A DNA stretch of 36,445 nucleotides from Gemmatimonadota bacterium (GTDB lineage Bacteria > Latescibacterota > UBA2968 > UBA8231), in contig PBOD01000116.1 in the NCBI GenBank assembly GCA_002724215.1, forward strand, positions 1 to 36,445, read 5' to 3'. Of the stretch, positions 1-36,445 are shown in pieces (the first letter of the stretch is position 1; every line of letters begins with the position of its first letter). The notes beneath the pieces are model-generated. The model saw only the letters and a program-made list of their open reading frames with translations. It made no database searches and had not been told where the DNA came from. The translations under genes were made by a program, and so were the position numbers.

Positions 1-207
1 GACGATGTCGAGTTGCTCTTTTTCGATCATCTCGCGGTGGTTTTGGTACTGGACGACCTCTTCGTCTGGAAAACGCGTGCTGAACTCGTCGAGCATATTC
101 TGATCTAAGTCGCAGGCGGCGGCCAGGCGGGCTTTGTCCGACCCGGTAATGCCAGTGGCGTGTTGGACGCCAATGCCGCGGCAGCCGATGACTCCGGCTT
201 TATACAT
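1..207 (-). CDS. Gfo/Idh/MocA-family oxidoreductase, N-terminal part (runs off the window)
   Basis: The 69 visible codons start MYKAGVIGCRGIGVQHATG, a beta strand followed by a Gly-rich turn (GCRGIG, about residues 8-13) as in NAD(P)-binding Rossmann folds. An acidic residue ends the second strand (AACDLD, about 31-36), as in Gfo/Idh/MocA dehydrogenases that oxidise or reduce sugars and cyclitols. The catalytic EKP motif would lie beyond the window edge, so substrate and cofactor choice cannot be judged. A good ribosome-binding site (GAGGAGT) sits about 7 nt before the ATG, and only 6 nt separate the gene from the stop codon of the upstream PLP lyase, so the two are probably co-transcribed. 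The fold assignment is fairly sure; the function is not. Confidence 0.8.
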   Translation of the reverse strand, partial: MYKAGVIGCRGIGVQHATGITGSDKARLAAACDLDQNMLDEFSTRFPDEEVVQYQNHREMIEKEQLDIV

Positions 208-213
208 GGTTTC

Positions 214-1182
214 TTACTCCTCGTGGGTGATGCGACGGCGCAGGCCATCGTCGATATTGGCACCGGTGGCCACCAGACACAGGGGGCCCTCGAGCGTCGG
301 GCGCAATTTTAGGGCGGCTGCCAGCGGTGCGCAACCGGCGGGTTCGGGTAGATAATTGGCATGGTGGTGGAAGTGGCGCATGGCGTCTTCGATATCGCCT
401 TCGTCCACCAGCGCCATCTCGTCTACTACTTCGAGCATTAGTTCAACGGCTTGCGGCACCGCCACGCGCACGGCCATGCCCGAGGCGAAGGTGGCACAGG
501 CCTCGGTATCGATCGGCGCACCTGCGGCAAACGACAGCGCCATGCAGGGTGCGGCGGCGGACTGTACGCCGACGAGGCGCACAGCGGGATTGTGGCGCTT
601 GAGCGCGGTGCCGAGGCCGCCGATGAGCGCGCCATTGCCGACCGGCACCACTACGGTCGCGACCTCGGGCAGGGCGCGGGCGATCTCGGCGCCGATGGTG
701 GAGGTGCCGGCGACGATCTGGGGATTCGAGCCGTCCTCGACGAAGACGGTTCCCGCGGGCAGGCGCTCGGTGAGCATGATTTCCTTGGTCGCGTCGAGAT
801 CGCTGCCCAGATACTGCAATTGGGCGCCGAAGCGGCGGATGAGCGCGACCTTGCTCTCGTCGCAGCCCTCGGGCACGCCAACGGTGAGCGGCAGGCCGAG
901 CTTGTCGCAGGCGTAGGCCATGGCGGCGCCGTGGTTACCGGTCGAGGCGGTGAGCACACAGCGGGTCTTACCGCCGCCGACGAGGTGATCGACCAGGGTC
1001 AGCGCGCCGCGGATTTTGAAGGAGCGGACGGGGTTGTGGAATTCGCACTGGACGTGCGTTTCGACGCCGAGCAGTGCGCCCAGGCCGTCGGCGCGGACCA
1101 GCGGTGCCGGGGTCAGATGGCGGGAGAGTAGCGCGGCAGCCTCGCGGCTGGTTTGCGCGGTGGGCTGAAGGATGGGGGGCAT
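214..1182 (-). CDS. PLP-dependent threonine/serine dehydratase-like lyase (fold type II)
   Basis: This 322-residue protein has the layout of the threonine dehydratase / hydroxyaspartate ammonia-lyase family. The PLP-binding lysine is in SFKIRGA (K56), the substrate loop is TASTGNHG (about 78-85), and the phosphate-binding Gly-rich loop is PVGNGALIGG (180-189). There is no C-terminal ACT-type regulatory domain, so it is a catabolic-length enzyme. The expected reaction is removal of ammonia from a beta-hydroxy amino acid to give a 2-oxo acid; the actual substrate is not evident. It is the first gene of a minus-strand pair with the Gfo/Idh gene. The 98-bp gap upstream is shared with a divergent gene. 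Confidence 0.88.
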   Translation of the reverse strand: MPPILQPTAQTSREAAALLSRHLTPAPLVRADGLGALLGVETHVQCEFHNPVRSFKIRGALTLVDHLVGGGKTRCVLTASTGNHGAAMAYACDKLGLPLTVGVPEGCDESKVALIRRFGAQLQYLGSDLDATKEIMLTERLPAGTVFVEDGSNPQIVAGTSTIGAEIARALPEVATVVVPVGNGALIGGLGTALKRHNPAVRLVGVQSAAAPCMALSFAAGAPIDTEACATFASGMAVRVAVPQAVELMLEVVDEMALVDEGDIEDAMRHFHHHANYLPEPAGCAPLAAALKLRPTLEGPLCLVATGANIDDGLRRRITHEE

Positions 1183-1189
1183 AGGCTCT

Positions 1190-1217
1190 TTGTGGCTGGA
1201 ACCGCTTTTGCTATACT
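1190..1217 (+). promoter_or_regulatory. Candidate sigma70-type promoter for the 1281-4456 operon
   Basis: TTGTGG (1190-1195) and TATACT (1212-1217) are separated by 16 bp, and a TGC just before the -10 box resembles an extended -10 element. It lies in the divergent gap between the PLP lyase and the plus-strand operon, 63 bp before the ATG. The -35 box matches only in part, so this is a moderate call. Confidence 0.35.
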
Positions 1218-1280
1218 ACAATTCGCGCGCTAAGATGTAGACAATCAGCGGCCGGGGCAAGCCCCCGCAAGGAGCGTGAC

Positions 1281-2129
1281 ATGATCAATTTTTCCCGTTC
1301 TTCATTCACCTGGCAAAGCCATCCCTGGCAAGCAGATCCGCACTACAAATGGGCCGGCGGCTTTGTTGGCACCGCTGGCCAGTCCTATCACGTGCGCTTC
1401 ACCCTGGAGGCGCGCTGCGTCTTGCGCGATGCCGCGGGGGCAGAACTGGCCGAGTTGTTTTTGGGCGCGCCCTGTCGCAGCGAATACACCATCGCCAGTG
1501 AGAATCTGTTCCAGATCCCCAGCGGCGAGTGGCGTATGCCCTTCAGACGGCATTCGATACCGGTCATCGCGGGCAAAGCCAGCCACGAGGTCGAGGATGT
1601 ACGGGCTCGGCCGCTGGCGGGCGCTTACCAGGATTACAAAATAGATATCCGCACCTGTGCGGATGCGACCGCGCTGACGGAGGTCGGCGCTATCGTCGCA
1701 TCGACCCTGGCCGGCGACGCGCAAAACGCCCGCTCTATCTACCGCGACGAAGCGACCGGCATTGAGGTCGAACTCGAATATCCGGTCAATGTCATGAATC
1801 TCAACGCCGCCGACGGCGAGTTTCAGGTCTGCACTGGGCCGGTTTTGTTGCCGGATATGGCGACCTGGGATGGCCGGGACGTACACCGGGTTTTCGTCGC
1901 CCACGCGGCGTTTTCGCGCTTCGATCGGGTGGAGTTTATTCTCCGGCGCCCGGTCGCGGCAGCGGCCGAGGAGCGGGCATGGCTGGACCAGCCCCGGGGG
2001 CGCGACCGCCTGGAACTTATCGACCCGGACGATCCGCCGCCCGGTTATCCGCCCGCCCGGCCGCAGCCGCTGGTCTACAGCGAGACCTGGGATTTGCCAG
2101 CGCAAAACGCCGTGCTGCGGGTGGATTGA
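1281..2129 (+). CDS. Conserved-looking protein of unknown function, 282 aa
   Basis: I do not recognise this family. The ATG follows a strong ribosome-binding site (AAGGAG, 1269-1274). The protein has no signal peptide and no membrane segment. It is rich in short beta-strand-like stretches and aromatic residues, and ends in a Pro-rich stretch (DPDDPPPGYPPARPQP, about 249-264), suggesting a soluble beta-rich protein. It heads an operon with a beta-propeller glycosidase-like protein and an amidase, so a role in handling a carbohydrate-linked substrate is possible but only inferred from context. Codon use matches its neighbours, and an antisense reading frame over it shows no family motif. Confidence 0.7.
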   Translation: MINFSRSSFTWQSHPWQADPHYKWAGGFVGTAGQSYHVRFTLEARCVLRDAAGAELAELFLGAPCRSEYTIASENLFQIPSGEWRMPFRRHSIPVIAGKASHEVEDVRARPLAGAYQDYKIDIRTCADATALTEVGAIVASTLAGDAQNARSIYRDEATGIEVELEYPVNVMNLNAADGEFQVCTGPVLLPDMATWDGRDVHRVFVAHAAFSRFDRVEFILRRPVAAAAEERAWLDQPRGRDRLELIDPDDPPPGYPPARPQPLVYSETWDLPAQNAVLRVD

Positions 2130-2186
2130 GCGCCATGTACCGCAGTACCTGGTGGAATGGGATTTTACCGTTGAGAGGAGGGGGGA

Positions 2187-3647
2187 ATGTTGGACATAGG
2201 GGATAGAAAACAGTTATTCTTCGACGATTTGTTCTTCGCCGAAAGTGAGGGAATAGAATTGGTGATGGGGACGCCGGTGCAGCATCCCAAGCCGGTGTTG
2301 GTGCCGGACAAGCCGTGGGAAGAGCGGGGGATCGGCGCGTACAATACGGTGTGGCGGGAGGCGGACGGGCGCTGGCGGCTGTGGTATGACGCATCGTTTT
2401 TGCCGGGGTTGGTTGAGGGGGCGCGGCGGCTGGGTTATGCGGAGTCGGCGGATGGGTTGCACTGGGAGAAACCGGAGTTGGGGCTGGTCGAGTTTCAGGG
2501 CAGCAAGGCCAACAATATTGTTGCGCCGCACCACGAGCGCGAGAGTTTGCAGGGGGCGACGGTCTTTCGCGACGAGCGGGCGCCGGCGGCGGAGCGCTAT
2601 AAGTTGTGGACCAAATTTCGGCCGACCGACGCCGATCACGCAAAGGGCAGCCAGCCGGGGCTGTGGGCGATGTATTCGCCAGATGGGATTGAATGGTCAT
2701 ACTATGCCGACCAGCCGAACCCGCCGGATACGATGTGCGACACGCAGAATATGTTCTGGTGGGACGACCGGCTGGAATTGTACGTGGGTTACGCGCGGGT
2801 GCGGGAGACGCAGTATTTGTCGGAGGCATCGGAGGGGCGGGAGGGGTCTTATCGCTGCGTCGGGCGGCTGACCTCACCCGATTGCAAAGAGTGGTCGGAG
2901 CAACAGATCGTCTTCGTGGCAGATGCCGAAGACCTGGCTATTCCGGTGCCCTTTCAGCGCGACGACCCGCGGCCCAATATCGATTTTTACACCAGTTGTG
3001 CCACCAAGTACTACGCGGCGCAGGACGCCTATTTCATGTTGCCGGCGGCCTATTACCACTGGGGCGAGGACGACTTTCCGGCGACGATGGACGTACAGTT
3101 GCTGACCAGCCGCGACGGAATCGCGTGGCGGCGTCAGGGCGGTCGCAGGGCTTTTCTGCGCCAGGGCTTCGACGACACCGCGCTGAGCGGGATGTTGTTC
3201 GCCAATCCGTGGTTTATTCCGGTCGGCGACGAGTTGTGGCTCTACTACAACGGCACGGCGCGCAAACACGGGCCCGGCGACGATGTCGAGCGCGAGCGGC
3301 GCAGTGGGATATTCCGCGCCAGCCTGCGGCTTGACGGCTTCGTGGCGGTGGAGGCAGACTATGGGGGCGGGTCGTTCACCACGCCGCCTCTGCGTTTTGC
3401 CGGCGAGCGGATGGAGGTGAATTTTGATGGTGGCGCGGGTGGGTGGTTGCGGGTTGCAGTGCTGGATGAAGGAGGCGCGCCGATTGCCGGCTACGGGCGG
3501 GAGGAAGCCGGGGTGGTGATGGGCAATGGGACCGCTAAAGAGGTCCGCTGGCAAGAGCCGATCGGCGCGCTGGCGGGGCGGGCGGTGCGCTTGCGCTTTG
3601 AGATGCGCGATTGCCGGCTTTACGCGATGCAGTTCACCGGGGTTTAG
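2187..3647 (+). CDS. Glycoside-hydrolase-like five-bladed beta-propeller protein, 486 aa
   Basis: The N-terminal two thirds carries repeated blade patterns seen in GH32/GH43/GH62-like propellers: RLWYDASF (about 69-76), YNTVWREADGRW earlier, SPDGIEWSYYAD (about 164-175), LTSPDCKEWS and LTSRDGIAWRR. The repeated S-x-D-G-x-x-W units are typical blade turns. The last ~100 residues look like a beta-sandwich appendage. No signal peptide is visible, so it is probably cytoplasmic or exported unconventionally. The opening (DRKQLFFDDLFF) is a start often seen in uncharacterised glycosidase-like proteins of planctomycete-type genomes. The ATG has a purine-rich Shine-Dalgarno (GAGGAGG). Which glycosidic bond it acts on, if any, cannot be told. 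Confidence 0.75.
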   Translation: MLDIGDRKQLFFDDLFFAESEGIELVMGTPVQHPKPVLVPDKPWEERGIGAYNTVWREADGRWRLWYDASFLPGLVEGARRLGYAESADGLHWEKPELGLVEFQGSKANNIVAPHHERESLQGATVFRDERAPAAERYKLWTKFRPTDADHAKGSQPGLWAMYSPDGIEWSYYADQPNPPDTMCDTQNMFWWDDRLELYVGYARVRETQYLSEASEGREGSYRCVGRLTSPDCKEWSEQQIVFVADAEDLAIPVPFQRDDPRPNIDFYTSCATKYYAAQDAYFMLPAAYYHWGEDDFPATMDVQLLTSRDGIAWRRQGGRRAFLRQGFDDTALSGMLFANPWFIPVGDELWLYYNGTARKHGPGDDVERERRSGIFRASLRLDGFVAVEADYGGGSFTTPPLRFAGERMEVNFDGGAGGWLRVAVLDEGGAPIAGYGREEAGVVMGNGTAKEVRWQEPIGALAGRAVRLRFEMRDCRLYAMQFTGV

Positions 3648-3658
3648 GAGGGTTTGCG

Positions 3659-4456
3659 ATGGCTAAGCTGCGCGTCGCCACGGCACAATTTCCGGTTGCA
3701 GCTTCAATTGCGCGCAACCTGCGCTATATGGCGGATCTCATTTGCCAGGCCAAGGAGCAAAAGGCCGATGTGGTGCATTTTCCCGAGACCTGCCTGGGCG
3801 GCTATGCCGGCTGCGAGTTTAAAAGCTGGGATGGCTACGACTGGGACGAATTACAGGCTGCCGACGATGAATTGCAGCGGCTGGCCGGAAAATTGCGCAT
3901 CGCGCTGGTATACGGCACCAACCACCGCATCTCGGCCGGCGATGTGCGCAACGCGCTGTTTTACGTTGCGACAGCGGGTCAGCGCGAGGGGCGCTACGAC
4001 AAGCGCTTTTGCACCACGGGGGATCTCGAGTACTATCGGGCGGGCCAGCGCTTCGTCACCTTTGAACTCAAAGGCTTTACTTGCGGCTTGCTGATTTGTC
4101 ACGACATGCGCTATCCCGAGCTCTACCGCGCCTACAAAAAGCGCGGCGTGCAGGTGTTGTTCCAGTCGTTCTACAACGCCCGGGGGCAAGGGCCGAATAT
4201 TCACACTGAGATCGTACGGCCCTCGCTGCAGACCCACGCGGCGGAAAATTACTTCTATATCAGTGCTCCCAACGCCTCCGGGCATTACCAGAGCTGGCCC
4301 AGCACCTTTGTCCTGCCGGATGGGCGGATCGGCGCGTCTTGTCGCCAGCACCGGGCGGGACTGGTGGTCAACGAGATCGATGCGCGGGACAAATTTTACG
4401 ACGCGTCTGCAGCCTTCCGCGCGCGGGCCATGAGGGGGGTGCTGTACAGCGGGTAG
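3659..4456 (+). CDS. Carbon-nitrogen hydrolase (nitrilase superfamily amidase)
   Basis: This 265-residue protein has the full Glu-Lys-Cys triad of the nitrilase/amidase superfamily: E43 in FPETCLGGY, K115 in YDKRF and C147 in LLICHDMRYPE. Such enzymes hydrolyse non-peptide C-N bonds (amides, carbamoyl groups, nitriles). The start chosen is the ATG at 3659, preceded by AGGAGG overlapping the stop of the previous gene (3645-3647). An earlier in-frame ATG at 3611 would lie inside that gene and lacks such a site. It is the third gene of the 1281-4456 operon, with 11 nt between it and the propeller gene, so an amide or N-acyl sugar substrate is possible. The substrate is not predictable from sequence alone. 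Confidence 0.88.
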   Translation: MAKLRVATAQFPVAASIARNLRYMADLICQAKEQKADVVHFPETCLGGYAGCEFKSWDGYDWDELQAADDELQRLAGKLRIALVYGTNHRISAGDVRNALFYVATAGQREGRYDKRFCTTGDLEYYRAGQRFVTFELKGFTCGLLICHDMRYPELYRAYKKRGVQVLFQSFYNARGQGPNIHTEIVRPSLQTHAAENYFYISAPNASGHYQSWPSTFVLPDGRIGASCRQHRAGLVVNEIDARDKFYDASAAFRARAMRGVLYSG

Positions 4457-4525
4457 GTGCGACCTGGTTCACTCGGCGTCGCAGCGGTCGCAATACGGAA
4501 TTCAGATTGTCGCAGGCGATGCCGC

Positions 4526-4546
4526 CCACCCGCTGCCAGCGGGTGG
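4526..4546. terminator. Perfect hairpin in the convergent gap
   Basis: CCACCCGCT and AGCGGGTGG form a 9-bp perfect stem around a 3-nt loop, between the ends of two convergent genes (amidase, MR/MLE). There is no T-tract immediately after it on either strand, although a short TTTT occurs about 20 nt downstream on plus. It may act as a terminator or 3'-end stabiliser for either transcript. Confidence 0.4.
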
Positions 4547-4603
4547 TGCAGGGCTGTGTGATATTTTGCTCGGTGCGCACAGAGGCGATCACTCTCCATG
4601 CTG

Positions 4604-5827
4604 CTATTCGATAAATGGGCCTTCCTCTTTGAGCCGCTTTAGCACGCGCGCGTATTCCTCCGAGCCGTCGTCGATCCAGTACTCGTGTTGGATCCCCGCC
4701 AGTCTTCCCTCCTCGGTGCCAGTCATGCGATCGACGTCGGGTTTGCCCAATGAATAGCCCTTGTGGCCGCCGGCGAAGTGCAAAACGCCAATATAGTCGT
4801 AGGCGGGCAGGTGGGCGCGTTCGGCGGCGGCGGCGAGCGCCTGCTCGTCGATTGTAACGCCCAAGCCCGGTTCCTCGGGCACCGGCGACAGGCCCTCGAC
4901 TACCGGCAGTTTTTCGGTGGTGATATCCGATTCGAACTGGTCGTCGAGATTGATGGTGTGGCACGAGGCGGTGGGCAGCACGGCGGCCTGGTGCATGGTG
5001 AAGGCCTTCATCAGGGTATTGCCGCACTGCTGGATCAGGCACTGGATATTGGCCTTGCCGTAGGCGAAGCCCGAGAGCATGGTATTGCCGATGCTGCCGC
5101 CGATCATGTAGATGTCGGCGACGCCGCGGATGACCTCCTGGATGCCCCCCAGTTGCGGTACGTGCATGATGAGCGGCACTTTGACCTTTTCGCGCAGCGC
5201 GCGCCAGCCGTCGATGTCGGACCAGACCACGGGATCTTCGATAAAGCCGACGATGGGCGATTTTTCGAGCTCGGCGACGATGGGCAGGACGGTGCCGAGG
5301 GTGCGGTTGTGGTTGAGGTCCCAGTGCAGCTTAAAGCCGGGCGGAGCGACTTTTTCGGCGGCCCGTGTCTGCTCGATGACATCGTAGCGGGCGTCGGAAT
5401 GCATCTTGAAGACGCGATAGCCCTGGTCGACGGCGCGCTGCACCTCGGCGGCGAAGACGTCGGGCGGGCAGGGCCGGGTCCAGGCGGCGACCGGCACGCG
5501 GTCTCTGATCTTCTGGCCGAAGAGTTTGTAGCAAGGCACGCCGAGGTGTTTGCCCATCAGGTCGTAGAGCGCCATTCCCAGGGCCAGGTGGTAGTCGTTG
5601 AGCAGGTGGTCGAAGGGGCTGGTGCCGATCAGCGCGTCGATCTGGGTCTGCGGGGCCGGATTGGGGTTGTCTTCGTAGTTACCGTAGCCGACGAGGCCGT
5701 TATCAGCGGTGACTTTGGTGACCAGGTGCTGGTCCATGTCGTACATGCGCATGCGGCCGGCGTGGTCGTCGTAGCGCCTGGCGAAGGGCATGGCGATGGG
5801 GATTTGTTCGATGGCGGCGATTTTCAT
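4604..5827 (-). CDS. Divergent mandelate racemase/muconate lactonizing (enolase-superfamily) protein
   Basis: This 407-residue protein has the capping domain and barrel of the MR/MLE family. Seen motifs are FKMHSD (K141, with His143 where the second Lys of KxK normally sits), LHWDLN (D170, first metal ligand) and FIEDP (E197, second metal ligand). The third ligand, normally a Glu 26 residues after E197, aligns with V223 in PLIMHVPQ, and the C-terminal Asp/His catalytic residues are not recognisable. Family members are sugar-acid dehydratases or racemases; this one may have an altered metal site or be non-catalytic. The start MKIAAIEQI is chosen for its GGGAG site about 10 nt upstream rather than an ATG 13 codons earlier. 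It is divergent from the amidase operon, with back-to-back promoters. Confidence 0.82.
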   Translation of the reverse strand: MKIAAIEQIPIAMPFARRYDDHAGRMRMYDMDQHLVTKVTADNGLVGYGNYEDNPNPAPQTQIDALIGTSPFDHLLNDYHLALGMALYDLMGKHLGVPCYKLFGQKIRDRVPVAAWTRPCPPDVFAAEVQRAVDQGYRVFKMHSDARYDVIEQTRAAEKVAPPGFKLHWDLNHNRTLGTVLPIVAELEKSPIVGFIEDPVVWSDIDGWRALREKVKVPLIMHVPQLGGIQEVIRGVADIYMIGGSIGNTMLSGFAYGKANIQCLIQQCGNTLMKAFTMHQAAVLPTASCHTINLDDQFESDITTEKLPVVEGLSPVPEEPGLGVTIDEQALAAAAERAHLPAYDYIGVLHFAGGHKGYSLGKPDVDRMTGTEEGRLAGIQHEYWIDDGSEEYARVLKRLKEEGPFIE

Positions 5828-5866
5828 CTGGGCGCTCCCGATATATGGTTTTGGCAAATGGGCCAC

Positions 5867-5895
5867 AATATTTCAAAACGGGATGCGACTGTCAA
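5867..5895 (-). promoter_or_regulatory. Candidate promoter for the minus-strand MR/MLE gene
   Basis: On the minus strand a perfect -35 TTGACA (5895-5890) is followed after 17 bp by AATATT (5872-5867), or after 19 bp by TATTGT. The start codon is 40 bp further on. Its -35 lies 2 bp from the -35 of the divergent promoter. Confidence 0.5.
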
Positions 5896-5897
5896 GA

Positions 5898-5926
5898 TTG
5901 ACCGTGGGCTTCGGGCAGGGTATCTT
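5898..5926 (+). promoter_or_regulatory. Candidate promoter for the 5952-9439 operon
   Basis: TTGACC (5898-5903), a 17-bp spacer and TATCTT (5921-5926) make a good sigma70-type promoter, ending 25 bp before the ATG at 5952. Together with the opposing -35 it forms the inverted repeat GTCAA-GA-TTGAC (5891-5902), which could also bind a dimeric regulator. Confidence 0.5.
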
Positions 5927-5951
5927 GGGGCCGATTTCGAGGAGAAAGGTC

Positions 5952-6791
5952 ATGTTCGAAAAAATTGCTGTCGCGGCGATATCCTTCGTTCCCGAGAAAT
6001 TCGCCCTCGACAAAAATGCCAACCGCCTGGAGGCGCAGTTCCGCAGGGCGGCCGCCCGCGGGGCGCAACTGGCGGTGGCGCCGGAGGGTGTTTTGGAAGG
6101 CTATGTGGTGATGGATATTATCGAGGGGCGGGTCGCGGCCGAGGAAATGCGCGCGGTGGCGGTGGCGACGCGCGGGGCGATGATGGACCGCTTTCGGGCG
6201 CTGGCGCGAGAGCTCAAAATGTGCCTGGCTTTCGGGTTGGCCGAAAAGATCGGGCGCGATCTCTACAACTGCGCCGTCTTTATCGACCACAATGGCAAAT
6301 TGTGCGGTAAATACCACAAGATGCAGCTTGCGGAGGGCTACCATCGGTCGTGGTGGTTCAATCGCCTGGGCAAGAACAGCCGCGCCTTCAACACGCCCTT
6401 CGGCCGCTGCGGCTTCCTCATTTGCAATGACCGCTGGAATCCCGATATCGCGCGGATTCCGGTGCTTGATGGGGCGCAGTATCTGCTGATTCCCTCCTAT
6501 GGCTCGCGCTCGAAATCGCAGGATGCGAATGTGCTGGCGCGGGCGCGCGAAAATGGCGTGGCCATCGTCGAAGCCAATGTGGGTGTGACGATGGCCGTCA
6601 GCAAGGGCGAAGTGGTGGCGCTGTCGCGCAAGGAGACGACCATTACCTATGCGTCGATTGAGATCCCGGCCGCCGCGTCGAGGGCCAATCGCGACCAGCA
6701 CGAGGGGCGCTTTCTCACATGGCGGCGTCGGGAGATGCGCGCACGCTACGAAAAAACCATGGCGCGGGTTAGCCGGAAAGGAAATAAATGA
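5952..6791 (+). CDS. Carbon-nitrogen hydrolase (nitrilase superfamily amidase), operon leader
   Basis: This 279-residue protein carries the Glu-Lys-Cys triad: E45 in APEGVLEGY, K123 in YHKMQL and C158 in LICNDRWNPD. The Cys-Asn-Asp-Arg context differs from the first amidase in the window (Cys-His-Asp-Met), so they are probably not recent duplicates and may act on different amides. The ATG at 5952 follows GAGGAGAAAG and a good promoter. The longer open frame upstream runs antisense over the MR/MLE start and is not used. Its stop overlaps the next start codon (ATGA), so translation of amidase and isomerase is coupled. A role in opening an amide or carbamoyl substrate before oxidation is an inference. 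Confidence 0.87.
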   Translation: MFEKIAVAAISFVPEKFALDKNANRLEAQFRRAAARGAQLAVAPEGVLEGYVVMDIIEGRVAAEEMRAVAVATRGAMMDRFRALARELKMCLAFGLAEKIGRDLYNCAVFIDHNGKLCGKYHKMQLAEGYHRSWWFNRLGKNSRAFNTPFGRCGFLICNDRWNPDIARIPVLDGAQYLLIPSYGSRSKSQDANVLARARENGVAIVEANVGVTMAVSKGEVVALSRKETTITYASIEIPAAASRANRDQHEGRFLTWRRREMRARYEKTMARVSRKGNK

Positions 6792-7612
6792 TGAGACTCG
6801 GTATATTCCACAAAGTCTTCGAGCGGCCGACGTTGGAGGAGAGTCTGGACGCGGTCCGCGACGCCGGCCTGACCGCGGTGCAACTCGATCTGACGGCGGC
6901 GGGCCTCGACCCGGCGGAATTGTCCGATGAGGACTGCGCGCGGATAAGAGAGGCGCACGAGTCGCGCGGGATCGCGGTGGCGGCACTGTCGGGCACTTTC
7001 AATATCATCGATCCCGACCTCGAGCAGCGTCACACCCGCATGGAGTGGCTCGACGCGCTGGCGGCGGTCTGTGCGCCGATCGGCAGCGAATTGATCACCT
7101 TCTGCACCGGCACCCGCGATCCCGATTCGGAGTGGGCCTACCACCCTGAAAACGAGTCGCCCGAGGCCTGGGCCGACATGCTGGTGGCGATGGAGGAGTC
7201 GGTGGAGATCGCCGAGGCGCGGGGGGTGACGCTGGTCTTCGAGCCGGAGGTCAACAACGTGGTCGATTCGGCGGTCAAGGCGCGGCAATTACTCGACGAG
7301 GTGCCCTCCGAGCATTTGCAGGTGGTCATCGATGGGGCCAACCTCTTCCACGAGGGCGAGTTGCCGCAGATGCAGGAGATCCTCGACGAGGCTTTCGACC
7401 TGCTCGGCGACGATATTCGCCTGGCCCACGCCAAAGATCTCGAAAAGGACGGCGACGCCGGGCACCAGGCGGCGGGGACCGGGGTACTAGACTACGACCA
7501 CTATCTGGCGCTGTTGCGGCAGAGCGGATTCGACGGCGCGCTGATTCTGCATAGCCTGGAAGAGGGCCAGGTGGCCGATTCGGCGGCTTTTGTACGCGAA
7601 AGGATGCAATAA
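6788..7612 (+). CDS. Sugar phosphate isomerase/epimerase-type TIM-barrel protein
   Basis: This 274-residue protein matches the AP-endonuclease-2/xylose-isomerase-like barrel family. The four metal ligands are visible: E152 in VFEPE, D182 in VIDGANLF, H214 in RLAHAKD and E258 in LILHSLEEG. Many members isomerise or epimerise keto-sugars or inosose derivatives. It overlaps the amidase gene by 4 bp, with a second ATG directly after the first, and is followed after 2 nt by a Gfo/Idh oxidoreductase. This pairing is common in inositol and sugar catabolic loci. The exact substrate is unknown. Confidence 0.88.
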   Translation: MMRLGIFHKVFERPTLEESLDAVRDAGLTAVQLDLTAAGLDPAELSDEDCARIREAHESRGIAVAALSGTFNIIDPDLEQRHTRMEWLDALAAVCAPIGSELITFCTGTRDPDSEWAYHPENESPEAWADMLVAMEESVEIAEARGVTLVFEPEVNNVVDSAVKARQLLDEVPSEHLQVVIDGANLFHEGELPQMQEILDEAFDLLGDDIRLAHAKDLEKDGDAGHQAAGTGVLDYDHYLALLRQSGFDGALILHSLEEGQVADSAAFVRERMQ

Positions 7613-7614
7613 TC

Positions 7615-8643
7615 ATGGCTGCGGAGAGATTGCGCGCGGCAGTAATTGGCGGCGGTCTGGGCGGCGCGCACGGCTATGCCTATGCCCGGGCGCAGGAATG
7701 CGAATTGGTAGCTGCTTGCGACATCGACCCGGTGGCTCTGGGCCGTTTTTTCGAGCGCGCCGAGATCGCGCGCGGCGACATCGCCGAATACACCGACTAT
7801 CGCGAAATGCTGGCGCAGGAAAATCTCGATGTGATCAGCGTCGCCACGCCCGACCACCTGCACACCGATCCGGTATGCGATGCGTCTGAGGCTGGGGTCA
7901 GGGGCATCCTGTGCGAGAAACCGCTGGCGACGACCGTGGAGGACGCCGACAGAATGGTCGAGGTCACCGAGCGCAATGGCACCAAGGTCTCGGTCGATCA
8001 CACCCGCAGCTTTATTCCCTCCTACCAGGCGGTGCGCCAGGCGATACGCGCCGGCGAGATCGGCGGATTGACGCGGATCATCGCGCACATGGGCGGCAAG
8101 CGCTCGATGCTCTTCCGCAATGGCACGCATATCGTCGATCTGGTGTGCTTTTTTGCCGACGCTGCGCCCAAATGGGTGATCGCCGCGCACGAGCGCGGCT
8201 TTGAGGACTATGGGCCGGTCTACGACGGCAAGGGGGGCAAGGACCCGCAATTCGACCCGGGTTCGACGTTGATAATAGAATTTGCCAATGGCGTGCGGGG
8301 CATTCTCAACAGCGCCAAATTGACCCCGCAATTTTCCGAATGCGACCTGCAGGGGCCGGGCGGACGCTTTATCATTGATGACCAGCGCTGCCGGGCCTGG
8401 AAATGCGACGAGCCGGAAGGGACGCCCAGAGAGGTAGCGCCGCCGCCGGAGCGCGGCTACGCCCAGCCCTTCGGCGAAAATCTGATCCCGGCGGTGCAAG
8501 AGCTGGCGCAAATGATCCGCAGCGACGCGCCGAGTTCGTCGCCGGTGCGGCGCGGGCGCGACACGGTTGAGATTTTGCTTGCGGCACTCGCGTCGCAGGA
8601 GGCGGGCAGTGCCAAGATCGAGCTGCCGTTGCCACGGGGATAG
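7615..8643 (+). CDS. Gfo/Idh/MocA-family NAD(P)-dependent oxidoreductase
   Basis: This 342-residue protein has the Rossmann loop GGGLGG (12-17), an acidic end of beta2 (CDID, about 35-38, favouring NAD), the family signature CEKPLATT with E101-K102-P103, and a likely catalytic His in GTHIVDL (H172). The C-terminal half is the alpha/beta sheet typical of the family. Members oxidise sugars, inositols or amino sugars. It lies 2 nt after the isomerase and 1 nt before the PhyH gene, so all four genes from 5952 are one operon. It resembles the partial oxidoreductase at 1-207 only at the general family level. Confidence 0.92.
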   Translation: MAAERLRAAVIGGGLGGAHGYAYARAQECELVAACDIDPVALGRFFERAEIARGDIAEYTDYREMLAQENLDVISVATPDHLHTDPVCDASEAGVRGILCEKPLATTVEDADRMVEVTERNGTKVSVDHTRSFIPSYQAVRQAIRAGEIGGLTRIIAHMGGKRSMLFRNGTHIVDLVCFFADAAPKWVIAAHERGFEDYGPVYDGKGGKDPQFDPGSTLIIEFANGVRGILNSAKLTPQFSECDLQGPGGRFIIDDQRCRAWKCDEPEGTPREVAPPPERGYAQPFGENLIPAVQELAQMIRSDAPSSSPVRRGRDTVEILLAALASQEAGSAKIELPLPRG

Positions 8644-8644
8644 T

Positions 8645-9439
8645 ATGGCGCTCAGCGAAGATCAGCGGGACTTTTTCGCCGACAATGGCTACTTGCCCTA
8701 CGGGCGGGTGCTGGACGATGCCGAGGTCGAAGGTCTGCGGCAGCGCTCAGAGGAAATTGCCAGAGGCCGGGTAGAGCACGTGCCGCCGCGCTTTGTCCAG
8801 CTGGAGGCGGCGTTTCGCGGCGCGGCGGCGGCCGGCGACCGCCTCGACCAGGTCCGCAAGATGACCCATCTGTGCTATTACGACGAGCTCTTCGAGGCTA
8901 CTGCCCGCAAGTCGGCGATCGTCGATCCGATCGAAGATCTACTCGGACCCAATATCAAGCTCTACTGCGACCAACTGATGATGAAGTCGCGCTTCAACGG
9001 CACGGTGACCGATTGGCATCAGGATTCGGTGGCCTGGCCGCAATTCGCGCCGCAGGACCACGTCAGTTGCTGGGTCGCGCTCGACGACGCCACGCTCGAC
9101 AATGGCTGTATGACGGTAATCCCGGGCAGCCATAAATGGGGGCCGATCGCGCGGGACCAGAGGGAGCGCTTTTTGCGGCACCCGCTCTTGCCCGAGCCGG
9201 TGCCGGTCGAAGTGCCGGCCGGGCACTGCATGTTTCACCACGGTTTGAACTTCCACCGCACCGGGGCCAATTCCACCCCAAACCGGCGCCGCGGCCTGGC
9301 GCTGCACTACATGCGTGCGGAGACGATGTATCTGGGCGTGCGCGACGAGGAACTGCGGTTGATGCTGGAGTGCGAAAAATCGCCCGGCGAATTTCGCTTT
9401 ATGTTGATCCGCGGCGAGGAGTTTGCGGGTCGGGTGTGA
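8645..9439 (+). CDS. Phytanoyl-CoA dioxygenase (PhyH) family Fe(II)/2-oxoglutarate oxygenase
   Basis: This 264-residue protein has a canonical facial triad: H125 and D127 in TDWHQDSV, and the distal H204 in LNFHRTGAN, followed by the 2-oxoglutarate-binding Arg (RRR, 214-216). The core also carries CWVALDD and VIPGSHKW, usual in PhyH proteins. The expected chemistry is hydroxylation of a C-H bond with 2-oxoglutarate, Fe(II) and O2; bacterial substrates of this family are mostly unknown. It is the last gene of the amidase-isomerase-oxidoreductase operon. Its 3' end overlaps the convergent gene at 9399 by 41 bp. The ATG at 8645 begins MALSEDQRDFF; an earlier ATG at 8567 lies inside the upstream gene. 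Confidence 0.9.
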   Translation: MALSEDQRDFFADNGYLPYGRVLDDAEVEGLRQRSEEIARGRVEHVPPRFVQLEAAFRGAAAAGDRLDQVRKMTHLCYYDELFEATARKSAIVDPIEDLLGPNIKLYCDQLMMKSRFNGTVTDWHQDSVAWPQFAPQDHVSCWVALDDATLDNGCMTVIPGSHKWGPIARDQRERFLRHPLLPEPVPVEVPAGHCMFHHGLNFHRTGANSTPNRRRGLALHYMRAETMYLGVRDEELRLMLECEKSPGEFRFMLIRGEEFAGRV

Positions 9440-9785
9440 TCCACTCTTCGCGAATAGTATAGGGCTCTCCTCTGTCCATATCGCTGTGGTGGATGATCAG
9501 TCGCAGCTCGCCTGCGGCGTCGATGACGTGGAGATCCTGCTCGGTGTCTGAGATCCGGTGTGCGATCTGGCGCATCAACAGCCGGCCGTCGGCGGTTTCG
9601 GTGCGGGTGTTGACCAGTGGCTCCTTCCCGCAGTACTCACCGGTGAATTCGTAGTATTCGATTTCGACCAGCTCATTGTTGCCATCGTAGATGTGAGCGA
9701 TGGCGCCGTCCGCCCATGCCCCCTGCACCTCTTTGCGCCACCCCTTATCCCAGCGCCCTGCGTAGAGTGGCGCTTTTCCGCTCAT
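9399..9785 (-). CDS. Unknown small protein, 128 aa, coupled to an amidohydrolase
   Basis: No family recognised. The protein is soluble and strand-rich (for example ELVEIEYYEFTGEYCG and GELRLIIHHSD), without signal peptide or membrane segment. The ATG at 9785 overlaps the stop of the amidohydrolase gene (ATGA), which makes translation coupling likely and fixes the start. The upstream extension of the frame runs inside the amidohydrolase and is not protein-like. The 3' end overlaps the convergent PhyH gene by 41 bp, unusual but possible. A partner or accessory role for the amidohydrolase is only inferred from position. Confidence 0.65.
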   Translation of the reverse strand: MSGKAPLYAGRWDKGWRKEVQGAWADGAIAHIYDGNNELVEIEYYEFTGEYCGKEPLVNTRTETADGRLLMRQIAHRISDTEQDLHVIDAAGELRLIIHHSDMDRGEPYTIREEWITPDPQTPRRGST

Positions 9786-10780
9786 GATGACTGCGCTTCT
9801 CGCATCCGGGCTAGGAAGCGTTTGGCATTCCCGGCGAAGTGGTCCTCGATCTCGTCCCGGCCCAATTCCAGCATCTCGGCTACCTGGCGTTCCTGGATCA
9901 ACTGTTCGTAGATCACCAGCGTCGCGCGCGAGTCGCAGTGCGGGGTGCCCTCCTCGTTGCCCGGATAGTGGAGCCAGGCGCGGCCATAGGTGATGTACTT
10001 GCCGCGGGCGCAACCGGCGACCACGTTGTCGGAGCCGAACATCACCCGCTTGCGGTCCTCGTGCTTCATCAGCAGGAAGTGTGAGTAGAGATCGTTCACG
10101 GCCGAGGTGTCGTACCAGATATTGGGCAGGTCGCAGAGAAAGCGGATCGAGTCCTCCATCATAAAGGCGTTGAAGGAGCGGGCGCAGTGGGCCAAAATCC
10201 ACTGTGCGCCCGGGTATTCGCGGGTATAGCGCTCGAGGTCGCGCTGGTTGTCGGCGTCGGCCGGGCCGGTGGGCTTGGCCAGGTGCATGGTGATGGCCAG
10301 GTTTTTGTCGTGGGCGACCTCAATAAAGGACTCGGGTAGGAAGTCTTTGATGCGCCCGTTGACCGGATCGGGGGCGAAGATGCGGTAGGGTTTGAGCCCG
10401 AGGAATTTGTGCTTATCGACCTGTTCGGCGATGTATTCGGGCGTCATTGCGGGGGAGACCAGCATATTGATTGCCGATGCGGGATCGGCTTTGAGTTCTG
10501 CTGCCATCCAGTCGTTGTGCCCTTCGTAGTCGATGCCCGGTATGGGCGTACCCAAAACCAACAGGTGGAATTCGCGGCCGGGGTAGAGTTTTTGCGCCCA
10601 GTCGCGGTGCGCGCGGAAGTCGATCTCTAGGCGCAGGCCTACGGGTGGGCCGCCTACCGACCCGCAGTGCGCTTCGGACCACATGTGGGTGTGCATATCG
10701 TAGACAGTGTCGGGTACGAAGTCCTCGAGATCCTTGTCCCAGATCTCGCGGTCGAAGTCGGTGTAGGTGAGTTCAGCCAT
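9782..10780 (-). CDS. Amidohydrolase-2 family metal-dependent hydrolase
   Basis: The 332-residue protein shows the amidohydrolase barrel signature: HxH in YDMHTHMW (H30, H32), a further His in ITMHLAKP, another in WILAHCARS and the final Asp in FGSDN. These bind one or two metals and activate water; members hydrolyse lactones or amides, or decarboxylate aromatic and sugar-derived acids. The start is placed at 10780 (MAELTYTDFD), which has GGAG 9 nt upstream; an ATG at 10795 lacks a site. It overlaps the alcohol dehydrogenase gene end and the small downstream gene start, forming a tightly coupled three-gene operon. The substrate is unknown. Confidence 0.87.
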   Translation of the reverse strand: MAELTYTDFDREIWDKDLEDFVPDTVYDMHTHMWSEAHCGSVGGPPVGLRLEIDFRAHRDWAQKLYPGREFHLLVLGTPIPGIDYEGHNDWMAAELKADPASAINMLVSPAMTPEYIAEQVDKHKFLGLKPYRIFAPDPVNGRIKDFLPESFIEVAHDKNLAITMHLAKPTGPADADNQRDLERYTREYPGAQWILAHCARSFNAFMMEDSIRFLCDLPNIWYDTSAVNDLYSHFLLMKHEDRKRVMFGSDNVVAGCARGKYITYGRAWLHYPGNEEGTPHCDSRATLVIYEQLIQERQVAEMLELGRDEIEDHFAGNAKRFLARMREAQSS

Positions 10781-11888
10781 TTGGTTGCACTCCATCGAAG
10801 AGGATGACGCCGCGGCGGATGTCGCCCTCGAGCAGGTCGGCGTAGGCCTCGTTGATCTGCTCGAGGGGATAGCGTTTTGAGATCAGTTCGTCGAGTTTGA
10901 GTTTGCCCGCCCGGTATAGATCCAGTATGCGCGGGAAATCGCGGCGGGTGACGGTCGAGCCGTAGAAGCAGCCGAGGATGCGCTTTTCGCGCACGTGCAT
11001 TTCAAAGGTAGAAAAGCGGGCGCTCGAGTCGAGGGGGGCGACGCCGACGATGACCAGTGCGCCACCGGGGCGCACCGCCGCCATCGCCGCCTCCTGCACC
11101 GCGGTCAGGCCAATGGCTTCGAAGACATAGTCAGCGCCGCGGCCGCCGGTCAATTCGCGGATCTCGGCTTCGGTGTCGGCGCCGGCCATAAGCGCGTGGG
11201 TGGCGCCGAATTGCCGGGCGATGTCCATTTTGGCCGGGGCCTGGTCGATGGCAATGATCGGATGCGCCCCGACCAGCGCCGCGCCCTGGAGAATATTGAG
11301 TCCGACGCCACCGCAGCCGTAGACGGCGATGCTCTCGCCGGATTTGACCTGCGCGGTATTGAGCACTGCGCCGACGCCGGTGGTGACCGCGCAGCCGACC
11401 AGTGCGGCGATATCGAGGGGGATGTCGCGCTGGATAGGGATACAGGCCTGCTGTGGGGCGATGCAGGCTTCGGCAAAGGTCGAGAGAGTAGAAAACTGAC
11501 ACACGCTCTCGCCGTTGATCCGAAAGCGGGTGGTGCCGTCGAGCATTGTGCCCGAGCGCCGCACCGGGGCGAAGGTCTCGCAAAGGGCGGGCTGGGCGCG
11601 GCTGCAGTAAAAGCAGTGGCCGCAGTCGGGGGCCCAGTTGAGAATGACGGGGTCGCCGGGCTGGACGGCGGTGACACCGGGGCCGAGCGCCTCGACGATA
11701 CCGGCACCTTCGTGGCCGAGGATGACTGGCAGTGGGCGGTGCAAATCGCCCACGACCATGTGCCAGTCGCTATGGCAGACGCCGGCGGCAGCCAGACGCA
11801 CGCGCACCTCGCCCGGTCCGGGTGCGAGCAAGTCGACTTCTTCAACGGAGAAGGGACCGCCCAAATGATGAAGTACGGCAGCTTGCAT
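10773..11888 (-). CDS. Zinc-dependent alcohol dehydrogenase (MDR superfamily)
   Basis: This 371-residue protein has all landmarks of the zinc alcohol dehydrogenases. Catalytic zinc ligands are C38 (GVCHSDWH), H59 (LGHEGAG) and C166 (VGCAVTTG). Structural zinc cysteines are C89, C92, C95 and C103. The nucleotide-binding loop is GCGGVG (191-196), followed by an Asp in IIAIDQ, which favours NAD. The length and the CxxCxxCx7C lobe resemble class III (glutathione- or mycothiol-dependent formaldehyde) dehydrogenases, but the true alcohol is not evident. It is first in the operon with amidohydrolase and small unknown protein. AAAGGAGT precedes the ATG. Confidence 0.92.
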   Translation of the reverse strand: MQAAVLHHLGGPFSVEEVDLLAPGPGEVRVRLAAAGVCHSDWHMVVGDLHRPLPVILGHEGAGIVEALGPGVTAVQPGDPVILNWAPDCGHCFYCSRAQPALCETFAPVRRSGTMLDGTTRFRINGESVCQFSTLSTFAEACIAPQQACIPIQRDIPLDIAALVGCAVTTGVGAVLNTAQVKSGESIAVYGCGGVGLNILQGAALVGAHPIIAIDQAPAKMDIARQFGATHALMAGADTEAEIRELTGGRGADYVFEAIGLTAVQEAAMAAVRPGGALVIVGVAPLDSSARFSTFEMHVREKRILGCFYGSTVTRRDFPRILDLYRAGKLKLDELISKRYPLEQINEAYADLLEGDIRRGVILFDGVQPNG

Positions 11889-11968
11889 ATGCGGACTCCT
11901 TTATGTGTGTTCCACTGCATAGGGTATTGCGCAACTGCAACCAGGGCAAGATAGAATGAACAGAATAA

Positions 11969-12157
11969 CTTGCTCCACCTTTCCTTATAGCTGCGGGCTT
12001 TCTGGTGGTGATCCTGTCGTCCATGGTGACCCAGTAAATCGCCGATAAGTGCCACCAGGTCGGGGGGGAGGACGCCTATCTTTCGAAGCAGGATTTGCGG
12101 CAGGTGGTAGCGAAGCTGAACGAGGTGTGCGGAGTCGCAACGGAGGTGGCGGGGTAA
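11969..12157 (+). pseudogene. Possible decayed small membrane-protein gene (in-frame stop, no start)
   Basis: The 389-bp gap 11889-12277 holds no intact gene. Within it a plus-strand frame reads like a membrane helix (FLIAAGFLVVILSSMV), then a TAA at 12035-12037, then 39 codons of helix-like sequence (EDAYLSKQDLRQVVAKLNEVC) ending at TAA 12155-12157. A terminator follows 23 nt later. No start codon precedes the hydrophobic part. It reads like a small gene with a nonsense mutation and a lost start, but chance cannot be excluded. Confidence 0.3.
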
Positions 12158-12180
12158 GCCGTTAGAATATGCGCGCCGCT

Positions 12181-12210
12181 GGTTCCGGGTTGCCCGGGGC
12201 CGGTTTTTTT
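12181..12210 (+). terminator. Rho-independent terminator
   Basis: GGTTCCGGG / CCCGGGGCC (9 bp with two G-U pairs in RNA, loop TTG) is followed by GG and seven T residues. It sits just upstream of the SMP-30 promoter and downstream of the possible decayed gene, so it now insulates the 12278 operon or ends a lost transcript. Confidence 0.7.
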
Positions 12211-12215
12211 GTGGT

Positions 12216-12244
12216 TTGACAGGGCCGGAGGCGATGCCTACCGT
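12216..12244 (+). promoter_or_regulatory. Candidate promoter for the SMP-30/octopine-dehydrogenase-like operon
   Basis: A perfect TTGACA (12216-12221) with a 17-bp spacer leads to TACCGT (12239-12244), a weak -10 box. It lies directly after the terminator and 34 bp before the ATG at 12278, leaving room for the TGGAGGA ribosome-binding site at 12264-12270. Confidence 0.4.
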
Positions 12245-12277
12245 TTCGACGTCCAACTAACTCTGGAGGATACCGAA

Positions 12278-13165
12278 ATGAGCAGTCAACAGGTAGATGT
12301 TGAGCTGGTAGTGGAAAAGGACGCCCTCGTCGGCGAGGGGGCGATATGGGATGTGGACGAGCAGGTTTTGTACTGGGTCGACATTTTGAGTCACGAATTG
12401 TATATCTACGACCCGGCGAACGGCGACAACGCGACGATTCCGACCTGCCAGGCGGTGGGAACGGTGGTCGTACGGCAGAGCGGGGGGCTGGTGGTGGCGC
12501 TGCACAATGGCTTCGCGTGCGTGGATGTAGAGAGCGGGAAGATCACCCCCATCGGTGAGGATCCAGAGCGGTCGCTACCCGCCAATCGCTTCAATGATGG
12601 CAAGTGTGACCCGGCCGGCCGGCTGTGGGCGGGGACGATGGAGTTTTCCGGTGCCAAAGACCAAGGCAAGCTCTACTGCCTGGATATCGACCACTCGGTG
12701 CGCGAGAAGCTCGCGCCGGTCAGCATCTCCAACGGGATCGTGTGGAGCGGCGACGCGAAGACCATGTACTATATCGACTCGCCCCTCAACAATGTGCGCG
12801 CTTACGACTACGATATTGACAGCGGGGCGATTCAAAACGAGCGGGTGGTGGCAGTAAACGACGGGCCGGGCATCTTCGACGGCATGGCTATCGACGCGGA
12901 GGACAACTTCTGGATTGCGGTCTACGGGGGCTCGTGCGTCAAACACTACGACTCCAAAACGGGTGCGCTGATCAAAGAACTGGCGTTGCCGATGACCAAT
13001 GTGACATCCTGCGCCTTTGGCGGCGCGAATCTCGACGAGCTCTACATCACGTCGGCGTGCCAGGGCATGGACGATGCAGCCCGGGCCGGGCAGCCGCTGG
13101 CCGGTTCGCTGGTCAAGATTGATCCCGGTGCCCGCGGCGTGCCCGCCGCCGTTTACGCGGGATGA
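12278..13165 (+). CDS. SMP-30/gluconolactonase-family sugar lactonase
   Basis: This 295-residue six-bladed propeller protein has the metal-site residues of the SMP-30/regucalcin/gluconolactonase family: E20 in VGEGAIWD, Asn in ANRFNDGKCDP (N103/N106), N152 in SISNGIVWS and D201 in FDGMAID, at spacing close to the characterised enzymes. The block PAGRLWAGTM is also a family hallmark. The expected reaction is hydrolysis of a sugar lactone to the aldonic acid, the step between a sugar dehydrogenase and a sugar-acid dehydratase. The ATG at 12278 follows TGGAGGA. It is co-transcribed with the octopine-dehydrogenase-like gene 6 nt downstream. Confidence 0.92.
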   Translation: MSSQQVDVELVVEKDALVGEGAIWDVDEQVLYWVDILSHELYIYDPANGDNATIPTCQAVGTVVVRQSGGLVVALHNGFACVDVESGKITPIGEDPERSLPANRFNDGKCDPAGRLWAGTMEFSGAKDQGKLYCLDIDHSVREKLAPVSISNGIVWSGDAKTMYYIDSPLNNVRAYDYDIDSGAIQNERVVAVNDGPGIFDGMAIDAEDNFWIAVYGGSCVKHYDSKTGALIKELALPMTNVTSCAFGGANLDELYITSACQGMDDAARAGQPLAGSLVKIDPGARGVPAAVYAG

Positions 13166-13171
13166 TGCGCC

Positions 13172-14263
13172 ATGGCCAATGAAACCATCGCAGTACTGGG
13201 CGGGGGCAACACGGCTTTTGCGGTCGCAGCCTCGCTGACGTTGCGCGGCTATGATATCGCGCTGTGCGAATTGCCCGGCTTTGCCGAGATGGTCGAGCCG
13301 ATCGCCGCGCACCGCACGATTGTGCTACACGGTGTCGCTGGCGCGGGATCGGCCGAGATTGCGCAGGTGACTACGGACATGGCCGAGGCACTCGCGGCAG
13401 CGGATTTGCTGTTGTTGATCGTGCCCGCCTATGCGCAGCGGGCGTTTGCCGAGGCCTGCATCCCCCATATCGAGCCGCGCCACACTGTAGTGCTGATGCC
13501 CGGTACACTCGGCGCACTGGAGTGGGCGGCGATGCTGAAGGCAGCGGGCAAGGAGGCGACGCTGGCCGAGGTCGATACGGCCCCGTACGTGTGCCGTAAG
13601 ACTGCGCCGGACGAAGCCACGATCTGGGGAGTGGTGTCCGGTTTGGGGCTGGGGGTGTTGCCGGCGACGGAGACCGCGCGGGTGAGGGAGGTGATCGATC
13701 CGCTCTTTCCCGGCATCCAGACCCATCCCGACGTCATGGCCTGCGGGCTGTCCTCGATGAATCCGGTGGTACACCCGGCCGGGGTGCTTATGAACGCTGG
13801 CCGGATTGAGCGTTCGCACGGCGAATTCTACTTCTACGAGGAGGGTGTGACGCCGGCGGTGGCGCGGGCGATTATGGCCGTTGACGACGAGCGCCGCGCG
13901 ATCGGCAAGGCGCTGGGCTACGAACTGATGCCGGTCAACGAAGCCTTCCACCAGGCGGGCTTTGGGCCGCGCGGCGATCTGTGGTCGGCGATCAACGGCA
14001 GCTATATGCTGACGCGACTCAAGGCGCCCGGTTCGCTCGACAGCCGCTGGTTGACCGAGGATGTGCCATATGGCCTGGGGGCCTGGGTGTCGGTGGCGCG
14101 GCAATACGGGGTGGCGACGCCGGTGATGGAGTCGCTGGTCAATCTGGCAACCCCGGTGATGGGCTTTGACGGCTGGGCAGCGGGGCGCGGGGTGAAGGCG
14201 TTGGGAATCGCGGGATTGGCCAAGGGGGAGTTGGCGGCGTTTTTGGCCGGTGGTAATAGCTGA
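13172..14263 (+). CDS. NAD/NADP octopine/nopaline dehydrogenase-family protein
   Basis: This 363-residue protein has an N-terminal Rossmann loop (VLGGGNTAFA, 8-17) and the C-terminal helical domain of octopine/opine dehydrogenases, including the signature NPVVHPAGVLMNAG with the presumed catalytic H201. Opine dehydrogenases reductively condense an amino acid with a 2-oxo acid or do the reverse. More distant members act on other 2-hydroxy or 2-imino acids. Following a lactonase by 6 nt, it could oxidise or reduce a sugar-acid-derived 2-oxo acid, which is only inference. It ends 28 bp before the convergent shikimate kinase gene. Confidence 0.85.
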   Translation: MANETIAVLGGGNTAFAVAASLTLRGYDIALCELPGFAEMVEPIAAHRTIVLHGVAGAGSAEIAQVTTDMAEALAAADLLLLIVPAYAQRAFAEACIPHIEPRHTVVLMPGTLGALEWAAMLKAAGKEATLAEVDTAPYVCRKTAPDEATIWGVVSGLGLGVLPATETARVREVIDPLFPGIQTHPDVMACGLSSMNPVVHPAGVLMNAGRIERSHGEFYFYEEGVTPAVARAIMAVDDERRAIGKALGYELMPVNEAFHQAGFGPRGDLWSAINGSYMLTRLKAPGSLDSRWLTEDVPYGLGAWVSVARQYGVATPVMESLVNLATPVMGFDGWAAGRGVKALGIAGLAKGELAAFLAGGNS

Positions 14264-14291
14264 GACTGAGTGCAGATCTCTGAGGCTTGGG

Positions 14292-14825
14292 TTATGTCTC
14301 AGGCGTATCGCAGATGGTTGTGAAGGCGGTGGCGACCTCGGCGGCCAACTCTTGCGGCGGCCGGGTGCCGTCGATGACAAGGCTCGCGCATTCGAGGTAG
14401 ACGGGTTCGCGTTCGGCCAGCAGCTGCTCTATTTCTTCGATGCCGCCGCCGGCGAGGTTGGGGCGGGTCGAGGCGGTGCGGGGATCGCTCTGGAAGCGGC
14501 GCCAGAGTTCGGGGATGGGGACCTGCAGGTAGACGACCAGGGCGTTGCGCTGGGCCGTCTGCCGGCTGGTGGGGAACTTGAGGGTGCCGGCACCAAAGGC
14601 GATGACGGCGTGATCGCAGGCGCACAATGCTTGCACTACGCGCGCTTCGTGTTCGCGAAAGGCCGCGTCGCCGATTTGGCGCCAGTAGTCGGTCAGGGTC
14701 TGGCCGTCGATATCCTCTTCGATACGGCGATCGACGTCGAGGTAGGGCATGTCGAGTTGTTGCGACAACAATTGCCCCAGGGTCGATTTGCCCGAGGCGC
14801 GGTAGCCTATTAAGACGATTTTCAC
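14292..14825 (-). CDS. aroK: Shikimate kinase
   Basis: This 177-residue protein has the Walker A loop GYRASGKST (7-15), the shikimate-binding/Mg Asp pair in LDVDRRIEE (D30, D32), the REHE block typical of AroK (FREHE, about 57-61) and a GAGT loop where most AroK proteins have a Gly-rich GGG. It phosphorylates shikimate at the 3-OH in the aromatic amino acid pathway. The start is GTG at 14825. It is last in a minus-strand group after a ferredoxin and shows no functional link to it. Related gluconate and other small-molecule kinases share the fold, so a sugar-acid kinase is a less likely alternative. Confidence 0.83.
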   Translation of the reverse strand: MKIVLIGYRASGKSTLGQLLSQQLDMPYLDVDRRIEEDIDGQTLTDYWRQIGDAAFREHEARVVQALCACDHAVIAFGAGTLKFPTSRQTAQRNALVVYLQVPIPELWRRFQSDPRTASTRPNLAGGGIEEIEQLLAEREPVYLECASLVIDGTRPPQELAAEVATAFTTICDTPET

Positions 14826-14927
14826 GGTTCAATCCCACTTCTATTTCGTTGACCCTCTAGAAAATATCGCATGCGCTTCGCCTGCGAAAGAGATCTACCG
14901 CGATGGATCGATTGACCCGGTCCGCGA

Positions 14928-15473
14928 CTAGAGCGGCTGTACGGCGATCGCCTCAGGACGGGTGGGACAGGTCCACTGGCAGACGCCGCAGCCGATGCAA
15001 CCATCTGTCAGCACGACGACCGCGCCTGCGTCGTTGAGGATAAGCGCTTTGTCTCCGAGGGGGCAGTTGTCCAAACAGACGCGACAGTCGTCGCCGCGGT
15101 GGCGGACGCAGATGTCGCTGCTGACGCTGGCCAGCCCGATGCGGATTTGCTCCAGCGGTGTCGGCTGCAGGGCGCCGCTGGGGCAGGCGGCCATGCAGCG
15201 CAGGCCGTCGCAGGCGACACAGGGTTGGTCGGCGGGATCGATATAGGGCGTGCCGTCGGTGTGGTGTTTGATCGCATCGGCGGGGCAGACCTCGGCGCAT
15301 TGGCCGCAGCGCCGGCAGGTGTCCTGGAAGGCGCTTGCGGGCAGGGCGCCGGGCGGGCGCAGGTGGGCGCCTGGTTGCGGCAGGTGCTTTTCGGCGTAGG
15401 CGGCGGCCGGATCGACGACGCGCTTGAGGAATTGGCGGAAGAAGCCGCGGCGGTCGGAGGCGTCTTCGCTCAT
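14928..15473 (-). CDS. Ferredoxin-type protein with four [4Fe-4S] motifs
   Basis: This 181-residue protein has four cysteine sets: C53/C56/C59/C63 (CRRCGQCAEVCP), C85/C88/C93/C97 (CVACDGLRCMAACP), C122/C130/C133/C137, and C159/C162/C165/C169 (CIGCGVCQWTCP). The arrangement resembles NapF/NapG/MauM-type ferredoxins. The N-terminus (DRRGFFRQFL) resembles the twin-arginine-like start of such proteins, although no clear hydrophobic signal core follows. It would carry electrons between a reductase and an oxidoreductase; no partner oxidoreductase of that type is in the window. The ATG at 15473 overlaps the stop of a 40-codon membrane peptide gene (ATGA), so the two are coupled. Confidence 0.85.
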   Translation of the reverse strand: MSEDASDRRGFFRQFLKRVVDPAAAYAEKHLPQPGAHLRPPGALPASAFQDTCRRCGQCAEVCPADAIKHHTDGTPYIDPADQPCVACDGLRCMAACPSGALQPTPLEQIRIGLASVSSDICVRHRGDDCRVCLDNCPLGDKALILNDAGAVVVLTDGCIGCGVCQWTCPTRPEAIAVQPL

Positions 15474-15592
15474 TCGCCGAAGATCAGGATTGCGCCGGCG
15501 ATCAGCAGCGCGATGAGCGGATAGATGACGGCGCGGGGCAGGTAGAATTTGGTGCTGCAGTCGTCGTCGGCGAGGGGATCTTTGTCGTCCAT
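15470..15592 (-). CDS. Small membrane peptide (40 aa) coupled to the ferredoxin
   Basis: The peptide has an acidic N-terminus (MDDKDPLADDDCS) followed by one transmembrane helix (AVIYPLIALLIAGAILIFGE). Its stop overlaps the ferredoxin ATG by 4 bp (ATGA), the main reason to call it real. No clear Shine-Dalgarno precedes its ATG. It could anchor the ferredoxin to the membrane, like other small subunits of electron-transfer units; that is inference. Confidence 0.6.
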   Translation of the reverse strand: MDDKDPLADDDCSTKFYLPRAVIYPLIALLIAGAILIFGE

Positions 15593-15607
15593 AAAGGGAG
15601 TAATCTA

Positions 15608-15772
15608 ATGCTCGCAGTGCGAGGGGCAAGTGGCAACAAAGTAGCGGTATTCGGCATCTCGGAGTGGAGATGCTACTACGCCGATCACCACAAGCCGTGC
15701 CCGGGCCTGCAGACGTTGGACGAGTATGGCGATTGGCACCTGCGGTCGGCTGCGGGGGACGCGGCGCTCTAA
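15608..15772 (+). CDS. Possible small protein, 54 aa
   Basis: An ATG at 15608 follows a good Shine-Dalgarno (AGGGAG, 15595-15600, 7-nt spacing) and opens 54 codons with three cysteines and mixed polarity (EWRCYYADHHKPCPGLQTL). It fills most of the gap between two divergently arranged genes (15592 and 15808). No family recognised. The opposite strand also has an open frame here that ends in two cysteines and is equally unproven. Confidence 0.35.
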   Translation: MLAVRGASGNKVAVFGISEWRCYYADHHKPCPGLQTLDEYGDWHLRSAAGDAAL

Positions 15773-15807
15773 GGGGTTGGGGTTGTGGTCTGAGAGGGCT
15801 CCGGTCG

Positions 15808-16608
15808 CTAGTCCTGCCAATCGCCGATGGCGCGCAACTCGTCGGACCAGTCGCGCCACATATCCTCTTGCGGCGGCTCCTGCTGGGCTTGTTCGATATC
15901 AGTCTTGAGATAGTCGTAGAGCACGGCCTGGCGCAATTGGCCAGAGGTGTTGGGGCTGGCCATATGCCCGAGGCGGTGGTGCCAGAATACGATATCGCCA
16001 GCCCGGCCGTGGGTGTCGACCGGGGTATGGGTGTTGAATTCGAGCCGTACCTTATCGTGCTCTGCGTCTATCTGGTCGCGTAAATACTGCGAGGTGTAGC
16101 ACGGATAGAAGGCGCGGTGGCTCTCGGGCCAGACCATAAAACTGCCCCCCTCGGGCGGTACGTCATCTATATAGCCGACGACCCCGAGGTGAAAGGGGTG
16201 ACCATCGGTGTGGCAGTTCAATTCCTGCGATGGGTGGTCGCCGTAGGGCAGGGTGCAGTAAATGCCGCGGATGCGCTCGGGCTGGACCAGTTGGCCCGCC
16301 CCGAGCATCTGCTCGGCCATTGACCAGATCTTGGGCTCGGTGGCTAATAGTCGCACCATCCACTCTTCGTCGCCCGGCTCGCGGAAGTTCCAGCGGAAGC
16401 CGCGGCGGTGGTTGGAGCCCTCGTCGTTTTCCTCTTCCTTGGCCCAGGGGCCGACCCAGGTGCTGGGATCGTCGCGGGTGCGGCCTTTGGGCGCGCCGTC
16501 CCACAGTCGGGCGCGGGCGCGCTCGGTCAATTCGGGATTGAGGATATTGCGCTTGATCAGGTAGCCGTTGCGCTTGAAGAAGCGCAGTTCGTCGGTAGTT
16601 AGCTTCAT
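15808..16608 (-). CDS. Phytanoyl-CoA dioxygenase (PhyH) family oxygenase
   Basis: This 266-residue protein has a canonical Fe(II) triad: H133/D135 in NCHTDGHPFH and distal H215 in HRLGHMASPN, with the 2-oxoglutarate Arg about 11 residues on (R226). The stretch GGSFMVWPESHRAF matches the usual PGSH block with a Trp-Pro-Glu variation. The N-terminus ELRFFKRNGYLIKRNIL is the classic PhyH opening. It lies 54 nt downstream of a second PhyH gene on the same strand. Its Shine-Dalgarno GGGGAG lies inside a 10-bp inverted repeat, so its translation may be controlled separately from the upstream gene. Substrate unknown. Confidence 0.9.
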   Translation of the reverse strand: MKLTTDELRFFKRNGYLIKRNILNPELTERARARLWDGAPKGRTRDDPSTWVGPWAKEEENDEGSNHRRGFRWNFREPGDEEWMVRLLATEPKIWSMAEQMLGAGQLVQPERIRGIYCTLPYGDHPSQELNCHTDGHPFHLGVVGYIDDVPPEGGSFMVWPESHRAFYPCYTSQYLRDQIDAEHDKVRLEFNTHTPVDTHGRAGDIVFWHHRLGHMASPNTSGQLRQAVLYDYLKTDIEQAQQEPPQEDMWRDWSDELRAIGDWQD

Positions 16609-16654
16609 GACAATTCTCCCCGTTCTGAGGATACTAAAAGGGGAGAATTCTGTC
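16609..16654 (-). promoter_or_regulatory. Inverted repeat that would sequester a ribosome-binding site
   Basis: AATTCTCCCC (16612-16621) and GGGGAGAATT (16640-16649) are perfect 10-bp complements around an 18-nt loop; GAC/GTC can extend the stem past a 2-nt bulge. In the minus-strand mRNA the 3' arm contains GGGGAG, the Shine-Dalgarno of the PhyH gene starting at 16608. The hairpin lies entirely between the stop of the upstream PhyH and that start. It may be an RNA switch, a translation attenuator or a processing site. Confidence 0.55.
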
Positions 16655-16662
16655 CACCGGGA

Positions 16663-17541
16663 TTACGATTGTTCGGGATAGGTGTGGAAATCGCCGGGCT
16701 GGCGGCGCGGCGGGTGGCCCATGGGCCAGGCTGCGGTGCCGAGGAAGTTGTGGAAGTCGTCCTGCTTGCCCGCCAGCCAGTAGAACATCCTGGCCGCGTC
16801 GTGCCAGTGGTGGAACTGGTCTTTAGCCGGATGCACCCCGCCGCCGTAGAGGGCGTTTTCGAAGTTGTCGAGGTCGTCGAGGTTGAAATCGGGTTCGACG
16901 ATCCAGTCGCGGCGCGGTGGTGCCATGCGCCAGTAGAGGTATTTGAGCATATCGCGCACGCCCGGGGCGGAAGATGTGCCACGGCGGTGCCAGATCGGGT
17001 AGGCGGTAATGAAAATGGTGCCCGCCGCCGCCGCAGTGGACGCAGTCCCGCTGATGCCGCCGTAGTGGCCCATATACGATCCGAGGTTGAAGAGAAAATG
17101 CGAGCCGGGCAGCACTTCGGTGGGGCCGAGTTCGCGGGGCGTGTCCTGGGGATAGTAGAATACCTGCAGGTGGTTGACGGCATGCCCGTAGCGCGAGCAG
17201 CCGTCGCGGTGCCATTGCTGCGCCGGTTTGGGCTGAGTGGACCGGTGGTTGAACATCCAGGTCGGCAGGGCGGCCTGCCGGCCCAATAGCGAGCGCACCG
17301 CGCCGGCCGCCTGCCGGTTGAGGATCACCTCTTTGATGAACCACTCTTCTGCCAGCAAGCGGTCGTCTTCGAATTCGCCGCCGTCCCCGGCCGCGTAGGG
17401 ATGCGCGCGGATGAATTCGCCAACGCGCTCGTTGGTTTCCGGGGCCACCACGCCTTCGAGGATCAGGTAGCCCCGGTGGCAGAATTCGAGGACCTGGGTG
17501 TCGGTCAGGGTGGGGGCGATATCGGGCATGCGCGCAGTCAT
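16663..17541 (-). CDS. Phytanoyl-CoA dioxygenase (PhyH) family oxygenase
   Basis: This 292-residue protein has H111/D113 in QQWHRDGCS, distal H185 in PIWHRRGTS and Arg R196 after APGV, the full Fe(II)/2-oxoglutarate set, plus EVLPGSHFLF. The C-terminal 80 residues after the core are an extra Trp/His-rich tail. The start is ATG at 17541, overlapping the TGA of the preceding small gene by one base (TGATG) with AGAGG 8 nt upstream; a GTG three codons earlier is possible. It is coupled to the 119-residue unknown protein upstream and followed by a second PhyH gene. Substrate unknown. Confidence 0.9.
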   Translation of the reverse strand: MTARMPDIAPTLTDTQVLEFCHRGYLILEGVVAPETNERVGEFIRAHPYAAGDGGEFEDDRLLAEEWFIKEVILNRQAAGAVRSLLGRQAALPTWMFNHRSTQPKPAQQWHRDGCSRYGHAVNHLQVFYYPQDTPRELGPTEVLPGSHFLFNLGSYMGHYGGISGTASTAAAAGTIFITAYPIWHRRGTSSAPGVRDMLKYLYWRMAPPRRDWIVEPDFNLDDLDNFENALYGGGVHPAKDQFHHWHDAARMFYWLAGKQDDFHNFLGTAAWPMGHPPRRQPGDFHTYPEQS

Positions 17542-17900
17542 CAATGCCACCTCTCGAGGATGAACTCGCAGCCGAGTCCGTAGGTTTTCGACTCGTCGAG
17601 CAGCAACGCCATATTGGGAAATTGCACGATGCGCCAGCCGTCGCAGATGGCCTGGAGCGGGGTTTTATAGGGCCAGTCCGCCGGGTCTGGCGGGCCGTCG
17701 GAAATTGCGCCGTTTTCGACCAGGGCCATGCCGTGGACGCTGGAGTCGAGGGCCGTACTACTGGTCTGCAGGTAGAGCAGATCCTGGTACTTTGGCTTCG
17801 CTGTGCCCAATTCCTCCAGGGTTTGGCGCAAGGTCGCTTCGGTGAGTGTTCCGCGGCGAAATGCCTCGAGACAGTCTGCCAGTTGTCTGCGTTTGTCCAT
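17541..17900 (-). CDS. Unknown protein, 119 aa, coupled to a PhyH oxygenase
   Basis: No family recognised. The protein is soluble: a charged helical first third (RRQLADCLEAFRRGTLTEAT) is followed by a mixed domain with YKTPLQAICDGWRIVQFPN and a compact end. Its TGA overlaps the ATG of the PhyH gene by one base, so the two are translationally coupled and probably work together. A weak GGGA site lies 8 nt before the ATG. It could be a small accessory or regulatory subunit; that is inferred from coupling alone. Confidence 0.65.
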   Translation of the reverse strand: MDKRRQLADCLEAFRRGTLTEATLRQTLEELGTAKPKYQDLLYLQTSSTALDSSVHGMALVENGAISDGPPDPADWPYKTPLQAICDGWRIVQFPNMALLLDESKTYGLGCEFILERWH

Positions 17901-18021
17901 TGGCTGTTCCCATTGCGCTAGGGTGAGGTGTGCGCTGGCAAGTAAGAAACTGAATTTCCCGAAGCACGGCCAGACTTTACGCGCATCTCCATTCTCTGCT
18001 TATTGTGTCAGACGCACACGC

Positions 18022-18066
18022 GGAAAGGACGCGACAATGCACATAGCGGTGATCGGCGTCGATTAG
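18022..18066 (+). pseudogene. Orphan gene start: ribosome site plus nine codons
   Basis: A good Shine-Dalgarno (GGAAAGGA, 18022-18029) precedes ATG 18037 and the codons for MHIAVIGVD, then TAG at 18064-18066. The peptide looks like the first strand of a Rossmann-fold dehydrogenase such as Gfo/Idh. The rest of the gene is absent and the stop overlaps the end of the convergent aldolase gene. It is probably a truncation scar, but a 9-codon leader peptide cannot be excluded. Confidence 0.4.
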
Positions 18067-18818
18067 GCCGGCGGGAAGGGCTCGTCGGCGTGGGTGGCAG
18101 CGAAGGCGCGCGTCGCATCGATGAGCAAGTCCGACATATTGGCCTGGGCTGCGTAATCCAGGGAGATGCGTTTGCCGGCAGCGCGGGTGCGGGCTTCGAT
18201 ATCGGCGTGGACGCGGACTACTTCTGGGTGGTCTGCGGGGGCGCCGGGGAAGCCGAGCGAGGCGGCCAGGTCATTGGGGCCAAAGGCGATGGCGTCGAGA
18301 CCTTTGATGGCGAGGATGGCGTCGAGATTGTCGTAGCCCAGCTGCGATTCGATCTGGGCGAAGACCAGCATATTGTCGTCGGCGAACTGGCGGAAACCCG
18401 GGCGTCCGCCATAGGATGCAAGGGCGGCTTCGTCGTTGAATTCGGTGCCGCGGCCACCGCCCCAGGAGCGCTGGCCCAGCGGCGCGAAGTAGCAGGCATC
18501 GACCAGGGCCCGGGTCTGGTCGGCAGTCTCGATATGTGGTGCCATAATGCCCTGGACGCCGCGGTCGAGCCAGCGGTTGATTTCGTCGGCGCGGATGTGC
18601 GGTACGCGAGCGGTGACCGAGAGGCCGTGGGCGTGGGCGACGTGGACGATGCGATCGACATCGGTGGGGTTGAAGGCGCCGTGCTCACCGTCGAGATTGA
18701 CGGCGTCGAAGCCGGCGCGGGCGGCGTATTCGACCAGGTGGGTATCGGGAAAGGCCAGGCCCAGGCTCAGGGCCTTTTTGCCCTGCTGGTTTTTGGCGAG
18801 GATGGTGTTGGGAAACAT
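18063..18818 (-). CDS. HpcH/HpaI-family class II aldolase
   Basis: This 251-residue protein matches the HpcH/HpaI (2-keto-3-deoxy-glucarate / hydroxy-oxo-heptanedioate) aldolase family: LDGEHG with the catalytic His (H46), R71 in ARVP, the metal ligands E157 in FAQIES and D183 in FGPNDL, and GIMAPHIE. It would cleave a 2-keto-3-deoxy sugar acid or related 4-hydroxy-2-oxo acid into pyruvate and an aldehyde, the end step of non-phosphorylative sugar-acid breakdown. The start MFPNTILA at 18818 is preferred because AAGGAG lies 9 nt upstream; an ATG two codons earlier would be only 3 nt from it. A good promoter precedes it. Confidence 0.9.
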   Translation of the reverse strand: MFPNTILAKNQQGKKALSLGLAFPDTHLVEYAARAGFDAVNLDGEHGAFNPTDVDRIVHVAHAHGLSVTARVPHIRADEINRWLDRGVQGIMAPHIETADQTRALVDACYFAPLGQRSWGGGRGTEFNDEAALASYGGRPGFRQFADDNMLVFAQIESQLGYDNLDAILAIKGLDAIAFGPNDLAASLGFPGAPADHPEVVRVHADIEARTRAAGKRISLDYAAQANMSDLLIDATRAFAATHADEPFPPA

Positions 18819-18846
18819 ATTCATCAGCTCCTTTGATTGGGTCTAA

Positions 18847-18875
18847 ACTATAGTTTGCAGAGAACGATCGGACAA
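18847..18875 (-). promoter_or_regulatory. Promoter for the aldolase gene, with palindromic -10 region
   Basis: On the minus strand TTGTCC (18875-18870), a 17-bp spacer and TATAGT (18852-18847) form a good promoter 28 bp before the ATG. The -10 lies in the perfect 12-bp palindrome AAACTATAGTTT (18845-18856), so TATAGT is also present on the plus strand facing the divergent PhyH gene at 18896. It could be an operator or a shared divergent promoter. Confidence 0.5.
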
Positions 18876-18895
18876 CTGGCTCGGAGCTTGGCCCT

Positions 18896-19645
18896 ATGGA
18901 CGATATTTTCAAACGATATACCTTCGGCGCGGCTGAAAAAGCCGAGTTGGACCACGTCGGTCACTACGCGCTGCCGGGCTTGCTGACGGAAAACGCGCAG
19001 GCGCGGCTGACCGAGGCGTTGGCGCATATACTGTCGCTGCCGCGCGACGACGAGGCGTATTTGCCGAGTCGCTTTGCTGCGGAATTCAACGAGTATTTAG
19101 AGGGTCTGATCGGGCATCCGCAATTGCTGCAATTGGTGCGCAAGGTGCTGGGTGAGGAAATCCGCTACGATCACTGCGTGGCTTTGAATCGTCCCGGCGG
19201 CAATGCCGGTAGCCACTGGCACAGCCACGAGTATGGCAACGACAATCCGGCGCTGGGTTTTGTTCGGGTGTTTTTTTACGTGAATGGATTTGCGGCGGAC
19301 GACGGGGGACTGAAGGTCGTGCCGGGGAGCCATTTATACCGGGATGCGGGGATCAGCGCGGGATCGGATCGGGAATTGGAGGAGGGGTGGATGGCGGGGA
19401 AGGTACATCTGAAGACGGGAAAAGAACTGCAGATTGAGGAATTGAGCGTGCCGAAGGGGACGGTGATTTTGATGTGGACGCACGCTGCGCATGGGGTGAA
19501 TGCGCGCAAGGAGGGCAGTGATACGCGGTGGTGTGTGGTGTATGCGTATCGGAATCCAGGGGAGGAATCGCGGGCGCGGTGGATGAGTAAGGGGTTTGAG
19601 CAGAAGCAGATTGTGGGGGCGGAAGGATTGATGAGTTTGTACTAG
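18896..19645 (+). CDS. PhyH-family protein with HxH in place of HxD
   Basis: This 249-residue protein has the PhyH layout: NRPGGNAGSHWHSHEYG (99-115), VRVFFYVNGF, LKVVPGSHLY, then MWTHAAHGVNARKEGSDTRW with distal H199 and R211. In relatives the first motif is W-H-x-D; here it reads W108-H109-S110-H111, so the metal-binding Asp is replaced by His, possibly with E112 nearby. That would give a three-His site or an inactive protein. It is the first gene of a plus-strand group with a galactonate-dehydratase-like enzyme and is divergent from the aldolase. GGAG lies 10 nt before the ATG. Family call is sure, activity is not. Confidence 0.8.
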   Translation: MDDIFKRYTFGAAEKAELDHVGHYALPGLLTENAQARLTEALAHILSLPRDDEAYLPSRFAAEFNEYLEGLIGHPQLLQLVRKVLGEEIRYDHCVALNRPGGNAGSHWHSHEYGNDNPALGFVRVFFYVNGFAADDGGLKVVPGSHLYRDAGISAGSDRELEEGWMAGKVHLKTGKELQIEELSVPKGTVILMWTHAAHGVNARKEGSDTRWCVVYAYRNPGEESRARWMSKGFEQKQIVGAEGLMSLY

Positions 19646-19718
19646 GGACTGATGCTGACGGACCGGGCATGCTGAATTTTGAGGGTGTAACACCTGTAAA
19701 AAGAAGAGAAAAAAGAAA

Positions 19719-20834
19719 ATGAGGATTGCGGAAATTCGGACTTTTTTGGTGGGCAGGTTCCTGCTGGTGCGGGTGTATACCGATGAGGGGATCGTGGGCA
19801 ATGGAGAAGGGGGGTTGTGGGGGCATCACGGGGTGGTGAAGGCGGCGATTGACGAGTTGGCAGACTATTATGTGGGGAAGGATCCGCGGACGATCGAGCA
19901 CCACTATCAGGTGGTATCGCGCCATTCGCACTTTATGGGCGGGGTGTTGAGCGCGGCGATGAGCGCGGTGGATATTGCGCTGTGGGATATTCTGGGGCAG
20001 TCGCTGGGCGTGCCGGTATATCAGTTGTTGGGCGGGAAATGTCGGGAGAAGGTTAAGGTGTTTGAGAATATTCGCGGCGATACGGCGGCGGAGGTGGCGG
20101 AGAGCGCGCGGGAGCAGGTCGAGCGCGGTTTTCACTCGCTGCGGATGACGCCCTTTGCCAGCGGTTTCGAACAGCGGTCCGGCACGCAGAATGTCGCGAC
20201 GGCGGTGGAGTTGGTGGCGGCGGCGCGGGAGGCGATCGGGGATGGGGTGGATCTTGGTTTGGAAATCCACAGGAATTTGCGGCCGGAAGAGGCGATTGCG
20301 CTGGCGCTAGAACTGGAGCCGTTTAAGATTCTTTACTACGAAGACCCGCTGGCGCCCGAGAGCGTGGAGGCGGTGGAATATATAGCGAAGAGCGTCAGGC
20401 TGCCGATTGCGACGGGGGAAAGGTTCTACAATATTTATCAGTTTAAAGACCTAATCGACCGCAAGGTGGTGAGTTTGATCCGGCCGGATCTGTCGCTGGC
20501 GGGTGGTTTTACGCAGGTGAAGAAAATCGCAGCCATTGCGGAGCCCGCCTTTGTGGGGATCTTTCCGCATCTAATGGGCAGCCCGATCAATAATTCGGCG
20601 TTTGCGCATCTGGCGGCGGCGATTCCCAATTACACCCACACCGAGCACAATGCGCTGACGGGGCCGATGGCCGAGATCGTCGCGGGACAGCTGCCGGTGG
20701 AAGGGGGCTATCGGCTACTCAACGACAAGCCGGGGCTGGGGATCGAGATCGTCGAGGAGGCGCTGGCGAAATATCCCTACGAGCGGGTGGCGGTGACCGG
20801 GCACTTCCACGCCGACGGCTCGGTGGCGCACTGA
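19719..20834 (+). CDS. MR/MLE-family sugar-acid dehydratase (galactonate-dehydratase-like)
   Basis: This 371-residue protein has the full set of enolase-superfamily active-site residues at spacing very close to D-galactonate dehydratase: E182 and H184 in LEIHRNL (Asp-His in the reference enzyme), E208 in YYEDPLAPE, E234 in ATGERF, D257 in RPDLSLAGG, H284 in FPHLMGSP and E309 in HTEHNAL. It would dehydrate an aldonic acid to a 2-keto-3-deoxy acid, feeding the nearby aldolases. The Asp-to-Glu change at the first metal ligand is a caution against naming the exact substrate. Upstream is a purine-rich AAGAAGAGAAAAAAG ribosome region. The next gene starts inside its stop codon. Confidence 0.88.
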   Translation: MRIAEIRTFLVGRFLLVRVYTDEGIVGNGEGGLWGHHGVVKAAIDELADYYVGKDPRTIEHHYQVVSRHSHFMGGVLSAAMSAVDIALWDILGQSLGVPVYQLLGGKCREKVKVFENIRGDTAAEVAESAREQVERGFHSLRMTPFASGFEQRSGTQNVATAVELVAAAREAIGDGVDLGLEIHRNLRPEEAIALALELEPFKILYYEDPLAPESVEAVEYIAKSVRLPIATGERFYNIYQFKDLIDRKVVSLIRPDLSLAGGFTQVKKIAAIAEPAFVGIFPHLMGSPINNSAFAHLAAAIPNYTHTEHNALTGPMAEIVAGQLPVEGGYRLLNDKPGLGIEIVEEALAKYPYERVAVTGHFHADGSVAH

Positions 20835-21166
20835 TGATCCTCTATGTGTCGGGCCGCGATACCGACGATCTGCTCATGGTCTTGGAGGGGGTTAGGGGGG
20901 TGACGGTAAAGCGCAGCCAGGAACGCAAAAAGCGCAAGTACTTCGAGAAGGGCGCGCGCAAGGAATCTATGGGACAGGCGTCGGCGACGGTATTCCTGGA
21001 TAGCGCTATGGGGGAGAATGAGCTGGCGGCCGTGCGGGATATTTTGGTGCAGGGCGTGCGCTGCAAAGAGGTCGAAGTAGTTGTAAAGGAAGCTGGGGAT
21101 AGGGCGTTTGCCGGACCGGCGGCCGATGCGGAAATCCTCGTCGCTTTGACAAATGCCCTGACCTGA
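20834..21166 (+). CDS. Unknown small protein, 110 aa, coupled to the dehydratase
   Basis: No family recognised. The ATG shares one base with the TGA of the dehydratase gene (TGATG), so translation is coupled. The protein begins MILYVSGRDTDDLLMVLEGV, has a basic stretch (RSQERKKRKYFEKGARK, about 27-43) and a second alpha/beta half (NELAAVRDILVQGVRCKEVEVVV). It may be a small alpha/beta fold with a charged loop. No signal peptide or membrane segment. A regulatory or assembly role with the dehydratase is speculation. Confidence 0.6.
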   Translation: MILYVSGRDTDDLLMVLEGVRGVTVKRSQERKKRKYFEKGARKESMGQASATVFLDSAMGENELAAVRDILVQGVRCKEVEVVVKEAGDRAFAGPAADAEILVALTNALT

Positions 21167-21181
21167 GGGCGGGAGGACACA

Positions 21182-22069
21182 ATGAGCGTCACTGATCGAC
21201 ATCTCGAATTCTACAAAGAACGCGGCTATGTCGTCCTCGAGGGCGTACTGAGCGATGACGACCTTGAGCCCGTGATCCAGGACCACATCGCCATCGTCGA
21301 CGAGAAGGCCCGCGCACTGCACGCAGAGGGCAAGATAGCACAACTCTGCGAGGGCGAACCCTTCGAAACCCGGCTCGCGCGTTTGGCCGCACAATTGGCC
21401 GGAGTCGAGGAGACTCCCGAGATCGGTTTCTGCCCCGATATCGGCGCGACCCGTCGCCGCGACACCTTTGAATTTATGCGCAATAAAAACCTCGTCGATG
21501 CGATCGAGCCCTTTATCGGTCCGGAAATCACCTGGAACCCCGTTTCGCACATCCGCCCCAAGATGCCCGGCACCGACGTGATGTTCCACCAGGACGCGGT
21601 GTTTACCACCCAGGAAGCGAAAGACATTCTACAGGTGACGGTGTGGTTGCCGCTGGTACCGGCGACGGAAGAAAATGGTTGTCTGCAGGTGATGCCGGGC
21701 GTGCACGAGGAGCGCATGGTCTACTGGACGTATGCGGCTGACCTGCCCGATGTGGAACCAGTATCGCTGCCGATGGCCAAGGGCGATGTGCTGATCATGC
21801 ACAAGCTGACGCCGCACGGCTCTGGCCCCAACAAGACCGACGCAGTGCGCTGGAGTATGGATCTGCGCTACCAGAAGACCGGCGAGCCTTCGCCGCGGCC
21901 GGAATGGCCTTCGCAAATCGTCCGCAGCCGCAGCGACCCCGCTGGCGAAACCGCGTACGAGGATTGGCGCGACGCCTGGGCGCAAAGATTGGCGGAAACC
22001 CCCACCCAGTTGCGCTATCCGCGGCCCAGCGAGCCGTTGCCCTTCGGGGGGGAAATGTACTACGCGTGA
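21182..22069 (+). CDS. Phytanoyl-CoA dioxygenase (PhyH) family oxygenase
   Basis: This 295-residue protein has H136/D138 in VMFHQDAVF, distal H212 in LTPHGSGPNKT and R223 in AVRWSMDLRY, with QVMPGVHEER in place of PGSH. The opening HLEFYKERGYVVLEGVL is typical of the family. GGGAGGACAC gives a strong Shine-Dalgarno before the ATG. It is the fifth PhyH-family gene in about 13.5 kb and the last of the group that begins at 18896. A degraded GNAT-like reading frame begins at its stop codon. Substrate unknown; sequence similarity to the other four is limited to the core motifs, so these are diverged paralogues, not tandem copies. Confidence 0.9.
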   Translation: MSVTDRHLEFYKERGYVVLEGVLSDDDLEPVIQDHIAIVDEKARALHAEGKIAQLCEGEPFETRLARLAAQLAGVEETPEIGFCPDIGATRRRDTFEFMRNKNLVDAIEPFIGPEITWNPVSHIRPKMPGTDVMFHQDAVFTTQEAKDILQVTVWLPLVPATEENGCLQVMPGVHEERMVYWTYAADLPDVEPVSLPMAKGDVLIMHKLTPHGSGPNKTDAVRWSMDLRYQKTGEPSPRPEWPSQIVRSRSDPAGETAYEDWRDAWAQRLAETPTQLRYPRPSEPLPFGGEMYYA

Positions 22070-22317
22070 CCGGATGGGTGGAATTGGCGTCTGAGCGGCG
22101 CGGGGTGCTCGTGGAGATGTTCGCGGCCTGGCCGGGGCTGCACGGTTGTATCGCAGCGGTGCTGGAGGGCGGTATGGGCCGGGCTTTTGCCTACTGGATC
22201 CCCCCACCGCGCAGCATCTTGATCGACATTGCCGCGACCGGCTGGAGAGCTTGTAGTCAATATCCGCGAGGTCGATCCAGCTCTTACTCTACGACTTTGA
22301 TTACCGCGGCCCAATAG
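22066..22317 (+). pseudogene. Fragment resembling the start of a GNAT-type acetyltransferase
   Basis: From a GTG overlapping the PhyH stop, 83 codons read VELASERRGVLVEMFAAWPG and then LEGGMGRAFA and PRSILIDIA, which look like a natural protein and recall the N-terminal part of GNAT-like acetyltransferases. After about codon 60 the sequence becomes Arg/Ser-rich and unprotein-like and ends at TAG. I read it as a 5' gene fragment whose remainder was lost. The family is a weak resemblance only. Confidence 0.35.
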
Positions 22318-22716
22318 CCCGTGTCTGCCGGCGCGACCAACTGCAGTGAACCATCGCTCGCAATGGTGGTGCCCTCCCCCACTCGCTTTGCCGTATATCC
22401 AGTCAGTGCACTGTCAACGCTCGACCCGCCGCCGATCGCGGCTGGGCATGGTGCAGCGGAAGTAGCTGCCGCCGACCGCTTGCAGCAGGTCCAGATGCGC
22501 GGCGATAGCGGCGATTTGGAAGAGATCATCCTCAACGCTGCCGCCCCGCAGCAGGACGGGGGCCCCCTTGTACTGCCAGTAGCAGGGGTTGGGCGGGTAG
22601 GGTTGTATGCGGTCTGCCTCGTGGGGCAGCGCCTCACTCGCAGGTGGGGTCGGCCGCGGGTTACAGGCGGCCAGAGATGCAATTGATAAAATGTGTAAGA
22701 TATTGTAAAAAATAGA
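22284..22716 (-). pseudogene. Internally deleted exported lipoprotein gene (two ends joined out of frame)
   Basis: On the minus strand one frame (22716-22414) reads a lipoprotein signal with lipobox (LHILSIASLAAC), then PPNPCYWQYKGAPVLLRGGS and EDDLFQIAAIAAHLDLLQAV, the start of a glycosidase-like exported protein, and stops at TGA 22414-22416. The neighbouring frame then reads a plausible C-terminus (SLQLVAPADTGYWAAVIKVV) ending at TAA 22284-22286. The middle is missing and the start codon is not ATG, GTG or TTG (an in-frame ATT is the only candidate). Relatives with an NPxYxxYxGxPVLLxGGS opening are, from memory, DUF4038/apiosidase-like proteins. A clear deletion pseudogene; the family name is tentative. 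Confidence 0.6.
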
Positions 22717-22741
22717 TTAATATGGTCCCTATTCCGAGTGT

Positions 22742-22759
22742 CAACTAAGCTGCTAGTTG
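22742..22759 (+). promoter_or_regulatory. Inverted repeat upstream of the DapA-family gene
   Basis: CAACTA and TAGTTG flank a 6-nt spacer (AGCTGC), about 45 bp before the ATG at 22805. It could be an operator. No convincing -10/-35 pair with room for the ribosome site was found here. Confidence 0.25.
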
Positions 22760-22804
22760 CGAATATTGTCACGTTATTAATCATGCTTATCACAGGAGAA
22801 GAAG

Positions 22805-23719
22805 ATGTTTGACCAAGCATTGCGCAACCAACTCAAGGGCGTCCATGCCTATGCACTGACGATCTATCAGCGCGACGATTGCTGCGCGCTCGATCTCGAC
22901 GGCTTTGCCGCCAATTTGGTCTGGGCGGCCGAGCGCGGGGTGGCGATTTTTGTCGTCGCGGGCGGGACCGGCGAAAACGACGCGCTGACGCCCGCCGAGC
23001 GCGTGGTCATGGCCGAGCGGGCGATGGCGGCAGTGGGTGAGCGGGCGCTGGTGATCCCAACTTTGCCGGGAAATCTGGGCGAGGCCGCCGAGTTGGCGCC
23101 GCGCTACGAGAGTTTGGGCGCGCGCGTAGCGCTGGCGATGCCGCCGCTGATCCGCCACCAGGCACCGGACGATCCCGCGGCGGTCTGCAATTATTACCGG
23201 GCGCTGGGGTCGCGGTCGGGCGGGCTGGCGCTGATGCCCTACAACACTCAGGGCTGGTCGGCCGATCTATTCGAACGGTTGGCCGAAGTCGAGCAGATCA
23301 TCGCGATCAAAGACCCCTGCTTCGACGACCATCCGCTCTTCCGCGCTATACAGCGGCTCGGCGATCGCTTCGTGTGGATCGGCAACAAGCGTCACGACCC
23401 CGGCGTATTGCACTTTCGCTTCCAGGCTGGGATCGAGGCCTTTACCGCTGGCTTCGTCAACTTCGCGCCCGAGCTGGAGCTGGAGTTGTTTGCGGCCGCG
23501 CAAGAGCAAGACTGGCCGCGAATGGTCGAATTGCAGGCGCAATTGGCGCATTTGGAGCGCTTGCGCGCCCGCTACGACGACGCCGGGATGCTCAAGGCGA
23601 CGATGGAGTTGATTGGCTTGGCCGGTGGGCCGGTGCGGCCGCCGCGGGTGGATTTGACGGCGGTGGAGCGGGGGGAGATTGAGACCGAGTTGCAGCGCTT
23701 GGGGATTCTGGGTGCCTGA
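22805..23719 (+). CDS. Dihydrodipicolinate synthase (DapA)-family aldolase/dehydratase
   Basis: This 304-residue class I aldolase has GGTGE (53-57), the catalytic Tyr in LMPYNTQG (Y146) and the Schiff-base Lys in IIAIKDP (K169). The family includes 2-keto-3-deoxygluconate aldolases, 5-dehydro-4-deoxyglucarate dehydratase and others. The VAGGTGEND sequence and the length match the 5-dehydro-4-deoxyglucarate dehydratase side better than lysine biosynthesis. In this setting cleavage or dehydration of a keto-deoxy sugar acid is likely. The ATG follows AGGAG with 6-nt spacing. It stands alone between decayed regions, and a strong terminator lies 134 bp after it. Confidence 0.9.
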   Translation: MFDQALRNQLKGVHAYALTIYQRDDCCALDLDGFAANLVWAAERGVAIFVVAGGTGENDALTPAERVVMAERAMAAVGERALVIPTLPGNLGEAAELAPRYESLGARVALAMPPLIRHQAPDDPAAVCNYYRALGSRSGGLALMPYNTQGWSADLFERLAEVEQIIAIKDPCFDDHPLFRAIQRLGDRFVWIGNKRHDPGVLHFRFQAGIEAFTAGFVNFAPELELELFAAAQEQDWPRMVELQAQLAHLERLRARYDDAGMLKATMELIGLAGGPVRPPRVDLTAVERGEIETELQRLGILGA

Positions 23720-23736
23720 GCGAAAGAGGATATGTC

Positions 23737-23828
23737 GTGCTAGCGACCGCATACACGCCGCTCTCCACGCGGCGATGACGCAGCGCTTTTTCAACGAAGT
23801 CAACCATCCGCAGTTCGATCGCTGGTAG
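23737..23828 (+). pseudogene. Possible C-terminal gene remnant
   Basis: A short open frame reads DRIHAALHAAMTQRFFNEVN then HPQFDRW and stops at TAG 23826-23828, 25 nt before a strong terminator. It has no start codon with a ribosome site. The natural-looking ending plus terminator suggests the tail of a deleted gene. Low certainty because of its length. Confidence 0.3.
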
Positions 23829-23853
23829 GTTTCGATTGCTCGCTATGCTCTGC

Positions 23854-23886
23854 GCCCGTCCACATGTGGTGGACGGGCTTTTTTTT
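23854..23886 (+). terminator. Strong Rho-independent terminator
   Basis: GCCCGTCCAC / GTGGACGGGC is a perfect 10-bp stem with loop ATGTG, followed directly by eight T residues. It ends transcription from the DapA-family gene and isolates the next gene. Confidence 0.9.
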
Positions 23887-23937
23887 CGCGATCGCCGTAT
23901 CTTTGGTTATCACTCCAAGGTGGGGGAGGAGAATACA

Positions 23938-26493
23938 TTGTACCGATTGATGCTGGTCGTTTTCCTCGCAGGTGCCGAGTGTGCGGGTGCCCGCGTATAC
24001 GTCGATGAGAAGCCGCTGGCGGATCTGGTGCGGGCGGGGGTCGGCGGCGTGGTGAAAACGGTGGCCTATACGCCGGTTGCCAGCGAGGACTATGTCGCGT
24101 TCAAGGACGCGTTGGACGAGTCGCTGCAAGCGTTGCAAGAGCGCGGCATCGAGGTCGTGCTCGAGATCGTGCCGGGCGCGGCTCCACAGCCTCTGGCAAT
24201 GCCCAGGCCCTATCTAAACGACAAGGGCGTGATGCTGGGCGGCGAGGGAGATCGCACCTGGCTGCCGGCGCTGGATGGCGATTTCGCGGCGTTCGTGCGC
24301 GCGGTTGCCCAGGCGCCGGTCGTCGCAATTGCGCTGGGCGGCGATTTGCAGGCCGATCCGCTGCGCGTGCGTGCGATTGAACGGCACCTGGCAGAGGCGG
24401 TGGAGGGCACGGGCGTGCCGGTAGTGCGGATCGAGCGGCGGTGGGTCGATGATGCGGCGCATGTCGCGGGCCTGGCGGCGTTGGCGGCGGCAACAGCGGA
24501 CGAGGTGCTGGTGATTGTGGGCGATGCGGCGGTGGATCGGGCGTTGGGGGCGGTACAGCGCCTGGTGGGAGACCGCGCGTACGGGGAATTGCTTTTTGAT
24601 GGTGGGGTGCCCTGGGTTTTTTCCTTTGGCGAGGGCGCCGACGCGACGCTGGTGGTCGTGGGGGATCTGGATCGGGTGGTGCCGGGCGCACTGGCCTTGC
24701 GCGGGATTGAGATGGAGGATGCGCGGTTGGCGCTGACGGCGGGGCCGTATGCGGCCTACGACGCCCTGGGCGAAGAAATCGCAGTAGTGGGGGGTGAAAT
24801 CGCCCTGGCGTTGGACGGGCGGGGCTACTTTTTGCGCGGCGCGCGGGATGCGTTGGTGGCAGCGGTACGCGATGCGCGGATCGCGGGCGTCGCGCCGCTG
24901 CAGGTGGTGGCGCGCGATATGACGGGGCCGGTCGGGCAATGGTCAATGCTACAACTGGAACTGGGCAATGTGCTCAACCGGCCGGTCGCCGGAACGCTGC
25001 AAGTGGCGCTGGGCGAGCTCGAGGTCGAGGCGCCGACGCGGTTGGCGCTGGCGGCGCATGAACGGCGCGTGGTAGAGGTGAAGATCGTCGGAGGGCAGGT
25101 TGCCACCGACAACGCCTACCCGCTGCGCGTGGTTTTCGAAGCGGGGGCGGACGGGCAGGCGGTGCACGAGGAAGTGATGCGGGTCAACTGGATCGCACGG
25201 CGGTCGATTGAGGTCGATGGCAAGCTCGGCGACTGGCGCGGCGTGCTGCCACAGGCGATTGGCAAGGGGATCACGGGTTTTGCCGCCTATGACGAGGAGC
25301 ACTTTTACTTCGCGGCTCAGGTAAAGGACCGCACCCGGGGCGGGGGCACGCTGCGCTTTGCCAAGCGCGACGACGATGCCTTCTTCTATCCCGCGGTCAG
25401 TCAGCAGGTGGACGTAAAAAAGGGATTGTTTAAAGTCAATCGGATCAACGGGGCCTCGTATAATCCGGTACATCTGTGGCATCCCGACGGCCGGGGGCGG
25501 GTGGACGGACGCTGGGAAAATGCGCCGCAGGTTCTGGCTTTCGCCGTCGATCTGACTATTCCCGGAAACAAGCCCCGCCAGGTGGCCTTTTATATCCCGC
25601 CGGGCGATTTCGGGGCGGAGGGGATGGACCTGGAGTTGTACGACCGCCAGCGCAAGGTCGCCGTCGATCGCCAGCGTCTGGCGGAATTGGGCCGCGGAGT
25701 CTATGCGGTCTACCGGCTGGCCGGCAAAGTGCGCATTACCTTCCGCGCGCACGGCTGGGGCTACAGGGCGCGATTGGGTGGTATCTTTTTTGACCCGGCG
25801 GATGCCGCACCGGGCTTTGTGGGGTTTGACCGCGAGACATCGGGCGAGTGGTTTGACGCCTATGGCAGCGAGGGTTTTTATGTGGTTGGCGCCGAGCGGG
25901 TCGATCCGCCGGATGTGAGCTTGCGGGTGCCCAAGGTGGTGAAGAAGGCCAAGCTCCGGTGGCCCGAGGACGTGCGGCGCTTTAGCTACCGGCGCGAGCC
26001 GGTATTGCCCTCGGGTGACGCGCCGGGCTTCGACAATGTGCAGATCGCCTTTAATGTCGGCGGTGATGCGCCGGGGTGGGGCGAGTACGATTGTACCGAT
26101 TACGAATTCGCCCTCAACAAGGTAGCCAAGACCTACGGCGGGGGGACCGAGGTATGGCGATTGCTGGCGCCAGGCACGGCGCCTGGGGATTTTTTGCCGC
26201 GTTCTAGCGGCGCGGGTCAAGGCGCGGTCGCAGACGCTGAGTTGGCCGTGGTGCACAAGGGCAAGATGCGGGTGGCGGAAGTCGCCATACCATGGGAGGA
26301 AATACCCGGGGTCAAGGCGTTGATGAAGGCGGGCGAGCCGGTGAAGTTTTCCTTTCGCGTCAACTACGCACGAACGGGCTCGCGCCAGCTGGGCACGGAG
26401 CGCAGCGCGACCCGGCGCAACGCGGCGGCGTTTCACGCCGTGGGCGGGGCGCACTGGGCCAACGAGCTGGAGTTTGGGTGGGAGCGGGAATAG
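23938..26493 (+). CDS. Large exported protein with a CBM9/DOMON-like domain, 851 aa
   Basis: Translation most likely begins at TTG 23938: it lies 6 nt after GGGGGAGGAG and gives a signal peptide (MYRLMLVVFLAGAECAGA, cleavage near RVYVDE). An upstream in-frame ATG would sit before the terminator. Residues ~20-330 look like a barrel-type region with alternating strands and helices (VKTVAYTPV, GIEVVLEIVPG), then a beta-sandwich (~335-430). IEVDGKLGDWRGVLP (about 457-471) is the opening of CBM9-like sugar- or metal-binding domains. The matching second half (EVAIPWEEIPG, FSFRVNYART) appears about 300 residues later, so the domain seems split by a long insertion. Probably a secreted glycan-binding or glycan-cleaving protein; the catalytic class is unknown. 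Confidence 0.72.
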   Translation: MYRLMLVVFLAGAECAGARVYVDEKPLADLVRAGVGGVVKTVAYTPVASEDYVAFKDALDESLQALQERGIEVVLEIVPGAAPQPLAMPRPYLNDKGVMLGGEGDRTWLPALDGDFAAFVRAVAQAPVVAIALGGDLQADPLRVRAIERHLAEAVEGTGVPVVRIERRWVDDAAHVAGLAALAAATADEVLVIVGDAAVDRALGAVQRLVGDRAYGELLFDGGVPWVFSFGEGADATLVVVGDLDRVVPGALALRGIEMEDARLALTAGPYAAYDALGEEIAVVGGEIALALDGRGYFLRGARDALVAAVRDARIAGVAPLQVVARDMTGPVGQWSMLQLELGNVLNRPVAGTLQVALGELEVEAPTRLALAAHERRVVEVKIVGGQVATDNAYPLRVVFEAGADGQAVHEEVMRVNWIARRSIEVDGKLGDWRGVLPQAIGKGITGFAAYDEEHFYFAAQVKDRTRGGGTLRFAKRDDDAFFYPAVSQQVDVKKGLFKVNRINGASYNPVHLWHPDGRGRVDGRWENAPQVLAFAVDLTIPGNKPRQVAFYIPPGDFGAEGMDLELYDRQRKVAVDRQRLAELGRGVYAVYRLAGKVRITFRAHGWGYRARLGGIFFDPADAAPGFVGFDRETSGEWFDAYGSEGFYVVGAERVDPPDVSLRVPKVVKKAKLRWPEDVRRFSYRREPVLPSGDAPGFDNVQIAFNVGGDAPGWGEYDCTDYEFALNKVAKTYGGGTEVWRLLAPGTAPGDFLPRSSGAGQGAVADAELAVVHKGKMRVAEVAIPWEEIPGVKALMKAGEPVKFSFRVNYARTGSRQLGTERSATRRNAAAFHAVGGAHWANELEFGWERE

Positions 26494-26500
26494 GCGCGGG

Positions 26501-26671
26501 TTGCGGGCGGGCGCGATCGCCATTTTTTATGCCAATCTCGGCGGGCAGATGCTAATAGGACTCGACGCGGGCCGCAACGCCTATCCCGACGACAGGCTGC
26601 TGGTCGCGGGCAATGTCTCGCTCAATGACGCGGGAGACGAGATGACCTGCGTAGCGCTAAAGGTGGGATAG
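26501..26671 (+). pseudogene. Short frame resembling a C-terminal gene fragment (or a 56-aa protein)
   Basis: From TTG 26501, 56 codons read AIAIFYANLGGQMLIGLDAG, DDRLLVAGNVSLNDAGDE and TCVALKVG, then TAG, 4 nt before the next start codon. The composition is that of a real folded protein tail, but no ribosome site or proper start is seen and it begins 7 bp after the previous stop. It may be the end of a lost gene or a very small gene in the operon. Confidence 0.35.
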
Positions 26672-26675
26672 CATC

Positions 26676-28559
26676 TTGCGCGACAAGTTTACCGCGGGCC
26701 GGCGATTGCTGGCCCATTGTCCATTATTGCCGATAACCGCGTTGTGGTTGCTGATCGATGTCTGGTTGCGGCCGTCGTGGGATCTGCGGTTTATGCAGTG
26801 GCTGTGGTGGATCGCGTCGATCGTCTTTTCGCTGGTGATGTGGCAGGGCGCTTTCGCCGCAAGTCGGCGCATGGGGGGATGGCTACAAACGGCGTGGGTC
26901 TATAGCGCGGCGCTGTCGGCTGCGGCGCTGGTGATGCTGGCGGTGGCCTTCCACCACATCTTCTACACCTGGCCGACTGCCTACGCGATGGTGCACATGC
27001 TGCGCGAGCCCCGCGAAGCCTGGGGCTATATCCGCGATGGCTACGATCCACTCTACTGGTTGGTGCTGGTCGTCGGGACTGTTTATATCGTCGGCTGGTG
27101 GCGCTGGGGCCTGCGGTGGGCATTGCCGGCTTATGGGCGGGTGCAGCACGGAATGCTGTCGGTGTTATGCGTCGCCGGGCTGGTGCTCTTTGGCGCGATA
27201 CACCGCCACGCCAGCTTTATGGTGCCCGACGCGGCGATCGCCAAGCTGGCGGTAGACCTGGGGGTCAATGCGGCGATTGGCGGGGTGCGCGGGCGCTTGT
27301 TGCAGGCGCGACGGCCAGCGCCGGCGGAGATTTACGGCGGGTCGCCGGTCGGTGCCGCCGCGCCGAATCTCATCCTGGTGATCGGCGAGAGCGTGGCGCT
27401 CTCTCGCACCGGACTCTATGGCTATGCACGGCAGACGACACCCAGATTGGCGGCCGTGCGCGATGCACGGCCGGACGATTGGGTGCAGTTGGAGCGCGCG
27501 GTGGCCAATGCTTCGGCGACCAAGGTGGCGTTGCCGGCCCTATTGTCGGGGCTTTTTCCCTCGCGCGAGTCAGTAGAGCAGCACACGTTTCCGCTATTGT
27601 ACCACTACGTCAAAGCCGCCGGCTATAAGACCGCGCTGATCACTTCGCAGAGCTATGCCTGGAATAATCTCGAGGGCTTCTTTCTCGACGCTGGGCTCGA
27701 CCATGCCTTCACGCTTGAGCGCTCCGACGCCGAGATCGTCAATTCGGAGGGGATGGACGATCGGCGCATGCTGGCGGAGGGATTGGCGACGATCGACCGT
27801 TTTGCGCAAGAGGGGCCATTTGTCGTCGTGCTGCAGTTCAATTGCACTCACTATCCTGGCTATTCGCCGCCTGAGGTACAGGTGTGGGACGAGTCGGGCG
27901 GCGACCGCGACGCGCGCTACGACAATTCGATCGTCTATATGGACCACTTGCTAGGGATGCTCTTCGAGCATCTCGACGAGACGGGTTTGGCGGATAATAC
28001 CAGCGTGGTCTTTGCGGCGGACCACGGCGAGGATCTGGGTGTGGTGCACAAGCTGCACCGCACCGATTCGTATTATCAGACGACGATCGCGGTGCCGGTC
28101 TTTTTCGTAATACCGGAGCGTCAGCGCCAGAGATTGGGCGCTGGCTTCGCGCGTTTGCGGTCCAATGCTGGGGTGCGCACGGCACTGACGGATCTGGTGC
28201 CGACGGCGCTTGATTTGCTTGGCTTGTCGGGCGATGCGAAGGTCAAAAGGTGGCTGGAGCAGTTGGACGGGAGATCGCTGCTACGACCTGTCGCTGATGA
28301 CAGACTGGTGGTGGTGGTCAATACCGACGAGCACGTGCGGTGGTCGCGCAAGGGCTATGCGATACTCGCCGGCGACTTGAAACTGATCAACTACAGCTGG
28401 ACCGGGTCGATGCTCTTCGACCTGGCCAGCGATGCGCTGGAGCAGCGCGATTTGCTCGAGGCGGGTGCAGTGTTGAGCCCAGAGGGGCGGCAGCATGTGC
28501 AGCGGGTCGCGGAGCTGGTGGAGCAGACGGCGTCGCTTAGGGAAATACACACCGATTAG
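26676..28559 (+). CDS. Membrane-anchored sulfatase / phosphoethanolamine-transferase-like protein
   Basis: The first ~180 of 627 residues contain about five hydrophobic helices; the rest is an extracytoplasmic alkaline-phosphatase-type domain. Seen motifs are LILVIGESVALSRTGLYGY (metal ligand E238), NASATKVALPALLSG with a likely nucleophile T282, and VFAADHGED with D449 and H450. The organisation matches EptA/OpgB/LtaS-type transferases, which move phosphoethanolamine or phosphoglycerol onto lipid A or glycans. The nucleophile is Thr rather than the Cys/Ser of true sulfatases. The start is TTG 26676 with GGTGGGA upstream. A terminator follows at 28598. Likely role: phospho-decoration of surface glycans. 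Confidence 0.83.
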   Translation: MRDKFTAGRRLLAHCPLLPITALWLLIDVWLRPSWDLRFMQWLWWIASIVFSLVMWQGAFAASRRMGGWLQTAWVYSAALSAAALVMLAVAFHHIFYTWPTAYAMVHMLREPREAWGYIRDGYDPLYWLVLVVGTVYIVGWWRWGLRWALPAYGRVQHGMLSVLCVAGLVLFGAIHRHASFMVPDAAIAKLAVDLGVNAAIGGVRGRLLQARRPAPAEIYGGSPVGAAAPNLILVIGESVALSRTGLYGYARQTTPRLAAVRDARPDDWVQLERAVANASATKVALPALLSGLFPSRESVEQHTFPLLYHYVKAAGYKTALITSQSYAWNNLEGFFLDAGLDHAFTLERSDAEIVNSEGMDDRRMLAEGLATIDRFAQEGPFVVVLQFNCTHYPGYSPPEVQVWDESGGDRDARYDNSIVYMDHLLGMLFEHLDETGLADNTSVVFAADHGEDLGVVHKLHRTDSYYQTTIAVPVFFVIPERQRQRLGAGFARLRSNAGVRTALTDLVPTALDLLGLSGDAKVKRWLEQLDGRSLLRPVADDRLVVVVNTDEHVRWSRKGYAILAGDLKLINYSWTGSMLFDLASDALEQRDLLEAGAVLSPEGRQHVQRVAELVEQTASLREIHTD

Positions 28560-28597
28560 CAGGTTTGCTAAACGCGCACCCGTATCGCGGCACGACT

Positions 28598-28619
28598 TGC
28601 GCCCGACGGCGCATTTTTT
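28598..28619 (+). terminator. Rho-independent terminator after the sulfatase-like gene
   Basis: TGCGCC / GGCGCA (perfect 6-bp stem, loop CGAC) is followed by six T residues, 38 bp after the sulfatase-like stop codon. The rest of the gap to 28821 holds only short frames without starts. Confidence 0.75.
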
Positions 28620-28820
28620 ATTTCTGCTCCTCCTCGTAGCGCCGTTGCGACCGGGCACCACCCGCATTGCCACGCGATGCACCTGTCTCTAGTACGATGG
28701 GATCGCTCATCTGTTCGATGAGGATAGGAAAGTCAAATTGCGTCAAGCGTCTGTCCAATTGTCGCTAGGTCCTTTGGGGTCGATACTATTGCAGCACACC
28801 GTACAAAGGGCTATGGGCAT

Positions 28821-30980
28821 TTGAAAAGGGTGATACCCGACACATTCAGCGAGCACCTCGAATCGCGGGCGGCGACGAGCCCGGGTGGTGGTGCGGGTGT
28901 GACCTGGCGCGGTTTCTGGACCGGAACGTTTCTGAGCTTCTTGCTCGCCATTGGCGCGCCTTATGCCAATACCGCGATGCACGCGACCTTTATGGCCTGG
29001 GATTTCAACACCCCGGGCGCGATCTTCCTCTTTCTGGTGCTGATCGGCCTGTTGAACGTGATGTTTAAGGTCGCGGCGCGGCACAGAGGGCTGGCGTTGG
29101 GGCTGGCGCTGGTGGCGCTCGCTGCTTATTTGGCCTACTACCTGCCGCAGCCCAAGGTGGATTTTCTCAAGCCGGGACTGTGGTTTGCGTCGTTTCTGGT
29201 GGCTTCGGCCGCCCTCAATGTCGGGCTCGTGTTGCGCGGCGGCACGCTGGCATTGGGGCGGGCCGACCTGGTGCTGGTATACATCATGTTGTTGATGGTC
29301 TCGGCGCTGTGTTCGATGGGCATGAGTCAGCAGTTATTGCCGATCCTCGCCGCCTTCTTCTACTACGCGACCCCGGCCAACAAGTGGGAGGAGAAGTTGC
29401 ACCAGCTTTTCCCTCAGCACGCGATCCTGGTTGACGATGGCGCCGACAACAGCTCGTTTTTCGAGGGTATTGCACCTGGAACGGGCGCAATACCCTACGC
29501 CGCGTGGGCCGAGCCCCTGGCGTGGTGGGCGATATTTTTAATTGCGCTCTACGTGGCAATGGTGTCGATAGCGGTGATTTTGCGGCGGCAGTGGATGGAG
29601 CGCGAAAGGCTGGCCTACCCGCTGACACAGGTGGGGTTGGCGATGGTGCACGGCGAGGGCGAAGGGCTGGTCAATCGCTTCTTCAAGAGCCGGGCTGTGT
29701 GGTACGGCTGCGCGCTGCCGATGTTTTTCGGAATGTTCAAGGCGCTGCACCACTACGATCCGGCGATCCCCAGCATCCACGCCCTACAGTGGTCGATCCC
29801 CTACGTGGGCAGTCAGACGCTACAGTTGCGGATCAGCTTCGCGATGATCGGTTTTTCCTATCTGATCAATACCAGCATTTCCGCCGGCCTGTGGGTATTC
29901 CAGCTGATCGCCAAGGCCGAGTCGGAGGCGCTGATTTTGATGGGCGTGACCTCCAAGCAGAAATTCGTCTACGGCATCGCCGGCCAGCCCTATCTGGCCT
30001 ATCAGGGTGGCGGTGCGCTGATTGCGATGGTACTGGTCGGGCTGTGGATGGGACGCGACCATCTGCGCGCGGTGTGTCGCAAGGCGTTTGCGGGAGCGGC
30101 GGAAGTGGATGACGACGACGAGATTGCCTCGTACCGCGCATCGGTCTTCGGGCTTATCGCCAGCGTGGCGGTGATGGTGGGCTGGTTGTGGCTGATGGGG
30201 GTGAAGTGGTGGGTGGCAGTCGGCTTTATCGCGGTGGCGCTGCTGATTTTTATCGGCATCAGCCGGGTAGTGGCCGAGGCGGGGCTGGCGGCGGTGCGTT
30301 CGCCGATGATCGCGCCGGATCTGATGATCCACGGGCTCGGTTCCAATCTCATTGGCGCTGGCGGGGTGTTTAATCTATCGCTGGCTTATATCTGGGCGGC
30401 CGATATCCGGATCTTCATCATGGCGCTGATCGCCAATGGGCTCAAGCTGGTCGAGGATATGGACCGGCGCAGCCGTCGCATGGTGCTGTGGGGTGTCTAC
30501 CTGGCGATTTTGATCGGCGCGGCCGGATCGTGCTGGATGGTGCTGCACATCACCTATCGCCACGGGGGTATCAATCTGGTCGGATGGTTTTACAAGGGCG
30601 GTCCGCAGACGGTCTATAACTACGCGGTGCTCGGGCTCAAACCGCAGGGTATCGCCTGGGACGGGCTGGCTTTTTTCGCCGGCGGCGGGGCCGTCATGTT
30701 CGCCTTGATGTGGGCGCGGCAGCACGTGCTATGGTGGCCATTTCATCCCCTCGGCTTCGCGGTGGCGGCCAATCATCTAATGGACAAGATATGGTTCAGC
30801 ATTTTCGTCGCCTGGGCGATCAAGCGGGTGGTGCTGCGCTTCGGGGGACCGCGCTTTTACGCACAGAGTGTGCGTTTCTTCCTCGGCCTGATTATGGGCG
30901 AGACGCTGTGTAACGGGTTGTGGGTGGTCATCGACTACTTTACGGGCAAGACCAATAATATTCTATTTATCCTGGGCTGA
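28821..30980 (+). CDS. Polytopic membrane transporter (DUF6785/OPT-like)
   Basis: This 719-residue protein is almost entirely hydrophobic, with roughly 14 or more transmembrane helices after a 30-residue cytoplasmic start. It resembles the DUF6785/DUF6784 proteins, distant relatives of oligopeptide (OPT) transporters common in planctomycete- and Latescibacteria-type genomes. Helix-flanking signatures seen are RLAYPLTQVGLAMV, KALHHYDPAIPS, GVFNLSLAYIWA and WWPFHPLGFAVA (the last near the end). The start is taken as TTG 28821; a GTG three codons later is possible. Uptake of a peptide-, siderophore- or sugar-linked substrate is conceivable; nothing in the sequence fixes it. It is separated by terminators or hairpins from both neighbours. 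Confidence 0.75.
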   Translation: MKRVIPDTFSEHLESRAATSPGGGAGVTWRGFWTGTFLSFLLAIGAPYANTAMHATFMAWDFNTPGAIFLFLVLIGLLNVMFKVAARHRGLALGLALVALAAYLAYYLPQPKVDFLKPGLWFASFLVASAALNVGLVLRGGTLALGRADLVLVYIMLLMVSALCSMGMSQQLLPILAAFFYYATPANKWEEKLHQLFPQHAILVDDGADNSSFFEGIAPGTGAIPYAAWAEPLAWWAIFLIALYVAMVSIAVILRRQWMERERLAYPLTQVGLAMVHGEGEGLVNRFFKSRAVWYGCALPMFFGMFKALHHYDPAIPSIHALQWSIPYVGSQTLQLRISFAMIGFSYLINTSISAGLWVFQLIAKAESEALILMGVTSKQKFVYGIAGQPYLAYQGGGALIAMVLVGLWMGRDHLRAVCRKAFAGAAEVDDDDEIASYRASVFGLIASVAVMVGWLWLMGVKWWVAVGFIAVALLIFIGISRVVAEAGLAAVRSPMIAPDLMIHGLGSNLIGAGGVFNLSLAYIWAADIRIFIMALIANGLKLVEDMDRRSRRMVLWGVYLAILIGAAGSCWMVLHITYRHGGINLVGWFYKGGPQTVYNYAVLGLKPQGIAWDGLAFFAGGGAVMFALMWARQHVLWWPFHPLGFAVAANHLMDKIWFSIFVAWAIKRVVLRFGGPRFYAQSVRFFLGLIMGETLCNGLWVVIDYFTGKTNNILFILG

Positions 30981-30998
30981 GGCCGGGATCCGGCCTTG
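30978..30998 (+). terminator. Hairpin at the end of the transporter gene
   Basis: GGCCGG-GAT-CCGGCC (30981-30995), extendable by A-T and G-U pairs into the stop codon, lies exactly at the 3' end of the transporter gene. There is no T-tract, so termination is uncertain. Confidence 0.35.
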
Positions 30999-31061
30999 CC
31001 AGGAATTGCCTCGTGGCCTACCATTCTCTGACCCCTTCCAACTCGCAAAGGAGCCCTTAGC

Positions 31062-31796
31062 GTGATCGACCAAGCCCTGATTCTGGCCGCCGGGCACGGC
31101 TCGCGCCTGCGCGACCACGTACAGGTGCCGCACAAGGCCCTAGTCGAAATCGAGGGCGAGTCCTTGCTGTCGCGCACCTGCCGCATGCTCGAGCAGAGCG
31201 GACTGCGCGAAATCGTCGTGGTTACCGGTCATCGCAGCGCGGAGCTGCGGGCGGCGCTGGAGGCGGTTCCCGGCCTGGGGGTCGAACTGCACTTTGTCGA
31301 AAACGCGCACTGGGAGCTGTCCAACGGATTGTCGGTGCTGGCGGCGGCGGAGGTGCTACAACAGCGTTATTTACTGATGATGGCCGACCATCTCTTCGAC
31401 CCGGCGATGGTCGCGCGGATGCGGGATGTCGAACTGGCCGACGACGAAGTGATTCTGGCCGTGGACCGCAAGCTGGATGCGATCTATGACATGGACGACG
31501 CGACGAAGGTACAGGTCGAGGGCAAGGTGCCGCGCATCGTCGATATCGGCAAGGAGATCGCCCAATTCAACGCCGTGGATACGGGTTTGTTCGCGTGCAG
31601 TGGGCGATTGGTGGAGTGTCTAGACGAGGTCAAGATAGCCCGGGGTGACTGTAGCTTGACCGATGGCATGAAGGTATTGTTGCGCGACGCGACTTTTCGC
31701 GCGTTCGATATCGGAGCTGCCTGGTGGCAGGATGTCGATACTCCAGGGGCGCTCGAACATGGCGCGCGATTGTTTCGCACCTACGGCGCTGGTTGA
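31062..31796 (+). CDS. Inositol-1-phosphate cytidylyltransferase-like nucleotidyltransferase
   Basis: This 244-residue protein has the sugar-nucleotidyltransferase fold: LAAGHGSRLR (8-17), the Lys in VPHKAL (K25), MMADHLFDP (106-114) and DDATKVQVEGK followed by DIGKEI, FNAVDTGLF and WWQDVDTP. The ADHLFDP and DATKV...DIGK...DTG pattern is that of CTP:inositol-1-phosphate cytidylyltransferases, rather than glucose-1-phosphate uridylyl/thymidylyltransferases. The DIPP-synthase domain fused to it in some thermophiles is absent, so the activated inositol (or a similar polyol-phosphate) would be used by another transferase. The start is GTG with AAGGAG about 10 nt upstream. Phosphocholine cytidylyltransferase is the main alternative. 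Confidence 0.75.
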   Translation: MIDQALILAAGHGSRLRDHVQVPHKALVEIEGESLLSRTCRMLEQSGLREIVVVTGHRSAELRAALEAVPGLGVELHFVENAHWELSNGLSVLAAAEVLQQRYLLMMADHLFDPAMVARMRDVELADDEVILAVDRKLDAIYDMDDATKVQVEGKVPRIVDIGKEIAQFNAVDTGLFACSGRLVECLDEVKIARGDCSLTDGMKVLLRDATFRAFDIGAAWWQDVDTPGALEHGARLFRTYGAG

Positions 31797-31834
31797 GCCG
31801 TCTATAGCGGTGCCCGCCATATATCCAGGACAAT

Positions 31835-31868
31835 AGAAAACGCCGTGCCCGGCGATGGGCACGGCGTT
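31835..31868 (-). terminator. Terminator between convergent genes
   Basis: AACGCCGTGCCC and GGGCACGGCGTT form a perfect 12-bp stem around a 6-nt loop (31839-31868). Read on the minus strand it is followed by TTTTCTATT, so it best serves the 31890-33468 transcript, but its strength could stop transcription from both sides. Confidence 0.75.
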
Positions 31869-31889
31869 GGTATATCCAGCGCCGTCGCG

Positions 31890-32168
31890 CTATTCGCTGA
31901 CGGCCGCTTCGGGCGTTTGGGCGGTCTCGGCTGTGGGGGCTTTGTCTTCCGCTTTGCTCTGCTTGCGGCTGTTTTTGCGCCGGTAGAGCAAGTAGAAGGG
32001 ATAGGAGAGCACGATCAGCGCGGCGACGGCGACGGCTGCGACCCAGCCAAACATACTACCGACCGCGCCGATGACGATGATCGGTCCGATATAGGCGTGG
32101 GCGGCGGTGCCGCTTGCAAGCAGCGCCGCGAGGGTCAGGAAGCTAAGGATGGAGAAAGTGCACCACAT
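31890..32168 (-). CDS. Small exported/membrane protein, 92 aa
   Basis: The protein has an N-terminal signal-like helix (FSILSFLTLAALLASGTAAHA), a short YIGPIIVIGAVGSMFG segment, a second transmembrane helix (AAVAVAALIVLSYPFYLLY), a basic stretch and an acidic, Ala-rich tail. The AYIGP...G...YPFYLLYRRK pattern is that of small membrane proteins often found next to capsule or surface-glycan genes, from general knowledge. Its start overlaps the end of the arylsulfotransferase gene by 26 bp, so the two are co-transcribed. A terminator lies just after it. Function unknown. Confidence 0.65.
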   Translation of the reverse strand: MWCTFSILSFLTLAALLASGTAAHAYIGPIIVIGAVGSMFGWVAAVAVAALIVLSYPFYLLYRRKNSRKQSKAEDKAPTAETAQTPEAAVSE

Positions 32169-33468
32169 CTTCGGTTATCCTCTGGGCTTGGGTCATCATG
32201 CCGCGCAGGGCCCGGCCGTCGTATTCGGCCCGGTCGGGATTGTAGTACTCCCAGACGATCTCGCCCGCCCGGGAGACTTCTACCAGGCGCCCACCCTGCG
32301 ATTCGGTGATTAAGGTGTTGCCATTGGGCAGCCGTTGCTGTGCACCGCGGATCCAGCTGTCGAAGTGGCTGGATTGGTCGGTGCCGCGGTACTGCCAGTA
32401 GACCTCGTGGGTAAAAATGTCGATTTCCAGCACCCGACTATGGCCATAGGGGCTGTCGGGCAGACCCCGGTTGTCGAAGAGCAGCACCCGGCCATCGGCC
32501 AATAGGTCGGGGTCGTGCTGCTTCTTCCAGATACCTTCGCCGTACCACAGTACTTCTTCAGTCTCGATATCGATGATGACCAAGGCGTTGGGATCTCTTA
32601 GAGAAATTAACAAATCCCCCGTTTGCGCGCGCGGTATATTTGCCTTGTCAGCCCACGCCGAGGTAATCAGGCGGATGGCGTTGGTATGGGTGACTTCGCT
32701 GTGCTTGGTGGTGGTCCACTCGTCGAACTTATAGCCGTAGGGCGATTTTTTTAGTGCCTGAAAAAGCGAGAAACGGTGCTTTTCCGCTCCGGTGGCTTCG
32801 TCGATTATCACTACGAAGTCCTCGATATAAGGCGGTGCGATATTGCCGATGCGCACCATGCCGGTTTCCTGGACCAGCGTGTAGATATTGCCGCGACCAT
32901 CGAGGTCGAAGTCGTGGTGGGCGGTGCCGGTGTATTTCCACAGGACGTTGGAGTCCTTGTCGAGCTTGACCAGGCCGTAGCCGTAGGGGTAGTGGTTGAC
33001 ATAGTCGTGGTTGGCCAGCAGGTCGCCGTTGGGGTAGAGCCAGGTGCGGTGCCAGTGTAGCATGTCGGGCTGTTGCGGGAATACGGCGAAATCCGACTCG
33101 TCGAAAGCGTCGGCGAAGTTGTAGGCCCATTCGTGCAGGACATGGCCGTCGCGGTCGATTAGCACCGCTGCGGTCTTGTTTTTAGATACGAGCGTGTAGC
33201 CCGGTTGTATAGTCTCGGCGTTGTAGACATAGGCGCCGGAGAGCTCGCTGTCGTCTTCGAACCACATGGTGGAGGTATACTGGTTTTTGCTGTCGGTCAG
33301 GCTCTCCTTGAGATAGATGAAGTGGCCGAAGGCATTGATCGCGGGCAGGCGCATGTCGGCGGCGGGCGGAATGTGGAAGAAGGCGGAGATAACGCCGTAG
33401 ACATAGACCAGGAAGAGCAGGCAGCAAAACAGCGTGGCGATATAACTCTTGTGCAGTACAGAGGACAT
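32143..33468 (-). CDS. Arylsulfotransferase (ASST)-family membrane-anchored protein
   Basis: This 441-residue protein has an N-terminal membrane anchor (ATLFCCLLFLVYVYGVISAFF) followed by an exported six-bladed propeller with repeated blade motifs: VLIDRDGHVLHEWAY, WLYPNGDLLANHDY, RLPNGNTLITESQGG and VSRAGEIVWEYYNP. It also has His-rich loops (HWHRTW, GTAHHDFDLDG, HTNAI, KKQHDPDL). This is the arylsulfotransferase (ASST) architecture; enzymes of this type move sulfate between phenolic compounds without PAPS. The acceptor is unknown. It is divergent, 33 bp away, from a PAPS-type sulfotransferase gene, which suggests shared regulation and a sulfate theme. Some family members lack proven activity. 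Confidence 0.78.
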   Translation of the reverse strand: MSSVLHKSYIATLFCCLLFLVYVYGVISAFFHIPPAADMRLPAINAFGHFIYLKESLTDSKNQYTSTMWFEDDSELSGAYVYNAETIQPGYTLVSKNKTAAVLIDRDGHVLHEWAYNFADAFDESDFAVFPQQPDMLHWHRTWLYPNGDLLANHDYVNHYPYGYGLVKLDKDSNVLWKYTGTAHHDFDLDGRGNIYTLVQETGMVRIGNIAPPYIEDFVVIIDEATGAEKHRFSLFQALKKSPYGYKFDEWTTTKHSEVTHTNAIRLITSAWADKANIPRAQTGDLLISLRDPNALVIIDIETEEVLWYGEGIWKKQHDPDLLADGRVLLFDNRGLPDSPYGHSRVLEIDIFTHEVYWQYRGTDQSSHFDSWIRGAQQRLPNGNTLITESQGGRLVEVSRAGEIVWEYYNPDRAEYDGRALRGMMTQAQRITEDVVHFLHP

Positions 33469-33501
33469 GGAAAAGCGCGATTACCTTATATTAGATCTGC
33501 G

Positions 33502-34584
33502 ATGCAAGACCAATTTAACCACACGCGACTGATGCGTTTTTTGGGCTGGCTGGTTCACTCGCAGGCCAATCTGTGGATCGATGTGGGTAAGCTGGAGACG
33601 CGGCTGCTCAAAGGGCGGCTCAAGCCCGTACAGGCGCCGGTCTACGTCACTGGCCTGGCCCGCGCCGGTACCACGCTGTTGCTCAGCGTGCTCGAATCCC
33701 ACCATCGGTGTACGTCGTTCAAATACTGCGACTACTATGGTGCCTTTACGCCCTATCTGGCCGACCGCGTTTTTCGTGCGGCGGGTTTGGGCACGGCGCA
33801 AAAAAGCGAGCGGGCCCACGACGACGGCATGCTGGTCAACGCCTACAGCCCCGAGGCGATGGAGGAGGTCATATGGATGCAGTTTTTCGACTATCTCCAC
33901 ACCACGGACACCAGCAACGTAGTCGCGGCGGCAACCGACCACCCCGAGTTCGAGACCGTCTACCGCGCCACTTTGCAAAAACTGCTCTTGTGCCGCCGGG
34001 CCGAGCGGATCGTTTGCAAAAACAACTACAATATCACCCGCATCGCCTATCTGGGCCGGCTGTTTGCGGATGCGCGCTTCGTGCTGGCGGTGCGCGAACC
34101 GGTGGACCATATCGCATCGATCATGCGCCAGCACCAGATCAACCTGGAGCGCTATTCGACGCCGCACCACCTCGACTATTTGCGCAACGCGGGCCACTTC
34201 GAATTCGGTCGCGGTCGCATTCCCATCACCGCGGCCGTCGATGCGACCCGTCGCATCGAAGAGTTGTGGGACCAGGGGCGCGATGTGGAGGGGTGGGCCG
34301 AATACTGGAATGCGATCTACGCGTGGACCTATAAAAACGTTCTCGGTGATGCAAAATTCAAGGACCGTTGCACAGTGGTGCCATTTGAACGCCTGTGCGC
34401 GCAAGCCGAAGCAAAAATTACGGATATTCTCGCATTTTGCAACCTGGATGCGGAGCCCGACTGGGTTCGCGCATGGGGGAGGCGGATCGACTATAAGCCG
34501 AAGTACGAGGCGCCTTTCAGTGCGGCGGAGCGGGAGATGATCGCGGATATTTGCGGGGCGACGGCGGCGCTTTATGGCTATTAG
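33502..34584 (+). CDS. PAPS-dependent sulfotransferase-family protein
   Basis: The start is ATG 33502, just after the divergent arylsulfotransferase start; the longer open frame upstream is antisense to that gene. The 360-residue protein has the 5'-phosphosulfate loop VYVTGLARAGTTLLLSVL (47-64) and the 3'-phosphate motif RFVLAVREPVDHIASIMRQH (192-211, R198 and S206), as in cytosolic-type sulfotransferases that place sulfate from PAPS onto sugars, lipids or proteins. No membrane anchor is seen. No obvious Shine-Dalgarno precedes the ATG. With GT4 and cytidylyltransferase neighbours, sulfation of an exported glycan or lipid is plausible. Confidence 0.83.
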   Translation: MQDQFNHTRLMRFLGWLVHSQANLWIDVGKLETRLLKGRLKPVQAPVYVTGLARAGTTLLLSVLESHHRCTSFKYCDYYGAFTPYLADRVFRAAGLGTAQKSERAHDDGMLVNAYSPEAMEEVIWMQFFDYLHTTDTSNVVAAATDHPEFETVYRATLQKLLLCRRAERIVCKNNYNITRIAYLGRLFADARFVLAVREPVDHIASIMRQHQINLERYSTPHHLDYLRNAGHFEFGRGRIPITAAVDATRRIEELWDQGRDVEGWAEYWNAIYAWTYKNVLGDAKFKDRCTVVPFERLCAQAEAKITDILAFCNLDAEPDWVRAWGRRIDYKPKYEAPFSAAEREMIADICGATAALYGY

Positions 34585-34585
34585 C

Positions 34586-34619
34586 AACGGTATGAGGGGC
34601 AGGTCTGCCAGACCGTTTT
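34586..34619 (+). terminator. Hairpin terminator after the sulfotransferase
   Basis: AACGGT (34586-34591) and ACCGTT (34612-34617) enclose an inner GGCAG/CTGCC repeat, followed by TT. It lies directly after the sulfotransferase stop codon, in the convergent gap with the glycosyltransferase gene. Confidence 0.45.
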
Positions 34620-34635
34620 GTCTGTAAGAGGTGGA

Positions 34636-35769
34636 CTAGTCGCTTGGGGCGCCCGCCGAGTCTGCGAATTGGCCGTAGACCTGGAGGGTCTGGCGGGCGC
34701 TGGTTTCCCAAGTAAAGGTCGCGGCGCGCTGCTGGCCCTGTTGCCCCAGGCGTTGACGCAAATCGGGCTCGGCGAGGAAGCGGCGCATGCCGGCGGCGAT
34801 TGAATCGACATCGGTGGGATCGACGAGCAGGGCGTGGTCTGCGGCGATTTCGGCCAGCGAGGAGCAGTTCGAGGTCAATACGGGCGCACCGCAGGCCATC
34901 GCTTCGAGCACCGGCAGGCCAAAGCCCTCGATCAGCGAGGGAAAGGCGAAAAAGAGCGCGCCGGTGAAGCAGGCGCGGATCTGGGTGTCGGAGAGCGCGC
35001 CGGTGAAGTGCACGCGGTCGGCGACGCCCAGTTGCCGCGCCAGGTCGAGCAACTGGGCGTTGCCCTCGCCGCGGCCGGCGAAGACCAGCAGCAGGTCGGG
35101 CTCGGCGAGCGCGGCGAAGGCGCGCAGGAGTCGCGGCAGGTTTTTGTAGGGCAGACTGTTGCCGAGGCTGAAAACGAAGCGGCGGTTGGCGAAGGCGGTG
35201 GGCAGCGCGCTATCCTGGCCATTGAAGCCCAGGCGCCATTTGGGATCGACGCCGTGGTAGATGGTGGTGATCTTGGCGGCGGGGACGGCGTGGTCGTTGA
35301 TGGCGGCGCGGCGCGTGGTCTCGGATACGGCGATGATCGAGTCGGCGGCGGCGACGGCGCGCTTGACGCCGATACGGCCGAGCGAGCCCTTGACCCAGCG
35401 GTGCAGGCGGCGGCCGTCGGCCAGGTCGGGGCGGTCGACCCAGATGAAGTCGTGCAGGGTGATGACGACTTTGCCGGCGCGCACGCCGGCGGGCAAAAAG
35501 TGGAATAGCGAGTGGTAGACGTCGGCCCGGAGCGCGTTGATGGCGCGGGCGCCGGTGAGGATATTGCGCGGCGCGGCGATATCGCAAGATATTTCGATCT
35601 CGCGGAAGTTTTCTTGCTCGGCGATGGGGCCGTGGCGCGACGGGCGGCGCACGACGACGTAGTCGTTGTCGCGGTCCTGGAGAGCGATGTGGCGGACGAG
35701 GGTGGCGGCGTAGCGACCGAGGGCGGTGGGCGTATCGCGCAGCGAGCGGGCGTCGATACAGATTTTCAT
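34636..35769 (-). CDS. Glycosyltransferase family 4 (GT-B) enzyme
   Basis: This 377-residue protein has the two Rossmann domains of retaining GT4 enzymes. The C-terminal donor-binding motif is FPSLIEGFGLPVLEAMACG (276-294; E281 and E289 form the EX7E pair). Earlier landmarks are CIDARSL, VYHSLFHFLPAG, SIIAVSETTRRAA, IYHGVD and FSLGNSLPYKNLPRLLRAF. No signal peptide or membrane helix. It would add a sugar to a growing glycan on the cytoplasmic side. Its ATG lies 10 nt after the stop of the DUF3047 gene, so they form one operon. Donor and acceptor are unknown. Confidence 0.9.
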   Translation of the reverse strand: MKICIDARSLRDTPTALGRYAATLVRHIALQDRDNDYVVVRRPSRHGPIAEQENFREIEISCDIAAPRNILTGARAINALRADVYHSLFHFLPAGVRAGKVVITLHDFIWVDRPDLADGRRLHRWVKGSLGRIGVKRAVAAADSIIAVSETTRRAAINDHAVPAAKITTIYHGVDPKWRLGFNGQDSALPTAFANRRFVFSLGNSLPYKNLPRLLRAFAALAEPDLLLVFAGRGEGNAQLLDLARQLGVADRVHFTGALSDTQIRACFTGALFFAFPSLIEGFGLPVLEAMACGAPVLTSNCSSLAEIAADHALLVDPTDVDSIAAGMRRFLAEPDLRQRLGQQGQQRAATFTWETSARQTLQVYGQFADSAGAPSD

Positions 35770-35779
35770 CGCGGGCGGC

Positions 35780-36445
35780 TCAACGCGGGGACAGAACGGT
35801 GGTCTGGCCGCAAGATAGCGTCGCGCAGTAGTTGGTTATTTGGCCGAGCGCCGCGCGTGGCCAGGCGCGGAAATCGGCGTAGGCAGCCCGGGCGAACGAC
35901 CGGGTCTGGTTGGCGTCGGTGAGTACGCCGATGGCCATGGTCCTTTCGTCGTCGGGCAGTGCGCCGGTAAAGGTGCGCTGGTAGTCGTGCTCGATATCGA
36001 CCTGTTCCATTACCCACTGGCCAACCTTCTCCGCTCCGCTTTCCAACACTACGAACCACGGGCGGCCGATGCCCTTGCGGCGACCGATGGTGCCCGGCTC
36101 GAGCGTGGTGCTCCACACGTATTTGATCTGGCGCGGAATGCCGAGGAAAAAGGTCTTCGAGGCGATGATGTGGACCGCAGCGGCACTGTCGTTGGTCTCG
36201 GTATAGCGCTCGTCCCCTCCCACCGGCAGGTCGTCTACGCGCCAGCACCAGGTCACGATTGGGTACTGGTGGGGATTTAGCTCGATGCGTTTGAACAATA
36301 CGACGGAGTGGCCGGTGTCCTGCGCCGCCAGGTAATGCTGCCCGTTGGCCTCGTGGACGGCGTAGAGCTTGGGCTTGTCGTCGTCCTTGCTGCGCCAGCG
36401 CCAGCCCCTGGGCAAGCTGTCGACGGGTGTGTCGGCGAAGTCCTC
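35780..36445 (-). CDS. DUF3047-family protein, N-terminus beyond the window
   Basis: The visible 221 codons read as the body of a DUF3047 protein: LPRGWRWRSKDDDKPKLYAV, YPIVTWCWRVDDLPVGGDER, KTFFLGIPRQIKYVWSTTLEPG and NQTRSFARAAYADFR. The family is beta-rich, usually exported, and of unknown function; it is often encoded near exopolysaccharide or lipid genes. The 5' end, including any signal peptide, is outside the window. It lies 10 nt before the GT4 gene on the same strand and is probably part of its operon. Confidence 0.82.
   Translation of the reverse strand, partial: EDFADTPVDSLPRGWRWRSKDDDKPKLYAVHEANGQHYLAAQDTGHSVVLFKRIELNPHQYPIVTWCWRVDDLPVGGDERYTETNDSAAAVHIIASKTFFLGIPRQIKYVWSTTLEPGTIGRRKGIGRPWFVVLESGAEKVGQWVMEQVDIEHDYQRTFTGALPDDERTMAIGVLTDANQTRSFARAAYADFRAWPRAALGQITNYCATLSCGQTTVLSPR

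Follow-up and report, generated by a model that had tools for sequence, protein, structure and literature searches.

The 36,445-nucleotide stretch of DNA analysed here (the window; contig PBOD01000116.1 of assembly GCA_002724215.1) encodes, at positions 18896..19645 of the forward strand, a 249-residue PhyH-fold protein in which a histidine stands in place of the aspartate that binds the metal in PhyH-type Fe(II)/2-oxoglutarate (2OG) oxygenases. About 140 related proteins from several phyla all share this exchange, with no exception. We therefore regard the protein as a member of a genuine enzyme subfamily, for which an unusual metal centre is predicted, and not as the product of a broken gene. 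The explanation that we favour, and hold to be somewhat probable, is that of a functional, distinct and conserved PhyH subfamily whose metal site is formed by three histidines (H109, H111 and H199) and which likely uses Fe(II) and 2OG.

The open reading frame scores 32.3 bits with the Pfam family PhyH (PF05721), for which the cut-off is 22. PhyH is the sole Pfam family that it matches at E<=0.01; at this threshold the protein does not belong to the sequence families of cysteine dioxygenase (CDO) or the cupins. NCBIfam offers no model for the protein. An AF2 model computed from an alignment of 32 sequences (pLDDT 92.8) predicts the double-stranded beta-helix (DSBH) fold of the PhyH type. The best Foldseek matches of this model are PhyH-type Fe/2OG oxygenases, namely proline hydroxylase H11, SnoN/SnoK, EctD and HygX, with E values down to 1.5e-10 and TM scores of about 0.57-0.68. 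A profile search found no solved structure of a close relative; its best match was EctD (E 1.7e-5).

The exchange lies in the proximal ligand motif W108-H109-S110-H111 (19217..19228, +; codons 19217-19219, 19220-19222, 19223-19225 and 19226-19228, respectively). A profile of relatives aligns this WHSH with the WHSD of EctD, H109 and H111 corresponding to His-146 and Asp-148, and thus H111 occupies the position of Asp-148, which is a metal ligand in the EctD assignment (PMC2871039). The replacement of HxD by HxH had been proposed in the first-pass annotation of the window, together with the statement that the other four PhyH proteins encoded there have HxD. Both hold: the four motifs are WHQD, CHTD, WHRD and FHQD. 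It had also been stated that the distal His and the 2OG-binding Arg remain. The predicted distal ligand is H199 (19490..19492, +), which lines up with the distal His in every one of 60 PhyH domains taken from the same genome, and R211 (19526..19528, +), at the start of strand VIII, aligns with their catalytic Arg. At the sequence level R211 is the equivalent of EctD Arg-259, the arginine for the 5-carboxylate of 2OG (PMC2871039). This part of the earlier description stands with one qualification, since the Ser/Thr usually found two residues after the distal His is a Val (see below). Thus the protein has the distal His and the strand VIII Arg of the 2-His-1-carboxylate oxygenases and lacks their HxD/E motif. 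The Ala/Gly that halogenases and AspH have at the Asp position is not present either, this position being an invariant His, and as far as the motif can tell H109, H111 and H199 make up the HxH...H pattern of the CDO-type three-His enzymes.

W108, H109, H111, H199 and R211 are invariant in the 32 aligned sequences, and HxH is found in all of 94 distinct orthologues (clade A), with H199 and R211 present in every one that covers those positions. The invariance of H109 and H111 in both sets shows that HxH is not a chance occurrence. Conservation of HxH in an orthologous clade was what the first-pass reading predicted; it would have been contradicted by homologues of the same clade with HxD, of which there are none, or by another acidic residue such as E112 in the ligand position. 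E112 is ruled out as a replacement carboxylate ligand because it is not conserved: its position is occupied by E, G, A or S in the 32-sequence alignment. Two other assignments were tried and rejected. A shift of the register to H107-x-H109 is ruled out by the lack of conservation of H107, and a cupin-type fourth ligand shortly after HxH finds no invariant acid (the window protein carries N115 there, and such an acid is missing from clades B and C, described below).

The orthologues derive from metagenome-assembled genomes (MAGs) labelled Latescibacterota, Poribacteria, Gemmatimonadota and Gammaproteobacteria. The first contig scan yielded 31 relatives with 55-76% identity; its six search patterns included the peptide HWHSHEYG and could have favoured HxH, but later profile searches, in which the motif was no filter, gave the same answer. 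At E<1e-60 such searches detected clade A in 28/64 genomes of the window's phylum, in 69/85 genomes of the Poribacteria phylum (tallied from the table) and in only 1/295 genomes of the order to which the OM182 carrier belongs. No relative was confirmed in viral contigs. One contig (L107, G028:C46) carries a second clade A copy with the motif WHAH in two frames, as if frameshifted or misassembled.

Pairwise dN/dS values among the orthologues range from 0.07 to 0.23. This purifying selection argues against decay, which the earlier annotation had doubted in view of the gene's surroundings, and combined with HxH in 94/94 orthologues it rules decay out. We consider it very improbable that the protein is a non-catalytic, binding or regulatory member of the PhyH fold that has lost oxygenase activity. 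The carboxylate has admittedly disappeared in a family in which the Asp ligand is normally essential, and the engineered D414H variant of prolyl 4-hydroxylase is inactive (PMC2767507), but across several phyla the two remaining ligand histidines and the Arg do not vary, nor do many residues of the pocket, and selection on the sequence is purifying.

HxH is not confined to clade A. The paralogous subfamilies B (WHSHxxG) and C (WH[GA]HxY), whose members are about 400 amino acids long, have HxH in 47/47 proteins, and the equivalents of H199 and R211 are invariant across the whole superclade (A+B+C) where covered. The single HxD protein in the score range of B and C, L090 (WHHDCYW), falls in the sister group. 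A, B and C form a single clade (SH-aLRT 98, and 95 in a second tree), which joins the HxD proteins L090, L034, L094 and L098 with a support of 90; the trees retained the ligand column, one among about 200. Taking into account that the superclade joins HxD relatives, HxH is most simply derived from HxD. In six genomes of the Poribacteria phylum (L222-L227, G383-G388) a subfamily B and a subfamily C gene are convergent neighbours.

The 5.85 Mb genome to which the window belongs (G000) has at least 150 PhyH domains. A sample of 60, spread over the upper, central and lower ranks of the genome's list, served as a base rate: 48 have HxD, eight HxG, two HxH, one HxS and one HxA, so that the ligand Asp is absent in 12/60, while both His are present in all 60. 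The two HxH domains represent two further HxH families. In the WHQH family (G000:C108) HxH is present in 19/19 proteins and the nearest relatives have HxD, whereas the LHMH family (G000:C234; HxH in 23/23) sits among HxG/S/A proteins and forms a clade with most of those from G000 (SH-aLRT 97). A single grouping of all HxH proteins was rejected by the AU test (p=0.021), from which it follows that the switch to His took place at least twice; it possibly happened three times, as the grouping of only A+B+C with the WHQH family was not rejected (p=0.234). The full conservation of the motif in these two additional families shows that HxH is a repeated, selected solution. A WHQH gene and a subfamily C gene are adjacent on the same strand in G000:C108:13376-15400, and likewise in G044:C441 and G045:C159.

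Comparison of the pockets of 36 HxH proteins with those of the sister HxD proteins (n=4) and of HxD proteins of the family revealed two features that we counted against a three-His Fe/2OG site. One is V201 (19496..19498, +). At this position, two residues after the distal His, PHYH (Ser-266), EctD (Ser-250) and SyrB2 have a Ser or Thr that helps to bind the 5-carboxylate of 2OG (PMC2871039), and PhyH proteins mostly have Ser, Thr or Ala. The residue is Val in 36/36 HxH and 4/4 sister HxD proteins, and S, A, T or G in nearly all others; the hydroxyl partner is therefore missing from the HxH proteins without exception. This loss would suit an oxygenase that works independently of 2OG as CDO does (PMC2767507), with three His, with the substrate itself chelating the iron and with R211 holding the substrate carboxylate, and HxH...H is indeed the motif of the three-His dioxygenases. 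The Val, however, is not specific to HxH because the HxD sister group shares it, so its appearance is not tied to the switch to His, and the HxH protein retains R211 and the whole PhyH fold. We regard a CDO-like mechanism as unlikely.

The other feature is D158 (19367..19369, +), an acid that is invariant in 36/36 HxH proteins and absent from the four sisters. W165 and H171 (19388..19408, +), each conserved in 36/36, and L97 and R99 are likewise invariant in the HxH proteins and not in the sisters, although W165 occurs in one of them; D92 is invariant as well and occurs in one sister. Three of these residues, D158, W165 and H171, are located after a PGSH sequence, in a region that matches the loop between strands IV and V. 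In EctD this loop is disordered; it may lend structure to the ligand pocket (PMC2871039). D158 is possibly a substitute carboxylate ligand or a substrate-binding residue; judged from the alignment, it is the carboxylate hardest to dismiss as a metal ligand and could reach the metal. On such a reading H111 would belong to the second sphere, and the metal would be held by two His together with water, an anion or D158, as in AspH and the halogenases or in a relocated 2-His-1-carboxylate site. The three HxH-specific residues of the loop region and the observation that AspH is active with only two His ligands (PMC10947486) agree with this. We nevertheless think it quite unlikely: halogenases and AspH have HxA or HxG, which is not the motif seen; H111 is absolutely conserved, whereas a small residue would be expected beside an open coordination site; and HxH is fully conserved in other families too.

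The immediate surroundings of the gene bear on the possible substrate. Downstream lies a gene for an MR_MLE enolase-superfamily sugar-acid dehydratase resembling galactonate dehydratase (19719..20834, +), which is probably in the same transcription unit as the HxH gene. Further downstream is a DHDPS-family aldolase/dehydratase similar to 5-dehydro-4-deoxyglucarate dehydratase (22805..23719, +), and on the opposite strand a divergent HpcH/HpaI-type 2-keto-3-deoxy sugar-acid aldolase is encoded (18063..18824, -); all three were assigned by Pfam/NCBIfam. Two small open reading frames beside PhyH genes (17541-17900, - and 20834-21166, +) had no Pfam or NCBIfam match. In Latescibacterota an MR_MLE dehydratase gene follows the HxH gene on its 3' side after a gap of tens to about 250 bases, often with genes for a DHDPS-family enzyme and a sulfatase further 3'. 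The related loci in which the dehydratase gene adjoins the HxH gene are L001-L005, L007, L014 and L022, and a DHDPS-family neighbour is kept in 6/31 related loci. Directly upstream of the HxH gene, the five close relatives L001, L003, L004, L005 and L007 (at about 5226-5978) encode a PhyH protein with GLHGG (HxG), a site free of carboxylate as in halogenases or AspH.

The sugar-acid gene group noted in the first-pass annotation is thus borne out in Latescibacterota, but it does not extend to the other taxa. In Poribacteria the HxH gene is often tandemly duplicated, and in two gammaproteobacterial MAGs (L024 and L026, 1300-8700) it lies in an lptD-surA-ksgA-apaH region, between ksgA (rRNA dimethylase) and a gene for an ApaH-like metallophosphoesterase, after lptD and surA. 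Since the context differs between taxa, the link to sugar acids is weak outside Latescibacterota and the substrate cannot be read from context alone. Within that phylum the neighbouring genes for enzymes of aldonates and 2-keto-3-deoxy-aldonates also accord with the CDO-like alternative discussed above, as such compounds could chelate a metal.

Returning to the explanation that we favour, we take the protein to be a three-His variant, conserved as such, of the PhyH/2OG-oxygenase fold and probably still an Fe(II)- and 2OG-dependent oxygenase. H109, H111 and H199 would form a mononuclear metal site in place of the usual two His and one Asp, with Fe(II) as the most likely metal. R211 would hold a 2-oxo acid, most likely 2OG, and activation of O2 would lead to the oxidation of a substrate that is small and polar. 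For Latescibacterota a sugar acid or one of its derivatives is a possible substrate, which is proposed because the sugar-acid dehydratase gene is directly downstream. The broader proposal, that a natural class of three-His 2OG oxygenases present in several phyla evolved at least twice within PhyH and has a charge-altered iron centre with chemistry unknown from 2-His-1-carboxylate enzymes, appears to us quite possible but short of probable. The first-pass proposal of a different metal centre, perhaps with new chemistry, is supported in part, by the conservation of HxH and by the purifying selection; binding of the metal by H111, its identity as iron and any new chemistry are predictions. Given that D414H prolyl 4-hydroxylase is inactive and AspH is active with two His, our analysis would advise against assuming either activity or inactivity from the HxH motif.

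Genome-based recognition of 2OG oxygenases relies on HxD/E...H, and on HxA/G for halogenases (PMC10947486); a conserved HxH...H clade would therefore be missed or classed as decayed. The expansion of PhyH in Poribacteria is already known (PMC3909097), and HxH is not discussed in the available parts of that paper. A search of the open-access literature found no natural three-His 2OG oxygenase, which is no proof of absence. If iron and 2OG are bound jointly at the three His, the clade would show from nature whether 2OG chemistry is possible at a neutral three-His site, a question on which the engineering of prolyl 4-hydroxylase led to a dead enzyme. A protein of 249 residues is directly testable, and the clade offers many natural variants.

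Among known systems, the closest are the PhyH Fe(II)/2OG oxygenases (PF05721; EctD, PHYH, H11, SnoN/SnoK), with which the HxH protein shares the Pfam family, the DSBH fold, both His and the Arg of strand VIII; it differs from them by His for the ligand Asp, by Val for Ser two residues after the distal His and by the HxH-specific invariants R99, D158, W165 and H171. The SyrB2-type Fe/2OG halogenases and AspH have a 2OG-oxygenase fold from which the ligand carboxylate has likewise been lost, but they have Ala or Gly and an open site where the HxH protein conserves a His that could be a ligand. The CDO-type three-His iron enzymes show the same HxH...H on a beta-barrel (cupin/DSBH) and have an Arg able to bind a carboxylate; the HxH protein belongs to another sequence family, apparently keeps the 2OG-type Arg and has no known thiol substrate. 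In D414H prolyl 4-hydroxylase, a three-His 2OG oxygenase made by engineering, the same exchange of Asp for His was introduced at the same position of the motif (PMC2767507). That enzyme is inactive, whereas the natural HxH protein is conserved and under purifying selection.
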